A stretch of DNA of 64,000 nt from an uncultured Euryhalocaulis sp. (GTDB lineage Bacteria > Pseudomonadota > Alphaproteobacteria > Caulobacterales > Maricaulaceae), in assembly GCA_913055605.1 (NCBI GenBank), contig CAJXKJ010000009.1, positions 1-64,000 of the forward strand. Reading direction: 5' to 3'. The first letter of the stretch is position 1; every line of letters begins with the position of its first letter. The translations under genes and the position numbers were made by a program. Below the pieces are notes generated by a model. It was given only the letters and a program-made list of their open reading frames with translations, made no database searches and had not been told where the DNA came from. Positions 1-64,000 of this stretch are shown piece by piece.

Positions 1-798
1 GCGCCGGACGCGCCGCTGCCGATGGAGCATACGCCGCGCAAGGTCTTCGAGCGCCTGTTCGGCCAGGGCGACACGCCGGCGGAGCGCAAACAGATCGCCC
101 ACGATTTCGGCAGCATCATCGACATGGTGATGTCGGACGCCGCGGAACTGAACATGAAGCTGGGCGCGTCGGACCGCCGCGTGCTGGACAATTATCTGGA
201 GTCCGTCCGCGAGATCGAGCGGCGCATCCAGCAGGCCGAGGCGCGCGACATGTCTGAGGTGGACCTGCCGGAGATGCCGGCCGGCCTGCCGACCTTCGAC
301 GAGCGGCTGAACCTGATGTTCGACATGGCGGCCGTGGCCTATCAGACGAACCTCAGCCGGGTGATCAGCTATATGATGGCGGCGGAGGTCAGCAACCACG
401 CCTATACGCATCTGGGCATCACCAGCGCGTTCCACCCGCTGTCGCACCACAACAACGCGCCGGCCAAGCTGGAGCAGCTGACCCAGCTCCAGACCTATCA
501 CGCCGAGACCTTCGCCAAATTCCTCGCCAAGCTGGCCGACACGCCGAACGGCGACGGCACGCTGCTGGACCAGGCGATCTTCCTGTATGGCGGCAATATG
601 CGCGACAGCTCGCTGCACGATCACATCAAGCTGCCCTCCATCGTGGTCGGCGGCGGCTGCGGGCGGATCAAGGGCGGCCAGCACCTGATGTATCCGGACC
701 GCACGCCGCACGCGAACCTGCTGCTGACGCTGATGGAGCGCGCCGGCGTGCCGGTCGAAAGCGTCGGCGACAGCACCGGCCTGCTGTCGGAGATCTGA
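1..798 (+). CDS. DUF1552 domain-containing protein (5'-truncated by window edge)
   Basis: Frame 1 is open from base 1. The protein is collinear with the complete DUF1552 protein at 9349-10692 (LPMEHTPRKVFERLFGQGDTPAERKQIAHDF vs LPMEEDPRKLFEKLFGRGKTEAERAAINRDF). Confidence 0.85.
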   Translation, partial: APDAPLPMEHTPRKVFERLFGQGDTPAERKQIAHDFGSIIDMVMSDAAELNMKLGASDRRVLDNYLESVREIERRIQQAEARDMSEVDLPEMPAGLPTFDERLNLMFDMAAVAYQTNLSRVISYMMAAEVSNHAYTHLGITSAFHPLSHHNNAPAKLEQLTQLQTYHAETFAKFLAKLADTPNGDGTLLDQAIFLYGGNMRDSSLHDHIKLPSIVVGGGCGRIKGGQHLMYPDRTPHANLLLTLMERAGVPVESVGDSTGLLSEI

Positions 799-800
799 GC

Positions 801-2360
801 ATGCGCACCGCCCTTCTCTGCGCCGTCGCGGCCGCCGCACTGTTCCACGCGGCCGATGGCGAGGCCGCCGGCGGCGGGCTGCTGGACGCCGCGCGCGCCG
901 GCGAGCGCGAGGCCGCGCTGGACCTGATCAAGGACGGCGCCGACCCGGCCGAGCGGGAGGCGGACGACACCACGGCCCTGCACTGGGCCGTTCATAATGA
1001 CGACCCGGTTCTGGTGAAGCGCCTGCTGGACGCCGGCGCCGATCCGAACGCGCGCAACGATTACGGCGTGACCCCGCTGGCCGAGGCCGCGGTGCGCGGC
1101 GACGACCGGATCATCGCGCTGCTGCTGAAGGCCGGCGCCGATGCGGAGTCGCCGACCGATTACGACCAGACCGCGCTGATGGCCGTGGCCCGCACGGGCA
1201 ATCTGGAATCGGCCAGGCTGCTGCTGGAGGCCGGCGCCGCGGTGGACGCGCGCGAGACCTGGCGCGGCCAGACCGCGCTGATGTGGGCCGCGGCCCAGTG
1301 CCAGCCGGCGATGATCGCGCTGCTGATCGAACACGGGGCGGACCCGGAAGCCCGGTCGACCGTGAACGACTGGCAGCGGCAGATCAGCGCCGAACGGCGC
1401 GCGCAGTGGCGGCCTATCGGCGGGCTGACCCCGATGCTGTTCGCGGCCCGGCAGGGCTGTGTGGATGGCGCGCGGGCGCTGGTGGACGGCGGGGCCGACC
1501 CCGACCAGACCGACCCCGAGGGCATGACGCCGATGTTCATGGCCGCCAATAATTTCCATTTCGACGTGGCGGCCTATCTGCTGGAGGCCGGCGCCAATCC
1601 CAATAAATGGGACTGGCGCGGACGCACGCCGCTCTATGCCGCGGTGGACCTGAACACGGTGCCGCGCGGCGGACGGCCCGACCGCCCCTCCGACGACGCA
1701 GTCAGCAGCCTGGATTTGATCCGGCGCCTGCTGGAGTCCGGCGCGAACCCGAACATCCAGCTGAAGCTGTTTCCGCCCTATCGCTATCTGAAAGACGACC
1801 GCGGGGCGGACAATGTGCTGGATCGCGGCACGACGCCGCTATTGCGCGCCGCCAAGGCGTTCGACGCCCCGGCGATGGCGCTGCTGCTGGAGCATGGCGC
1901 CTTGACCGAACTGCCCACGATCCACGGCGTGACGCCGGCGATGATCGCGGCCGGGCTCGGCTCCACGCCCATCGACACGCGCGGCCAGTTCGACACCGCC
2001 GACGTGCAGCAACGCTCGATCGCGGCGCTGACGCTGCTGCTGGAGGCCGGCGCCGACATCAACGCCGAGGACGCGCTGGGCCAGACCCCGGTGTTCGGCG
2101 CGGCGCTGTGGGGATGGACGGACGTGGTCGCCTTCCTGGCCGACAAGGGCGCGGACCTGACCCATGCGGACAATGACGGCATGACGCCGCTGGACGCCGC
2201 GCAGGGAAAGTTCAGCCGCGGCCGCGGGCGCGGCGGGCTGGGCGGCGAGGCCCATCCGGACACCGCGCAGATGATCGAAGACATCATCGCCCGGCAGACC
2301 GCCGAGGGCGGCCCGGCCGAGGCGGCCCGCCCGCTGCAGGCGGACGCCGACCGCGGCTAG
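801..2360 (+). CDS. Exported ankyrin-repeat protein
   Basis: N-terminal signal peptide-like stretch, then many ankyrin units (DDTTALHWAVHNDDPVLVKRLLDAGADPN...). Starts 2 nt after the DUF1552 stop. Confidence 0.9.
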   Translation: MRTALLCAVAAAALFHAADGEAAGGGLLDAARAGEREAALDLIKDGADPAEREADDTTALHWAVHNDDPVLVKRLLDAGADPNARNDYGVTPLAEAAVRGDDRIIALLLKAGADAESPTDYDQTALMAVARTGNLESARLLLEAGAAVDARETWRGQTALMWAAAQCQPAMIALLIEHGADPEARSTVNDWQRQISAERRAQWRPIGGLTPMLFAARQGCVDGARALVDGGADPDQTDPEGMTPMFMAANNFHFDVAAYLLEAGANPNKWDWRGRTPLYAAVDLNTVPRGGRPDRPSDDAVSSLDLIRRLLESGANPNIQLKLFPPYRYLKDDRGADNVLDRGTTPLLRAAKAFDAPAMALLLEHGALTELPTIHGVTPAMIAAGLGSTPIDTRGQFDTADVQQRSIAALTLLLEAGADINAEDALGQTPVFGAALWGWTDVVAFLADKGADLTHADNDGMTPLDAAQGKFSRGRGRGGLGGEAHPDTAQMIEDIIARQTAEGGPAEAARPLQADADRG

Positions 2361-2375
2361 GCCGCGGGAGCCCAC

Positions 2376-2397
2376 AACACACACACATATATATAGG
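2376..2397. repeat. Short (AC)n(AT)n simple repeat
   Basis: acacacacacatatatatag read directly just downstream of the ankyrin gene. Confidence 0.7.
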
Positions 2398-2529
2398 CGG
2401 CCGGCCGGACCGGAGCCTGCAGGGCTGCGCGGCCGGCGCAGCGTGCGGCCGCGCCCGACCCGGCGGCCGGCGCAGCCCGTCGGCGCGCCGCTCCCGCTTC
2501 CCATGTCCGCAACGAAAAGGGCGCAAAGA

Positions 2530-2561
2530 AAAAGGGCGCCGCGGGGTGTCCGCGGCGCCCT
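2530..2561 (-). terminator. Rho-independent terminator for the TonB receptor gene
   Basis: Perfect 11-bp stem GGGCGCCGCGG (2534-2544) / CCGCGGCGCCC (2550-2560), with a T-rich tract on the minus strand (CCCTTTTTCTTTGCG). Confidence 0.75.
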
Positions 2562-2582
2562 GAATTACGTGACGTTTGACGA

Positions 2583-5582
2583 TCAGTATTCGAAACGCAG
2601 ACCGGCGACGAAGCGGCGGCCGAGCGTGTCGTACAGACCTTCATTGGTGCCGAACCCGCTTCCCGAGAAGGAAGACCAGGTCGGCACGAGGGGGGGGTCG
2701 CGGTCCAGCAGGTTGGTCACGTTCAGGAAGACCTGGAACCCGGTATTGTTGAAGGCTTCGAAATCGTACGCCACCCGGGCGTCGGTATAGATCACCGAAC
2801 CCTGATGGTTGTTCATGATGTCGACGCCTTCGACATAGTCGATATCGACGATGCCGCCGCTGAGATAACGGCCCTGCATGTACAGGCTGAACGGCCCGTT
2901 GCGGTAGGTCAGGCCCAGCGTGCTGCGCCAGTCCAGATCGGCGCTGACGATCTCGCCCGTCGTGTCCCGGGTCGTGCCGGTGTCGGTCGTGGTCGAGTTC
3001 TCCAGCAGGTGGGTCGCCAGGAACCGGCCCGTCAGGCTTTCGTCGCCGCCGAGCAGGCTGATGTCGGTGGTGTAGATCGCCTCGAAGTCGATGCCTTCGT
3101 TCTTGGCGCTGCCGAGATTGGTGTAGATGTTCTGGACGTTGGTGATGCGGTTGGTCCCCGCGTCCCGCGTGATGCGGCCGCAGAGTTCGGCGTCCCCATC
3201 AAAGCAGTCGTCGATGATCCGCTGGACGCCCAGCAGCTCGATCGCGTCGTTGATCTCGATGCTGTAATAGTCGACCGAGAGCGACAGGCCGGGAATGTAG
3301 GACGGCTGGTACACACCGCCGACCGTGATGGTGTCGGCCTCTTCCGGCGCGACATTCGGGTTCCCGCCGCGGATCTGGAAGGCGGTGTAGCTGAGGCCGT
3401 CCAGTTCGGGATCCTGAAGGCCGGTGGCCTGGCCCTGCTGGTCGAAACGCTCTTCCAGGCTGCCCGCCCGCACGTCGCGCGACACGGTGCCGCGCAGGCG
3501 CAGGTCGGTCGTGACCTGCCAGTCCAGACCGGCCTTCCACGCCCAGATGCCGCCCGAGCCGGCATAGTCGGCATAGCGCGCCGCCAGGCTGGCGTTGAGC
3601 TGCTCCATCCCCGGCTGGCCGGAGATCAGCGGGATCAGGGTTTCGGCGAAGACTTCCTTCACGTCGAAATCGCCGGTGTAGTCGCTGAGGTCCACGCCGT
3701 CGGTGACGTCGTCCTGGCCCTCGTCGTCGCCCGGGATGCCGCGAATGCCGAGCGCCGGATCGTTCATCGGGGTGTCCAGCGCGTCGATCGCGTCCGGCCC
3801 GAAATCGTGATCGATCGACTGTTCGCGATAAGAGCCGCCGACCGCCAGCGAAATGGCGCCCGCGCCCCAGCCGTCGAACACTTCGCCGTTGGCCGCCAGC
3901 TCCACCATGTGCTGTTCGGTCTTGGCCTGCACATAGGAGTCGCCTTCGGTGATCCAGTCCACCGCGGCGGCAGAGGCCCGGCCGGCGCCCAGCAGATTGA
4001 GCGGGACGCAGCCGTCCCAGCGGCTCGCGCCGGGATTCACGACATTGACGTTACAGACGATGTTGCCGCTGCCGTCGAGCACCGCGTCCACGGCCATGGC
4101 CGTGCGGTCGCGGCGCTGGAAGCCGGTGAACAGAAGCTGGTTGTCGTTCCTGCCGTACTGGTAGTAGCCGTCCAGCGCCCACCCGGTGAGAACCCCGCCC
4201 AGTTCGGCGTTGAAGCCGCCCGAGAAGGAGTAGGTGTCGTTGGTCAGGATCATGCGATCCTGCGCGATGTCCGCGGCGGTGTGGTAGCGGTCCAGCCGGA
4301 AGGAGCTGATGCCCTCCGCCGTCATGGCGGACTGGATATCGGCCGGCAGGAACGGGTTGCCGCTATAGATCGTGTAGGCGTAGCGCTGGTGGCCGAGCGG
4401 CAGGGTGCCGACGCTGTTGGCGTAGTTGTAGCCGTACAGGCCGTTCACATAGAGCTCGACACTGTCGCTCAGCTCGTAGGTCAGATTGACGAAGGCGCTG
4501 CCGCGCTTGCTGTCCGGCACGAACGAGCCGGACCGCGTGCCATCGGGGAAATTCTCCGTGCTGACCGAGGTGTCGAACTCGTACGCATTATAGCCGCTGC
4601 CGCCGGCCATCGACTGGGTGCCCCGGCCGATGGAGGCCGGCGAACCATAGATGAACGGCGTCGTGGAGCCGTCCGGCTGGAAGAACAGGTCGTGGATCGA
4701 CGTCCCCGGCGCATAGATCGTGCCGCCGGTCGTGTAGAGCGTGGACTTCACGTTCGGCAGGACGAGGTATTGCGGCGCCGTGCGGCTCGCATTCCAGGCC
4801 GGGTTGGTGACCAGGCCGGTGCCGTTCCACCAGTCGCGGCCGTCCAGATTGTCGATCCGGTCGGATTCGAACCAGTCGGCCGACGCCACGATATGGGCGC
4901 GGGAGCCGAGCGCAGCGCCGCCGGTCAGGCTGATCTCGTAGTTCTCGTTGTCGTTCCGGTCGGTGATCCCGTACTGGACGTGGCCTTTGATGCCTTCGTA
5001 ATCGTCGTCGAGGATGAAGTTGACGACGCCGGCCACGGCGTCCGTGCCGTAGGCCGCCGAGGCGCCGCCGGTCACCGTCTCCACCCGCTCGATCAGGGCT
5101 TCCGGGAAAACGTTGATGTCGACATTGCCGAGGCGGTTCGACGGAACCACCCGGTGGCCGTTCAGCAGCACCAGCGTCCGCTTGGAGCCGACGCCGCGCA
5201 GGTTGACGTTGGAGGCGCCCGCCGAGTCGCCCTTACTGGCGGCGGTGCTCGGGCTGGCGTTGTTCACGAACTGGGGCAGCTGGTCGAGCGCGTCGATCAG
5301 ATTGGTCGGCGCGATCGTCTGCAGCTCGTCGGCCTGGATGACCGTGACCGGCGTCGGCGTGCTCATCCCGCTGCGGCGGATCCGCGAACCGGTGACCTGG
5401 ACGACGTCATCCACCTGGGCGACCTGGGTCGGCTGGGCTCCGCCCTCCTGGGCGAAGGCGCCGCCCGCGGCGCCGAGGGCGAGCGCGAAACCGCACACGC
5501 CACTCATTTGCAAAGCTTTGAATTGGAACGACTTGTTACGACGAACGCCCATATTCGGGCGCACGGATGCCGGGACACGCAT
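2583..5582 (-). CDS. TonB-dependent receptor
   Basis: 999 aa with a plug domain (TPVTVIQADELQTIAPTNLIDALDQLPQF..., GASAAYGTDAVAGVVNFIL) and a C-terminal beta-barrel signature ending in aromatic FEY. Confidence 0.92.
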   Translation of the reverse strand: MRVPASVRPNMGVRRNKSFQFKALQMSGVCGFALALGAAGGAFAQEGGAQPTQVAQVDDVVQVTGSRIRRSGMSTPTPVTVIQADELQTIAPTNLIDALDQLPQFVNNASPSTAASKGDSAGASNVNLRGVGSKRTLVLLNGHRVVPSNRLGNVDINVFPEALIERVETVTGGASAAYGTDAVAGVVNFILDDDYEGIKGHVQYGITDRNDNENYEISLTGGAALGSRAHIVASADWFESDRIDNLDGRDWWNGTGLVTNPAWNASRTAPQYLVLPNVKSTLYTTGGTIYAPGTSIHDLFFQPDGSTTPFIYGSPASIGRGTQSMAGGSGYNAYEFDTSVSTENFPDGTRSGSFVPDSKRGSAFVNLTYELSDSVELYVNGLYGYNYANSVGTLPLGHQRYAYTIYSGNPFLPADIQSAMTAEGISSFRLDRYHTAADIAQDRMILTNDTYSFSGGFNAELGGVLTGWALDGYYQYGRNDNQLLFTGFQRRDRTAMAVDAVLDGSGNIVCNVNVVNPGASRWDGCVPLNLLGAGRASAAAVDWITEGDSYVQAKTEQHMVELAANGEVFDGWGAGAISLAVGGSYREQSIDHDFGPDAIDALDTPMNDPALGIRGIPGDDEGQDDVTDGVDLSDYTGDFDVKEVFAETLIPLISGQPGMEQLNASLAARYADYAGSGGIWAWKAGLDWQVTTDLRLRGTVSRDVRAGSLEERFDQQGQATGLQDPELDGLSYTAFQIRGGNPNVAPEEADTITVGGVYQPSYIPGLSLSVDYYSIEINDAIELLGVQRIIDDCFDGDAELCGRITRDAGTNRITNVQNIYTNLGSAKNEGIDFEAIYTTDISLLGGDESLTGRFLATHLLENSTTTDTGTTRDTTGEIVSADLDWRSTLGLTYRNGPFSLYMQGRYLSGGIVDIDYVEGVDIMNNHQGSVIYTDARVAYDFEAFNNTGFQVFLNVTNLLDRDPPLVPTWSSFSGSGFGTNEGLYDTLGRRFVAGLRFEY

Positions 5583-5660
5583 GGTTGGATCCTCCCCCTG
5601 ATTAACCGCCGGGGGACGAACATCCGCCCTGCCGACAGCCGCATTTCGCTTTATTGCGTT

Positions 5661-5670
5661 TTGTATACCT
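5661..5670. promoter_or_regulatory. Candidate operator TTGTATACCT (imperfect copy)
   Basis: Matches 8/10 of the perfect palindrome TTGTATACAA at 5871, in the same divergent intergenic region. Confidence 0.45.
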
Positions 5671-5870
5671 TATCCGATGTAATTCTTTTCGCAAAACGTT
5701 TGCGTACAAAAAACCGCATCGGAACGTAGAAATCTGTGGCCGGCGGGGGTCCGGCCGCACCGGCGCCCCCATCGCGTGACGGGATGGGTAAAGGACTCTC
5801 GCGGTTCGCAGAAGTTACGGTGTCGTCACGTTCCACCTCGCTTCCTTGACAGCGAGGGGCCGCCTCATTC

Positions 5871-5880
5871 TTGTATACAA
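5871..5880. promoter_or_regulatory. Candidate palindromic operator TTGTATACAA
   Basis: Perfect 10-bp palindrome about 60 bp upstream of the proposed TTG start. TTGACA lies upstream at 5846-5851. The form resembles GntR-family operators. Confidence 0.5.
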
Positions 5881-5939
5881 TATATAGACCCCGTGACCGG
5901 GAGGACGGTCCAAGGGGCGCAAACGTAGGAATTCGATCA

Positions 5940-6878
5940 TTGGCTAGCAGACTGCCAACCCGCCGCCGGTTCCTTGGATCGGCCGCCGCCGGGGCCGCCG
6001 CGCTTGGACTCGGCGCAAGCATTGGCGGCCGCGCCACAGCGGCCACCGGCGATATCGCCGCCGCGCCGGTCGCGGACGGCCTGGTCCTGTTCACCGGCGC
6101 CGGCGGGAACGTGCTGGTGGCCGAGGCGCCGGACAGCCTGCTGATGATCGACAGCGGCGTAGAGGAAAAGGCCGAAGCGCTGATGCGCGCCATCGCCGAC
6201 CGGTTCGGCGGCCGCCCCGTCGCGACGCTGTTCAACACGCACTGGCATCTGGACCATACCGGCGGCAACGCGCTGGCCGCCGCCCAGGGCGCGCAGATCC
6301 TGGCCCAGGACAATACGCGCGGCTGGATGGGCAACGCCTTCTATGTCGCCTGGCAGGAGCGGCATTATCCCGCGCGCGAGCCCGCCGCCCGCCCGACGGC
6401 CTCGTTCGACCGCACGGGCGAGATGGATTTCGGCGGCCGCCAGATTCTGTACGGCCACCTTCCGCGCGCCCACACCGACGGCGACCTCTATGTCCGCTTT
6501 CCTGACGCAGACGTCGTCGCGGTCGGCGACGTCGTCTCCCCCGGCGCCTATCCGGTTCTGGACTATTCGACGGGCGGCTGGAGCGGCGAGATGATCGATT
6601 CGCTGGCCATGCTGCTGGAGACCAGCGGGCCGGACACCGTCTTCGTCGCGGGCGCCGGCCAGCCCGTGGGGCGCGCGGCCGTTCAGGCCCAGCACGACAT
6701 GATGGTCGAGGTTCAGGCCCGCATGGTGCAGCTGATGCGCCAGGGCAAGGGCCCGGCGGACATGATGGCCGAAGGGATGACCGCCGATTTCGACGCAGAT
6801 TGGGGCGACCCCAGCCTGTACCTCTACAACGCCTATCAAGGCATCTATGGCCATTTCCGGGATATGCGCTTTGCCTGA
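5940..6878 (+). CDS. Tat-exported MBL-fold metallo-hydrolase
   Basis: Motif HWHLDHTGGN and twin-arginine signal TRRRFLGSAAAGAAALGLGA. TTG start chosen because AGGA lies 9 nt upstream; the ORF-track ATG at 5871 lies inside the operator palindrome. Confidence 0.8.
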   Translation: MASRLPTRRRFLGSAAAGAAALGLGASIGGRATAATGDIAAAPVADGLVLFTGAGGNVLVAEAPDSLLMIDSGVEEKAEALMRAIADRFGGRPVATLFNTHWHLDHTGGNALAAAQGAQILAQDNTRGWMGNAFYVAWQERHYPAREPAARPTASFDRTGEMDFGGRQILYGHLPRAHTDGDLYVRFPDADVVAVGDVVSPGAYPVLDYSTGGWSGEMIDSLAMLLETSGPDTVFVAGAGQPVGRAAVQAQHDMMVEVQARMVQLMRQGKGPADMMAEGMTADFDADWGDPSLYLYNAYQGIYGHFRDMRFA

Positions 6879-9321
6879 ATCACGCACCGTTCGCCGCCGC
6901 GCCGCACTGGCCGCCGCCTGCGCGCTCGTCCCGCTCGCGGGCCTGGCCCAGCCCTCCACCGAGACCGTGGAGAAGAACTGGGACGTGCTAAACCAGTACT
7001 GCATCGAGTGTCATAATTTCACCGACTGGGCCGGCGAGATCGCGTTCGACGTGATGACCCCCGATGGGATCGCCGACGACGCGGAGATCTGGGAGCACGC
7101 GATCCGAAAGATCCGCGGCGGCCTGATGCCGCCGCCGGGCGAGGCGCGCCCCGAAGCCGCCGTGCTGACCGGACTGGCGCAATCGCTGGAGGACTATCTG
7201 GACGCGGTGGCGGAAACCTCGCCGCCGGAGCCGGGCCATGTCTCCCTGCAGCGGCTGAACCGCAAGGAATACGCCAACGCGGTGCACGACCTTCTGGCCA
7301 TCGAGATCGAGCCCGAAATCTATCTGCCGCCGGACAATTCGGCCGGCGGATTCGACAATATCGCTAACGTGCTGAAGGTCTCCCCGACCTTCCTCGACCA
7401 GTATCTGGCCGCGGCCCGGGAGATCAGCATCCGCGCGGTGGGCGATCCGGCGCCGGACGCCGGGCGCGCCATCTACATCGCCTCGGGCGAGGACCAGACC
7501 AGCCATATCGACGGCCTGCCGCTGGGCACGCGCGGCGGGCTGGTCGCCGAGCACGATTTCCCGGCGGACGGCAATTATGTCTTCAACATCTCGGGCCTGC
7601 TGAGCGCCCGCTATGTCTATGGCGTCTATGACGCGCACACGCTGATCCTGACCGTCGACGGCAAGCGCGTGTTCGAGGCCGCGCTCGGCGGCGATTCCGA
7701 TTTCCGGGCCGTGGACCAGGGTCAGGAAGCGGTCGCCAACCAGGTGCGCGAGCGGTTCCGCAATATCGAGGTTCCGGTCCAGGCCGGCCGCCACAAGGTC
7801 GGCGTCACCTTCATCCAGCGCGCCATGGCGGAGTCCGACGACGTGCTGCAGCCGCTGAACCCGATCCGCCTGGACGCCGGCGGCAATTCCGGCGGCATGG
7901 ACGAAATCTCGCGCATCGAAACGCTGGAGGTTCTGGGCCCGTTCGACCCGACCGGCATCAGCGACACGCCGAGCCGCCGCAAGATTTTCTCCTGCTATCC
8001 TGATCAGCCGTCCGAGGAATGGTCCTGCGCGCAGCAGATCTTCGCCGAGATCGGCCGCAAGGCGTTCCGCCGGCCGGTCACCGAAGAGGACATGGCGACG
8101 ATCGAGGCGTTCTATCGAAGCGGCGTTTCCGAAGGCGGATTCGAGACCGGCGTGCAGAAAGGGATCATGTCGATCCTGGCCTCGCCGAAATTCCTCTATC
8201 GCGGCGCGCCGCCGCGCGAGGATCTGGAGCCCGGGACGCTGTACGAGGTCAGCCAGCTGGAGCTGGCCTCGCGACTGTCCTTTTTCCTGTGGAGCTCGCT
8301 TCCCGACGACGCGCTTCTGGACGCGGCGCTGGCCGGGGAGCTGCGCGAGCCGTCCGTCCTGCGCGCCCAGATCAAGCGCATGCTGGACGATCCGCGCGCC
8401 ACACAGACGCTGACCACCGACTTTGCGTTCCAGTGGCTGGAGATCACGGCGCTGGACCATCTGGAGGACCGCGATCCCGACCGCTATCCGAATTTCGACG
8501 ACGGCCTCACCAAGGCCTTCCGGGAGGAGATGGAGCTGTATCTCGGCAGCATCTTCGCGGCGGACCGCAACGTGCTGGACCTGCTGACCGCCGACCACAC
8601 TTTCGTCAACGAGCGGCTGGCCGATTTCTATGGCGTGCCCGGCGTCAACGGCGACAAGTTCCGCCGCGTGACGCTGGAGGACGACCGCCGCTGGGGCCTT
8701 CTGGGCAAGGGGGCGGTGCTGACCGTGTCGTCCTATCCGCACCGGACCTCTCCGGTGCTGCGCGGCCAGTGGATCCTGGCCAATATTGTCGGCGCGCCGC
8801 CCGAGGCCCCGCCGCCGGGCGTGGACACCGATCTGGACGAGGATCCGAGCACGACCGAGGCGACCACGGTGCGCGGGCGGCTGGAGCAGCACCGCGCCGA
8901 TCCGTCCTGCAACAACTGCCACGGCATCATCGACCCGCTCGGACTGGCGCTGGAGAATTTCAACGCAATCGGCGAGTGGCGGGACATCGACCGCTATACC
9001 GCGACCCTGATCGACGCCAGCGGCGACCTGGCCGGCATCGGCGCGATCAGCGGGCCGGCGGATCTGCGCGCGGCGCTGACCGCCGACCCCGACCAGTTCG
9101 CCCGGACCTTCACCGAGAAGCTGCTGTCCTATGCGCTGGGCCGCACGCTGACGGCGAGCGACATGCCGGTGGTGCGCGCCATCCTGCGCGACGCCGCCAA
9201 GGACGATTACCGCGTGTCGGCGATCGTGACCGGAATTGTGATGAGCGCGCCGTTCCAGATGGAGCGCGCGCCGGAAGCCGCGGAGCCGGCGCCCAGCCAG
9301 GAAGCGTCGCTGGCGCCCTGA
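6847..9321 (+). CDS. DUF1592/DUF1588/DUF1585-type exported protein with two CXXCH motifs
   Basis: 824 aa with CIECH near the N-terminus and CNNCHGIIDPLGLALENFNAIGEWR near the C-terminus, typical of the planctomycete-type cytochrome C domain family. The true start may be TTG at 6871. Confidence 0.88.
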   Translation: MAISGICALPESRTVRRRAALAAACALVPLAGLAQPSTETVEKNWDVLNQYCIECHNFTDWAGEIAFDVMTPDGIADDAEIWEHAIRKIRGGLMPPPGEARPEAAVLTGLAQSLEDYLDAVAETSPPEPGHVSLQRLNRKEYANAVHDLLAIEIEPEIYLPPDNSAGGFDNIANVLKVSPTFLDQYLAAAREISIRAVGDPAPDAGRAIYIASGEDQTSHIDGLPLGTRGGLVAEHDFPADGNYVFNISGLLSARYVYGVYDAHTLILTVDGKRVFEAALGGDSDFRAVDQGQEAVANQVRERFRNIEVPVQAGRHKVGVTFIQRAMAESDDVLQPLNPIRLDAGGNSGGMDEISRIETLEVLGPFDPTGISDTPSRRKIFSCYPDQPSEEWSCAQQIFAEIGRKAFRRPVTEEDMATIEAFYRSGVSEGGFETGVQKGIMSILASPKFLYRGAPPREDLEPGTLYEVSQLELASRLSFFLWSSLPDDALLDAALAGELREPSVLRAQIKRMLDDPRATQTLTTDFAFQWLEITALDHLEDRDPDRYPNFDDGLTKAFREEMELYLGSIFAADRNVLDLLTADHTFVNERLADFYGVPGVNGDKFRRVTLEDDRRWGLLGKGAVLTVSSYPHRTSPVLRGQWILANIVGAPPEAPPPGVDTDLDEDPSTTEATTVRGRLEQHRADPSCNNCHGIIDPLGLALENFNAIGEWRDIDRYTATLIDASGDLAGIGAISGPADLRAALTADPDQFARTFTEKLLSYALGRTLTASDMPVVRAILRDAAKDDYRVSAIVTGIVMSAPFQMERAPEAAEPAPSQEASLAP

Positions 9322-9348
9322 CGGCGAACCGCGACGGGAGGAAGACCG

Positions 9349-10692
9349 ATGTATGTCAGCAAGAAACATTTGTCCCGGCGCGCCGTGCTGCGCGGCGCCG
9401 GCGTGGCGCTGGGCCTGCCGTTCCTGAACGCGATGGTGCCGGCCGGCACGGCGCTGGCGCAGACCGCCGCGGCGCCCCGCCCGCGCCTGGGCTTCTTCTA
9501 TCTTCCGCACGGCGCGATCATGGGCAACACGACGCTGGGCCCGGATGTGAACGGCTGGACGCCGGACCGGGAAGGCGCGGATTTCGACTTCAAGGACATC
9601 CTGAAGCCGCTGGAGCCGCTGAAAAGCCGGCTGACCGTGGTGAGCCAGATGCACAACCGGCCCGCCGAAAGCAGCGCCGTGCACTCCATCACGCCGGGCA
9701 CCTGGCTGTCCTGCGTGGCGCCGGCCAAGAGCCAGCAGCCGCGCGGCGGCATCACCGTCGACCAGCTCGCCGCCCAGCATATCGGCCAGGACACGCCGCT
9801 GCCCTCGCTTGAGGTCTGCACCGAGCTCAATGGCGGCGGCGGCCAGTGCGACGGCACCTATGGCTGCAGCTTCGGCAAGACGATCTCCTTCGCCAACGCG
9901 ACCACGCCGCTGCCGATGGAGGAAGACCCGCGCAAGCTGTTCGAGAAGCTGTTCGGCCGCGGCAAGACCGAGGCCGAGCGCGCCGCGATCAACCGCGACT
10001 TCGCCTCGATGCTGGACATGGTGACCCAGGACGCCAAGCGGATGAAGCTGGATCTGGGCGCCGAGGACCGGGTGGTCATGGACGACTATCTGGAAAATGT
10101 GCGCGAGATCGAACGCCGCATGCAGATGATGGAGCAGCAGGACTCCGCCGACATGGCGCTGCCCGAAATCCCGGTCGCGATTCCGGATTTCGACGCGCAG
10201 CTGACCCTGATGTTCGACCTGATCGCGCTGGCTTACCAGGCCGACCTGACGCGCGTGGCGACCTTCATGCTGGCCGCGGAGGTCAGCAGCCGCACCTTCC
10301 CCGAACTCGGCATCCCGGAGGCGTTCCACCCGCTGTCGCACCGGACCGGGGACCGCGAGGCGGCCGAGAAGCTGATCCGCCTGCAGGCCTATTTCACGCA
10401 GGCCTACGCCAATTTCGCGCAGAAGCTGGCCGAAACGCCGGACGGCGAGAATTCGGTGCTGGACAACGCCATGCTCGTCTACGGCTCGAACATGAGCAGC
10501 AGCAACAAGCACGACAATTATCCGCTGCCGACCACGGTTCTGGGCGGCGGCGCCGGAACGCTGAAAGGCAACCAGCATATCCGCACCGCGGACCATACGC
10601 CGCTAGCCAATCTCCACCTGACCCTGTTGCAGCGCGCCGGCGTGCCGGAAACCGCGTTCGGCGACAGCACCGGCACGATCGAGGAGATCTAG
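9349..10692 (+). CDS. DUF1552 domain-containing protein, Tat signal
   Basis: N-terminal KKHLSRRAVLRGAGVALGLPFLNAMVP, then FFYLPHGAIMGN and GVPETAFGDSTGTIEEI, typical of DUF1552. It follows a DUF1592-type gene, the usual partner. Confidence 0.9.
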   Translation: MYVSKKHLSRRAVLRGAGVALGLPFLNAMVPAGTALAQTAAAPRPRLGFFYLPHGAIMGNTTLGPDVNGWTPDREGADFDFKDILKPLEPLKSRLTVVSQMHNRPAESSAVHSITPGTWLSCVAPAKSQQPRGGITVDQLAAQHIGQDTPLPSLEVCTELNGGGGQCDGTYGCSFGKTISFANATTPLPMEEDPRKLFEKLFGRGKTEAERAAINRDFASMLDMVTQDAKRMKLDLGAEDRVVMDDYLENVREIERRMQMMEQQDSADMALPEIPVAIPDFDAQLTLMFDLIALAYQADLTRVATFMLAAEVSSRTFPELGIPEAFHPLSHRTGDREAAEKLIRLQAYFTQAYANFAQKLAETPDGENSVLDNAMLVYGSNMSSSNKHDNYPLPTTVLGGGAGTLKGNQHIRTADHTPLANLHLTLLQRAGVPETAFGDSTGTIEEI

Positions 10693-10696
10693 GGCC

Positions 10697-12277
10697 ATGC
10701 GCGCGCATTTCCTCGCCGTCACGCTTCTGGCCGCCGCCGCCGCGCCCGCCATCGCGGCCGACAGCGCCGATATTGTCGCGGCGGCGGAGGCGGGCGATTC
10801 CGACGCGGTCCGCGGCCTGATCCGCACCGGGGCCGACGCGTCGGCGGCCTCGGCCGACGGCACAACCGCGCTGCACTGGGCCGCCTATAACGGCGATGCG
10901 GAGCTTGCCCGGACGCTGCTGCGCGCCGGCGCCGACCCGGATGGGCAGAACGATTACGGCGCGACGCCGCTGTCCGCTGCGGCGCTGGCCGCCGACACGG
11001 TGCTGATCGAGGCGCTGCTGGACGGCGGGGCCGATCCCGACCTCGCCAATGCGGACGGGCAGACGCCGCTGATGGTGGTGGCGCGCTCCGGCAATGTCGA
11101 CGCGGCGCGCGCGCTGCTGAAGGCCGGCGCCGATCCCAACGCGACCGAACAATGGCGCGGGCAGACCGCCCTGATCTGGGCCGCCGCGCAGGGCCGGCCG
11201 GACATGGTCGCCCTGCTGCTGGAGCACGGCGCCGGGCCGGACGCGCGCGGCAAGGTCAATCACTGGGAAAGCCAGGTCAGCGGCGAGCCGCGCGCCCAGT
11301 ATCGCGAGATGGGCGGGCTGACGCCGATGCTCTACGCCGCGCGCGAGGGCTGCGCGGAATGCCTGTCGCGGCTGGTCGAAGGCGGCGCGGACCCGGACCT
11401 GCCGGACCCGCAGGGCGTCACGCCGCTGGTGATGGCGATCAACAGCATGCATTTCGACGCGGCCAAAGTGCTGATCGAGGCCGGCGCCGATGTCGACAAA
11501 TGGGACTGGTGGGGCCGCTCGCCGCTTTATGTCGCGGTGGACATGAACACCGTGCCCTATGGCGGGCGCGTGGACCGTCCGGCGGTCGACGACGCCACCT
11601 CGCTGGACGTGATCCGCATGCTGCTGGAGCGCGGGGCCAATCCGGACACGCGGCTGAAACTGTTTCCGCCCTACCGCCATGTCGAGGACGACCGCGGCTG
11701 CGACCTGATGCTGGACATCGGCACGACGCCGCTGCTGCGCGCCGCCAAGACGTTCGACGCCCCGGCGATCGCGCTGCTGCTGGAGCACGGCGCCGACGTG
11801 AACAAATCCAATGTCTATGGCGTGGCGCCGGTCATGGCCGCCGCCGGGACCTGGTCGGTGGAGTGCGACGTGCGCGGCGGGCCGGGATATCTGGACGCCA
11901 ACGTGCAGGAGAAATCCATCGCGGCGCTGGACCTGCTGCTGAAGGCCGGCGCGGACATCAACGCAAGCGACGATCTGGACCGGGGCAGTTTCGGCCAGGC
12001 CCGCGGCCAGACCGCCCTGCACGGCGCGGCCTTCTGGGGATGGAACGATGTCGTCCGCTATCTGGTCGCGAACGGTGCGGACATCACGGCGCAGGACAGG
12101 AACGGCATGACGCCGATCGACGCCGCGATGGGCCGCGCCGGCGGCCACGACCGCGGCGCGACGATCATGGTGTTCGAGGAGACCGCCGCCCTGTTGCGCG
12201 AACTGTGTGCGGAACAGGCCGGTTGCGCGCTTCCGCCCGAACAGGCGGCCCAGGCGGGCGACCCCTCCGCCGGGTAA
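10697..12277 (+). CDS. Exported ankyrin-repeat protein (paralogue of 801-2360)
   Basis: Signal peptide plus ankyrin units. Collinear with the upstream copy, including the LKLFPPYRhveDDRG segment. Confidence 0.9.
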   Translation: MRAHFLAVTLLAAAAAPAIAADSADIVAAAEAGDSDAVRGLIRTGADASAASADGTTALHWAAYNGDAELARTLLRAGADPDGQNDYGATPLSAAALAADTVLIEALLDGGADPDLANADGQTPLMVVARSGNVDAARALLKAGADPNATEQWRGQTALIWAAAQGRPDMVALLLEHGAGPDARGKVNHWESQVSGEPRAQYREMGGLTPMLYAAREGCAECLSRLVEGGADPDLPDPQGVTPLVMAINSMHFDAAKVLIEAGADVDKWDWWGRSPLYVAVDMNTVPYGGRVDRPAVDDATSLDVIRMLLERGANPDTRLKLFPPYRHVEDDRGCDLMLDIGTTPLLRAAKTFDAPAIALLLEHGADVNKSNVYGVAPVMAAAGTWSVECDVRGGPGYLDANVQEKSIAALDLLLKAGADINASDDLDRGSFGQARGQTALHGAAFWGWNDVVRYLVANGADITAQDRNGMTPIDAAMGRAGGHDRGATIMVFEETAALLRELCAEQAGCALPPEQAAQAGDPSAG

Positions 12278-12310
12278 TTTTCGAAAAGCGCCGTCCGGCT
12301 CGGGGCCGGT

Positions 12311-12550
12311 TCAGCCCTCCACGTCCGTTTCCGGGCGGTCGTCGCCGCGCGAAAGCTCGTGGCGCCAGTGGCCGGTCTCGTCCTCATAGGTGATCCCGAC
12401 CGTCTCGCCGGCCACGACCTGTTCCTTGGCCGCGCGTTCGGCCGCCGCGCGGGCGGCGTCATGGCTCGGAAACGTCTCGGAAAACACGCCCTGGACCGTA
12501 TAGGCCCAGCCGCCGTCATGCTGCACGATCTGGTAGACAAGTTTCGCCAT
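12311..12550 (-). CDS. DUF2188-like small protein
   Basis: MAKLVYQIVQHDGGWAYTVQGVFSETFPSHDAARAAAERAAKEQ; the ATG at 12550 is preferred to the long upstream extension in the ORF track. Confidence 0.65.
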   Translation of the reverse strand: MAKLVYQIVQHDGGWAYTVQGVFSETFPSHDAARAAAERAAKEQVVAGETVGITYEDETGHWRHELSRGDDRPETDVEG

Positions 12551-12695
12551 GGCCCGGCCCTCCGATAGCGCGCCCCGGAACGATCCTCCCTTTCCGTGAC
12601 TGTTACAAGCAGGGGAACTGGACGCCGGCCTTGCGATTGGGCGCGCGGGACGGCGCGGGCTTGTGTATCGTCCGGAAAACCTCTCCGGTTCCGGC

Positions 12696-14582
12696 ATGCA
12701 CGACTCTGCGCCCCAGACCGTCCGACTCGACCGCCCGGTGGACGCCGGGCGCGATCACGTGCTGGGGGAGGACCAGGCGACCATCACCCTGGTGGAGTAC
12801 GGCAGCTATGCCTGCCCCTATTGCCGCGCGGCCAATGACGAGATCGCCAAGCTGCGCGACCGGCTGGGCGGCCAGCTGCGCTATGTCTTCCGCCACCGGC
12901 CTCTGACCGGCAGCGACCTGGCCCGCCGCGCGGCGGTGCTGGCCGAGCGCGCCGATCCCGACCAGTTCTGGGCCGCCCATATCAAGCTGATGACCCGGTC
13001 GGAGACGCTGGGCGAGGACGACCTGCAGGCGGTCGCCGCCGATCTGGGCGTTCTCGACAGGGACATGCCGGAGGCGGGCGCCCCGGACGCGGCGCAGGCC
13101 CGCGCCGAGGCGCGCGTGGCAGAGGACGAGCGGAGCGCCGCCGCCAGCGGCGTGATGGTCACCCCGACCTTCTTCGTGAACGGCCGCCGCTATGACGGGC
13201 CGTGGGACGAAAGCTCGCTGGCCGACGCGGCCCTGGGCACGCTCGGCCACCGGGTCGGCGCCACGGCGCTGGACTTCGCGCGCTGGGGTCCTTCGGCGGG
13301 CGTGCTGCTGCTGATCGCCGCGCTTGTCGCTTTGGTGCTCAGCAATTCGCCGCTGGGCCCGGCGGTGGAGGCGTTCTGGGAATGGGATCTGGGCTTCGCC
13401 TTCGGCGAGTCCGGCTTCGCCATGTCGCTGCGCCACTGGATCAATGACGGCCTTCTGACGGTCTTCTTCCTGGTCGTCGGGCTGGAGATCAAACGCGAAT
13501 TCACCGTCGGCCACCTCGCCACGCGGCGAAGGGCCGCGCTGCCCGTCGTGGCGGCGCTGGGCGGGATGATCGGGCCGGTGGTGCTGTATCTGGCCCTGAT
13601 CGCCAATCCGGAATGGCGGCATGGCTGGGGCGTGCCGGTCGCCACCGACACCGCCTTCGCCATCGCGCTGATCGCGATGCTGGGGCGGCGCGTGCCGCTG
13701 GCCCTGCGGGTCTTCCTCACCGCCACCGCGATCGTCGACGATATCGGCGCGATCCTGGTCGTGGCGGCCTTCTATTCGGGGGAGCTGCAGCCGGTTTATC
13801 TCGTCGCCGCGGCCGCGCTGGTGGTCCTGCTGGCCCTGCTGAACCGGGCCGGGGTATACCGCGCCGCGCCCTATATCCTGCTGGGCGTGCTGCTGTGGAT
13901 TTTCGTGTTCGCCGGGGGGCTGCACGCCACGCTGGCCGGCGTCCTGCTGGCCTTCGTCATCCCGACCCGGCCGCCGGCAAACCTGGCCGCGCTCACCGCC
14001 CAGGCCGACGCGGTCATCAAGGCCGAGGCCGAGCGCGGCGACGAGGCCCTGCGCCATGGCCCGTCGGTTCCCGCCCTGCAGGCGCTGGACCGGATTCACG
14101 ACCGGCTGGAATCCCCGGCCGACCGCCTGCTGCGCCGCATGGGGGGGCAGTCCAGCTATGTCGTGCTGCCGGTGTTCGCGCTGGCCAATGCGGGGGTGGC
14201 GCTGTCCGGCGGGGTGTGGAGCGGGCACGGATCGCTGCTGCTGGCCGTCATCGCCGGGCTGGCGATCGGCAAGCCGCTGGGCATCTTTTCGGCTTCGGCG
14301 CTGGCGGTGCGGCTGGGCGTCGCCGAAAAGCCGGACGCCTATTCCTGGCGCCAGCTGGCCGGGGCCGGTGCGCTGGCCGGCATCGGCTTCACCATGTCGC
14401 TGTTCATCGCCGGCCAGGCCTTCGCCGACCCGGAGGATTTCGCCGCCGCCAAGATCGCGGTCTTCGCCGCCTCGGTCCTGGCCGCCACGCTGGGGGTCGC
14501 CCTGCTCTGGGGCGCGGAGGCCGCCCGCCGCCCGCGGGAGGACGCCGCCGAGTGCGACGAGCGCGCCTGCACGCCACTGTAG
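12696..14582 (+). CDS. nhaA: Na+/H+ antiporter NhaA with N-terminal DsbA-like thioredoxin domain
   Basis: N-terminal YGSYACPYCRAANDEI (CPYC active site), then NhaA motifs (FFLVVGLEIKREF, PVATDTAFAIALIAMLG, LHATLAGVLLAFVIP). Confidence 0.92.
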   Translation: MHDSAPQTVRLDRPVDAGRDHVLGEDQATITLVEYGSYACPYCRAANDEIAKLRDRLGGQLRYVFRHRPLTGSDLARRAAVLAERADPDQFWAAHIKLMTRSETLGEDDLQAVAADLGVLDRDMPEAGAPDAAQARAEARVAEDERSAAASGVMVTPTFFVNGRRYDGPWDESSLADAALGTLGHRVGATALDFARWGPSAGVLLLIAALVALVLSNSPLGPAVEAFWEWDLGFAFGESGFAMSLRHWINDGLLTVFFLVVGLEIKREFTVGHLATRRRAALPVVAALGGMIGPVVLYLALIANPEWRHGWGVPVATDTAFAIALIAMLGRRVPLALRVFLTATAIVDDIGAILVVAAFYSGELQPVYLVAAAALVVLLALLNRAGVYRAAPYILLGVLLWIFVFAGGLHATLAGVLLAFVIPTRPPANLAALTAQADAVIKAEAERGDEALRHGPSVPALQALDRIHDRLESPADRLLRRMGGQSSYVVLPVFALANAGVALSGGVWSGHGSLLLAVIAGLAIGKPLGIFSASALAVRLGVAEKPDAYSWRQLAGAGALAGIGFTMSLFIAGQAFADPEDFAAAKIAVFAASVLAATLGVALLWGAEAARRPREDAAECDERACTPL

Positions 14583-14590
14583 TGCGGCCC

Positions 14591-15160
14591 TTACTCCGCC
14601 AGCGGGTTTCCGCGCGGCTCCCAGGTTTCGTCGAACCGGTCCGGCAGGCCGCTGTCGGAGCTGATATAGCGCCGCGCGATCAACCATTTGCCGTCCTGCT
14701 TCACCAGCTCGGTGTCCTCCCGCCCCTGTTCGTACAGGCGCGGCGCCTCGCCGACCCCGTCATTCATCACGCCGGTCCAGATGACATGCGCCTCCGCCGT
14801 GTCGCCATGCACCTCGATCACCGGATTGGTCAGCAGCATATGGCCGCGCGGATAGGCGGGGCGTTCGGATTCGCCGTCGCGGCTCGGCCCCGCGCCGTAC
14901 AGCGCGTCGATCTCCGCATGGCCGACCGCCACCGTTCCGTCGACGTCCAGCAGCGCGTCCTCGGTGAAATAGTCGGACAGCTCATGCGCCTGGCCATTGG
15001 CGAGGTCGTAATAATAGCGGGTCAGGAAATCCTCGATCTGGATCCGGTCCAGAAGCGTCTCCGCGGTGACCTGCTGCGCCGCCGCCGGAACGGCAATGGC
15101 GGTGAGGCCGGCCAGCAGAGCCAGCCGGGATAGAATGCGTACAGACTGCGCCGTTTTCAT
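14591..15160 (-). CDS. SnoaL-like / NTF2-fold protein with signal peptide
   Basis: LLDRIQIEDFLTRYYYDLANGQAHELSDYFTEDALLDVDG is typical of the SnoaL-like fold; hydrophobic N-terminus. Confidence 0.75.
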   Translation of the reverse strand: MKTAQSVRILSRLALLAGLTAIAVPAAAQQVTAETLLDRIQIEDFLTRYYYDLANGQAHELSDYFTEDALLDVDGTVAVGHAEIDALYGAGPSRDGESERPAYPRGHMLLTNPVIEVHGDTAEAHVIWTGVMNDGVGEAPRLYEQGREDTELVKQDGKWLIARRYISSDSGLPDRFDETWEPRGNPLAE

Positions 15161-15244
15161 CTGGCGTCCTCCCCATAGTGTTTGTTGCCGGCCGCGGGGG
15201 CCGGACGGGGAGGATAGCCGCGCCGCTCAGCTGAGTCAGGCGAG

Positions 15245-16153
15245 TCAGGCGGATCGGCGCGAACGGGTCTTCAGCAATTCGCCGACGCCGCTCAGCAGGC
15301 GGTGCGGCTGGCGGTCCGCCGGCTGGACCTTCCAGTCTTTCGCCTTGTAATAGCCGGTGGTGACGCCATAGCCGGTGGCGCCGCCGCGCCGCGCCATCAG
15401 GATTTCGCAGGCCGGATCGTCCCCCACCACGCCGACGCGCGTGGCCGGCACCCCCAGCCGACGCGCGATGAAGCGCAGCGCCTGGATCGACGGCTTGCCG
15501 GTCAACAGCATCTTCGCGCCGGTCATCTTGCGGATCGCCGCGACGATGGCGTGGGAATAGCCCATGCTGCGCCCCGCCGAGGTCGCGAAGAACGGCACGT
15601 CGGAGGCGCAATACAGCTCCGCGCCGTTCCAGATCGCGTTGCAGGCCTGTTCGATGTCCTTCATTCCGCAATCGGGGTGCCAGCCGACATAGACCGCGTC
15701 GGTCTCTTCCGCGCCGTCGTCGCCGGTGAAGCGCGTGGCGATTCCCGCCTGCTCCAGGCACCAGCCGACGCCGGGCGAGCCCAGCACCAGCGCCGATTTC
15801 ACCCCGCGCCGCGTCATCATGTCGGCGGCGACGCTGGACGGGGTCAGCATCTGGTCGTCGGCGACGGGCAGGCCGATCTTGCGCAGCTTCGCCGCCTGTT
15901 CGGGCGGCGGATAGGCGCTGCCGTTGGTGAAGGCGACATAGGGCACGCCGCGGCGGCTGAGCTCCTCCAGCGTCTCCACCGCACCAGGCAGCAGCGTATA
16001 GCCGCCCAGCGCCCGGTCGCTGAGGATCAGCGTGCCGTCCACGTCGAACATATAGGCCTCGGGCGCCGGCGGCGTTTTCGCGGGCGCTGTCTTCGCTGGC
16101 GTCTTCACTGTCGTCTTCGCGCTCTTTTTCGGGGCGCGTTTAGCGGCGCTCAT
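15245..16153 (-). CDS. HAD-superfamily (subclass IIA-like) hydrolase
   Basis: AYMFDVDGTLILSDRALGGY...VAFTNGS...TGKPS...VGVVGDDPACEILMARRGG. Start codon overlaps the upstream stop (ATGA at 16150-16153). Confidence 0.88.
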   Translation of the reverse strand: MSAAKRAPKKSAKTTVKTPAKTAPAKTPPAPEAYMFDVDGTLILSDRALGGYTLLPGAVETLEELSRRGVPYVAFTNGSAYPPPEQAAKLRKIGLPVADDQMLTPSSVAADMMTRRGVKSALVLGSPGVGWCLEQAGIATRFTGDDGAEETDAVYVGWHPDCGMKDIEQACNAIWNGAELYCASDVPFFATSAGRSMGYSHAIVAAIRKMTGAKMLLTGKPSIQALRFIARRLGVPATRVGVVGDDPACEILMARRGGATGYGVTTGYYKAKDWKVQPADRQPHRLLSGVGELLKTRSRRSA

Positions 16154-17622
16154 CGGCTCAGCTCCAGATGGAAATCGGGCTTGTCCACGGTGACGCTCTC
16201 CAGATCGTCGCGCGCCAGCAAAGCGCGGATCAGCTCCATCGCCGCGTCGCGTCCGGGGACGTAGGTGCGCGGCGCCGGGCCGGCGGCCTGCATCGCGTCG
16301 ACCTGTTCGGCCGGCATGGTGGCGCGCAGCAGGAATTCCTCGTCCGACAGATCGCGGCCCACACGGCGGCGCAGCTCGTCGACGCTGGCCATGTCCGGTT
16401 CGTCGGCCAGCTCCCTGGCGCGGGGCGACGACATGATGCGGTCCATCACATGATCGGCGATCGGGGCGTTCGGGCGGCCGAACCGGCCGATCGCATAGCG
16501 CACGATCTCGTCGGGGATGGTCTCGTAGCGCTCCCGTCCCGCCTGCACGCCGGTGACGTTCAGCATCGCCTGGGTCATCACCATCTGGGCGAAGGGCGTC
16601 ATGACGATGGGATAGCCCAGCTCCTCGCGCACGCGGGCCAGCTCCTCCACCACCTGATCCTCGATGCCGGTGATGCGCTGCTCCGCGAAATGGCGGCGCA
16701 TCGTGCCCATCATGCCGCCCGGCAATTGGTGGCGCAGATAGGCCGCGTCGAAGGCGCGCGGCGCCCCGGCGGCCAGGCCCTCGGCCTCCGCCAGCTCGGT
16801 GAAATAGCGCACGACCTCGGCCAGCGCGTCCTCGTCCACCTGCACGCTGTGGCCCAGCGCCTTCAGATTTTTCAGAACGCGTTCCGCCGGCGGGTTGGAC
16901 GGGCCGTCCGCCGCCGCGCCGCTGGCGCACTGCACGGTCTCCGCGCCATAGGACGCGCCGTCCGCATAGGTGAGGTCCGCCAGGCCCGCGGTGCAGTGGG
17001 CGTGCAGCTCCAGCGGCTTGTCGCCCATTTCGGCGAGGATGGCGGGGATCAGCGTGCGCGCCCGCTCCGGCGTCAGCAGGCCGCCGACATCCTTGATATA
17101 GAGCGCGTCGACGTCCGGGCTCGCCGCCATCTGGCGCGCGCGCTCCACGAAATGCGCGTCGTCATGAACCGGGCTGATCGTATAGACGAGCGCGGTGACG
17201 ACATAGGATGCGCCGCCCGCCTTGGCCATGCGCGCCCCGGCCAGATTGCCCTCCACATCATTCATCGGATCGGCGATGGCGAAGCGGCCGACGCCGTTAT
17301 TGACCAGCGTGCGATAGGCCAGCGCCATGAATTCCGGGCTCGCCGTCTCCCAGGAGATGAAGCGGAAGCCGGTGGACAGGAATTGCAGCGGCGTGTTCGG
17401 GCAGGCCTCGGCCATCAGGCGGATCCGCTCCCAAGGGTCTTCCTTCTTGAACCGGGCGGCGACGGCCATGTGCGTGGAGGTGGTGAAGTCGATCGCCTTG
17501 AACCCGACCTGGTCCATGATCGGCGCGACGCTCAGCGTGCGCGCGGTGTCGATCCCGAGCGCCGCCCACAGGCATTGATTGCCGTCGCGCAGCGAGGTCT
17601 CGACCATGCGGATGTCAGCCAT
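16150..17622 (-). CDS. Pyruvate/oxaloacetate carboxyltransferase-type protein (HMGL-like TIM barrel)
   Basis: MVETSLRDGNQCLWAALG, IKDVGGLLTPERARTLIPAI, LELHAHCTAGLADLTY. Overlaps accC by 8 nt. Confidence 0.85.
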   Translation of the reverse strand: MADIRMVETSLRDGNQCLWAALGIDTARTLSVAPIMDQVGFKAIDFTTSTHMAVAARFKKEDPWERIRLMAEACPNTPLQFLSTGFRFISWETASPEFMALAYRTLVNNGVGRFAIADPMNDVEGNLAGARMAKAGGASYVVTALVYTISPVHDDAHFVERARQMAASPDVDALYIKDVGGLLTPERARTLIPAILAEMGDKPLELHAHCTAGLADLTYADGASYGAETVQCASGAAADGPSNPPAERVLKNLKALGHSVQVDEDALAEVVRYFTELAEAEGLAAGAPRAFDAAYLRHQLPGGMMGTMRRHFAEQRITGIEDQVVEELARVREELGYPIVMTPFAQMVMTQAMLNVTGVQAGRERYETIPDEIVRYAIGRFGRPNAPIADHVMDRIMSSPRARELADEPDMASVDELRRRVGRDLSDEEFLLRATMPAEQVDAMQAAGPAPRTYVPGRDAAMELIRALLARDDLESVTVDKPDFHLELSR

Positions 17623-18994
17623 GCACGGCCTTCTTCGCGGCGGGCGCCGCGCGCTCCAGGAAGCGCGCGCAGAACCCGGTGTCGACGCCGCCTTCGGCGA
17701 ACTCCCCGTCGGCCAGCACGGCGCGGTGGAAATCCAGATTGGTCGCCACGCCCTCGATCCGCGTCTCCGCGAGCGCCTCGCGCAGCCGCGCGATGGCGTG
17801 CGCCCGCGTGTCGCCGTGCACGATCAGCTTGGCCAGCAGGGAATCGTAAAACGGCGGCACGGACGCGCCGTCGGTTATGTGCGTGTCCACCCGCACGCCC
17901 TCGCCCGCCGGCCATTGCACGCGCGTGACGGTTCCGGGCGACGGCGCGAAGCCGCGCGCGGGGTCCTCCGCATTGATGCGGCATTCGATGGAGGCGCCTT
18001 CGGGCCGTACGTCGTCCTGAGCGAGGCGGAGGCCGTCGCCCTGTGCGATGGCGATCTGCTCGGCCACAAGGTCCGCGCCCGTGACCATTTCGGTCACCGG
18101 ATGCTCCACCTGCAGCCGGGCGTTCATTTCCAGGAAATAGAATTCGCCCCGGTCGGCGTCGACCAGGAACTCCACCGTTCCGGCGCCGCGATAGTCCAGC
18201 GCCCGCGCATAGCGAACCCCGGCCTCCAGAATGGCCTGGCGGAACTCCGGCGCCAGGCGCGGCGCGGGGCTTTCCTCGATCAGTTTCTGGTAGCGGCGCT
18301 GCACCGAACAGTCGCGCTCGCCCAGATGGATCACCCCGCCGGCGCCGTCGCCCAGCACCTGCACCTCCACATGCCGGCCGCGCGCCACGAACCGCTCCAG
18401 ATAGATGCGCGAATCCCCGAACGCCGCCTCGGCCTCCGCGGAGGCGAGCGACGCCGCCTCGGCCAGATCCTTCAGATCGTCGACGCGTTTCATGCCGCGC
18501 CCGCCGCCGCCGCCGACCGCCTTCACCAGAAGCGGCGCGCCGATGCGGGCGCCCAGCGCCACGGCGTCTTCCACCGTGTCCGCCCGGCCGCCGGGCGCGA
18601 CGGGCACGCCGGCCGCCTCCGCCGCGGCGCGGGCGCGCAGCTTGTCGCCCACCGCCTCGATCTGGCCTTGCGTCGGGCCGATCAGGATGACGCCGTTCTC
18701 CTCGCACAACCGGGCGAGCTCGGCGCGCTCCGACAGAAAGCCATAGCCCGGATGGATGGCGTCGCACGCCGCCCCCATCGCGGCCTGCACGACGGTGCCG
18801 GCGCGCAGATAGGATTCGCCGGACGGCGCCGGGCCGATGCACAGCGTGCGGTCCGCCATCTGCGCGCCGAGGGACCGGAGATCGGCCTGCGAGGCGGCGA
18901 GCACGGTCTCGATCCCCAGCGCCTGACAGGTGCGGATGACGCGCACGGCGATCTCGCCGCGATTGGCGATCAGGATGCGCTGAATGGACGCCAC
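17615..18994 (-). CDS. accC: Biotin carboxylase subunit
   Basis: IQRILIANRGEIAVRVIRTCQALGIETV, KAVGGGGGRGMKRV, FLEMNARLQVEHPVTEMVTG. Confidence 0.95.
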   Translation of the reverse strand: MASIQRILIANRGEIAVRVIRTCQALGIETVLAASQADLRSLGAQMADRTLCIGPAPSGESYLRAGTVVQAAMGAACDAIHPGYGFLSERAELARLCEENGVILIGPTQGQIEAVGDKLRARAAAEAAGVPVAPGGRADTVEDAVALGARIGAPLLVKAVGGGGGRGMKRVDDLKDLAEAASLASAEAEAAFGDSRIYLERFVARGRHVEVQVLGDGAGGVIHLGERDCSVQRRYQKLIEESPAPRLAPEFRQAILEAGVRYARALDYRGAGTVEFLVDADRGEFYFLEMNARLQVEHPVTEMVTGADLVAEQIAIAQGDGLRLAQDDVRPEGASIECRINAEDPARGFAPSPGTVTRVQWPAGEGVRVDTHITDGASVPPFYDSLLAKLIVHGDTRAHAIARLREALAETRIEGVATNLDFHRAVLADGEFAEGGVDTGFCARFLERAAPAAKKAVHG

Positions 18995-18996
18995 GT

Positions 18997-19479
18997 TCAG
19001 TCCGTCCGGACGCGGATCAGCGTCTCGCCGTATTCCACCAGCGTCGCATTCTTCGCCAACACCTCCACCACCTCGCCGGACACGCCGGCGCGGACGGTGT
19101 TCATCAGCTTCATCACCTCGATGATGCCGATGATCGTGTCGGGCTCCACGCGTTTGCCCGGCTCGACGAAAGGCGGTTCGCCCGGCTTGGGCGCGCGATA
19201 AAAAGTGCCCAACATGGGCGAGGGAACCCCGGCAACGCCTGGCTCTTCCGGCTTTTTTGGCTCTTCTGGCTTTTGCGGCGCCGCCGGGGCGGTCCTGGCC
19301 GCGGGTTCCGGCAACTGGGTTTCCGGTGATTGGGGGGCGGGGGGCGCGGCGCGGCGCGGCGCGGCGCCCGACCGGCGCAGGTCGATCTTCAGGTCGCCGC
19401 TCTGCAGCGACAGCGTGTCGAAGCTGGATTCCTCCAGCAGTTTCAGGATCTCGGCGACGTCCGCCCTGGTCAGGCTCAC
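18997..19479 (-). CDS. accB: Biotin carboxyl carrier protein
   Basis: Biotinylation motif IEVMKLMNTV; N-terminal VSLTRADVAEILKLLEESSFDTLSLQSGDLKIDLRR. GTG start at 19479 overlaps the upstream stop. Confidence 0.9.
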   Translation of the reverse strand: MSLTRADVAEILKLLEESSFDTLSLQSGDLKIDLRRSGAAPRRAAPPAPQSPETQLPEPAARTAPAAPQKPEEPKKPEEPGVAGVPSPMLGTFYRAPKPGEPPFVEPGKRVEPDTIIGIIEVMKLMNTVRAGVSGEVVEVLAKNATLVEYGETLIRVRTD

Positions 19480-20534
19480 TTCCGCCCCCCGAACACGTTC
19501 ATCACATGCGCCATCGCGCTGTCGGCCGGCTTGGCCACCGGCGCGGCTGCGGCCTCTTTCACGGACCACACCGTCTCTGGCCGGCTCTGCAGCAGCAGGA
19601 TCTTGCCGCTGTCCCGGTCCACCGCCCATTCGATGTCCTGCGGCTTGCCGTAATGGCGCTCCACCTTGCGCGCGACGTCGCGCAGGCCCTGCAGCTCAGC
19701 ATCGTCCAGGCACGGCGCCTTGCGCCGGTCGTCCGGCACCTCGCGGTCTTCGATCCCGCCGCCAGGCGCGGGCAGCTGTTCGATATGTTTGTCGGAGATG
19801 TCGCGCACCGGGATTTCCCCGGTCAGCTTCGCGACCACCCAGCGGTCCGGCGTGACCTCGCCGGACACCACCGCCGAGCCCAGGCCCCAGGCGCCCTCGA
19901 TCGTGATGACGGATTTGTCGCCAGTGGTCGGGCTGCGCGTGAACATCACCCCGGCGCAGCGCGCGTCCACCATGCGCTGGACCACGACGCCCATGGCCAC
20001 GCCGGCCTCGGGCAGGCCCTGCTTGCGGCGATAGCAGACCGACTCCACCGAATAGAGGCTGGCCCAGCAATTGCGCACCTGGGTCAGCACGTCCTCGCCG
20101 CCGATCACCCACAGATAGGTGTCCTGCAGCCCGGCGAAGGAGGCCTCCTCGGAATCCTCCGTGGTGGCGGAGGAGCGCACCGCCACCGGCCCCTCGGCCG
20201 CCCCGGCGCCGAGCTCGGCATGCGCGGACAGGATCGCTTCGCGTACATCGTCCGGCAGCGGCGCGCCGGTCAGGCGCGCGCGCGCTTTCGCCGCCGCCGC
20301 GCCGACGGCGTCCAGATCGTCAGGGTCCAGCGCCTCGATCGGCGCGCGCAGGGGCGCCTCGGCCTCCAGCGCCGCGATGAAGCGTTCGAAGGCGCCGGTC
20401 TGCACGACGAAGCCGGGCGGCACGTCGATGCCCGCCCGCGTCAGTTCGCCCAGGCTGGCGCCCTTGCCGCCCGCGGTCAGGCGGTCGCCAATGCCGATCT
20501 CGGCGAACCAGGCGATGATGTCGCTGCTGCTCAC
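19476..20534 (-). CDS. PEP/pyruvate-binding (ATP-grasp, PPDK_N) subunit of a split dikinase
   Basis: GDRLTAGGKGASLGELTRAGIDVPPGFVV, VAVRSSATTEDSEEASFAGLQDTYL, SVITIEGAWGLGSAVVSGEVTPD. GTG start at 20534. Confidence 0.88.
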   Translation of the reverse strand: MSSSDIIAWFAEIGIGDRLTAGGKGASLGELTRAGIDVPPGFVVQTGAFERFIAALEAEAPLRAPIEALDPDDLDAVGAAAAKARARLTGAPLPDDVREAILSAHAELGAGAAEGPVAVRSSATTEDSEEASFAGLQDTYLWVIGGEDVLTQVRNCWASLYSVESVCYRRKQGLPEAGVAMGVVVQRMVDARCAGVMFTRSPTTGDKSVITIEGAWGLGSAVVSGEVTPDRWVVAKLTGEIPVRDISDKHIEQLPAPGGGIEDREVPDDRRKAPCLDDAELQGLRDVARKVERHYGKPQDIEWAVDRDSGKILLLQSRPETVWSVKEAAAAPVAKPADSAMAHVMNVFGGRK

Positions 20535-20542
20535 GCCAGCCC

Positions 20543-22357
20543 CTATTCCAGAATGGTGACAACGCCGCGCCCGCCGTCCACGCGCACGCGCTGGCCGTCC
20601 TGGATGCGGGCGGTGGCGGTGCCGGTGCCGACCACCGCCGGCAGGCCGTATTCGCGCGCCACGATGGCCGCGTGGCTCATCGACCCGCCGATGTCGGACA
20701 CCGCCGCGGCGATCTTCTGGAAGACCGGCGCCCAGGTCGGGTTGGTGACCTGACAGACCAGAATGTCGCCCTGTTTCAGGCGCCCGATCTCCTGCACCGA
20801 CTTCACGACGCGGGCCACGCCCTCCACCACGCCGGAGGAGGCGGCGAAGCCGCGCACCTCGTTGGAGTCGCCCTCCCCGGCATTCAGCCAGGCGTCCAGG
20901 CTCTCGCGGGTGATGCCCCACAGCATGACGATGGCCGGGTCGTCGATAATATCCGGCACGGGGCCGAGCGCCGGCGCGGCGTCCAGTTTCGCCCAGGCCT
21001 CGATGGCTTTCTTGCGCTCGGCGATCATGGCCGGGAAGCGGGCCGGGCCGCGCGGGGGCGATGCGTTCCCCCAGCTGAACATCAGGTCCATGATCGCCTC
21101 TTCCAGCTCGTAGCGGGAGAGGTGGAACACGTCCTCTTCCTTCTCGAAGAAGCCGTGCTCGGCCAGCAGGGCGCCGAACTCGCGGATCTTGTTGAAGAAC
21201 AGGTTCGTGTACCAGTGCTCGCAATAGAATTTGTGGCCCTCGACATAGGGGAAGACGCGGCAGGCCAGCTCGATCATCTGATCGTAGGCGGCCTTCTCCT
21301 CCTCGGTGCCCAGCATGTCGCGATAGCCGTCGATCAGCTCGGCCCGCTCGGCCTGCAGCTGTTCGGTCGGGCGTTCGATATTCTCGCCCGACTTCACCTT
21401 GTCGATGTATCCGGGGATGGCGGAGAAAGGCAGCGACAGGTCGTCGTTCCACGACCGGTGATAGTGATAGAAGCCGTCCCCGACATTGACGTTGAACCAG
21501 GGGTTCCGGCTGGTCTCCAGCTCCGCCAGCCAGTCCTTGCCCGGCTGGCCCATCTGCTCCAGCGAGGACAGGACGTCGTCCACGCTCGCCCCGTCGATGA
21601 ATTTATGGTCGACGCCCAGCTCCACGGCGCGGCGGGCCAGCCGCTTCACCTCCTCGTCGGGCTTGAAGATCTCGGCCTCGAAGCCCGCGACCATGCGCGC
21701 GATGGTCTGGTCGGTGATTTCCGGGAACGCCTTCTTGCAGAAATCGAAGAAGACCAGATAGGCGCCGTAGCCGAGCAGCAGAAACTCGAAATGGTGGTGC
21801 CACATCCGGAAGTACCCTTCGAGGGTCTTCAGATAGGTGTCCAGCAGGTCGTGGTTGGAGGCGATGCCGCGCCCCGAATGGATATGCTCCAGCGGCTCGA
21901 ACTCGGGCAGGGACGGGGTAGGCAGCGCGATCGCATCCTGGATCAGCGCCTTCATCTTGTCCTTCCAGCTGGCGTACAGCGACTCCCAGTTCTCGTAATA
22001 ATAGAAGGCGCGCTTCTGGAATTCTTCGGTGCGCTTGGCGATCTCGTCGGGGTCGGTGACGCCGTTGCCGCCGATATAGACCCGCCCGTTCAGGATGCGG
22101 AAATCGATGCCGAGCGTGGTGGGCAGCGAGTGGACGCGCGTGTTCGCCGCGCCCAGCGCCGCATAGGCCCCCTCCGCCGTGATCATGTCGAACATGTGCA
22201 TCGGCTCGGGGAAGTGCATGGCGTTGTAGAACCAGAAGCGTTTGTCGTCGCCCGGCTCGAACTGCATGTAATAGGGATAGGCGGCCTGCGCCCCTTCGGT
22301 GCCTGCGGCGACCTCCACGGAACTGGGCAGCGGAAACTGCTTGGCTTCACCGGCCAT
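20543..22357 (-). CDS. PEP-utilising-enzyme mobile (His) domain subunit of a split dikinase
   Basis: 604 aa; the C-terminal GGSMSHAAIVAREYGLPAVVGTGTATARIQDGQRVRVDG is the phospho-His domain. The N-terminal about 450 aa is distinctive (RFWFYNAMHFPEPMHMFD, MWHHHFEFLLLGY). Confidence 0.88.
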   Translation of the reverse strand: MAGEAKQFPLPSSVEVAAGTEGAQAAYPYYMQFEPGDDKRFWFYNAMHFPEPMHMFDMITAEGAYAALGAANTRVHSLPTTLGIDFRILNGRVYIGGNGVTDPDEIAKRTEEFQKRAFYYYENWESLYASWKDKMKALIQDAIALPTPSLPEFEPLEHIHSGRGIASNHDLLDTYLKTLEGYFRMWHHHFEFLLLGYGAYLVFFDFCKKAFPEITDQTIARMVAGFEAEIFKPDEEVKRLARRAVELGVDHKFIDGASVDDVLSSLEQMGQPGKDWLAELETSRNPWFNVNVGDGFYHYHRSWNDDLSLPFSAIPGYIDKVKSGENIERPTEQLQAERAELIDGYRDMLGTEEEKAAYDQMIELACRVFPYVEGHKFYCEHWYTNLFFNKIREFGALLAEHGFFEKEEDVFHLSRYELEEAIMDLMFSWGNASPPRGPARFPAMIAERKKAIEAWAKLDAAPALGPVPDIIDDPAIVMLWGITRESLDAWLNAGEGDSNEVRGFAASSGVVEGVARVVKSVQEIGRLKQGDILVCQVTNPTWAPVFQKIAAAVSDIGGSMSHAAIVAREYGLPAVVGTGTATARIQDGQRVRVDGGRGVVTILE

Positions 22358-22518
22358 CGATACCTCCCCTTGCGCTCCGCCGGCGTTTTCGCCTGTGCGG
22401 GCCTGTCAGCGCGGCAAGTCTACCGGACCGGGCGGCGCCGGGCTGAGGACATTCGCGCAGGAGGAACGGGACAATCGCGCAGGCCGCGCGGCGCCCGGCG
22501 GGGCTCAGCTATCCAGCG

Positions 22519-23484
22519 TCAGCTGTTCAGGCGGCGTGCGCGCCAGTCGGTCGGCGACACGCCGAAGCGCCGCCGGAACAGGCGGGCGAAATAGCCGGGG
22601 TCCAGGAAGCCGCTGCGCCAGGCGATCTCCGCCATGGGCAGTGCCGCGGTGCGCGGCGCGGCCAGCAGGTCCGCGGCCCGGTCCAGCCGGGCGGCGTTCA
22701 GACGCTGCACGAAACTGGCGCCGGTGGGGGCCAGCTGGGCGTGGATGGTGCGCTTGGACACGCCCAGCGTTTTCGCCGCGGCGTCCAGCGTCAGTTCGGG
22801 GTCGGCGCAATCCTGTTCGATCAGCGCCACGATCCGCGCGGTCAGGCCGGCGTCCCGCCGGTCCCGCGCCGGGGCGTGGAAGCCGGAAGCCAGCGACAGC
22901 AGCGAGCCGATCTGCTCGGCGATGCGCGCGCGCGGCAGCGCCCCGCAATCCAGCTCGTCCGCCATCGTGTCCAGCATGGCGCCCAGCGGCGCGCCCCAGC
23001 CCTGCCGCGCCGACAAGGGCCGGCCCAGGAACGGCTCGGGGTCCGGCAGCCAGGGCGACAGCCAGGCCTGCGGCATCACCAGGTCGACCGCCTCGTGATA
23101 GGCGTCCATCTCCATCTGGTAGAAACGGGTATTGTCCAGCAGCACGAACTCGCCCGGCCGCACCGCGAAGGCGCGGTCGTTCACCCGCGTGCGGAACACG
23201 CCGCAGCGCGAATAGACCAGCTGGAAGGTCGGGTCGTGCTGGGTCGGCCCGCCGAGGTCTTCGGGATGCACGACATTCTGGGCCGAGGCGCCGATCTGGA
23301 TGAAGCGCAGATCGCCGACCGGACGGCTGGTCCAGCAGGCGGCGAAGCGCTCGCCCTCCGGCACGCGCACGTCGATCGGGGCAAGCGTCTGGCTGGCCCA
23401 GTCGCGCCATTGCGAAAGGGCCTCGCCGCGCCCGAGGCCCGACGACGACCAGCTTCTGTCCTCGTATTGGACGCCAGACTGCAT
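22519..23484 (-). CDS. AraC family transcriptional regulator
   Basis: C-terminal AraC HTH (LTLDAAAKTLGVSKRTIHAQL...IAWRSGFLDPGYFARLFRRRFGVSPTDWR). ATG at 23484 chosen as start. Confidence 0.92.
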   Translation of the reverse strand: MQSGVQYEDRSWSSSGLGRGEALSQWRDWASQTLAPIDVRVPEGERFAACWTSRPVGDLRFIQIGASAQNVVHPEDLGGPTQHDPTFQLVYSRCGVFRTRVNDRAFAVRPGEFVLLDNTRFYQMEMDAYHEAVDLVMPQAWLSPWLPDPEPFLGRPLSARQGWGAPLGAMLDTMADELDCGALPRARIAEQIGSLLSLASGFHAPARDRRDAGLTARIVALIEQDCADPELTLDAAAKTLGVSKRTIHAQLAPTGASFVQRLNAARLDRAADLLAAPRTAALPMAEIAWRSGFLDPGYFARLFRRRFGVSPTDWRARRLNS

Positions 23485-23687
23485 GGTCCGGACGCCTCCC
23501 AACTCCCCGCCGCCCGTTTTTGTCTTTCGCGGCCCCGCCAGCCTAGGCAAAGCCCGCTTAGCCCTCAAGGAGAGGCGGCTGCGGTCTGCCCGGAAGGGAC
23601 TGGTTCAGGACCACAGCCCCGTGACCGGAAAATCACCGCTATCAACCCACAAATAGAAGAAAAACGCGATCACTAAAGCGGTGAAAA

Positions 23688-23891
23688 TCAAACAAAAATG
23701 TGCACTACGACCGTGAAATAGAAATAGATTTTACTGTCGCTTTTTGTGCAGCGGGCGGCCCCGGTGAAGATTACGCCTTTCGTCATCGCGCCCCATAACG
23801 AGTGCAGGAAGAAGGCGAACGACAAAAAGAAAAAGAGCCAAACCAGCAGAGGCATAGGTCGCCGAAGCCTTTCGATTGGGGAGGTCAGCAT
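23688..23891 (-). CDS. Small putative membrane protein
   Basis: 67 aa MLTSPIERLRRPMPLLVWLFFFLSFAFFLHSLWGAM...; one or two hydrophobic segments in a locally AT-richer region. Confidence 0.35.
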   Translation of the reverse strand: MLTSPIERLRRPMPLLVWLFFFLSFAFFLHSLWGAMTKGVIFTGAARCTKSDSKIYFYFTVVVHIFV

Positions 23892-24002
23892 AGGGGGCTC
23901 GGCATTGCCGGTCACTTGGCCCCTCTTTTTGCCCGGCACAGTGCTAGGATCGCGCCAGCCGCCCGGTAGAGGCGGCCCGGCATGTCCACGGGGAGGACGA
24001 CC

Positions 24003-24914
24003 ATGATCTTACGGAAAGCCGCTCTGGCGGCGTGCGCGCTGTTGTTCGCGGCGCCCGCCGCGCTCGCAGAAGACGCCGACTATTATCGCGGCGGCTGGCG
24101 CACCGCGCTGGACGATCCGCATATGTACGAGTTCGTGATCGCGGGGGACCGCGTGACCGGCGCCTATTGCACCCATTGCGCCGACGGCGCGACGCTGGCC
24201 CCCATCGAGGGGACGTTCGACGAAGACGAAGGCATCGCCTTCACCATCCGGCATCTGGATCTGGACGGCGCCACGGTGCGCGAGGACCGGGCGCAGGCGC
24301 GGCTGCAGGACGGGGAGCTGGTCGTCAGCGGCGTGCGCGGCGATGGCGCGGCGTTCGAGCATGCAACGATCAAGGACCCGCGCGGGCCGGTCGCCGCACC
24401 CTATCCCCAGTCCGTGCTGCCGCCCGGCTTCCCGGCGCCGGAAATTCTGGAGTTTCGCGCCGGGGGCGGCGGCGGTGGCGGCGCGCCCCCGGCCTATGAA
24501 CCGCCCGGGCCGTGGCGCACGCTGACGGCGGCGGATGTCGAGGGCGTGTGGATCGGGTTCGGCGTCGGCATGGACAAGCAGATCTTCATCATACGGCGCG
24601 ACGGCGAAGGCCTGTTCGGCCTGGTCTGCGGGCGCTGCGACAATCCCTATACGTTCGGCGCGCTGGACGATTTCCAGATCGACGGCGACACGCTCAGCTT
24701 CGACATCGTCCATCAGGACTGGGGCGAAGGCGAAACCGCCGTCTTCGAACGGCGGGTGACCGCGCAGATCGCGGTGAACGAGATGCGCATCAGCGCGGTG
24801 CGGCATGACGCCGAAACGCTGGCCCTCGGCGCGCCAGGCGCGGGCGCCATCGTCTCCTCGCTGATCGGCCCTATCGCCATCGCGGCGACGCAGGGCAATG
24901 TCGTCGGGGAGTAG
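24003..24914 (+). CDS. Uncharacterised exported protein with internally duplicated CxxC domain
   Basis: Signal peptide MILRKAALAACALLFAAPAALAE; two similar halves around CTHC and CGRC. Confidence 0.75.
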   Translation: MILRKAALAACALLFAAPAALAEDADYYRGGWRTALDDPHMYEFVIAGDRVTGAYCTHCADGATLAPIEGTFDEDEGIAFTIRHLDLDGATVREDRAQARLQDGELVVSGVRGDGAAFEHATIKDPRGPVAAPYPQSVLPPGFPAPEILEFRAGGGGGGGAPPAYEPPGPWRTLTAADVEGVWIGFGVGMDKQIFIIRRDGEGLFGLVCGRCDNPYTFGALDDFQIDGDTLSFDIVHQDWGEGETAVFERRVTAQIAVNEMRISAVRHDAETLALGAPGAGAIVSSLIGPIAIAATQGNVVGE

Positions 24915-26366
24915 CTAGCCGCCGTTCTGGGCCGTCTGCGTCTCGGCTGCGGTCTGCCAGCCGGCGCCCAGCGCCTGACCCAGCCGCACGTATGCGGTGG
25001 CGGCGGCCGCACTCGCGCGGGCGCGGCGGTCCTGCGCCTCGGCCAGGCGGCGTTCGGCGTCCAGCGCCTGGATGAAGGGGTCCAGCCCCTCGCGATAGCG
25101 CAGGCGCGCGATCTCCGCGGCGCGTTCGGCGGCGTCCAGCGCCTCCTCGGCCAGCACGCCGGCGCGGCGCGCGGCGGCCAGCGACGACAGCGCGGTCTCC
25201 ACATCGGCCAGCCCTTCGGACACCGCCTGGTCGAAGCGGGCGAATTCGGCCTCCGCCCCGGCGCGGGCGGCCTGGCTGCGCAATTCGTTGCGGCGGAAAT
25301 CCAGCGCCGGCCAGTCGATCTGCGGCCCCAGCGAATAGGAGAACGACGCGGCCTCGCCCAGATCGGACAGGTCGAAGGCGTCGAACCCCGCCCCGCCGAC
25401 CAGCGTGATGCGCGGCCACCAGTCCACGCGCGCCGCGTCCACGCGCGCCGCCGCGGCCTCCAGCCGGGCGCGGGCCTCGACGATGTCCGGGCGGCGGCGC
25501 AGCAGGTCTTCCGGCGCGCCGAGGCCGGGAGCTGCGGGCGGGATCGGGATGCCGGTCTCCGCCGCCACGATCTCCGCCGACGAGCCCGGCTGGCCGCCGA
25601 TCAGGATGTCCAGCGCATAGGACGCCGCGGCGCGATCAGCCTCCAGCAGCGGGATTTCCGCGCGCGTGGCGGCCAGCTGTTCGCGCGCCCGCGCGACTTC
25701 CAGCCCGCTGCCCCGTCCCGCGGTGCGCAAATTCTCGGTCAGGCCGAGCGTCTGTTCCTGGGTGTCGGCGCTGGCGCGCGCGGCCGCCAGCCGCGCCTCC
25801 GCCCCGCGCAGCGCGACATAGGTCGCGGCGGTTTCGGCCGCCACCGCCGCGGCCACGCCGCGCCGCACGGCCTCCACAGCCTCGGCGTCAGCGCGGGCCG
25901 CGCGGGTCTGGGCGCGCAGCCGGCCGAACAGATCGGCCTCCCAAGCCGCCTGCAGACCGACGGAAAACAGATCGGTGTCCGGATAGGCGCTGGTCCCGCC
26001 GTCCAGGCTGGCGGCCGGGCGCGTGCGCGCCGCGGACGCCGAGACCCCGCCGGTCGGCAGCAGGGTCCAGCCCTGCACCGCAGCCAGCGCGCGGGCGCGG
26101 GCCAGTTCCGCCTCCGCCGCCGCCAGGTCGCGATTATCGGCCAGCGCGCGGGCGACCAGCGCGTCCAGCGCCGGATCGTTCAGCGCCGTCCACCAGGCCG
26201 CGTCGACCGGGACATAACCGTCCTGCAGCCCCGCCTCGGCGAAGTTTGCGGGCGGGACCGGCGGCTGGCCGGCCCGCTCCAGCGGGGCGCTGGCGCACCC
26301 GGCCAGAAGCGCGGCGGCCAGAACCGGAGAGACCAGAGCGGAGAGAGCAGCGGTGCGCATGGTCAT
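24915..26366 (-). CDS. RND efflux outer membrane channel (NodT/OprM-type)
   Basis: Lipobox LLAGCAS; WWTALNDPALDALVARAL, GLGAPEDLLRRRPDIVEARARLEAA. Confidence 0.93.
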   Translation of the reverse strand: MTMRTAALSALVSPVLAAALLAGCASAPLERAGQPPVPPANFAEAGLQDGYVPVDAAWWTALNDPALDALVARALADNRDLAAAEAELARARALAAVQGWTLLPTGGVSASAARTRPAASLDGGTSAYPDTDLFSVGLQAAWEADLFGRLRAQTRAARADAEAVEAVRRGVAAAVAAETAATYVALRGAEARLAAARASADTQEQTLGLTENLRTAGRGSGLEVARAREQLAATRAEIPLLEADRAAASYALDILIGGQPGSSAEIVAAETGIPIPPAAPGLGAPEDLLRRRPDIVEARARLEAAAARVDAARVDWWPRITLVGGAGFDAFDLSDLGEAASFSYSLGPQIDWPALDFRRNELRSQAARAGAEAEFARFDQAVSEGLADVETALSSLAAARRAGVLAEEALDAAERAAEIARLRYREGLDPFIQALDAERRLAEAQDRRARASAAAATAYVRLGQALGAGWQTAAETQTAQNGG

Positions 26367-29300
26367 TCGGCCGGCCCCATGGTTTCGCCCGGCTGCGTTT
26401 GCGGCGTCCGCCCCGGCCCGAAGGACAGCAGGGACAGCCGGCGGCTGAGCACATAGAAGGTCGGGGTCAACATCAGGCCGACGATCGTCACCCCGATCAT
26501 GCCGGAGAACACCGCCACGCCCAGCGCGACGCGCTGTTCCGCGCCGGCGCCGGTGGCGAAGACCAGCGGCGTGACGCCCAGGATGAAGGCCAGCGAGGTC
26601 ATCAGGATCGGGCGCAGGCGCAGGCGCGCGGCGCGCTCGGCCGCCGCGAAGCGGTCCAGCCCACGCTCCTCCAGATGCTTGGCGAACTCCACGATCAGGA
26701 TGGCGTTCTTGGCCGCCAGCCCGACAAGGACCACGAAGGCCACCTGTGTCAGGATGTTCACGTCCAGCCCGCGGATCGCCACGCCGATCAGCGCGCCCAG
26801 GATCGCCATCGGCACGACCAGGATCACCGCCAGCGGCAGGGTGACGCTCTCATACTGCGCCGCCAGCACCAGGAAGACGAACAGCGTCGCCATCAGGAAC
26901 ACGCCGACCAGGCCGCCCGATTCCTGCTGCTGGATAAAGGCAACGTCCCGCCATTCGAAGCTGAAGCCGGCCGGCAGCACCTGCTGCGCCATCGCCTCCA
27001 GCGTCGCCATCAGCTCGCCGGACGACACGCCCGGCGCGGGCTCCGCGTCCAGTTCGGCCGCCGGGTACAGATTGTGCCGCGGCACGCGCTGGGGCCCGGC
27101 GGTCTCCGACACAGTAACCACGGCGGACAGCGGGATCATTTCCCCGTCCAGGCTGCGCACCCAGATGCCGTTGATGTCCGCCGGATTGTCGCGGAAATCG
27201 GCGTCGGCCTGCGCGGTCACGCGATAGGTGCGGCCCAGATAGTTGAAGTCGTTGACGTATGTGGAGCCGAGGAAGACCTCCAGCGCCTGATTGACCTCCG
27301 ACACCGGCACGCGCAGGGCCTCGGCCTTGTCGCGGTCGATGTCCAGACGGGCGCGCGGCGTGGCGGCTTCATAGAAGCTGACGGCGCTGGCGACGTCCGG
27401 ATTCTGGGCGCCCGCGCCCATCATCATCTGCGCGGCCTGGGCCAGCGCGGCGTAGCCGTTTCCGGCCCGGTCCTGGATCATCATGCGCACGCCGGAGCCC
27501 GAACCCAGCCCCTCCACCGCCGGCGGCAGGACGGGGATGATCATCGCCTCGTCGATCTGGCCGACGGTCTGGCGCACCTCGGCCATCACGTCGTCGGTGC
27601 TGAGGCCGGCCTTCGCCCGCTCCTTGTAGTCGTCGAAGGTGAAGAAGGCGGTCGCGGCGTTGGACGCGATGGTGTTGGTCGAGGCCTGGAAGCCGGTGAA
27701 GGAGATCATCCGGTCCACGCCCTCGACCTGGATGATGCGCTCCACCGCCTCGTCCATCACCGCGCGCGTGCGGTCCAGCGAGGCGCCCGGCGGCAGCTGC
27801 ATGATGACGAAGCCATAGCCGCGGTCCATTTCCGGGATGAAGCCCTTGGGCGAGGCCTGGAAGGTGAAGCCGGTGATGGCGATCAGGCCGGCATAGACGA
27901 TCAGCACGATCCCGCCGACGCGCACCAGCCGCCGCGTGCCCGCGCCATAGGCCGCGCCCAGACGGTCGAAGCCGCGATTGAACGCGCCGAAGAACGGGGC
28001 CAGCAGGCCGCCGCGCTGCACGCCCTCGGCGTGCGGCTTCAGCAGCGCCGCGGCCAGCGCCGGCGACAGGGTCAGCGACACAAAAGCAGAGATCACCGTG
28101 GCAGTGGCGATGGCCAGCGCGAACTGCTTGTAGAACTGGCCGGAAATGCCGCCGATGAAGGCGACCGGCACGAACACCGCGGTCAGCACCAGCGCGATGG
28201 CGATCAGCGCCCCGCCGACCTCGTCCATCGATTTTCGCGCGGCCTCGCGCGGATTCAGCCCGTCGGCCAGATTCCGCTCCACATTCTCCACCACCACGAT
28301 GGCGTCGTCGACGACGATGCCGATGGCCAGCACGAGGCCGAACATGGTCAGCGAATTGATCGACCCGCCAGTCAGCAGGAAGACCGAGAACGCCCCGATG
28401 ATCGACACCGGGATGGCCAGGATCGGGATCAGCGCGGCGCGGAAGCTCTGCAGGAACAGGAAGACCACGATCACGACCAGCAGCACCGCCTCGATCAGCG
28501 TCTTCTGCACTTCGTGGATGGCGTGGCCGACGAATTCGGTCGGGTTGTAGACGATTTCGTACTCCAGCCCCGGCGGGAAGCCCTCGCCCAGCCTGGCCAT
28601 CGTCTCCTTCACGCTTTCGGCGGTGGCCAGCGCGTTGCTGCCCGGGCGCTGGAACACCGCGACGCCGATCGCCTCCTGCCCGTCCAGGAAGCCACGCATC
28701 GTGTAGTCCTGCGCGCCCAGCTCCACCCGGCCGACATCGCGCACGCGCACGATCCCGGTGGGCGAATCCGCCGCGATGACGACGTCGCCGAACGCTTCTG
28801 GCTCCACCAGCCGGCCCGGCGCCTCGATGGTCAGTTCATAGTCGGAGCCGGTGGCGTAGGGCGGCGCGCCCAGCACGCCGGAGGCGACCTGCACGTTCTG
28901 GCGACGCAGCGCGGTGATGACGTCGCCGGCCGTGAGGCCGCGCGCGGCGACCAGCTGCGGGTCCAGCCAGACGCGCATGGCGTACTGGCTGCCGCCGAAA
29001 ATCTGCGCGCGCCCGACGCCGGGCAGGCGCTGGATCTCGTCCAGCACGTTCAGATAGGCGTAGTTCGAGACATAGAGGTGATCGAACGTCTGATCCGGCG
29101 ACAGCATGTTGACGAACATCAGGATGTTCGTGGTCGCTTGCTCCACCGTCACGCCGATCTGGCGCACTTCCTCGGGCAGGCGCGCCTCAGCCGCGGAGAC
29201 GCGGTTCTGGACCAGCATCTGCGCGCGGTCGAGATCGGCGCCCAGGCCGAACGTCACTTCGATGGTCACCCGGCCGTCGCTGGTCGAGGCGGAGGACAGA

Positions 29301-29536
29301 TACAGCATGTCCTCGATGCCGTTGATCGCCTGTTCCAGCGGCGCGGCCACGGTCTCCGCGATCGTTTCGGGGCTGGCGCCCGGATAGACCGCGCTGACCG
29401 ACACGATGGGCGGCACGACCTCCGGATATTCGGACACCGGCAGGCGGCCGATGGAGACGAAGCCCAGAATGGTGATCAGGACGGACAGCACGATCGCGAA
29501 GATCGGGCGGTCGATGAAGAAACGGGAAAAGGCCAT
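26363..29536 (-). CDS. RND efflux permease (HAE1 family)
   Basis: 1057 aa beginning MAFSRFFIDRPIFAIVLSVLITILG; GIVVDDAIVVVENVER; SLTLSPALAAALL. Confidence 0.96.
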   Translation of the reverse strand: MAFSRFFIDRPIFAIVLSVLITILGFVSIGRLPVSEYPEVVPPIVSVSAVYPGASPETIAETVAAPLEQAINGIEDMLYLSSASTSDGRVTIEVTFGLGADLDRAQMLVQNRVSAAEARLPEEVRQIGVTVEQATTNILMFVNMLSPDQTFDHLYVSNYAYLNVLDEIQRLPGVGRAQIFGGSQYAMRVWLDPQLVAARGLTAGDVITALRRQNVQVASGVLGAPPYATGSDYELTIEAPGRLVEPEAFGDVVIAADSPTGIVRVRDVGRVELGAQDYTMRGFLDGQEAIGVAVFQRPGSNALATAESVKETMARLGEGFPPGLEYEIVYNPTEFVGHAIHEVQKTLIEAVLLVVIVVFLFLQSFRAALIPILAIPVSIIGAFSVFLLTGGSINSLTMFGLVLAIGIVVDDAIVVVENVERNLADGLNPREAARKSMDEVGGALIAIALVLTAVFVPVAFIGGISGQFYKQFALAIATATVISAFVSLTLSPALAAALLKPHAEGVQRGGLLAPFFGAFNRGFDRLGAAYGAGTRRLVRVGGIVLIVYAGLIAITGFTFQASPKGFIPEMDRGYGFVIMQLPPGASLDRTRAVMDEAVERIIQVEGVDRMISFTGFQASTNTIASNAATAFFTFDDYKERAKAGLSTDDVMAEVRQTVGQIDEAMIIPVLPPAVEGLGSGSGVRMMIQDRAGNGYAALAQAAQMMMGAGAQNPDVASAVSFYEAATPRARLDIDRDKAEALRVPVSEVNQALEVFLGSTYVNDFNYLGRTYRVTAQADADFRDNPADINGIWVRSLDGEMIPLSAVVTVSETAGPQRVPRHNLYPAAELDAEPAPGVSSGELMATLEAMAQQVLPAGFSFEWRDVAFIQQQESGGLVGVFLMATLFVFLVLAAQYESVTLPLAVILVVPMAILGALIGVAIRGLDVNILTQVAFVVLVGLAAKNAILIVEFAKHLEERGLDRFAAAERAARLRLRPILMTSLAFILGVTPLVFATGAGAEQRVALGVAVFSGMIGVTIVGLMLTPTFYVLSRRLSLLSFGPGRTPQTQPGETMGPAE

Positions 29537-29609
29537 GGCCGGCTCCTGGGGGGCCGCGGCGCAATCCGCCCCGGCCCCGAAACTGTTCTGTCTGACGCGG
29601 ACCGCGCGC

Positions 29610-30776
29610 CTAGCGCGCGGCGAGTTCGATTTTTCCGGGCGTGGTGCTGACCAGCGTGCCGGGATAGGCGGCCTGGCCGCCGGCCACGATCACGCGGTCC
29701 TCGGCCTGCAGCCCGCCCTGAACCACGCGCAGGCCGTCCACGACGGGTCCGGCGCCGATGGGGCGCGGCTCCACGACGTTTTCGGCGTTCACGACCAGCA
29801 CGTATTTGAAGTTCTGGTCGGAGCTGACGGCCGCTTCGGGCACCAGCATCGCGTTGGCGATGCTGCCGCGGGAAAACTGCACCCGCACGAACTGGCCGGG
29901 GGAGAAACGCCCGTCCGGATTGTCCACCACGGCCCGCATGCGGACGACGCCGGTGCGCGGATCGACCTGGTTGTCGATGAAGTCGACGCGGCCCGAATGG
30001 GTGAAGGCGCTCTCGCCCTCCAGCCGGAACCGGACCTGCTGCACCGCGCCCATGCCCGGCCGGCCCATCGTGCTGGCGACCTCCGGCGTCACGGCGAAGG
30101 AGATATGGATCGGGTCGACCGACACGATCGTGGTCAGCAGGGAATCGTTGGCGCTGACCAGATTGCCCGGATCGATGCGGCGGTCGGACACCCGGCCGTC
30201 GATCGGCGCGGTGATCGTGGTGTAGCCCAGATCGATCCGCGCGGCCTCCAGCCGCGCCTGCGCGGCGTTGAGGGCGGCGGTCGCCTCGGCCGCGCCGCTG
30301 GCGCGGCGGTCGAATTCCTCGCGGGAGATGGCGTCCTGGTCCACCAGCGTCTCGGCCCGGCGGCGCTCCTCGGCCGCCAGGTCGCGCATCGCGGCGGCGC
30401 GGGCGCGTTCGGCCTCGGCCTGGCTGACGGCGGCGGCGAACGGCGCCGGGTCGATGGTGAACAGGACGTCGCCGGCCTCCACCATCTGCCCGTCGTCGAA
30501 ATGCACCGCGGCCAGCCGCCCGCTGACCTGGGCGCTGATGTCGATGGACTGGACGGCCTCGAACCGGCCGACGGCTTCGTCATGGACGTCCACCGAATGG
30601 ACGAGCGGCGCGGCCACAGTCACCTGGGGGGCTGGGGGAGCGGCCATGGCCGCCGCCGCTCCCTGCTCCTGACCGCAACCGGCCAGAAGGCCGGCGCCGC
30701 CGAGCAGGATAGCAATTGCGAAAGCGCGCGCCGCGCGCGGCGCGAACGGGGAGAAGGAAGAAGCCGGAAGCGACAT
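29610..30776 (-). CDS. RND efflux periplasmic adaptor subunit
   Basis: Lipobox LLAGCGQ; VSGRLAAVHFDDGQMVEAGDVLFTIDPAPF; ITAPIDGRVSDRRIDPGNLV. An alternative ATG lies at 30827. Confidence 0.93.
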   Translation of the reverse strand: MSLPASSFSPFAPRAARAFAIAILLGGAGLLAGCGQEQGAAAAMAAPPAPQVTVAAPLVHSVDVHDEAVGRFEAVQSIDISAQVSGRLAAVHFDDGQMVEAGDVLFTIDPAPFAAAVSQAEAERARAAAMRDLAAEERRRAETLVDQDAISREEFDRRASGAAEATAALNAAQARLEAARIDLGYTTITAPIDGRVSDRRIDPGNLVSANDSLLTTIVSVDPIHISFAVTPEVASTMGRPGMGAVQQVRFRLEGESAFTHSGRVDFIDNQVDPRTGVVRMRAVVDNPDGRFSPGQFVRVQFSRGSIANAMLVPEAAVSSDQNFKYVLVVNAENVVEPRPIGAGPVVDGLRVVQGGLQAEDRVIVAGGQAAYPGTLVSTTPGKIELAAR

Positions 30777-30850
30777 TGGCTGGAAACCGTTTGTTTGTGG
30801 CGCCCGGCCGGGCCGCCGGGTTTTCATGCTGGACGTACGATGAAACTGAT

Positions 30851-30890
30851 GGTACCGATCAGTAACAGGCGCTAGGTACTGACCGGTAAC
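30851..30890. promoter_or_regulatory. Twin TetR-type operators
   Basis: GGTACCGATCAGTAAC (30851-30866) and GGTACTGACCGGTAAC (30875-30890), each an imperfect palindrome, 24 bp apart, between the RND operon and divergent tetR. Confidence 0.65.
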
Positions 30891-31072
30891 ACCCCTGTCA
30901 AGGCAGAGGTAGGGAGAAAAATCGATGGGCGGACCGGTTTCCGGGCGGAATGGCCGCCCGCGCACTGTCGGCGTTGTGAACGGCGCAACGAAAAGACAGG
31001 CGGTACGTTCTGGCGATCCTGTATGCTGCGAATCTCGACCAGCCCGGCGAACGGGCGGCGCGTGAGGAAACG

Positions 31073-31681
31073 ATGAGCCAGGAAATGGAGGCCGATACGG
31101 GGGATTGCGAGATCAAGGCGCCCCCGCGCGAGCGAATTCTGACGGCCGCGGACGATCTGTTCCGGCGCTACGGCATCCGGGGCGTCGGCGTGGAAGCCAT
31201 CGCCGAGGCGGCCGAAACCAACAAGATGACGCTCTACCGGCATTATTCGTCGAAGGACGAGCTGGTCGCCGCCTGGCTCCAGTCGGTTGTGGCCACATGG
31301 GTCGCCGAATGGGACGCGCTGGACCGCCTGCCCGCCTCGGTCCCCCACAAGAAACGCATCGACCGTTTCCTGGAAGCCTTCGGCGACGCGTTCGAGCGAT
31401 GCGCAGAGCGCGGATGCGCGATGATGAATTCGCTGGCCGAACTGCCGGAAAAGGACCATCCGGCCCGCGCCGTGCTGAACGACTACAAGGCCGAAAGCCG
31501 CAAGCGGATGATCAAGCTGTTCCGCGAATGCGGCGTGGCGGAGCCGGCCAAGGCGGCCGAGGAAATCCAGCTTCTGATGGACGGGGCCAAATCCTGCGTT
31601 CAGGACCTTGGCGCCGCGCGCAGCCGCACCCGCTTCATCCAGATGGCCAAGACCCTGCTCGACGGCCGCATGCGCGACTGA
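31073..31681 (+). CDS. TetR/AcrR family regulator
   Basis: RERILTAADDLFRRYGIRGVGVEAIAEAAETNKMTLYRHYSSKDELVAAWL. Confidence 0.94.
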   Translation: MSQEMEADTGDCEIKAPPRERILTAADDLFRRYGIRGVGVEAIAEAAETNKMTLYRHYSSKDELVAAWLQSVVATWVAEWDALDRLPASVPHKKRIDRFLEAFGDAFERCAERGCAMMNSLAELPEKDHPARAVLNDYKAESRKRMIKLFRECGVAEPAKAAEEIQLLMDGAKSCVQDLGAARSRTRFIQMAKTLLDGRMRD

Positions 31682-31836
31682 CTGCGCGCCTATGGCCCAA
31701 CCCGCCACAAAGCCGTGACCGCCCTCGACGGCGGCCGGGCTGGGCGCGACAATCCCTCGCAAGGACCCGAAGATGTCCGCCGCGCGGCGACCGCGGCGCA
31801 CCGCGCCCGCCCTGCCGCACCAATGGGAGGATAGCG

Positions 31837-32901
31837 ATGAAACGGAAATTCGCCGCCGCCGGCGCGCTGGGCGCGGGCCTGACCCTGATCGCCGGGGCGG
31901 GCGCCGGCCAGACACCTGACAATCAGACCACCAATCCGGACGCCGTGTTCGACTCGCCGGAGGGCTGGAGCGTTCCGCGCACCGAATGGGGCGATCCGGA
32001 TTTGCGCGGCATGTGGCCGCTCGATCTCGGCCAGACGCCGATGCAGCGCCCCGCGGCGCTGGGCGACAAGGCGTATCTGACCGATTCCGAATACGCGGAC
32101 GCCGTCGCGGAGGCCGCCGCCGAAATGGGCGCCTATGAACGCGAGGACGCCAATAACGAGATCAGCACCGGCCACTGGTTCGAATACGGACGGGTGCTGC
32201 GCCAGACCTCGCTGATCATGGAGCCGGCGGACGGGCGTATCCCGGCGCTGACCGAAGAAGGCGAGGCGCGCAAGACGCGGATGAACTCTAGCTGGGGACA
32301 GGATACGTTCGACAGCATCGCGGATTTCAATTCGCTGGACCGCTGCATCACGCGCGGCATGCCGGCCTCGATGATCCCCTTCCCCTATAATAACGGCGTC
32401 GAGATCTTCCAGGCGCCCGGCTATGTCGTGCTGAACCTGGAGATGATCCACGAAACGCGGATTATCCCGCTGGACGGCCGCGATCCGGTCCCGGGATCGA
32501 TGGAGACCTGGCTCGGCTCCTCGGTCGGCCACTGGGACGGCGACACGCTGGTCATCGAGACGACGAATTTCAACGGCGACTCGCCGATGGTGATCGTCGG
32601 GCCCAGCAACCAGCCCGTCCCGACCAGCGAGGCCCTGCATGTGGTGGAGCATCTGACCCTGACCGGGCCGGACACGATGCATTACGAGGCGTGGGTGGAA
32701 GACCCGGTCGTGCTGACCGGCGGCTTCAAGCTGGATTTCCCCTGGCGGCGGAACGCCGATTACGGCGCCTATGAATATGGCTGCCACGAGGGCAACACCG
32801 TGGTGCCGAACTATATCATCTCCACCAGCCCGCGCTTCGCGAACGGGGAGCTGGGAATGTCCGCCGGCGAGTGGATCGAGGCGAACATTCCCCAGCAATA
32901 G
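31837..32901 (+). CDS. Exported protein of unknown function
   Basis: Signal peptide then PRTEWGDPDLRGMWPLDLGQTPMQRP...VGHWDGDTLVIETTNFNGDSP; ATG at 31837. Confidence 0.8.
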   Translation: MKRKFAAAGALGAGLTLIAGAGAGQTPDNQTTNPDAVFDSPEGWSVPRTEWGDPDLRGMWPLDLGQTPMQRPAALGDKAYLTDSEYADAVAEAAAEMGAYEREDANNEISTGHWFEYGRVLRQTSLIMEPADGRIPALTEEGEARKTRMNSSWGQDTFDSIADFNSLDRCITRGMPASMIPFPYNNGVEIFQAPGYVVLNLEMIHETRIIPLDGRDPVPGSMETWLGSSVGHWDGDTLVIETTNFNGDSPMVIVGPSNQPVPTSEALHVVEHLTLTGPDTMHYEAWVEDPVVLTGGFKLDFPWRRNADYGAYEYGCHEGNTVVPNYIISTSPRFANGELGMSAGEWIEANIPQQ

Positions 32902-32908
32902 GCCCGAC

Positions 32909-33811
32909 TTAGTCTTCGGCCAGCTGCTCCAGATAGCGGAAGATGTCGGTATTGTCCGCGCCCTCGCCGAGCGCGGCCTCGGCCGCGTCATAGAGCGCCG
33001 AGGTGCCGTCCAGCAGCGCGGCTTCGGCGCCGGCGGCCTGCGCCACTTCGCGCGCCAGCCGCAAATCCTTGGCCATCAGCTTCAGCGCGAAGCCGGAGCT
33101 GAAGGTGCGCGGCAGGACATAGGCCGGGATTTTCTGCTCCGTCCCTGTATTGCGCCCGGACGAGGCGTTCAGCACCGCGATCATGGTCTCGGGGTCCAGG
33201 CCAAAGCGCGTTCCGGCGATCAGCGCCTCGCACGCCGTCGCCAGATTGGCGGCCGACAGATAATTGTTCAGCGCCTTCATGGCGTGGCCGCTGCCCGGCC
33301 CGCCGGTCTTGGTGACCTTGCCCATCGGCGCCAGCACGGGGAGCGCCCGCTCCACCACCGCTTCCTCGCCGCCCGCCATGATGGCGAGCGATCCGTCCAC
33401 GGCGCGCGGCACCCCGCCGGACACCGGGGCGTCCACCAGCGGAACGCCCCTGGCCTTCAGATCGGCCTCCAGCGCGCGCGTGCCGGTGGGCGAGGACGAG
33501 GACATGTCGATGGCGACCAGACCCGGCTTCGGATCGGCCAGAACATTGTCCGCCGCCTCCAGCAGCACCTGGCGCACGATGTCGCCGTTCGGCAGCATGG
33601 TGATCACGGCGTCCGCCGCCGCGCCCAGCGCGGCCAGGCTTTCGGGCGCCGCGCAGCCGGTCTCTTCGGCGAACTTCGCCGCCGCGCCCGGCGCGGCGTC
33701 GAAGACGTGCAGGCGATAGCCGGCGGCGATCAGGTTGCGGGCCATCGGCGCGCCCATCGCGCCGATGCCGATAAAGCCGATCTCCGCCGGCGCGGTCAGG
33801 TCGCCCGCCAT
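32909..33811 (-). CDS. NAD(P)-dependent oxidoreductase (3-hydroxyisobutyrate dehydrogenase family)
   Basis: IGFIGIGAMGAPMARNLIAAGY, VDAPVSGGVPRAVDGSLAIMAGG, MKALNNYLSAANLATACEAL. Confidence 0.93.
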   Translation of the reverse strand: MAGDLTAPAEIGFIGIGAMGAPMARNLIAAGYRLHVFDAAPGAAAKFAEETGCAAPESLAALGAAADAVITMLPNGDIVRQVLLEAADNVLADPKPGLVAIDMSSSSPTGTRALEADLKARGVPLVDAPVSGGVPRAVDGSLAIMAGGEEAVVERALPVLAPMGKVTKTGGPGSGHAMKALNNYLSAANLATACEALIAGTRFGLDPETMIAVLNASSGRNTGTEQKIPAYVLPRTFSSGFALKLMAKDLRLAREVAQAAGAEAALLDGTSALYDAAEAALGEGADNTDIFRYLEQLAED

Positions 33812-33813
33812 GA

Positions 33814-34203
33814 TCAGCCTTCGTGCTCTTCGATCACCGGACCGGCGGACCGGAACGCGTCCACCGCCGCCGGCACGCCGGCATAGATCGCCACGTGCAG
33901 GAAGATTTCGGCGATTTCCTCCGGCGACAGGCCGTTGTTCAGCGCGCCGCGCGTATGGGCGACGACCTCGTGGCTGCGGCCGAGCGCGGCCAGCATGGCG
34001 AGGTTCATCAGGCTGCGGTCGCGGCGCGACAGCGCCTCGCGCCCCCAGGCCTGGCCCCAGCAATATTCGTTCAGCAGGTCCTGAAGGCCGCTGTTGAACT
34101 CGTTGCGGTTGTTCAGCGCGCGGTCGACATACACGTCGCCCAGAACCTCGCGGCGGATTTTTTCGCCTTTTTCGGCCAGATCTTTGCGGGTTTCGTCCGC
34201 CAT
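33814..34203 (-). CDS. Carboxymuconolactone decarboxylase family protein
   Basis: 129 aa; WGREALSRRDRSLMNLAMLAALGRSHEVVAHTRGALNNGLSPEEIAEIFLHVAIYAGVPAAVDAF. Confidence 0.93.
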   Translation of the reverse strand: MADETRKDLAEKGEKIRREVLGDVYVDRALNNRNEFNSGLQDLLNEYCWGQAWGREALSRRDRSLMNLAMLAALGRSHEVVAHTRGALNNGLSPEEIAEIFLHVAIYAGVPAAVDAFRSAGPVIEEHEG

Positions 34204-34336
34204 TTTCGGTCTCCTCCTGGATAATCGGCGCGGCTGGATAGCACACGGCGCGCCCTGAGAGCAGGACGCGCCGGATGCTTTAGGGATGTCGGGCCCCCGA
34301 GGCCAGACGCCAGGGGGCCGCACGATGTCGAAAACC

Positions 34337-35212
34337 CTAGGCCAGGGCGGTCTCGAACAGCGCCAGCAGACGGGCCCAGGCGTGCTCGGCCTGTTCCTCG
34401 TGATAGACGCGGGAGTCGGTGGGGCACCATCCGTGCATCGTGCCCTCATAGACCTCGACCTCCGCGTTCACGCCGTTGGCCGCGAAGGTTTCGCGCAGCG
34501 TCTCCTTGGCCTGCGGATCGGACTCGTCATCGTTTTCCGCGATGGCGATCAGGAAGCTGGCCTCCATCTGCGGGATCAGCAGATGCGGGCTGTCCGGCGC
34601 GTCGGTCGCCAGACCGCCGCCATGGAAGGTCGCCCCGGCGCCGACCCGGCCGGGGATGGCCGCCGCGGTGCGCATGACGAAGGGCCCGCCCATGCAATAG
34701 CCGGTCGTGCCGATCTGGCGGGACGTGTCCACCGCGTCCTGCGCGTCCAGCCAGGCGATGAAGGCCGTCGCGTCCGTGACCTGGGTCTCGGGGTTCAGCG
34801 CCTGCGCCAGCGGCATCACGTTGTCCTGAAATTCCGGGGCGCCGAACGCCGCGTCATAGCCCGGCACCGGCGCGGTCGCGCCGCGATAATAGGGATTGAC
34901 GGTCAGCACCGCATAGCCGGCCTCGGCCAGGCGCTTGCCCATGCCGCGGAAGGCCGGGCGCAGGCCGAAAATATCCGGCCAGACCAGGACGGCCGCCGTC
35001 GCGCCTTCGACCGGATGCACGAAATACGCGTCGCACACCCCGTCCGGCGTTTCGATCATGACGTCGGATTCGACAACCTCGGCCGCATGGGCCGGGCGCG
35101 CCGTGAAGGCGGCCATGCCGGCCGCGCCCATCAGCGCGCCGAAGCCGCGCCGGGATACGCCCCGCTTGCGCAGATAGTCCTGGGTTTCCTGTTCGGTCCG
35201 TTCGTCGCACAT
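34337..35212 (-). CDS. Dienelactone hydrolase family protein (possible Tat signal)
   Basis: VSRRGFGALMGAAGMAAF; IGTTGYCMGGPFVMRTAA; HGWCPTDSRVYHEEQAEHAWARLLALF. Confidence 0.92.
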   Translation of the reverse strand: MCDERTEQETQDYLRKRGVSRRGFGALMGAAGMAAFTARPAHAAEVVESDVMIETPDGVCDAYFVHPVEGATAAVLVWPDIFGLRPAFRGMGKRLAEAGYAVLTVNPYYRGATAPVPGYDAAFGAPEFQDNVMPLAQALNPETQVTDATAFIAWLDAQDAVDTSRQIGTTGYCMGGPFVMRTAAAIPGRVGAGATFHGGGLATDAPDSPHLLIPQMEASFLIAIAENDDESDPQAKETLRETFAANGVNAEVEVYEGTMHGWCPTDSRVYHEEQAEHAWARLLALFETALA

Positions 35213-35318
35213 AGCGCGTCCTCCCCGTGATCGGGCCCCTCAGCGGGCCCTTGTTGGGGCGGATGCTAGCACGGATCGCGCCCGCGCGAGGCCGCGGGCT
35301 GCGGGTTTCGCGAATTTG

Positions 35319-36395
35319 TTATTCCGGCCGGTCCAGCTTCAGCAGCGCATCGCCCAGCCCGGTCAGATAGACCGTGCCGCCGTCCGGATCGAAGATGACC
35401 CCGGTCACCCCGCCCGGCATCGGCGCCCAGGCCTCCGGCGTCACCAGCGCCATGGACGGCTCCCGCGTCTCCCAGAGGCGCAGCAGCTCCGCCACGATGC
35501 GGTCGTTCGCCTCGGTCTTGTTCCAGAAGACCGGGTGGGTTTCGCCGCTGTCCGGGTCCAGCACGATCATCCGCCCGCCAATCGGCGAGCCGACCCACAG
35601 CCGGCCCTGACCGTCCATCTCCAGATTGTCGGGGGTCGGGATCTCCGCGATCACCTGCGGCGCGGACACGTCGCCCCGCGCGATGTCGATCCGCCAGGCC
35701 GAGACGCGGTGCGCCGTGGTCTCGTTCAGATAGAGCCGGCCCGAATCCTCGTCGATCACCATGCCGTTGGGGAAGGCCAGCCCGTCCACCACCATGCGCG
35801 GCGTCCCCCTCCGGCCGTCCGCGTCCGGCGGGGGCAGGCGGAACAGCGCGCCGTCGACGGCGTAGGTGTCCATGGTTTCGAAGATGCGCGCCTCGGTATC
35901 CGGCCCGGCGACGTTCTGGGTCGACTGGATGAACCAGATCGCGCCGCTGCTGTCGCGGATCGCGACGTTCACGCCATAGGAATGCTGATAGATCCGCGCG
36001 GTCTCTTCGGTTTCCAGATTCACGCGATAGATCGCGCCGGTGAAGATGTCGGCGACCAGCGCATGCACGCCGTCCGGCTCCAGCGTCACGCCGTTCGGCC
36101 CGGCGGGGTTTTCCGGCGGCGCATGGACATAGCCGGCCTCCGCGAACCGGCCGAAGGGGCGCATCGACCCGTCCGGCGCGATGGCGGTCATGCCGTTGGT
36201 CTGGTCCGACACCACGATCGTGCCGTCGGCCAGCATCAGCCCGTCTTCGGAGCGGGAGACGCTGTGCGGGGCGAGAAACAGCTCCGCGTCCTCGAACGTC
36301 CAGCTCGGCAGATCGTCGACGCGGAACTGGGCGCTGGCGGGCGCGGCCTGGGCCAGAAGCAGCGCCAGCGCCGCACTCACGGTCATCCAGCGCAT
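35319..36395 (-). CDS. SMP-30/gluconolactonase-type protein, exported
   Basis: GPNGVTLEPDGVHALVADIF, FPNGMVIDEDSGRLYLNET, LEMDGQGRLWVGSPIGG. Confidence 0.9.
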   Translation of the reverse strand: MRWMTVSAALALLLAQAAPASAQFRVDDLPSWTFEDAELFLAPHSVSRSEDGLMLADGTIVVSDQTNGMTAIAPDGSMRPFGRFAEAGYVHAPPENPAGPNGVTLEPDGVHALVADIFTGAIYRVNLETEETARIYQHSYGVNVAIRDSSGAIWFIQSTQNVAGPDTEARIFETMDTYAVDGALFRLPPPDADGRRGTPRMVVDGLAFPNGMVIDEDSGRLYLNETTAHRVSAWRIDIARGDVSAPQVIAEIPTPDNLEMDGQGRLWVGSPIGGRMIVLDPDSGETHPVFWNKTEANDRIVAELLRLWETREPSMALVTPEAWAPMPGGVTGVIFDPDGGTVYLTGLGDALLKLDRPE

Positions 36396-36414
36396 GGCCT
36401 CTCCCTCCCTTCCG

Positions 36415-38043
36415 TCAGACCGAAACCGGCGCGGGCGCCGGGCGGCCCAGGATCAGATCGGCCGCCTTTTCGGCGACCATGACGGACGGCGCATTGGTGT
36501 TGCCGCGCATGATCTTCGGGAAGACCGAGGCGTCCGCCACGCGCAGCCCCTGCACCCCGCGCACGCGCAGCTGCGGGTCCAGAACCGAGTTCGCGTCCCC
36601 GCCCATGCGGCACGTGCCGACGGGGTGGAAGGTCGTCGCCGTCGCCTCGCGCAGCCAGGCGCGGATCTCGTCGTCGCTCTGCACCTCCGGCCCGGGCGCC
36701 AGCTCCTGTCCCTTGAACTCCGCGAACGGTTCGGCGGCGAAGATGTCGCGCGCGATGCGGAAGCCGCGCACGATCGGCTCCATGTCTTCGGGGTCGCCAT
36801 AGATGTTCGGGTCGATGCGCAGGGATTCGCGCGGATTGGCGTTGGCCAGCGAGACCTGGCCCCGGCTGTCCGGGCAATTGTTCACGACGCTGATCGCATA
36901 GCCGTGCCCGAACGGGATCGGGAACATGTTGGCGTTGGGCAGCATCGTCCAGAACGGGAATTGCAGGTCCGGCCGCGGCGCGTCCGGCCGCGATTTCAGC
37001 ACGATATGGCTTTCGAACACATGGCTGGCGAGCGGCCCGCGCCGCGCGAAGACATATTCCAGCAGGTTCCAGGCCGCGCGCGGCAGTGTCCGCAGCGACA
37101 CGCCATAGGGCCGCGTGTCGTGCGTGCGCACCTTGATCTGGGCGGCGATATGGTCGTGCAGATTCTTGCCGACCTGCGGGCGGCCGGTCAGCACCGGCAC
37201 GCCGGCGTCGGTCAGCTCCTGCGGATCGCCGACGCCGGACAGCATCAGCATTTGCGGGCTGCCATAGGCGCCGCCGCACAGGATCACCTCGGCGTTCGCC
37301 GCGATGGTCTGGACCGGCCCGTCCTCGGGCTCGATCTCCACGCCCGTCGCGCGGCCCTGTTCGATCACCACCCGGCGCACCAGCGCCTCGGAGATCACTT
37401 TCAGGTTCGGCCGGTTGCGCGCGGGCTTCAGGAAGGCCGTGGCGCTGGTCACCCGGCGGCCATTGCGGATCGCGCCCTGGCGCAGCCCGACCCCGTGCGC
37501 GCCCGGAACGTTGAAATCCTCGCAATAGGGAATGCCCAGCGTCCCGGCGGCGCGGGCATAGACGCCGTTCATCGGATTGACGCCGCGGATGGAGGACACG
37601 GCCATCGGCCCGGAATCGCCGTGCCAGGGCGAATCCCCGAAATCCAGATTGTTCTCCGACCGGATGAAATAGGGCAGCAGCTCGGAATACGACCAGCCGT
37701 CGCAGCCCATCTCCGCCCAGTCGTCATAATCCTCCGCCTGGCCGCGATAATAGACCATGCCGTTGATCGCGCCCGTCCCGCCCAGAACGCGGCCGCGCGG
37801 TGTGGGCAGTTTCCGGCCGTTCAGATGCGCCTGCGGCTCGGTCCAGAATCCCCATTGCACGTGCGGGTTCTGCAGGATCGCCCCGACCGCCGCCGGGATA
37901 TGGATGAAGGGATGCCGGTCCGGCCCGCCCGCCTCGATCAGGCAGACCCGGTGCTTGCCATCCTCGCTCAGCCGGTTGGCCAGCACGCAGCCCGCCGACC
38001 CGGCCCCGGCGATCACATAATCGAACGTCTCGTCCGCCTGCAC
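36415..38043 (-). CDS. GMC family oxidoreductase
   Basis: FDYVIAGAGSAGCVLANRLSEDG, GGTGAINGMVYYRGQAEDYDDWAEMG, HPVGTCRMGGDANSVLDPQLRVRGVQGLRVADASVFP. Confidence 0.96.
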   Translation of the reverse strand: MQADETFDYVIAGAGSAGCVLANRLSEDGKHRVCLIEAGGPDRHPFIHIPAAVGAILQNPHVQWGFWTEPQAHLNGRKLPTPRGRVLGGTGAINGMVYYRGQAEDYDDWAEMGCDGWSYSELLPYFIRSENNLDFGDSPWHGDSGPMAVSSIRGVNPMNGVYARAAGTLGIPYCEDFNVPGAHGVGLRQGAIRNGRRVTSATAFLKPARNRPNLKVISEALVRRVVIEQGRATGVEIEPEDGPVQTIAANAEVILCGGAYGSPQMLMLSGVGDPQELTDAGVPVLTGRPQVGKNLHDHIAAQIKVRTHDTRPYGVSLRTLPRAAWNLLEYVFARRGPLASHVFESHIVLKSRPDAPRPDLQFPFWTMLPNANMFPIPFGHGYAISVVNNCPDSRGQVSLANANPRESLRIDPNIYGDPEDMEPIVRGFRIARDIFAAEPFAEFKGQELAPGPEVQSDDEIRAWLREATATTFHPVGTCRMGGDANSVLDPQLRVRGVQGLRVADASVFPKIMRGNTNAPSVMVAEKAADLILGRPAPAPVSV

Positions 38044-38053
38044 GGGGCCGCGC

Positions 38054-39214
38054 CTAGACCGCCGCCGACACGGCGATGTCGGAAAGACGCCGCCAGCGCA
38101 GATAGTTTTGCGGCGACATCATCGCCCCGGTCATCAGGCCGACGAACGTCATGTCCAGCTCCGGATCGACCCACAGGATCGTGGTGCCATAGCCATAGCC
38201 GCCGAAGGTCTGGGGCGAGGTCAGCGAGCCGAACAGGTTTTCCCCGATCTTCTCCCCGCGCAGCAGCATGCCGAGGCCGATATAGGCCGGCAGGATCGGC
38301 CAGTCGTTTTCCAGGCTCTGGCGGTGATAGACCTCGTTCGCCCGGTCGCCGGTCTGGTTGGTGCGCGCCCGCTCGCACATGGTCGGGCTGAGCACGTGAT
38401 GGCCGTTCATCTCGCCCTTGCGGCGCAGCATCTCGCCGAACAGATACATGTCATAGGCGGTGGAGACCCCGCCGACCCACGGCATTTCCGCCTCCGGCTC
38501 CTCGAACGCGCCCTGCGGGCCGAGATCGCTGGAGCCCAAATGATCCTGCGGCGCGTTGCCCATGAAATCGGGCGGCAGATGCCGGTCCTTCAGGCGGTCC
38601 GGCCGGCCGATGGCCGAATCCTTCATGCCCAGGGGGCCGAAAATCTCGTCCTCCACGATCTGGCAGTACGAGCGGCCCTGCAGGTCCGTGCGCCGGATCA
38701 TCTCGCCCATCAGCGCGTGGCCGACCAGCGGGGAGTAATCGATGCGGCTGCCCGGCTCGACCAGCACCGGCACATTGGCGCAGATCGCGGCGATCACCTC
38801 GTCCAGCTTGTCGATATACATGCCCGGCTTGGCGACATAGACGCTGGGCGCGCCGGAAGTGTGCGTCAGCAGGTGATAGACATTCACCTTGTCGCGCAGC
38901 CCGCCGGTCCATTCCGGGATGATGTCCTTGACCAGCGTGGCGAAGCCGAACTGGCCCAGCTCGATCGCGCGCAGGGTCAGCACCGTGGTCCACAGCTTGG
39001 TCGTGGAGAACAGGCTGTAGACCGTGTCGGTCTTGCAGGGCGTTTTCGCCTCCAGCCCGCCGTCGCCAAAGGCCTCGTGGAAGCCGATCTCGCCGCCGCG
39101 GGCGATCAGGATCGTGCCGCCCAGATATTTGCCCTTGGCGATGTCGTCCTCGACGGTCGCCTTCAGATGGTTCAGCCGGTCCTGGTTGAATCCAGGCGCA
39201 TTGGTCACGTTCAT
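38054..39214 (-). CDS. Serine hydrolase (beta-lactamase/EstB family)
   Basis: Catalytic SLFSTTKLW (SxxK), DYSPLVGHALMGEMI, GYGYGTTILWVDPELDMTFVGLM. Confidence 0.9.
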   Translation of the reverse strand: MNVTNAPGFNQDRLNHLKATVEDDIAKGKYLGGTILIARGGEIGFHEAFGDGGLEAKTPCKTDTVYSLFSTTKLWTTVLTLRAIELGQFGFATLVKDIIPEWTGGLRDKVNVYHLLTHTSGAPSVYVAKPGMYIDKLDEVIAAICANVPVLVEPGSRIDYSPLVGHALMGEMIRRTDLQGRSYCQIVEDEIFGPLGMKDSAIGRPDRLKDRHLPPDFMGNAPQDHLGSSDLGPQGAFEEPEAEMPWVGGVSTAYDMYLFGEMLRRKGEMNGHHVLSPTMCERARTNQTGDRANEVYHRQSLENDWPILPAYIGLGMLLRGEKIGENLFGSLTSPQTFGGYGYGTTILWVDPELDMTFVGLMTGAMMSPQNYLRWRRLSDIAVSAAV

Positions 39215-39228
39215 TGTTCGGTCTCGCT

Positions 39229-40104
39229 CTAGTCCAGCTTCAGGCGCCAGCTCTTCTCGTCGCTGACGATGCGGCCGGCCGTGGGGTCGCAGAAATGGCT
39301 GCCGATCACCGTGACATCGGTGTCGGCGAAGCGCTGGACGAACGCCTTGCGCGTGGCCACGCCCTGCTCTGTGTCTTCATCGAATGTCGCGGGCAGGCCC
39401 GGCTCGGCCAGCTGGATCGGGTGGTGCATCAGGTCGCCGGTGATCACCGCCTCCTGCCCCTTGGATTTGATCATCACGCTGACATGGCCCGCCGTATGGC
39501 CCGGCGTCGGGAACAGGCTGACTTCCTCGCACACCTGGTGGTTGGGGCCGATCAGGTCGACCAGCCCGGCCTTCACCACCGGATCGACGGAGTCGGGGAA
39601 GTGGCTGGCGTGCTCCTTGCCCTCGGCGATCTCGTGCTTCCAGAACTCGAATTCCTTGTCGCCGAACAGATAGCGCGCGTTCGGGAAAGTCGGGACCCAC
39701 TGCCCGTCCACCAGCTTCGTGTTCCAGCCGACATGGTCGAAATGCAGATGCGTGCACAGCACGGTGTCGACCTTCTCGGGGTCGTACCCGGCGTGCGCGA
39801 GATCATCCAGATAGTCCGACTGCATATGGCTGAAGCCCGGATGGGCGCGCTCGCGGTCGGAGCCGATACAGGTGTCCACGATGATCGTCCGGTCCGGCGT
39901 CTTCATCGCGAAGGCCTGGAAGGAGATTTTCATCACCCCTTCCGGCGTACAGAAATGCGGGATCAGCCACGGGTAGTTTTTCCCGGCGTCCGGGGCCAGT
40001 TCCGGCGACACCATGGTGAAGGGGTCCTGGTGCGCGTCGATCTCCACGATGCGCGTGACCTGCACGTCGCCGATTTTCCAATGCCTGATGTTTTCGGCCG
40101 CCAT
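39229..40104 (-). CDS. MBL-fold metallo-hydrolase (quorum-quenching lactonase-like)
   Basis: THLHFDHVGWN; FPTPGHTAGHVSVMI; VITGDLMHHPIQL. ATG at 40104. Confidence 0.92.
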   Translation of the reverse strand: MAAENIRHWKIGDVQVTRIVEIDAHQDPFTMVSPELAPDAGKNYPWLIPHFCTPEGVMKISFQAFAMKTPDRTIIVDTCIGSDRERAHPGFSHMQSDYLDDLAHAGYDPEKVDTVLCTHLHFDHVGWNTKLVDGQWVPTFPNARYLFGDKEFEFWKHEIAEGKEHASHFPDSVDPVVKAGLVDLIGPNHQVCEEVSLFPTPGHTAGHVSVMIKSKGQEAVITGDLMHHPIQLAEPGLPATFDEDTEQGVATRKAFVQRFADTDVTVIGSHFCDPTAGRIVSDEKSWRLKLD

Positions 40105-40313
40105 TCGCGGTCCTCCCTCCCCATATGCCTGCGGCGTCTGACGCGCCGCCTTCGAAAAGCGTTCTAGCCCATATCCGGCGCGCCGCGCACCCCATAGGCG
40201 CCCGGCCCGCCGCCCCTGCGCTGATGCGCGCATGTTCGCGGCGGCCCCGCCGCGCTATATCGGACCGAAGAACAGGGCCGGCCCGGAAAAACGCGCCGGC
40301 GGGAGGAGCAGAG

Positions 40314-41138
40314 ATGACCGCTGCCGATACGGCGGAGCGCCCGCACATCGTGGACACCACGCTGAATTTCGTCACGCCGGGCGAGAAGGTGATCTTCTAC
40401 GCCACGGACCGCAAACGCAGCCATATGCCGCTGGAGGAGCACCCCGTCCGCATCGAGGACGTGCGCCCGCACGCGGCGGAGCTGGGGCTGGAGACCTGCG
40501 GCTTCGACCTGATCGAACGGCCGACGGCGGTGAAGAATTTCTACGACGATGCGGAGGTCGAGCGGGTCTATTACCCGGAGATCGAGCAGCTGGTGAAGGA
40601 CATCACCGGCGCGGAAAAAGTACTGATCGTGAACCATGTCGCGCGCAGCGACCGCGAGGGCACCAAGGATGGCGGCCAGCCCTCCTACAGCGCCCATTGC
40701 GACTATGGCGATTTCACCACGCGCGAGTTCGCGACCAACGCGCTGGGCGAGGCGGAGGCCGAGAAATGGCTGAAGCGGCGCTATCTGTTCATGAATCTGT
40801 GGCGGCCGATCACCACGGTGGAGCGCTCGCCGCTGGCCCTGTGCGATCCGCGCAGTGTGCAGCCCGGGGACCTGCACGGCAGCGAGGTGCGCGGCGGGCT
40901 GAACGACCCGAACCGCCCGCCGCTCTATGGCTTCAACCTGGCCCACCGGCCGGGCCAGCGCTGGTATTACGCCCCGCAGATGCGCCCGGAGGAAATCTGG
41001 GCCTTCAAGATCCACGATTCCGACCCGGACCGGGTCGGCGGCGTAGTGCACTCGGCGTTCGTCGACACCACCGCGCCGGCCGACGCCGCCCCGCGCGAGA
41101 GCATCGAGATCCGCACCATCTCCTTCTTCCCGGAATAG
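40314..41138 (+). CDS. CmcJ/NvfI family oxidoreductase-like protein
   Basis: ATDRKRSHMPLEEHPVRIEDVR...FYDDAEVERVYYPEIEQLVKDITGAEKVLIVNHVARS...RYLFMNLWRPI. Confidence 0.88.
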   Translation: MTAADTAERPHIVDTTLNFVTPGEKVIFYATDRKRSHMPLEEHPVRIEDVRPHAAELGLETCGFDLIERPTAVKNFYDDAEVERVYYPEIEQLVKDITGAEKVLIVNHVARSDREGTKDGGQPSYSAHCDYGDFTTREFATNALGEAEAEKWLKRRYLFMNLWRPITTVERSPLALCDPRSVQPGDLHGSEVRGGLNDPNRPPLYGFNLAHRPGQRWYYAPQMRPEEIWAFKIHDSDPDRVGGVVHSAFVDTTAPADAAPRESIEIRTISFFPE

Positions 41139-41153
41139 GCCCGGGAAGAAGGA
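41121..41153. repeat. Perfect 13-bp inverted repeat (hairpin) spanning a stop codon
   Basis: TCCTTCTTCCCGG (41121-41133) / CCGGGAAGAAGGA (41141-41153), 7-nt loop, containing the 41136-41138 TAG. No T-tract. Confidence 0.75.
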
Positions 41154-41184
41154 TCGGCGGGGACGGGGCCTGGACCTCGTCCGC

Positions 41185-42546
41185 CTAGACCTCGTCGGGC
41201 TGGGCCGCCCCGGCGCCGGCGTGCTGGTTGGTCTCCATCGCCGCGGCGGGTCCGGCGTCCGTCGCCGCCAGCTCCGCCGCCACCGCGCCGCGCCCGAAAT
41301 AGGCGATCGCCGCGGCGACCAGCGAAATCACCGGCAGGGTCGCCAGCGACAGGCGCAGGCCTTCCGAATCCCCGACAAAGGCCGCGAACACGTCGTTCAT
41401 CACGCCCACATAGGCGGGGCCGAGGCCGAGCCCGGTCAGCGACAGGATGAAGAAGAAGAAGGCCGTGGCCACCGCCCGGCCGCGCAGCGGCGCCAGCCGC
41501 TGCACCACGCCGAAGAACGGGCCCATCAGGAAGAACTGGGTGTAGAACACCACCATCAGCGCCAGATAGGCGAGCCAGAGCGAGCTGGTGAAGATCGCCA
41601 CCGCCAGCACCACCGCGAAGATCACCATGGTGATCGCCGGCAGGGTCAGGAAGGCGCGCGGATCGCGCTGGGCCGCCCGCGCGGTCAGCCAGCCGCCGGT
41701 CGCAGCCCCCAGGCCGCCGCCGATCCCGACCGACAGGCCGAGCGGGATCGCGATCTCCCCCGCCGCCAGATCGTGCACCCGCGTCAGGAAGCTGGGCGCC
41801 CACAGATTGACGCCATAGCCGCACAGCGCCGACAGCGCCGCGCTATAGCTCATGATGCGATAGGTCTTGCGCGCCCACAGCAGCTTGATCCCCTCGATCA
41901 CGCCGATCTCTTCGGAGGCGCGCAGGGCCGCGGCGTCCGCCGGGTCGTCGGTGCCGCCGCGCGGCGGCTCCTTCACCGTCAGCTTGACGACAATGGCCAG
42001 CAGGAGGCCCGGCGCGCCCAGCACGACGAAGGTCCAGCGCCAGCCGAACGTGTCGACCAGCAGGCCGCCGAACATGATGCCGAAGAACACGCCCAGCGGA
42101 ACGCCGAGCGAGAACCAGCCCAGCACCGCCGGCCGGTCCTTCTTCTCGAAATAGTCGGCGAGGATGGAGTGGGAGCACGGGCCGGCCCCGGCCTCCCCGA
42201 TCCCGACGCCGATGCGCGTGACGAACAGCATCAGGAAGCTGGACGCCGCGCCGCACAGCGCGGTCATGCCGCTCCACACCACCAGAACGCCGGCCAGAAT
42301 ATTGGTGCGGCTCTTGCGGTCGGCCAGCTTGGCGATGGGGAAGCCCAGCGTCGCGTAGAACACAGTGAAGGCGATGCCCATCACCAGGCCCAGCATCGTG
42401 TTGGACAGGTTGAATTCTTCCTGGATCGCCGGGCCGAGGATCGAGATCGCCTGACGGTCGATGAAATTGAGCGTGTTCACCACGACCAGAAGCGCGACGA
42501 CATAATAGCGGTAGGACGCCGGATAGGGCGCGCCTTGGCTGGACAT
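41185..42546 (-). CDS. MFS transporter (spinster-like)
   Basis: YYVVALLVVVNTLNFIDRQAISILGPAIQEEFNLSNTMLGLVMGIAFTVFYATLGFPIAKLADRKSR. Confidence 0.94.
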   Translation of the reverse strand: MSSQGAPYPASYRYYVVALLVVVNTLNFIDRQAISILGPAIQEEFNLSNTMLGLVMGIAFTVFYATLGFPIAKLADRKSRTNILAGVLVVWSGMTALCGAASSFLMLFVTRIGVGIGEAGAGPCSHSILADYFEKKDRPAVLGWFSLGVPLGVFFGIMFGGLLVDTFGWRWTFVVLGAPGLLLAIVVKLTVKEPPRGGTDDPADAAALRASEEIGVIEGIKLLWARKTYRIMSYSAALSALCGYGVNLWAPSFLTRVHDLAAGEIAIPLGLSVGIGGGLGAATGGWLTARAAQRDPRAFLTLPAITMVIFAVVLAVAIFTSSLWLAYLALMVVFYTQFFLMGPFFGVVQRLAPLRGRAVATAFFFFILSLTGLGLGPAYVGVMNDVFAAFVGDSEGLRLSLATLPVISLVAAAIAYFGRGAVAAELAATDAGPAAAMETNQHAGAGAAQPDEV

Positions 42547-42741
42547 GATTTTTCCTCCCCGTCCGGTCTGTCGCCGGACTCCCCCCGTCTTTAAGGGCCC
42601 CGTCTTCGCGGGCCCGTCTGTGCAGGCCCGTCTTGCGCGGACCTCTTCGCCGCGAACGCTAGGCCCTGACGCCGCGCCCGTCTACACTCCGCCCCGAACG
42701 CGGCGCGCCGTCAGAGCGCGCATGAACACGGGGAGGTTTCC

Positions 42742-43698
42742 ATGACTCGGCGCCTTGCGGCGATCCTGATCGCATCCAGCATCCTGGCCGCGCCCGCCGC
42801 GGCGCAGCAGCGCCCGATCCCGCCCTCGCCCTGGGGCGACGGCGACCAGGCCGGCGCCTCCAACACCCAGACCCCGGACAAGGCGCGCCAGGCCGCCGCC
42901 CTGATCACGGAGGGCAACACCTATCCGCTGGCGCGCACCATGGAGTACGGCATGCCGCTGTTCGGGGAGCGGGTATACGCGATCCGCGGCACCGGCGCGC
43001 CGGCCGGCCCGCCCTTCGGCTCCAACCAGGCGCTCTATAACGACGACTTCATCGTCGGCGAAATCAACCAGCTGGGCACCCAGTTCGACGCCCTCGGCCA
43101 TTTCGGCATGATGGGTCCCGACGGCCCGCTCTATTATAACGGCTTCACCGGGGCGGACGTGAACGCGCCGAACGGTCTGGCGGCGCTCGGCGTCGATCAG
43201 GTGAAGCCCTTCTTCACCCGCGGCATCCTGGTGAATATCGAGGCGCTGAACGGCGGCCCGCTGGACGCCGGCGATGAAGTCACCATCGAGATGATCGAAC
43301 AGGCGCTGGAGGCCCAGGGCGTCGACCCGGATTCGATCTCCAGCGGCGACGTGGTGATCGTCCATACCGGCTGGGGCCGGCTCTGGGGCGTGGACAACCA
43401 GCGCTATATGGCCGGGGAGCCGGGGATCGGCCTCGACGCCGCGATCTGGCTGGCCGACAAGGGCGTGGCCCTGATCGGCGGCGACGCCAACGCGGTCGAA
43501 GTCCAGCCCGGCAATCCGGAGCACGGCGCCGCGCCGGTGCACCAGGAGATGCTGACCCGAAGGGGCGTGTTCCTGATGGAGAACGTGGCGACCGAGCGCC
43601 TGGCCGACGCCGGGGTCAGCGAGTTCGCCTTCTCCTTCACTCCGGTGCCGTTCAAGGGCGCGACCGGGGCTCCCGGCGCGGCGCTCGCCATCCGCTGA
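42742..43698 (+). CDS. Cyclase family protein, exported
   Basis: Signal peptide; WGDGDQAGASNTQTPDK, GTQFDALGHFGMMG, HTGWGRLWGVDNQRYMAGEPGIGLDAAIWLADKGVALIGGDANAVE. Confidence 0.9.
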   Translation: MTRRLAAILIASSILAAPAAAQQRPIPPSPWGDGDQAGASNTQTPDKARQAAALITEGNTYPLARTMEYGMPLFGERVYAIRGTGAPAGPPFGSNQALYNDDFIVGEINQLGTQFDALGHFGMMGPDGPLYYNGFTGADVNAPNGLAALGVDQVKPFFTRGILVNIEALNGGPLDAGDEVTIEMIEQALEAQGVDPDSISSGDVVIVHTGWGRLWGVDNQRYMAGEPGIGLDAAIWLADKGVALIGGDANAVEVQPGNPEHGAAPVHQEMLTRRGVFLMENVATERLADAGVSEFAFSFTPVPFKGATGAPGAALAIR

Positions 43699-43794
43699 CA
43701 GGCCGCTACCGCCGCCCAAGGCCGCGCCCTATAGTGGCCAGACAATCCGGCCAGTCGCTGGCGCGGACGCTTGGGGGCGGAAGGCGGACGTACC

Positions 43795-44787
43795 ATGGCC
43801 GGCGGAATGCTGCGGCTATCCCAGATAGACGTGCCCGATCGTATGGCGCCGGTCCTGCCGCCCATCGCCTCGCAAATCCTGTTCGCATCGGTCTGCACGC
43901 TGTCGGCCATCGTGCTGCGCGTCATCACGGACGTCTTCCTGCCGGGCGCCGGCCCGTTCGCGCTGACCGTCCCCGCCGTGCTGGTGGCGACGCTGTTCGG
44001 GCGCTGGCTGTGCGGGGCGCTGACCCAGGCCGTGCTGTCGCTCTACGCCTGGTATTTCGTGCTGCCGATGGAGGGCAGTTTCCGTTTCGTCGATCCCACC
44101 GACGGCCCGCGCGTGGCGGTCAACATGGCGGCGGGCTTCTTCGTCGTCGCGTTGGGCGAACTGTTCCGGCGCGCGGTGCGCCGCGCGCTGGACGAGCGCG
44201 AGGTGCTGCTGCTGGAGCTGGAGCACCGGGTGAAGAACAATTTCGCCTCCATGGCCTCGGTCGTCCGCCTGCAGCAGCGCGAGGCGACGGACAGCGAGGC
44301 GCAGGCCGCCCTGCAGAGCACGCTCGGCCGCATCGAAAGCTACGCCAACGCCCACGCCTTGCTGTACCGGGGCTACGCCCTGACCGGCATGGTCGACATG
44401 CGCTCCTATCTGGGGGAGCTGTGCGAGGCGCTGCAGGACTCGCTGTCCGGCGCCGTTCCCGTGCGGATCGTCTGCGAGATCGACGCCATCCGCATGCCGC
44501 GCGAGCGGGCGGTGACGGTCGGGCTTCTGGTCAACGAGGTCGCCACCAACAGCGCCAAGCACGCCTTCGACGGGCGCAATGAGGGCGTCATCCGCCTGCG
44601 CTTCCGCGACGGGGCGGACGCCTATGAGCTGGAGCTGTCGGACGACGGCGCCGGCATCCAGGGCGCCGCGCCGGTGCGCTCCCTGGGCGTGCGGCTGATC
44701 GAATCCCTGACCGCCCAGGCCGCCGCCACGGTGGAGACGGCGACCGGTCCGGACGGCACGACCTACCGCTTCACGCTTTCGCGCTAG
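43795..44787 (+). CDS. Membrane sensor histidine kinase (HisKA_2/HWE-like)
   Basis: Several TM segments, then LELEHRVKNNFASMASVVRLQQREA and an ATPase LLVNEVATNSAKHAF...LSDDGAGIQG. Confidence 0.88.
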   Translation: MAGGMLRLSQIDVPDRMAPVLPPIASQILFASVCTLSAIVLRVITDVFLPGAGPFALTVPAVLVATLFGRWLCGALTQAVLSLYAWYFVLPMEGSFRFVDPTDGPRVAVNMAAGFFVVALGELFRRAVRRALDEREVLLLELEHRVKNNFASMASVVRLQQREATDSEAQAALQSTLGRIESYANAHALLYRGYALTGMVDMRSYLGELCEALQDSLSGAVPVRIVCEIDAIRMPRERAVTVGLLVNEVATNSAKHAFDGRNEGVIRLRFRDGADAYELELSDDGAGIQGAAPVRSLGVRLIESLTAQAAATVETATGPDGTTYRFTLSR

Positions 44788-44874
44788 GCGCCACGAAATT
44801 TGCGCCCGAAATTGCGAAGGCGCGCGCGGGCGCCTAGCCTTGCGCCGCGATCAACGAAGAAAAGGAAACGCGCC

Positions 44875-45408
44875 ATGGAGCCGATCATCGAAAAGGCCGT
44901 CGGGGAATTCGAGAAGGGGCGCATTTCGCGCCGCCAGCTGGTCGAGGGGCTGACCGTGATGCTGATGGCCGGCGGCGCGGCCGGCGCGGCGAGCGCCCAG
45001 ATCCCGGGCGGCGCCCTGCCCCCCGGCGAGTCGGAGCTGGTCGGCGATCTGCGGCCGCTCGCGGCCGCCGCGCCCTTCGCCGCCACCGGCATCGACCACA
45101 TGTCCGTGCTGGTCAGCGACATGAAGGCGTCGGCGGAATTCTACGCCAGCCTGTTCGGCCTGGTCCCGGTCAGCGAGGACGTCGAGCACAAGATCCTGCG
45201 CATGGCCAATGCCGAGGGGAAGATCATCCTGTCCCTGCGGGAGCAGACGCCGTTCGGCGTGATCGACCATTTCGCCTTCAAGCTGTCGGAGATGGACCGC
45301 GACGCGACCACCGCGACGCTGGCCGGGCGCGGCATCGAGGCGAAGACCAATATCGAATACGGCTATTATATCGACGACCCGGACGGGGCCGCGGTCCAGC
45401 TGACCTGA
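44875..45408 (+). CDS. VOC family protein with N-terminal export-like leader
   Basis: ISRRQLVEGLTVMLMAGGAAGAASAQ leader; GIDHMSVLVSDMKASAEFYASLFGLVPVSED glyoxalase fold; DDPDGAAVQLT. Confidence 0.88.
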   Translation: MEPIIEKAVGEFEKGRISRRQLVEGLTVMLMAGGAAGAASAQIPGGALPPGESELVGDLRPLAAAAPFAATGIDHMSVLVSDMKASAEFYASLFGLVPVSEDVEHKILRMANAEGKIILSLREQTPFGVIDHFAFKLSEMDRDATTATLAGRGIEAKTNIEYGYYIDDPDGAAVQLT

Positions 45409-45412
45409 CCGC

Positions 45413-46171
45413 TCAGGCCAGCGTCACCCCGCCATCGACCACCAGCAGCGCGCCGACCGTATAGGCGGAGCCGGGCGCGGCCAGGAACAGGATCGCGTCC
45501 GCGATCTCCTCGGCCGTCGCCATGCGCTTGATCGGGGTGGACTCCACCATGGCCTCGCGCACAGGCTCCGGCGCGGTGGCCATCATCGCGGTGTCGACCA
45601 GGCCCGGGCACACCGCGTTCACTCGCACGCCCGCGCCGACCAGGTCCAGCGCCGCGGCCTTGGTCAGGCCGGCGACGCCGTGCTTGGCGGCGACATAGGG
45701 CGACATGCCCGCCCCGCCGACGACGCTGGCGATGGAGGCGACATTGACGATGGCCCCGCCGCCGGCCGCCTTGATGCGCGGGATCTCCGCCTTCATCGAA
45801 TAGAACACGCCGGACAGATTGACGCCGATCAGCCGGTCCCAGTGGTCGATCGCCACGTCCTCCACCGACCCGCCGATGCCCGAGGGGATGCCGGCGCTGT
45901 TCACCCCGATATGCAGGGCGCCGAACGCTTCCTCGGCGCGCGCGGCCATCATCTCGCACTGCTCGGGGTTGCTGACATTGGCGGCGACCGCGTCGGCCTG
46001 TCCGCCGCGCTCGGCGATCTGGCCGGCCACCGCGCCGGCGCCCGCGCCGTCCCGGTCGGCCAGCATCACCGCGGCGCCCTCGGCGGCGAAGGCGCGCGCC
46101 GCCGCTGCGCCGATGCCGCTGGCCGCGCCGGTGATCAGGACGGTTTTTCCCGTAAACCGCGCAACGGACAT
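45413..46171 (-). CDS. SDR family oxidoreductase
   Basis: KTVLITGAASGIGAAAARAFAAEG; YVAAKHGVAGLTKAAALDL. Confidence 0.95.
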   Translation of the reverse strand: MSVARFTGKTVLITGAASGIGAAAARAFAAEGAAVMLADRDGAGAGAVAGQIAERGGQADAVAANVSNPEQCEMMAARAEEAFGALHIGVNSAGIPSGIGGSVEDVAIDHWDRLIGVNLSGVFYSMKAEIPRIKAAGGGAIVNVASIASVVGGAGMSPYVAAKHGVAGLTKAAALDLVGAGVRVNAVCPGLVDTAMMATAPEPVREAMVESTPIKRMATAEEIADAILFLAAPGSAYTVGALLVVDGGVTLA

Positions 46172-46248
46172 GGGCGCTCCTCCCCGGAAGCGTTTCTTTC
46201 AACTATAGCGCGCCCGGCCCGGCCCGCACACGGGAACGAAAATGGAAA

Positions 46249-46273
46249 CGGCCGGGGCGCTGGGCCCCGGCCG
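46249..46273 (-). terminator. Probable terminator hairpin after the TonB receptor gene
   Basis: GGCCGGGGC...GCCCCGGCC stem; minus-strand downstream TTTCCATTTTCG is partly T-rich. Confidence 0.45.
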
Positions 46274-46296
46274 CGTCCTTCCGCCGCCCAAAACGC

Positions 46297-48744
46297 TCAG
46301 AAATTGACCTGCAGCGTCGCGCCGATCTGGCGCGGCTTGCCGCGCACCACGTTCAGCGACGACCGGTCGGGAATCCCCGCCCCGCGCCGCGGCCCGCCGA
46401 AGTCCCAGTACCCGCCGCCGAACCGCGTGGAGTAGGAGGCGTAGGTCTCATCCAGCAGATTGTTGGCGAACAGGGCCAGCGTGTAGCGCCCGTCGCCGCT
46501 CTTCCACTCCACGCGCGCATTCACCAGGCCATAGTCGGGCTGTTCGTAGGTGGAGTCGGAATCGTCGGTCGGGTGGGTCTGCTGCGATCCGACATAGGCG
46601 TAGTTGACGCTGAAATTCATCTCCGCCCCGCCGTCCATCGGCATCGTGTACAGCGCCCCGATATTGCCGGTGTTCATCGGCGGCTCGGGGAACAGATACG
46701 GGCCGCTATTGGCGACCGGATCGGCCAGCTCGTAATTCGTATAGCCATAGGCGCCATAGATGCTGAACTGGTCGGTCAGGAAGAACTGGCCGTCGATCTC
46801 CGCGCCATAGACGTCGACATCGCCGGAATCCACGACCCGGATGACGAAGCCGACCGGACAGGCGCCGGAGGCCTGCTCCGCCGCCGTACAGGTGATCTGC
46901 CGCGCCGCCTGGCGGTTGCTCCACTGCATGAAGAACAGCGTCGGGTTCAGGCGGAACCGCCCGCCGAACTCGGTCCGCAGCCCGGCCTCGTAATTGACGA
47001 CCTTTTCCGGCGGGATCGCCTGGATGAAGTCGCCGCTCTGCAGATCGCCCGGGATCAGGTCGATAATGCCGAAGCTGAACTGGCCGGCCTGATAGGCCTT
47101 GGAGACGGTGGCGTAGCCCATGACGTCTTCGGTGAAGTGGTGGTCCAGCGTCGCGCGCCAGTCCACCTCGGTCCAGCTGTCGTCGGTGGTGACGGTGGTG
47201 GAGCTCGTCCCCGGCGCCGGATTGAAATTGTCCGAGGCGTACTCGGTCTGCATGTACTCTTTCTTGTCGTGGGCCAGCCGCGCCCCGACCGTCAGATTGG
47301 TGGCGTCGGTGATGTGCCAGATGGCGCTGTTGAACCAGCCCCAGGACGTCGACTCCTGCCGCGTCAGCGTGTCGTCGGTGGTGAACAGGCCGGCGTCGCC
47401 ATTGCCGTTGGCGCGCCCTGGCACGCCGTCGCCGTCCGGGTCGTTCGCCCAGGTCGGCGGACCCGGAGGGGCGCTGGTGCCCCGCCGCGTGATCAGCGCG
47501 CCGGAGGACGAGGAGTCCTCGTAGAAGAAGTTCACCCCGGTCACCAGCTCCACCCGGCCGCCGAACAGGCCGGCGTTCAGCTGCAGGTCCTGATAGAAGA
47601 CCTCGGAATTCACATTGTCGGGCCGCGCCTCGAAGCCCAGCTGCTGCCAGCTGGTCAGGCCCTCATGGTCCATCTCCGCCGCGCCGCTGGTGGAGATCAG
47701 CGACAGGTTATCGCCCAGATCCCAGGTCAGGTTCAGATCGGCCTGCCAGTAGACCGAGTCGTTGAACAGCTCGCAGGCCGCGTCGAAGTCCGGATCGAAA
47801 TCGTCCAGCAGACAGAAATCCGGCATGGTGAAGTCGTCGCGCACGATGCGCGGATCGTCGACCGCCGCGATCGGCGCCTGGCCGTCGGCCTCCAGCGCGT
47901 CGGACAGCCAGTCGGCGAAATTGCCGTCGAAAAAGCCCTCGATCCCCGGCGCCATGTCGAACGTCTCGACGTCCTGCGGCGAGCCGTCGGACTGGGAGTC
48001 GCTGTACAGGAAGCCGAAATTGGCGGTCAGGGTGTCGCTGAGCAGCGCCTTGGCCTGGAACCGGCCGACCCAGTCCTCATGCCCGCCCAGCTCCTGCGTG
48101 CCGCGCGTGACCCAGCCTTCTTCTTTCAAGAGGCCGCCCTGCAGGCGCACGAAGAAGCGCTCGCTGACCGGGATATTGGTCATCGCCACGAAATCGGTGC
48201 GGTCCATCTCCCCGACCGTGACGCGGGCATAGGATTCCTGCTCCGGCCCCGGCTGCTTGGTGAACATGCGGATCGCGCCGCCGGTGGAGTTGCGGCCGAA
48301 CAGCGTGCCCTGCGGCCCGCGCAGCACCTCGATCCGGTCGACGTCCAGCACGTTGAAGATCGAACCATTGGTGCGCGGCACATAGATGCCGTCCAGATAC
48401 AGCGCCACGCCGCGTTCGCTGGTCGCGCCGCCGCCGCCGGAAATGCCGCGGATCATATAGGTCGGCTGGTTCACCCCGTTCCCCCGCGATCCGGAGATCG
48501 TCAGGTTCGGCGTGAACAGCGACACGTCCATCAGGTCCTCGATGCCCTGACGCTCGATCGTCTCCGGCGTGAAGGCCAGAACCGACAGCGGCGTGTCCTG
48601 GATCGCGGTTTCGCGCCGCTCAGAGGTCACGGTGACGACGTCCATCACCTGGGCCTGCGCGACGGCGCCGGTCGAAAACGCCGTTCCGGCGAGCAGCGCC
48701 GCCATGGCCGCGCGCACGCGGCCAGCCTGTTTCAGCTGAGTCAT
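46297..48744 (-). CDS. TonB-dependent receptor
   Basis: 815 aa; VMDVVTVTSERRETAIQDTPLSVLAFTPETIERQGIEDLMDVSLFTPNLTISG; VLRGPQGTLFGRNSTGGAIRMFTK; C-terminal LQVNF. Confidence 0.96.
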   Translation of the reverse strand: MTQLKQAGRVRAAMAALLAGTAFSTGAVAQAQVMDVVTVTSERRETAIQDTPLSVLAFTPETIERQGIEDLMDVSLFTPNLTISGSRGNGVNQPTYMIRGISGGGGATSERGVALYLDGIYVPRTNGSIFNVLDVDRIEVLRGPQGTLFGRNSTGGAIRMFTKQPGPEQESYARVTVGEMDRTDFVAMTNIPVSERFFVRLQGGLLKEEGWVTRGTQELGGHEDWVGRFQAKALLSDTLTANFGFLYSDSQSDGSPQDVETFDMAPGIEGFFDGNFADWLSDALEADGQAPIAAVDDPRIVRDDFTMPDFCLLDDFDPDFDAACELFNDSVYWQADLNLTWDLGDNLSLISTSGAAEMDHEGLTSWQQLGFEARPDNVNSEVFYQDLQLNAGLFGGRVELVTGVNFFYEDSSSSGALITRRGTSAPPGPPTWANDPDGDGVPGRANGNGDAGLFTTDDTLTRQESTSWGWFNSAIWHITDATNLTVGARLAHDKKEYMQTEYASDNFNPAPGTSSTTVTTDDSWTEVDWRATLDHHFTEDVMGYATVSKAYQAGQFSFGIIDLIPGDLQSGDFIQAIPPEKVVNYEAGLRTEFGGRFRLNPTLFFMQWSNRQAARQITCTAAEQASGACPVGFVIRVVDSGDVDVYGAEIDGQFFLTDQFSIYGAYGYTNYELADPVANSGPYLFPEPPMNTGNIGALYTMPMDGGAEMNFSVNYAYVGSQQTHPTDDSDSTYEQPDYGLVNARVEWKSGDGRYTLALFANNLLDETYASYSTRFGGGYWDFGGPRRGAGIPDRSSLNVVRGKPRQIGATLQVNF

Positions 48745-48903
48745 AAGTCCCTCCCCTTGCCAATCGCGCGGGTGTGCCCGCGTCGATTGTTAGTCAAAAG
48801 AGACTTGCAGGGTTGAGCTTATCCTGTCACTCGCACTGACAGTTACATTACAGGAATTTAATGATCCGCTCAGCTCATAAGGGCGCGGGCTATAAGCCCG
48901 AAC

Positions 48904-49656
48904 TCACAGCTCGACGCAGCCGCCGTCGACGAACAGATCGACCCCGGTGATGAAGCTCGCCTGGGCCGAGGACAGGAAGAGGATCGCGTCGGCGATCTCC
49001 TCCGGCTCGCCCATCCGGTGCATCGGCACGGCGTTGATCATGGTCTGGCGCATGCCGTCGATGGCTTCCGGCGGCAGGCCGCTGCGATTGATGATCGGGG
49101 TTTCGGTCGGTCCCGGGCTGACCAGGTTGACGCGGATTTTCCGGTCCACCAGCTCGGCGGCCAGAATCCGCCCGACCGCGCGCAGCCCGGCCTTGGACGC
49201 GGCGTAGATCACATTGCCCGGCACCGCGAGCGTGGAGCCGATGGAGCCGGTGAAGACGATGGACCCGCCATCGTTCATCAGCGGCAGCGCCTTCTGCGCG
49301 GCGAAGAAACAGCCGCGCAGATTGACGCCGTGCACCTTGTCCCAGGCTTCGGGCGTGACATCGGGCGCCGGCGCGAACTCGCCGATGCCGGCGTTCACGA
49401 CCAGCGCGTCGATGGCGCCGAAGGCGTCCTTGATCTGCGCCATCGCCGCTTCGCTGTCCTCGATGCTGGCGACGTCGCTGCGGATCGCCAGCGTCTCGCC
49501 GCCCAGCTCCGCCTTCGCGGCGTCCAGCGTCTCCTGGCTGCGGCCGGTGACGGCCACGCGCGCGCCCTCCTTCGCGAAGCCGCGCGCCGCGGACAGGCCG
49601 ATGCCGCTGTTTCCGCCGATGACGACCGCGACCTTGCCGTCAAACCGTCCGCTCAT
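48904..49656 (-). CDS. SDR family oxidoreductase
   Basis: KVAVVIGGNSGIGLSAARGFAKEGARVAVTGRS; YAASKAGLRAVGRILAAEL. Confidence 0.95.
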   Translation of the reverse strand: MSGRFDGKVAVVIGGNSGIGLSAARGFAKEGARVAVTGRSQETLDAAKAELGGETLAIRSDVASIEDSEAAMAQIKDAFGAIDALVVNAGIGEFAPAPDVTPEAWDKVHGVNLRGCFFAAQKALPLMNDGGSIVFTGSIGSTLAVPGNVIYAASKAGLRAVGRILAAELVDRKIRVNLVSPGPTETPIINRSGLPPEAIDGMRQTMINAVPMHRMGEPEEIADAILFLSSAQASFITGVDLFVDGGCVEL

Positions 49657-50147
49657 TTCCCGTCCTCGAACATGGACATCGGATTGATGGGGTCGGTCGG
49701 CACGTCCTGGATCACTTCCCAGTGCTCGGCGATCTTGCCGTCCGCGACCCGGAACAGGTCCACGACCGCCATGCCCGGATCCTCCGGGAAGCGCTTCACG
49801 TGCAGGTGCACGGCGACCAGATTGCCGTCGACCAGCGTGCGCTTGATCATCTGCTCGGCGTCCGGGCTTTCGCGCCGGATCATGCGCAGGAAATCCTTCA
49901 GCGCGTCGCGCCCCGGCGGGGCCAGCTGCGAGTGCTGGATGTAGTCTTCGGCCAGATAGTCGTCGACACGGTCGGCGTCCATCGCGATCAGGACGTTGTT
50001 GTACATCTCCAGCACCAGCGCCAGATTCTGCTCTTCCTCGGCCGTTCGGCTCATCGCACCGTCTCCATTGCTTGCGGGATCGGGCGCGCAGGCGGCCAGC
50101 GCCGCCGCGGCGGCCAGCACCAGTACGATGCGGCGTCCCATGGTCAT
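49653..50147 (-). CDS. SnoaL-like/ester cyclase-type NTF2-fold lipoprotein
   Basis: Lipobox LAACAPD; VDDYLAEDYIQHSQLAPPGRDALKDFLRMI; VDLFRVADGKIAEHWEVIQDVP. Overlaps the SDR gene by 4 nt. Confidence 0.88.
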   Translation of the reverse strand: MTMGRRIVLVLAAAAALAACAPDPASNGDGAMSRTAEEEQNLALVLEMYNNVLIAMDADRVDDYLAEDYIQHSQLAPPGRDALKDFLRMIRRESPDAEQMIKRTLVDGNLVAVHLHVKRFPEDPGMAVVDLFRVADGKIAEHWEVIQDVPTDPINPMSMFEDGK

Positions 50148-50254
50148 TGCACCCCTTGCCCGCGGCCTCGCGGCCGTTTGCCGTGCACTCTAGGGGAGCC
50201 GGTCCGGTCCCGTCAGGGACTAATTCGCCAGCGGGGTCCGGCGGGACAGGGAAA

Positions 50255-50926
50255 TCAGCGCGCGCGGCGCTGGGCCGGGCCGTGGCGCAGCCGCGCCAGC
50301 ACCGCCAGCGGATCGGGCAGGTCCGCGGTCGCCTTGCGGACTTTCGCCTTGGCCTTTTCGAACTGCATCACGTTTTCGATCCGCCGCTGCAGGAAGGCGC
50401 GCGTGACGGCCAGATCGGCGTCCCGGTCGTCCAGAAAGACCGGGAAGGTCGCGGCGTAGACGCCCGACAGGATGGTGCGCTTCGAATAGAAATTGAAATC
50501 GGTGGAGCTGTCGCCCACCGCCCGCCACATCGCGTCGGCCGTGCGCCACAGGATGCGGGCGTTGGTCCCCGCCGCGTCGGGCAACATCAACCGCCCGGCG
50601 GCGCGGCGCGCGGCCTCCCGGTGCGGGCGCGCGGGGGTAAGGCGGGCCATCACCGCCGCCTCGATCCGCTGGCGCACTTTCAGGGCGGGCAAATCCATGG
50701 CGGACAGCGCCGCCGCCATCGCCCGGTCGGCCTGCAGATTCCAGAAATCGATCGCGTCCACCGGCCCGCGCGGGAAATACAGCGCGTCCGCCCCCTCCGG
50801 CAGGCCGGCCTCCGTCGCGGCGCGGGCCAGCACCGCCTGGCTCCACCCGTCGAAGGCCGCATGCGGCAGCGCGGCCTCCAGAATGGCGGCGCGATTGGCC
50901 TCGAAACGGGGAAATTCCTGCGTCAT
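50255..50926 (-). CDS. COQ9 family protein (ubiquinone biosynthesis)
   Basis: RAAILEAALPHAAFDGWSQAVLARAATEAGLP; LMLPDAAGTNARILWRTADAMWRAVGDSSTDFNFYSKRTILSGVYAAT. Confidence 0.92.
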   Translation of the reverse strand: MTQEFPRFEANRAAILEAALPHAAFDGWSQAVLARAATEAGLPEGADALYFPRGPVDAIDFWNLQADRAMAAALSAMDLPALKVRQRIEAAVMARLTPARPHREAARRAAGRLMLPDAAGTNARILWRTADAMWRAVGDSSTDFNFYSKRTILSGVYAATFPVFLDDRDADLAVTRAFLQRRIENVMQFEKAKAKVRKATADLPDPLAVLARLRHGPAQRRAR

Positions 50927-50988
50927 TCTTCTACATCTCGTTCGGTTACGGGAAAAATGCAACGTTCACTGACGTCGAACCACCTCTA

Positions 50989-52077
50989 GTGTTCTGCGAG
51001 GTCCCAATGGACAGCGACATCAATCAGATATTCGAAGAAATAATATCGACCATCTTCTCCAAAGCCGGATTCAACGTGAAGCGCATGCTGGACGAATCAT
51101 TGAATAGTCCAGATTTAGTTGTTTACACAGCTACCGGAAAAGCGGTTGTCGATACAAAAGTATATAGATCACTTGTCGCACCAGCTGGACAATTACTTAA
51201 ATCTGCCATGATAATAGAAAATATTCGAGAAGAAACCGGGGCAGATTTTGGTATTATAGCGGTTGCAAATGACATATCCAGCCCATTAAGGCAAGCGATA
51301 TCTCGTAGATTTCCAAAAATAAAGATATATGATGAAAATATAATATTAGAATTACTTTCGAATGATTTTGACGAATATAGCAAATACATCCAGCTATTGC
51401 ATGACGCTCGACCATTTTCCAAAGCGATTCAAATTAGCAAAAGTAGTGGTGAAAAAAGTTTCGATATTCAAGACATTAAGGATGACTTAAAGAGCGCGCC
51501 GAATACTGCGTGGACATCGGATGAAAAATCCTCGCCGCATACACCCTTTGGGGGCCAATTATGCAATACGATCAAATCTATACCGCCCGGGCAAAAAACT
51601 TTCGCGAAATTCGAACGCGATGTTGGCAGCGCCCTAAAGTATATATTTGATTCAGACCTAACCTCTTGGACATATCAAGAAAAAACAGATACTGGAATTT
51701 CGAGATTTGATTACATTTGCAGAATTTCGTCAGATCATGATTTTTGGAAAACTATAATTCGCTCGTTTGGAACTAGATATATAATATTTGAGATGAAAAA
51801 TCATTCAGGTGAATACGGGCAAGGAGAGATTTATACAACAGAGAAATACCTATTTCGCACCGCGCTTCGGTCTGTTGCATTTATTATTTCACCAAATGGG
51901 GGTGATTCAAATGCACGGGCTGCAGCTCAGGGAGCACTAAGGGAAAACGGAAAGCTAATAATAGATTTAAATATTCAACGCATTTGCGAAATGCTGACGC
52001 TAAAGGATAGCGGCGACGATCACAATTCCGTTTTGGTGACCATGCTCGATGAATTACTTATGCGGATCGAGCGATAG
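50989..52077 (+). CDS. Putative restriction-endonuclease-like protein with two PD-(D/E)XK-like motifs
   Basis: N-terminal PDLVVYTATGKAVVDTKVY; C-terminal RFDYICRI...RYIIFEMKNHSGEYGQGE. Strongly AT-rich against the surroundings. Alternative ATG at 51007. Confidence 0.75.
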   Translation: MFCEVPMDSDINQIFEEIISTIFSKAGFNVKRMLDESLNSPDLVVYTATGKAVVDTKVYRSLVAPAGQLLKSAMIIENIREETGADFGIIAVANDISSPLRQAISRRFPKIKIYDENIILELLSNDFDEYSKYIQLLHDARPFSKAIQISKSSGEKSFDIQDIKDDLKSAPNTAWTSDEKSSPHTPFGGQLCNTIKSIPPGQKTFAKFERDVGSALKYIFDSDLTSWTYQEKTDTGISRFDYICRISSDHDFWKTIIRSFGTRYIIFEMKNHSGEYGQGEIYTTEKYLFRTALRSVAFIISPNGGDSNARAAAQGALRENGKLIIDLNIQRICEMLTLKDSGDDHNSVLVTMLDELLMRIER

Positions 52078-52260
52078 GGAGACGTGGTGGAGTGGATTAA
52101 AATCCAGCCTTTTGCCGGGTCGCTGCGAACAGCACCCCGTTTGGTCAGCGATGCGCTGGACAGGCGAAATCCCCTCTGTTATCAGCCCCGCCAACGATTT
52201 CGCGTTTTCGCGGAAGCGGCCGAACGGCCTTTTCGCGGACCCAGACAGGAGGCGAGAGCC

Positions 52261-52485
52261 CTGGTTCAGATTTATGTGCGCGACAACAATGTCGAACAGG
52301 CATTGAAAGCGCTGAAAAAGAAGATGCAGCGTGAAGGCACGTTCCGCGAAATGAAGCGGCGCTCCTTCTATGAGAAGCCGTCCGAAAAGCGCGCCCGCCA
52401 GAAAGCGGAAGCGGTGCGCCGGGCCCGCAAGCTGGCGCGCAAGCGCGCCCAGCGCGAAGGCCTGATCGCGGCCAAGCCGCGCTAG
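52261..52485 (+). CDS. rpsU: 30S ribosomal protein S21 (apparent CTG start)
   Basis: (L)[50 protein letters not shown]; perfect AGGAGG at 52247-52252, 8 nt before the CTG. Confidence 0.93.
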
Positions 52486-52509
52486 CGGCTTCTCGCACGC
52501 CGAATGTGA

Positions 52510-52540
52510 AAAGCGCCGCCCACCGGGGCGGCGCTTTTTG
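52510..52540 (+). terminator. Rho-independent terminator after rpsU
   Basis: AAGCGCCGCC caccg GGGCGGCGCTTTTTG: strong stem followed by a T-tract. Confidence 0.88.
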
Positions 52541-52570
52541 TTTGCCCGCTATACGGCCTGAGACGCGGGG

Positions 52571-53221
52571 TCAGTCCGCCGCGAAGCAGTAGAAATAGCC
52601 ATTGCCCCCGGTGCCCACGAGCGCCTCCTGGCTGCAGCCCCGGGAATTGTGCGCCGAGTTCAGGGAGCTGGGATTGTCGCCCCCGCCGGTGCGGTCGAAA
52701 TGGCCGACCCGCGCAGCGCCGTCGCCATTGGCCGTCCAGTTCTGGCAGGTCGCGGGCTCGCCCGCCTCGGTCATGGCCAGCGTCCCGTCCAGATTGGCGC
52801 CGGTCAGGATGTCGTGCTGGTTGGGATCGTCGCCCCGGCCGTTCACCACGCCGCCCATTTCGTTCAGCGCGGTGGCCTTGGTGAACATCTCCGCCTCGCC
52901 GTGCAGGTCGTCGAGATCGGCGGCGACCATTTCGCCGTTCACATTATACCAGGGGCCCTCGCCGATCCGGTCCCGGGCGTTGACCGCGTCCATGCCGTCC
53001 TCGGCGCCGGCGCTCAGATAGGCGCGCCAGTCGCGGTCCGGCAGGCCGGCGGCCTCGGCCAGCATGGCGCAATGGGCGTCCGCGCCCTCCAGCCCGCCCA
53101 GATTGGCGCCGTCGCCGGAACCGGCGGAGGTAATGAAGAAACCGGGCTCTTCCGAATCCTGCGCCATGGCGGCGCCGGCGGCGGCGAGAGCGAAGATCGA
53201 GGCGGCGGCGAGAATGCGCAT
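52571..53221 (-). CDS. Exported protein, lectin/DUF1554-like
   Basis: Signal peptide; GFFITSAGSGDGANLGGLEGADAHCAMLAEAAGL...WRAYLS...NSRGCSQEALVGTGGNGYFYCFA. Confidence 0.65.
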   Translation of the reverse strand: MRILAAASIFALAAAGAAMAQDSEEPGFFITSAGSGDGANLGGLEGADAHCAMLAEAAGLPDRDWRAYLSAGAEDGMDAVNARDRIGEGPWYNVNGEMVAADLDDLHGEAEMFTKATALNEMGGVVNGRGDDPNQHDILTGANLDGTLAMTEAGEPATCQNWTANGDGAARVGHFDRTGGGDNPSSLNSAHNSRGCSQEALVGTGGNGYFYCFAAD

Positions 53222-53320
53222 ATGTGTCCTCCCGAAGGGTGTTTGTTTGGGAGGGACGCTAGCGCGCCGGACGCGCCGAGTCAGGGCGATGCACGCTGAC
53301 GTGAAGGCGCCAGCAGGCCG

Positions 53321-53581
53321 TCAGTGCTGTTCCTGGTCGTGCTCTTCCCCGGTTTCGGGGTCCAGCAGCCGGTGCGCATGGATGATGAAATAGCGGGTCA
53401 GCGCGTTGTCGACCGTGCGCTGGGCCGCGCCGCGCCAGGCCTGGTGCGCGGCGGCGAAGTTCGAATAGGCGCCGACGAAGTCGATCTTGGAGACGTCCTT
53501 GAACTCGACGCCTTTGACGTCCTTCAGCTCGCCGCCGATCACGATGTGCAGAAGCTGCTTGTTGTCCGGTTCGCTGCCCAT
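53321..53581 (-). CDS. DUF4170-like protein
   Basis: 86 aa; LLHIVIGGELKDVKGVEFKDVSKIDFVGAYSNFAAAHQAWRGAAQRTVDNALTRYFIIHAHRLLDPE. Confidence 0.85.
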   Translation of the reverse strand: MGSEPDNKQLLHIVIGGELKDVKGVEFKDVSKIDFVGAYSNFAAAHQAWRGAAQRTVDNALTRYFIIHAHRLLDPETGEEHDQEQH

Positions 53582-53662
53582 GCTGTCCGTCCTGCCTGTC
53601 CTCTATCCAGCCGCCGCGCCGTTATAGCCGAACGCAGTGACGGTAAAACCGGTCCCGATCCG

Positions 53663-55033
53663 CTAGAGCCCCGCCACCGACAGGGCGTCGACGCGCAGCG
53701 ACGGCGCGTTGACGTGGCGGCGCATCTCCAGATCCGATCCGGGCTCCAGCCGCGCGAAAATATCCTTCAGGTTTCCGGCCACGGTGATCTCGCTGACCGG
53801 CCCGGCGCGCTCCCCGTCCCGGATGGCGAAGCCGGCCACCCCGACCGACCAGTCGCCGGTATTGGGGTTCAGGCTGGGCCCGAACATCTCGGTCACCAGC
53901 AGGCCTTCGGAGATTTCGCTGACCAGCGCGTCCAGGTCCTTGTCGCCCGGCGCGATCCACAGATTGGAGGACGACACGCCCGGCGCGCCGCCGCCGCCGC
54001 GCGCGGCGTGGCCGGTGGTGGACAGGCCCAGCTGCGCCGCCGAGGCCATGTTCAGCATCCAGCTGGTCAGCACGCCGTCTTCGATCAATTCCATGCGCGA
54101 CCCCGGCACGCCCTCCGCGTCGAACGGGCGGGAGCCCGCCCCGCGCGCGATATAGGGGTCGTCGATGATGCGGATTCCATCGGCGAACACCTTCTCCCCC
54201 ATCGACCCACGCAGGAAGGAGACCCCGCGCGCGATGGACGGCCCGGCGATGGCGGAGGAGAACGCGCCGATCAGGCTGCCCGCGATCCGGTTTTCGAAAA
54301 TCACCGGACGCTTGCCGCTCGGCGTCTTGGCGCTTCCAAGGCGGGAGGCCGCGCGCCGCCCGGCCTCGTCGCCCACCTGGCGGGCCGGCTTCAGGTCCGT
54401 GGCGTGGCGGGCGCTGTCGGCCTCATAATCCCGCTCCATCGCGCCGTTCTTCTCGGCGATGGTCGCGACGCCGAAATGGTGGGAGCTGGCGCGCCAGCCA
54501 TGGCTGAACCCCTCGGTCGTGGCCAGCAGTACGCCGCTCGCGCCCCATCCGGCCCAGGCCTCGTCGGTCTTGGCCACGCCCGGCACGGCCAGCGCCGCGG
54601 CCTCGGTCTCCAGCGCGCGGGCTTCCAGCGCCTCCGGCCCCGGGATCGCCGCGTCGAACAGGTCCAGATCGGGAATTTCGGTCGCCAGCCGCTCTTTCGG
54701 CGCCAGGCCCGCCCATTCGTCTTCCGGCGCGAATTTCGCCATCGAGACCGCGCGTTCGGCCAGGCGCGTCAGCCCCTCGTCCGACAGGTCGGAGGAGGAG
54801 ACGCTGGCGCTGCGCTTGCCGACGAACACGCGCAAGGAGACGTCGCGGCCCTCGGACCGGTCGACGTCCTCTAGCTTGCCCTCGCGGGCGCTGACATGCA
54901 GCGACAGGCTCTCGGCCGCCACGGCGTCCCCGGCGTCGGCGCCGGCGGCGCGGGCGCGGTCGAGCAGGCTTTCGAGGAGGCCGGCGAACCGTTCGGGTTG
55001 CGGCGCGCCGTCTTCGGGAGGAGATGCGGACAT
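53663..55033 (-). CDS. TldD/PmbA family protein (PmbA-type)
   Basis: Ordered PmbA-like sequence: SLSLHVSAREGKLEDVDRSEGRDVSLRVFVGKRSASVSSSD; GSRMELIEDGVLTSWMLN; GVAGFAIRDGERAGPVSEITVAGNLKDIFARL. Confidence 0.94.
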   Translation of the reverse strand: MSASPPEDGAPQPERFAGLLESLLDRARAAGADAGDAVAAESLSLHVSAREGKLEDVDRSEGRDVSLRVFVGKRSASVSSSDLSDEGLTRLAERAVSMAKFAPEDEWAGLAPKERLATEIPDLDLFDAAIPGPEALEARALETEAAALAVPGVAKTDEAWAGWGASGVLLATTEGFSHGWRASSHHFGVATIAEKNGAMERDYEADSARHATDLKPARQVGDEAGRRAASRLGSAKTPSGKRPVIFENRIAGSLIGAFSSAIAGPSIARGVSFLRGSMGEKVFADGIRIIDDPYIARGAGSRPFDAEGVPGSRMELIEDGVLTSWMLNMASAAQLGLSTTGHAARGGGGAPGVSSSNLWIAPGDKDLDALVSEISEGLLVTEMFGPSLNPNTGDWSVGVAGFAIRDGERAGPVSEITVAGNLKDIFARLEPGSDLEMRRHVNAPSLRVDALSVAGL

Positions 55034-55102
55034 CGCGGTCCTGATTAAGGGCGCAGCCGCCCCGCCGCAAGCGTATGGGCTGGGCGCATCACAGCGGGCG
55101 CA

Positions 55103-55522
55103 TCACAGCCCGCATTCCAGCGTCAGGCGCGCGACGTCGTTGGACAGCTCGGCGCGCTCCTGCACGCCCCGGCCGGACAGCAGGCGCCCCGCCTCATCTT
55201 CGTCGCCGATCATGCGGGCGGAGAAATAGGCCAGGTCCCGGCCGTTGAACTGGGCCGCGGCGGCCTCGGCCAGGCAGGCGCAGGTCTGTTCGTCGCCGAC
55301 ATCGCGCACCGCGCACAGCATGGCGACGCCTTTTTCGTCCGCGGCCAGGTCCGGCGTCTGGGGCAGGTCGGCGAAATCCGGCGCGGGCTCCAGCGGCGCG
55401 GGCCGGTCCGGCACGTCGCGCACGAACAGGTCGCCCTCCGGCTCCGAAGAATCGCCGCACGCCGCCAGCAGGACCGCAAGGCCCGCCGCCGCCACGACCA
55501 TTTTGCCGATTCCGTGTCTCAT
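55103..55522 (-). CDS. Small lipoprotein with CxC motif
   Basis: Lipobox VLLAACGDS; EQTCACLAEAAAAQFNGRDLAYFSARMIGDE. Confidence 0.7.
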   Translation of the reverse strand: MRHGIGKMVVAAAGLAVLLAACGDSSEPEGDLFVRDVPDRPAPLEPAPDFADLPQTPDLAADEKGVAMLCAVRDVGDEQTCACLAEAAAAQFNGRDLAYFSARMIGDEDEAGRLLSGRGVQERAELSNDVARLTLECGL

Positions 55523-55597
55523 GCCGCCCCCGAGCGCGGTGCAGCATATCCCGCCCGCGCCGGGCTGCGTAGCGGATTTCTTCGCGCGAACAGCGCC

Positions 55598-56260
55598 CTA
55601 GCGGCCCGCCGCCTGGATGATGCAGGGGGCGGAGGTGCGGGCGTACAGATCCGCCGCCCGGTCGGCCCAGCCCTCCTCCCGCCCCTCGTCCAGGGACTGA
55701 AGATCGCCGCGCGCGCCGCTGTTTATCGCGATGGCCGCCTCGAACGCCCCGTCGCCCACAGCCTCGCGCAGCGCCTCGGCCCGGCAGGCGCAGATTTCCG
55801 CCATCGCCGGCCGGCAGGAGGCGCGCACGTCCGCCAGCGTCGCCGCCGGGACGGGCGGGGCGTCCGGGTCGGGCGCATCGGGGGCGCGCTGGTTCAGGCA
55901 CAGCGTCTCGGCGTTCAGATAGGCCTCGGTCGCGGCGGTGCGCTGGTCTTCGTCCAGCTCCGCCCCGGCCTCCGCCGCGGCGGCCAGGTCGCCGCCATAG
56001 GTCGCGCCGATAAAGGCCAGCGCCCGCGTGCCGGAGCGCAGCATGCGCGTGCGCATGCAGTCGCATTCCGCGGCGGCGAAATCGCGCGCCCGGCACAGGC
56101 CGTCGAACAGCTCGCGGGCATAGGTCTGGGTGTTGCGGGCCGGGGGCGTGTGGCCGCTCTCGATCTTGTCGCGCGCGTCGTCCCCGCAGCCGGACAGCGC
56201 GAGGGATGCGAGCAGGATCGGAAGGACGGACCGCGCGGCCGCGCGTGTCAGGGGGCGCAT
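55598..56260 (-). CDS. Lipoprotein with two CxC modules
   Basis: LALSGCGDD lipobox; AAECDCMRTRML...LAFIGATYGGD and AEICACRAEALREAVGDGAFEAAIAI. Confidence 0.7.
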   Translation of the reverse strand: MRPLTRAAARSVLPILLASLALSGCGDDARDKIESGHTPPARNTQTYARELFDGLCRARDFAAAECDCMRTRMLRSGTRALAFIGATYGGDLAAAAEAGAELDEDQRTAATEAYLNAETLCLNQRAPDAPDPDAPPVPAATLADVRASCRPAMAEICACRAEALREAVGDGAFEAAIAINSGARGDLQSLDEGREEGWADRAADLYARTSAPCIIQAAGR

Positions 56261-56964
56261 GCGGCGCGCGCCTCCTCCAGATCGGCCCGCGCCTGTTCCA
56301 GCCAGTCCACGCCGCGGGATTCCGCCAGCGTGCGGAGCGTCTCCTCGTCGCCCAGATCGGCGGCGGCGATCAGGCGCACCCCGTCCTCGCCCAGCGCATC
56401 GAACACGGTCTCGACGCGGCAGCGGCATTCCGGCTCGCCCGCCGCGCCCAGATCGACGCAGACCGATACCGCGGTCTCGAACGGCGACTCGCCGGCCGGG
56501 CCGGGCGCGGCGGCCCCGGGAATTTGCGGAATGACGGGCGCGATGGGGTCGCGGGTGGCGAACGGATCGGCGGCGGGCGCCCCGCCATAATCGGGATCGG
56601 ACGCGATCACGCAGTCGAACTGGCCGTCCAGAAACGCCTCGGCCGCGACATTGCGCTCGGCCTGGCTCATCGCCGCCTCATAGGGCGCCGCGGCGGACGG
56701 GTCCGCGCCGAAGGCCGCGCCGATATAGGCCAGTCCCTCGAATCCGGCGGCGGTAACCACGCGGTCGCGCACGCATGCGCAGATGTCCGGCGTGCCGTTC
56801 AGCCCGCCGCAGGTCGCCGCGAACAGCGCCTCGGCCACGGCCTGGACGGGCGCCGGAACGGTTGCGTCCGCCTGCGGGACGGCGGGCGCGCCGTTTTCCG
56901 GCTCCCCGCAGGCCGCAAGGCCCAGCAAGACGGCCAGAATTCCCGCCATGGCGGCGCGCGTCAT
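56248..56964 (-). CDS. Lipoprotein with two CxC modules
   Basis: LGLAACGEP lipobox; PDICACVRDRVV...LAYIGAAFGAD and PECRCRVETVFDALGEDGVRLIAAADLGDEE. Overlaps the next gene's start. Confidence 0.7.
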   Translation of the reverse strand: MTRAAMAGILAVLLGLAACGEPENGAPAVPQADATVPAPVQAVAEALFAATCGGLNGTPDICACVRDRVVTAAGFEGLAYIGAAFGADPSAAAPYEAAMSQAERNVAAEAFLDGQFDCVIASDPDYGGAPAADPFATRDPIAPVIPQIPGAAAPGPAGESPFETAVSVCVDLGAAGEPECRCRVETVFDALGEDGVRLIAAADLGDEETLRTLAESRGVDWLEQARADLEEARAACAP

Positions 56965-57037
56965 GTCCCTGCTCTCCGTGTCATGCGGTCCCGGTCGCAA
57001 ATTTCAGGCCGCCCGAAACCCTCAGAAGCCCGAATGT

Positions 57038-57682
57038 TCAGGCCGCCAGCGCCCGGTCCATCGCCTGAGCCAGAACCTGCGGGTCCTGCGCGCCGGACAG
57101 GCCGACCCGCCGGTCGATGATAAAGGTCGGCACCCCGCGCACGCCCATGTCGCGGAACGCCGCCTCTTCGGCGCGCACCGCATCGCGGTCCTCGTCGCTG
57201 TCCAGCCGCGCGCGCACCGCCGCCGCGTCCATGCCGGCGGCCTGCGCGATTTCGCTCAGCACCGCGGCGTCGCCGATATCGCGCCCGTCGCGGAAATTGG
57301 CGGCGAACAGCGCCTCGGCCACCGCATCGCCCGCGCCCGCGATCTGAGCCCAGCGCATCAGGCGGTGGGCGTTCAGCGTGTTGGGGCGGATCGCGATCCG
57401 GTCGAAATGGTATTCCGCGCCGACCGCGCGCCCGGCCTCGGCCAGGCCCGCCCAGGCCTGTTCGCGCCGCGCGCCGGCCTCGTCGCCGCCGCCGAAAATC
57501 CCGCGCATATAATCCAGATACGGAACCCCGCCCTCCGGCGTGTCCGGGTCCAGCTCGAACGGCGCCCACACCGTCACGGCCTGCACGTCCGGCCGCAGGC
57601 GCAGCGCCGCCTCCATCCGCTTCTTGCCGAGCCAGCAATACGGGCAGACGAAATCCGATACGATCTCTATGCGAACGGTCAC
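57038..57682 (-). CDS. DsbA family oxidoreductase (FrnE/HCCA isomerase-like)
   Basis: VRIEIVSDFVCPYCWLGKKRMEAAL; FRDMGVRGVPTFIIDRRVGLSGAQDPQVL. GTG start at 57682. Confidence 0.93.
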   Translation of the reverse strand: MTVRIEIVSDFVCPYCWLGKKRMEAALRLRPDVQAVTVWAPFELDPDTPEGGVPYLDYMRGIFGGGDEAGARREQAWAGLAEAGRAVGAEYHFDRIAIRPNTLNAHRLMRWAQIAGAGDAVAEALFAANFRDGRDIGDAAVLSEIAQAAGMDAAAVRARLDSDEDRDAVRAEEAAFRDMGVRGVPTFIIDRRVGLSGAQDPQVLAQAMDRALAA

Positions 57683-57810
57683 GCGCGCCTCCTGTCGGCC
57701 GGGCGTGAATTTTATGCGATGCGGCGCCTCAATTGAAGCGCGCCGGGCGTTTCGCCCTTGACCCGAGCCGCTGCTGTGGCGACGAAGACGCAAGGGAGTC
57801 AGGCGCACAC

Positions 57811-59232
57811 ATGCCGATCCGTTACACAAAAATCGTCGCAACGGTGGGGCCCGCCAGCTCCGCCCCCGACATGCTGACCCGTCTGCACGCCGCCGGCGTC
57901 GACGTCTTCCGCCTCAATTTCAGCCACGGAAAACACGACAGCCACGCTGCTGCCTTGGCCGCGATCCGGGGGGCGGAAAAGGAATCCGGCCGGCCGATCG
58001 CGGTCGTCGCCGACCTGCAGGGGCCGAAGCTGCGCGTCGGCGAAACGCCGGAAGACGGCGTGCCGCTCAGCTTCCGCCAGGACATCGCGCTGGAATGCTC
58101 AAGCGAGCCCAGCGAGGCCGGGACGATCCGCATCCCGCATCCGGAGCTGTTCGCGGCGCTGGAAAAGGACGTGATCCTGAAGCTGGACGACGGGCGGATG
58201 CAGCTGACCGTCACCGAGGCCGGCAAGGACCGCGCGACGGCGCGCGTCGATGTCGGCGGCCGGCTGACCAGCCGCAAGGGCATCAATGTTATCGGCGCGG
58301 CGCTGCCGGTCGCCGCCCTGACCGACAAGGACAAGGCGGACCTGGACTTCGCGTGCGAGGCGGGCGTCGACTATATCGCGCTCAGTTTCGTGCAGCGGCC
58401 GGAGGACGCGCGCGAGGCGCGCGAGCGCATCAAGGGCCGCGCCGGCCTGATCGTGAAACTGGAAAAGCCCTCCGCCCTGGAATCGCTGGACGCGGTGCTG
58501 GCGGAGGCCGACGCCGCCATGGTGGCGCGCGGAGATCTGGGCGTGGAGCTGCCGCCCGAACAGGTGCCGATCATCCAGCGCCGCATCATCAGCGCCTGCC
58601 GCGCCGCCGGGAAACCGGTGATCGTCGCCACCCATATGCTGGAATCGATGGTTCAGGCCGCAACGCCGACCCGCGCGGAGGCCAGCGACGTCGCGAACGC
58701 CGTGTATCAGGGCGCCGACGCGGTGATGCTGTCGGCCGAAAGCGCGGTCGGCCGCCACCCGACCGCCGCGGTCGCGGTGATGGACCGGCTGATCCGCGCC
58801 GTGGAGGCCGACCCCGATTACTGGTCCGAACTGGCCGAGCGCCAGCAGGAGCCCGAGCCCACCACCGCCGACGCGATCAGCGTCGCGGCGGCGAACATCG
58901 CCGCCGTGCTGGACTGCCGCGCTGTCGTCGCCTTCACCACGACCGGGTCCACCGCGCTGCGCCTGTCGCGCGACCGGCCGGGCGCGCCGATCCTGGGCCT
59001 GACGCCGCTGGTCGAGACCTCCCGCCGTCTGGTGCTGGCCTGGGGCGTGGCGCCGATCGTCACCCATGACGTCACCACCTTCGACGCCATGGCCGAAAGC
59101 GCGGAGAAGGCCGCCGCCGAGTGGGGCGTGGAGGCCGGGGAGCGGATCGTGATCTCCGCCGGCGTGCCGTTCGGCCGCGCCGGCAAGACCAACACGCTGA
59201 AGATCAGCCGCGTCGGCGCCGGGGGCGAGTAG
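57811..59232 (+). CDS. pyk: Pyruvate kinase
   Basis: RYTKIVATVGPASSAPDMLTRLHAAGVDVFRLNFSHG; MVARGDLGVELPPEQVPIIQRRII; ATHMLESMVQAATPTRAEASDVANAVYQGADAVMLSAESAVG. Confidence 0.98.
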   Translation: MPIRYTKIVATVGPASSAPDMLTRLHAAGVDVFRLNFSHGKHDSHAAALAAIRGAEKESGRPIAVVADLQGPKLRVGETPEDGVPLSFRQDIALECSSEPSEAGTIRIPHPELFAALEKDVILKLDDGRMQLTVTEAGKDRATARVDVGGRLTSRKGINVIGAALPVAALTDKDKADLDFACEAGVDYIALSFVQRPEDAREARERIKGRAGLIVKLEKPSALESLDAVLAEADAAMVARGDLGVELPPEQVPIIQRRIISACRAAGKPVIVATHMLESMVQAATPTRAEASDVANAVYQGADAVMLSAESAVGRHPTAAVAVMDRLIRAVEADPDYWSELAERQQEPEPTTADAISVAAANIAAVLDCRAVVAFTTTGSTALRLSRDRPGAPILGLTPLVETSRRLVLAWGVAPIVTHDVTTFDAMAESAEKAAAEWGVEAGERIVISAGVPFGRAGKTNTLKISRVGAGGE

Positions 59233-59341
59233 GACGGCCTGCGCTTTCACCCCCCGGGCGCTTGCCCTCTGGGCGTTCACCATTGCGTCAAATGACCCAA
59301 GCGTGATTGGGGATGGGCGCGCCCGTGCCTAAGATGGCCTC

Positions 59342-60079
59342 ATGAGGGATGTTCTTGTCAGTCTGACAGCCGTCCTGGGCCTCGGGGCGGGCCTGGCCGG
59401 TCTGTCGGCCGCGCCGGCCGCGGCCGGGGACGCGACGGCCCATGGCCGCCCGGTCGTGCTGGAGCTGTTCGTCAGCCAGAACTGCGCGGCCTGCATGCAC
59501 GCCAATACGGCGCTGGCGGAGATCGCCGCGACGCGCGATGTGCTGCCGCTGACCTATGACGTCGATTATTGGGACTATCTCGGCTGGCGCGACACGCTGG
59601 CCCATCCCGAATTCACCGCCCGCCAGCGCGAATACGCCGACCGCTTCGGCCAGGCGCGCGTCTATACCCCGCAAATGGTGGTGGACGGCCGCGAGGCGGG
59701 GCCCGGCGGCGACGGCGTGCGCATCGAATCCGAGATCAAGAGCTGCCAGAAGAACGCCGCCCGCACGCCGGAGCTGAAGGCGCGGCGCGAGGGCGTGCAG
59801 GTGGCGATCGAGATCGGCGCCGGCCCGGCCCAGGGCGAGGCCGCCGACATCTGGCTGATCGGCTTCGAGCCGGGCGAGATTCGCACCAAAGTCGGGGCGG
59901 GGGAGAATGAGGGCCGCGAATTCACCGTCACCAATCCGGTGCGGCAGGTCTCCCGCATCGGGGCCTGGACCGGGGAGGCGGCCGAAATCCGCGCCGACGC
60001 GCCGGACACCGGCGGATTCGCCGTTCTGGTGCAGAATCCGGACGGCGGGCCGATCCTGGCCGCGGCCTCCGGCCACTAG
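59342..60079 (+). CDS. DUF1223 domain-containing protein
   Basis: VVLELFVSQNCAACMHANTALAEIA; YDVDYWDYLGWRDTLAHPEFTARQREYADRFGQARVYTPQMVVDGR. Confidence 0.9.
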   Translation: MRDVLVSLTAVLGLGAGLAGLSAAPAAAGDATAHGRPVVLELFVSQNCAACMHANTALAEIAATRDVLPLTYDVDYWDYLGWRDTLAHPEFTARQREYADRFGQARVYTPQMVVDGREAGPGGDGVRIESEIKSCQKNAARTPELKARREGVQVAIEIGAGPAQGEAADIWLIGFEPGEIRTKVGAGENEGREFTVTNPVRQVSRIGAWTGEAAEIRADAPDTGGFAVLVQNPDGGPILAAASGH

Positions 60080-60311
60080 GCGCGGGGCGGATTCGGGCCT
60101 TCGGTCCTAAACGCCTGAATTTTCGGGAATTTGGAAAGGTTGGCCGACCGGCTGGAGGGTCCAGGACCCGGGGGCTGGGGGGCTAATTACCTAGCCCTGA
60201 ACGTCTCCAGACCGGCCGACGGCCCTCTATATGCCTGCCGGTCAAGGCGGCTCGCGGGCGAAAATTGGGCAAGTTCGTGGCGCGGCTTAAAAAATCTGTA
60301 AGATAGGCGGC

Positions 60312-60683
60312 GTGACAGGCGACACTTTCGACCCGCGCGGGGGGCCCAAAACCGGGCCGCGGCCCGCGCACCTGAAGCTGGAACGGCTGATCGCGTTCGA
60401 GCGGCGGGAGCTGGATGAGATTCTGCGCGCCTATGGGCGCGGCGTGGCGGCCGGGGAATGGCGGGACTACGCCATCGACCATCTGCGCGACCGGGCGGTG
60501 TTCAGCATTTTCCGCCGCGCCAGCGAGGCGCCGCTCTACCGCATCGAAAAACGGCCCGCGCTCGCCCGCGCCCAGGGCGCCTATCTGGTCATGGCGATGG
60601 ACGGGCGCATCCTGCGCCGGGGCCGCGACCTGTCCATGGCGCTGCGGGTGATCGAGCCGCGCCAGCTCCGCCTGATCGGCTGA
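60312..60683 (+). CDS. DUF2794-like protein
   Basis: LIAFERRELDEILRAYGRGVAAGEWRDYAIDHLRDRAVFSIFRRASEAPLYRIEKRPAL. Confidence 0.88.
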   Translation: MTGDTFDPRGGPKTGPRPAHLKLERLIAFERRELDEILRAYGRGVAAGEWRDYAIDHLRDRAVFSIFRRASEAPLYRIEKRPALARAQGAYLVMAMDGRILRRGRDLSMALRVIEPRQLRLIG

Positions 60684-60687
60684 TCGC

Positions 60688-61791
60688 ATGACCGGCGTGC
60701 TGGAGGCATGGCGCGCCTGCGTCCAGTCCGGCGCGCTCGACGCCGACCCCTCGCAGGAAGACGCCGCACGGCGCCTCGGCCAGCTGAACGCGGCGCTGGA
60801 CGCATGGCGCCCGGGGGGCGGGCTGTTCGCGCGAAAGAGCGCGCCCCCGCGCGGGGTCTGGCTGCACGGCCCGGTCGGGACCGGCAAGTCGATGCTGATG
60901 GACATGCTGTTCGAGCGCGCGCCGCTGATCGAAAAGCGCCGCGTCCATTTCCACGACTTCATGGCGGAGGCGCACGCCGCCATCGGCCAGTGGCGCACGC
61001 TGGATTCGAAGGCGCGCAAACGCCGGCCCGAATATGTGCGCGGCGCCGGCGACGACCCGATCCCGCCGGTCGCCAAGGCGCTGGCGGACCGCGCCCGCCT
61101 GCTGTGCCTGGACGAGGCGGAGATCACCGACATCGCCGACGCCATGCTGGTCGGCCGGCTGTTCGAGCAATTGTTCGAACGCGGCGTGGTGCTGGCCGCC
61201 ACCTCCAACCGCGCGCCCAGCGAGCTCTATCTGAACGGCGTGAACCGCCAGCTCTTCCTGCCCTTCGTCGATCTGATCGGCGAGAAGCTGGACGTCGTGA
61301 AACTGGATTCCGGGCGCGACTATCGCCGCCGCGTGCTGGAGGGGGAGGATCTGTGGCTGACCCCGCAGAGCGAGCAGACGCGCGCGCATTTCGACGATCT
61401 GTGGCGGCGCATGACCGCCGGGGCGGGCGAGCATGAAGAGACTCTGACGGTGTCCGGCCGCGCCGTGCCGGTGCCGCGCGCGGCCTCCGGCTGCTGCCGC
61501 TTCGGGTTCGAGTCGCTGTGCGGGTCGGCGCTCGGCTCGGCCGACTATCTGGCCATCGCCCGGCGCTATCGCGTGCTGTTCCTGGAAAGCGTGCCGGTCA
61601 TGGGGCCGGAGGAGCGCGACCGCGCGCGCCGTTTCGTGATGCTGATCGACGCGCTGTACGAGGCCGAATGCGGGCTGGTCGCGCTGGCCGAAGCCGAGCC
61701 CGACCGGCTCTATACGCACGGCGACTACGCCTTCGAATTCCAGCGCGCCGCCAGCCGCGTCGCGGAGCTGCGCCGCGCTCTGCCGGAGTGA
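60688..61791 (+). CDS. zapE: Cell division protein ZapE (AFG1-like ATPase)
   Basis: GVWLHGPVGTGKSMLMDMLFE; FHDFMAEAH; LLCLDEAEITDIADAMLVGRLFEQLFERGVVLAATSNRAPSELY. Confidence 0.95.
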   Translation: MTGVLEAWRACVQSGALDADPSQEDAARRLGQLNAALDAWRPGGGLFARKSAPPRGVWLHGPVGTGKSMLMDMLFERAPLIEKRRVHFHDFMAEAHAAIGQWRTLDSKARKRRPEYVRGAGDDPIPPVAKALADRARLLCLDEAEITDIADAMLVGRLFEQLFERGVVLAATSNRAPSELYLNGVNRQLFLPFVDLIGEKLDVVKLDSGRDYRRRVLEGEDLWLTPQSEQTRAHFDDLWRRMTAGAGEHEETLTVSGRAVPVPRAASGCCRFGFESLCGSALGSADYLAIARRYRVLFLESVPVMGPEERDRARRFVMLIDALYEAECGLVALAEAEPDRLYTHGDYAFEFQRAASRVAELRRALPE

Positions 61792-61818
61792 CGGATGGCG
61801 GACTGAAGGATCGCGGGC

Positions 61819-62118
61819 CTAGCTCTCGTCCAGCAAGTCGCTCATCGCCGCCAGATAGTCCTTGAACGCCTTGCGCCCCTTCGCGGTCAGGCGCGCGCGG
61901 GTCTGCGGCTTGCGCCCGGCGAAGCCTTTCTCGATCTGGACATAACCGGCCTCCTCCAGCTTGCGCAGATGCACCGAGAGATTGCCCTGGGTGGCGTCCA
62001 GCGCCGCCTTCAGCTCGTTGAAATCCGCCATGTCGGCGTTCGCCAGATAGGCGACGATGCCCAGCCGCATGCGGCCATGGATCACGTCGTCGATCTTGCC
62101 GATGTCGAAGGCGGCCAT
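61819..62118 (-). CDS. Winged-helix DNA-binding (MarR/ArsR-like) regulator
   Basis: 99 aa; IHGRMRLGIVAYLANADMADFNELKAALDATQGNLSVHLRKLEEAGYVQIEKGFAGRKPQTRARLTAKGRKAF. Confidence 0.88.
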   Translation of the reverse strand: MAAFDIGKIDDVIHGRMRLGIVAYLANADMADFNELKAALDATQGNLSVHLRKLEEAGYVQIEKGFAGRKPQTRARLTAKGRKAFKDYLAAMSDLLDES

Positions 62119-62129
62119 CGTCCGAGCCT

Positions 62130-62750
62130 CTAGTCCGGCGCCCGCGCGGCGCGCATCATCGACAGGCCGGGCGCCACCATCAGCGCCAGCGCGACCAGGC
62201 CGATCGCCCCGGCGAAATGCGGCGAGCCGATCAGGAAGGCGCAGCCCAGCGCCGCGGCCAGCCAGCCAAACGCATGGGCGAGCTGCCCCCGGCCCGGACG
62301 GATCGCGTTGAACACGATCCACATCCCGCCCTGCATCGCAAAGAAGCTGAGCGCGGCGATCGGCACCAGGATCGGGGACTCCGTGCGCACCGCGACGATC
62401 ACGAATACGGCCAACATCGTCAGGTGCGAGGCGATCATCCCGATGAACGCCCCGCCGGTGACGCGGTTGCGCAGGCCGACGGCCCTGGCGGCCGGCATCC
62501 AGCGCGGCAGAAGGGTCTGCACGACCGTGTAGACGCCCCAGACCAGCACGATCCAGATCAGGATCGCGCCGTCCGGCAGCGCCAGCAGGCCGGTATCGAC
62601 CGCCCATTGCACCGCGACCTGGGCGAAGATCGCCGCGCCGATGGCGGCGTAGGTCGCGCCGAAGAAGCGCAGGCCGGGCCGCCAGTCCTCGTCCACCAGA
62701 CCGCGCAGGAAGGCGAGGTCCTCACGTGCGGCTTGTGCGTCTGCAGTCAT
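62130..62750 (-). CDS. Multi-pass membrane protein of unknown function
   Basis: 206 aa, several TM segments, in tandem with the winged-helix regulator (11-nt gap). Confidence 0.78.
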   Translation of the reverse strand: MTADAQAAREDLAFLRGLVDEDWRPGLRFFGATYAAIGAAIFAQVAVQWAVDTGLLALPDGAILIWIVLVWGVYTVVQTLLPRWMPAARAVGLRNRVTGGAFIGMIASHLTMLAVFVIVAVRTESPILVPIAALSFFAMQGGMWIVFNAIRPGRGQLAHAFGWLAAALGCAFLIGSPHFAGAIGLVALALMVAPGLSMMRAARAPD

Positions 62751-62761
62751 CGCAGCCTCCT

Positions 62762-63982
62762 TCAATGCGCCGGCGCGGCCGCGGCGGGCGCGGTCATTAC
62801 CGGCTCGCGGCGATAGCGCCGCCCGTTCAGCACGCGGCCGATCACCGTGTAGCGGACGAACAGCTGATAGCTGACCAGCATCAGCGTCATCGCGGCGAAC
62901 AGCAGCGCGGGAAATTTCACGAACCAGGGCGCGGCGACCTGCGCCGACACCGCCTGCAGCAGCACCACCAGCGGCAGATGGATCAGATAGATCCAGTAGG
63001 ACGCGTCGGCCAGATAGCGCCGCGCCGCGCTGTGGCCGCTCATGAAGCGCAGCGCCGCGCCGATCAGGCCGAAGCTCCAGCACCAGATCGCGATCACATA
63101 CATCGCGGTCGTCGCGGCGCGCTCGGCCCCCATCGGCTGGGGCGGGGTGAACGTCACCCCGCCGGCCAGCGTCAGCGCCCCGGCCGTGCACAGGATCGCG
63201 ACGGCCAGATGCAGCGGCCACCAGCGCCGCCAGACGGCCAGCAGATCTGCCTGCCGGTGCAGCATCCAGCCGAAGCCGAAGGCGATGGAAAATCCGGTCA
63301 GCGCATAGCGGTTGGGGACCAGGCCCATGTCCGGCGTCGGGATGCCGGCCCAGGACGTCCAGCCCGCGTGGAAATACAGCAGCGCGAACAGCGGCGCGCC
63401 CAGGACCAGCGGCGCGAGCTGGCTCGTCACCAGAACCCGCACCGCGGGGTCCAGCGCCGCGCCGATCCGCCCGCGCGGGTCGATCAGGCGCGCCGCGGCG
63501 GTGAGGACCAGCGCGCCGGCATAGAGCCAGACCAGCACATAGAGGAACCAGAGATGGGTCAGCGAATAGGTCTTGGGGTCCAGCGGCGCCAGGTGGATCT
63601 GCGCCTCGGCGAAGAAGGCCGGCGCCACGCCCGCGGCGACGGCGTATTTCGTCGCCGCCCCGATCGCCAGCTGCATGACCGGCACGGCCACGACCAGCGG
63701 CAAGGCGATCCGCAGCGCGCGGTCGGCGGCGAAGCCGCCCGCGCCTTTCCGGTGCAGGCTCATATGGGCGAAGAACCCGGCCAGCAGGAAGAACAGGCTC
63801 ATCCGGAAAACATGGATGACATAGAAGCTGTAGCTCAGCGCCGGGCTCTCCGCCGGATCGTCCACCATCCACAGGACGAATTGCGGGAAGAACGACAGCG
63901 CCGCGTGCAGCACGACGCCCAGCAGCAGCGCGCCGCCGCGCACCGCGTCCAGAGCGTGAATCCGTTCGCCGGAACCGGTCAT
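62762..63982 (-). CDS. Acyltransferase 3 / OpgC-like family membrane protein
   Basis: RIHALDAVRGGALLLGVVLHAALSF; FRMSLFFLLAGFFAHMSLHRKG; SYWIYLIHLPLVVLLQAV. Confidence 0.9.
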   Translation of the reverse strand: MTGSGERIHALDAVRGGALLLGVVLHAALSFFPQFVLWMVDDPAESPALSYSFYVIHVFRMSLFFLLAGFFAHMSLHRKGAGGFAADRALRIALPLVVAVPVMQLAIGAATKYAVAAGVAPAFFAEAQIHLAPLDPKTYSLTHLWFLYVLVWLYAGALVLTAAARLIDPRGRIGAALDPAVRVLVTSQLAPLVLGAPLFALLYFHAGWTSWAGIPTPDMGLVPNRYALTGFSIAFGFGWMLHRQADLLAVWRRWWPLHLAVAILCTAGALTLAGGVTFTPPQPMGAERAATTAMYVIAIWCWSFGLIGAALRFMSGHSAARRYLADASYWIYLIHLPLVVLLQAVSAQVAAPWFVKFPALLFAAMTLMLVSYQLFVRYTVIGRVLNGRRYRREPVMTAPAAAAPAH

Positions 63983-64000
63983 GACCCCTCCTCCGCCGGC

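Follow-up and report, generated by a model that had tools for sequence, protein, structure and literature searches.

A lone gene between COQ9 and rpsU in Euryhalocaulis encodes tandem Mrr-like and FokI-like nuclease domains and is a candidate single-gene defence system

Within a 64 kb window of a Euryhalocaulis contig, which is the whole stretch of DNA analysed here, we examined a gene that encodes two different PD-(D/E)XK nuclease domains in one protein. On balance, we consider it a horizontally acquired single-gene nuclease system, whose role is most likely defence against phages or other incoming DNA. The family to which it belongs is best called a tandem Mrr-like plus FokI-like nuclease family and has so far been named only as an uncharacterised PHROG. 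PD-(D/E)XK nucleases are widely used in bacterial immunity, and were present in 13 of the 31 additional systems validated by the DefensePredictor study (PMC13092281). For two different, catalytically intact PD-(D/E)XK domains in one methyltransferase-free gene, no mechanism is described in the literature searched. The features of the locus are as follows.

50258 to 50926, minus strand: COQ9-like gene, left neighbour, outside the insert (COQ9 found in 31/31 genomes searched)
51007 to 52077, plus strand: coding sequence of the two-nuclease protein (356 aa; 96 homologues align over the full length; phrog_31260)
51007 to 51420, plus strand: Mrr_cat/Hjc-like PD-(D/E)XK domain, aa 1-138 (Pfam Mrr_cat E 0.005, sub-threshold; AF2 pLDDT mostly above 85)
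51034 to 51036, plus strand: helix glutamate E10 of the N-domain (E in 75/96 homologues)
51112 to 51159, plus strand: N-domain catalytic residues D36 (51112-51114; conserved in 95/96), D49 (51151-51153; E or D in 96/96) and K51 (51157-51159; 94/96)
51421 to 51537, plus strand: variable linker modelled at low confidence, aa 139-177 (residues 140-180 mostly at pLDDT 50-70)
51538 to 52074, plus strand: conserved FokI-like PD-(D/E)XK domain, aa 178-356 (AF2 pLDDT 92.9, pTM 0.89; FokI fold match)
51613 to 51798, plus strand: C-domain catalytic residues E203 (51613-51615), D235 (51709-51711), E262 (51790-51792; E or D) and K264 (51796-51798), each in 96/96
52157 to 52184, plus strand: rpsU promoter-like TGGACA-16-TTATCA (spotted by eye; a consensus scan did not return it)
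52261 to 52485, plus strand: rpsU (bS21), right neighbour, outside the insert (CTG start codon; Shine-Dalgarno sequence AGGAGG at 52247-52252)

The insert and its flanks

The open reading frame 50989-52077 was confirmed on the plus strand. The ATG at 51007, with GAGG just upstream, is the likelier start and gives a protein of 356 aa; the alternative GTG at 50989 would add six residues. An earlier sequence-only reading of this DNA had claimed that the gene differs sharply in composition from both neighbours, and this is borne out by its GC3 of 35.7%, compared with 90.6% for COQ9 and 78.4% for rpsU. Its overall GC content is 39.5% in a window of 68.6% GC, and it forms the sole AT-rich stretch of the 64 kb (1-kb windows down to z = -6.9).

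The same reading had taken the gene for a recent insertion and proposed a comparison of the locus. When COQ9 loci were fetched from 29 relatives, rpsU was divergently adjacent in 22 of them, with a start-to-start distance of 120-311 bp (175 bp in genus-mate G001) versus 1335 bp in the window. A full-length homologue of the two-nuclease protein was not found in 60 relatives, where the sole match was to the C-domain within a different protein (genome G028). Given this result and the short gap in 22 relatives, the gene is not ancestral at the locus. The insertion thus stands, while its recency has no bound other than the divergence from a rather remote genus-mate, whose COQ9 is 61% identical.

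The rpsU flank, including the Shine-Dalgarno sequence and a 10-base identity at the promoter-like TGGACA, and the COQ9 end are common to the window and G001, which bounds the insert by about 50930 and 52155. The 10-base identity (CTGGACAGGC) with the intergenic region of G001 also supports the promoter-like call; a putative rpsU promoter would survive intact to the right of the insert. A search for target-site duplications and flanking repeats gave nothing above the chance level (shared words reach 6 nt at most; shuffled mean 5.8), so that nothing points to a transposon or integron as the mechanism. The 64 kb window holds no tRNA, and an Rfam search near the locus returned no RNA family.

The right neighbour is itself unusual at its start codon. 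In 23 genomes of the order, counting that of the window, the codon preceding VQI of rpsU is ATC in 16, CTG in 5, TTG in 2 and ATG in none; a Shine-Dalgarno sequence lies upstream, and the V codon is no start codon itself. ATG is the start in just 3 of another 28 genomes from the class. A literature search found no paper on a non-AUG rpsU start. By analogy, the conserved AUC recalls the AUU of infC and suggests that bS21 may be under start-codon-based control.

Two nuclease domains in one protein

PD-(D/E)XK-like motifs had been proposed for both halves of the protein from sequence alone, and we located both at the places given: D36...D49-x-K51 (PDLVVYTATGKAVVDTK) in the N-domain and D235...E262-x-K264 (FDYICRI...IIFEMKN) in the C-domain. 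Conservation was counted in a full-length alignment of 96 homologues. As the catalytic residues are kept in 94 to 96 of them, and both triads are intact in 94, the two motifs are not due to chance. In a whole-protein AF2 model built from 69 sequences (mean pLDDT 89), both halves have an alpha-beta-beta-beta-alpha-beta core that carries its catalytic residues on the strands where they are expected, and a fold search with the whole model returned MspJI, Hjc and AspBHI. Profile alignment of the N- against the C-terminal half placed E10/E203, D36/D235 and D49xK51/E262xK264 in register (E 1e-5, probability 82%), indicating that the two domains are distant homologues of each other and both of the PD-(D/E)XK type. 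Searches of PDB sequences with phmmer and hmmsearch gave no reliable match.

For the N-domain, the window protein scores 17.4 bits against Mrr_cat (Pfam cut-off 21), and 61 of 69 homologues match this family at E<=0.1 (best E 7.6e-13). Together with the triad and the order of the core elements, the matches of the homologues assign the N-domain to the PD-(D/E)XK nucleases. Mrr_N was matched neither by the window protein nor among the families shown for the 69 homologues, the catalytic domain itself being N-terminal. Likewise, none of the SRA, YTH, PUA-like or Mrr_N reader domains occurs among the Pfam matches shown.

The C-terminal half has no match in Pfam. Its own AF2 model, built from 78 C-domain sequences, has FokI as the closest solved fold (E 8.6e-4, TMq 0.58) and also matches Nt.BspD6I; these Foldseek matches are significant but modest, and the output did not print the matched residues. 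The E...D...(D/E)xK signature present in all 96 homologues, the two fold matches and the profile alignment with the N-domain identify the C-domain as a PD-(D/E)XK nuclease as well. A fold check of each half thus found this fold in both, and not in one half only. Judged by pairwise identity, the N-domain evolves far faster than the C-domain (mean identity 23.6% and 45.2%, respectively; C above N in 99.9% of 4,560 pairs).

The FokI-like C-domain was also seen in other settings. It lies C-terminal to a P-loop NTPase in Klebsiella/Citrobacter phage-plasmids (L011, 4615-6681; L141), where the proteins are annotated as 'ATP-binding protein' or HypX, and it ends a PDC-M36A-like protein (L002, 655-2019) in a family relative of the window genome. 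Apparent three-part proteins combine a helicase-like N-terminus with Mrr-like and FokI-like domains (L109, 5017-6510; L138, 5350-6921), and their frames look genuine. Other atypical starts, among them the long frame of L135 and the response-regulator start of L108, were put down to mechanical ORF extension and not counted as fusions. A Sinorhizobium meliloti plasmid copy annotated as the C-domain only (L005, 5400-6519) appears to be split, since the tblastn match runs upstream through an N-domain-like frame with an internal stop.

Distribution and neighbourhoods of the family

Over almost its entire length (residues 5-355 of 356; profile positions 12-364 of 365), the window protein matches phrog_31260, a PHROG listed as of unknown function (E 6.8e-63); prophage members match it with E values up to 2e-98. 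No study of phrog_31260 was found in the literature searched. NCBIfam gave no match for the window protein, and a weak one, to the YraN family, for 1 of 69 members. An alignment-based scan of GTDB genomes revealed 75 homologous loci, versus zero for a single-sequence scan of the same contigs. A further 22 loci lie in viral contigs, and additional copies on plasmids, which are mostly conjugative. Members are found in six phyla (Pseudomonadota, Bacteroidota, Bacillota, Acidobacteriota, Cyanobacteriota and Verrucomicrobiota). Phyla are mixed on short branches in a tree of the C-domain, with a cyanobacterial copy on a short branch inside the gammaproteobacteria, which points to transfer between phyla. 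The window copy groups with those of an alphaproteobacterial MAG (L042) and a Bradyrhizobium MAG (L043). The distribution is patchy: among 385 genomes of the class, very few carry a copy. A prophage member used as query found no match in 50,697 phage records, and a single DNA query found no family member in 5,426 complete E. coli genomes, so that screens based on E. coli probably missed it. A widespread, compact family without obvious accessory genes raises the questions of which domain senses, which one cuts and how self-DNA is spared.

The sequence-only reading had described the gene as solitary and without a methyltransferase partner, and both descriptions hold beyond the window. No methyltransferase adjoins the gene here and none recurs in about 108 homologous loci. 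Nor does any conserved operon partner recur across these loci, apart from phage structural genes and recombinases; since no neighbour family recurs, the gene is solitary. Type I restriction-modification genes next to three members (L048, L088 and L119) belong to their own systems and do not form a common partner. In the window, the gene stands by itself between housekeeping genes, outside any defence island, and the copy of L042 was likewise read by eye as lying alone between apparent housekeeping genes.

Seven of the 22 viral loci (L117, L118, L121, L126, L127, L129 and L130) carry the gene directly 5' of a baseplate gene V-like gene and 3' of tail-completion genes. P2-like phages have three moron sites, and these seven prophage members occupy one of them, the orf30 (S-V) position of P2 (PMC6823313, PMC3091744). 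The other cargo loci of P2 are known defence hotspots (PMC9122126, PMC9519451). The orf30 site itself has received little attention as a defence hotspot next to tin/old and Z/fun.

Defence genes were also found near other copies. The matches of ten chromosomal neighbours, a biased choice made by size, include GajB, type I restriction-modification proteins, AriA, OLD, HamB and a Mads protein, while 3 of 10 other neighbours taken across the locus list matched PADLOC. At 1e-10, 129 nearest neighbours matched 348 PADLOC models versus 2 matched by 40 ORFs of the window; given redundant models and a small control drawn from another genome, this enrichment is correlative and no more than indicative. 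Two of the 40 window ORFs match PADLOC PDC-M72A (best 1.3e-50) and Ankyrin (best 5.4e-31). Plasmid loci had GASH, TIR, a 7-deazaguanine-type gene and a helicase with an ATP-dependent endonuclease nearby, and IetAS-like genes come after some of the rhizobial copies. In a Rhizobiales isolate (L104, 1538-6531), a family member lies directly 3' of a gene for the Hachiman helicase HamB, and of a probable HamA, on the same strand.

Candidate function and relation to known systems

Among named systems, the PADLOC candidate PDC-M36A matches the C-domain of 58 of 69 homologues, including residues 187-282 of the window protein (E 5.8e-6). The match is limited to positions 287-383 of the 457 in the profile. 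PDC-M36A has another N-terminal half (about 290 aa, as in L002), where our family has the Mrr-like nuclease, and it is listed as one component of a candidate system with several genes, whereas the window gene is alone and does not qualify as PDC-M36. A literature search on PDC-M36 found nothing. Mrr itself, a type IV enzyme (Mrr_cat, PF04471), shares a related catalytic core with the N-domain and likewise acts without a methyltransferase. Mrr carries an N-terminal DNA-binding domain. No such domain was found in the window protein, whose core lies at the N-terminus, ahead of a second nuclease domain.

The cleavage domain of the type IIS enzyme FokI is the closest solved fold to the C-domain, in which D...E-x-K is intact, but identity is only about 10% and the window protein lacks sequence-recognition domains; the adjacent cognate methyltransferase that marks type II/IIS restriction-modification is missing both in the window and across about 108 loci. 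Shedu SduA (SduA_C, PF14082) is also a single-gene PD-(D/E)XK defence protein, with a C-terminal nuclease behind other N-terminal parts. Homology of the C-domain to SduA_C was not detected (hhalign probability 0.6%; three SduA sequences compared), and PF14082 had no match in the window protein or its genome; one of 69 homologues matches PADLOC SduA at 1.8e-5. The CARF nucleases Can2 and Cdn1 resemble the fold weakly, but no CARF domain is among the Pfam matches shown for the family.

A single-gene defence nuclease remains our preferred reading, the neighbours and the prophage cargo site lending it support from context only. In such a system, the fast-evolving Mrr/Hjc-like N-domain would face the target; it would recognise, and probably incise, some feature of the invading DNA, for which modified bases, ends, and branched or replicating DNA are candidates. 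The conserved FokI-like C-domain would follow with the second cut or a non-specific one, probably once two protein molecules have paired on the DNA, and double-strand breaks would result. In the absence of a methyltransferase, self-protection would depend on which DNA is targeted (marked by a modification or by its structure, as for type IV enzymes) or on activation triggered by infection. More tentatively, the family may represent a stand-alone, phylum-crossing class of immune nucleases, in which a diversifying Mrr-like domain nicks the target, dimerisation of the conserved FokI-like domain gates the cut of the second strand, discrimination is methyltransferase-free, and the FokI-like domain is portable, as the NTPase, helicase-plus-Mrr and PDC-M36 fusions might indicate.

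Other functions were weighed against the same evidence. The N-domain could read methylated or hypermodified bases and cleave, assisted by the C-domain, which would make the protein a type IV, Mrr-like modification-dependent restriction enzyme. The Mrr_cat-like N-domain, the missing methyltransferase partner and the modification-dependent enzymes MspJI and AspBHI among the whole-protein fold matches are consistent with this, and a variable N-domain would fit changing phage modifications; however, the TM-scores to MspJI and AspBHI are low and may reflect only the shared nuclease fold, and no SRA, YTH, PUA-like or Mrr_N reader is among the Pfam matches shown, so we consider it somewhat unlikely. 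An abortive-infection effector, kept inactive until an infection cue unleashes non-specific degradation of host and phage DNA, is suggested by the resemblance of the C-domain to the non-specific FokI cleavage domain. The recurrence of the C-domain in fusion with varied N-terminal modules (a P-loop NTPase in Klebsiella phage-plasmids, a PDC-M36A-like protein) would further suit a portable effector. We judge this unlikely, as the family has no conserved sensor or antitoxin partner and the N-domain keeps a catalytic site that a pure sensor would not need.

Cargo of phages and plasmids may also serve DNA metabolism or competition between elements, by recombination or junction cleavage, instead of host-protective immunity. 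Hjc-like fold matches and the copies in prophages and plasmids agree with such a nuclease, but the prophage copies occupy an accessory moron site and not a replication or recombination module, chromosomal copies commonly adjoin defence genes, and copies are patchy and very few in the 385 genomes of the class, which makes this explanation improbable. That a lone gene of foreign composition with a sub-threshold family match is simply a decaying or inert insertion is very improbable, given its full-length open frame with a plausible Shine-Dalgarno sequence and start, the integrity of every catalytic residue, the confident structural model and the full-length PHROG match.
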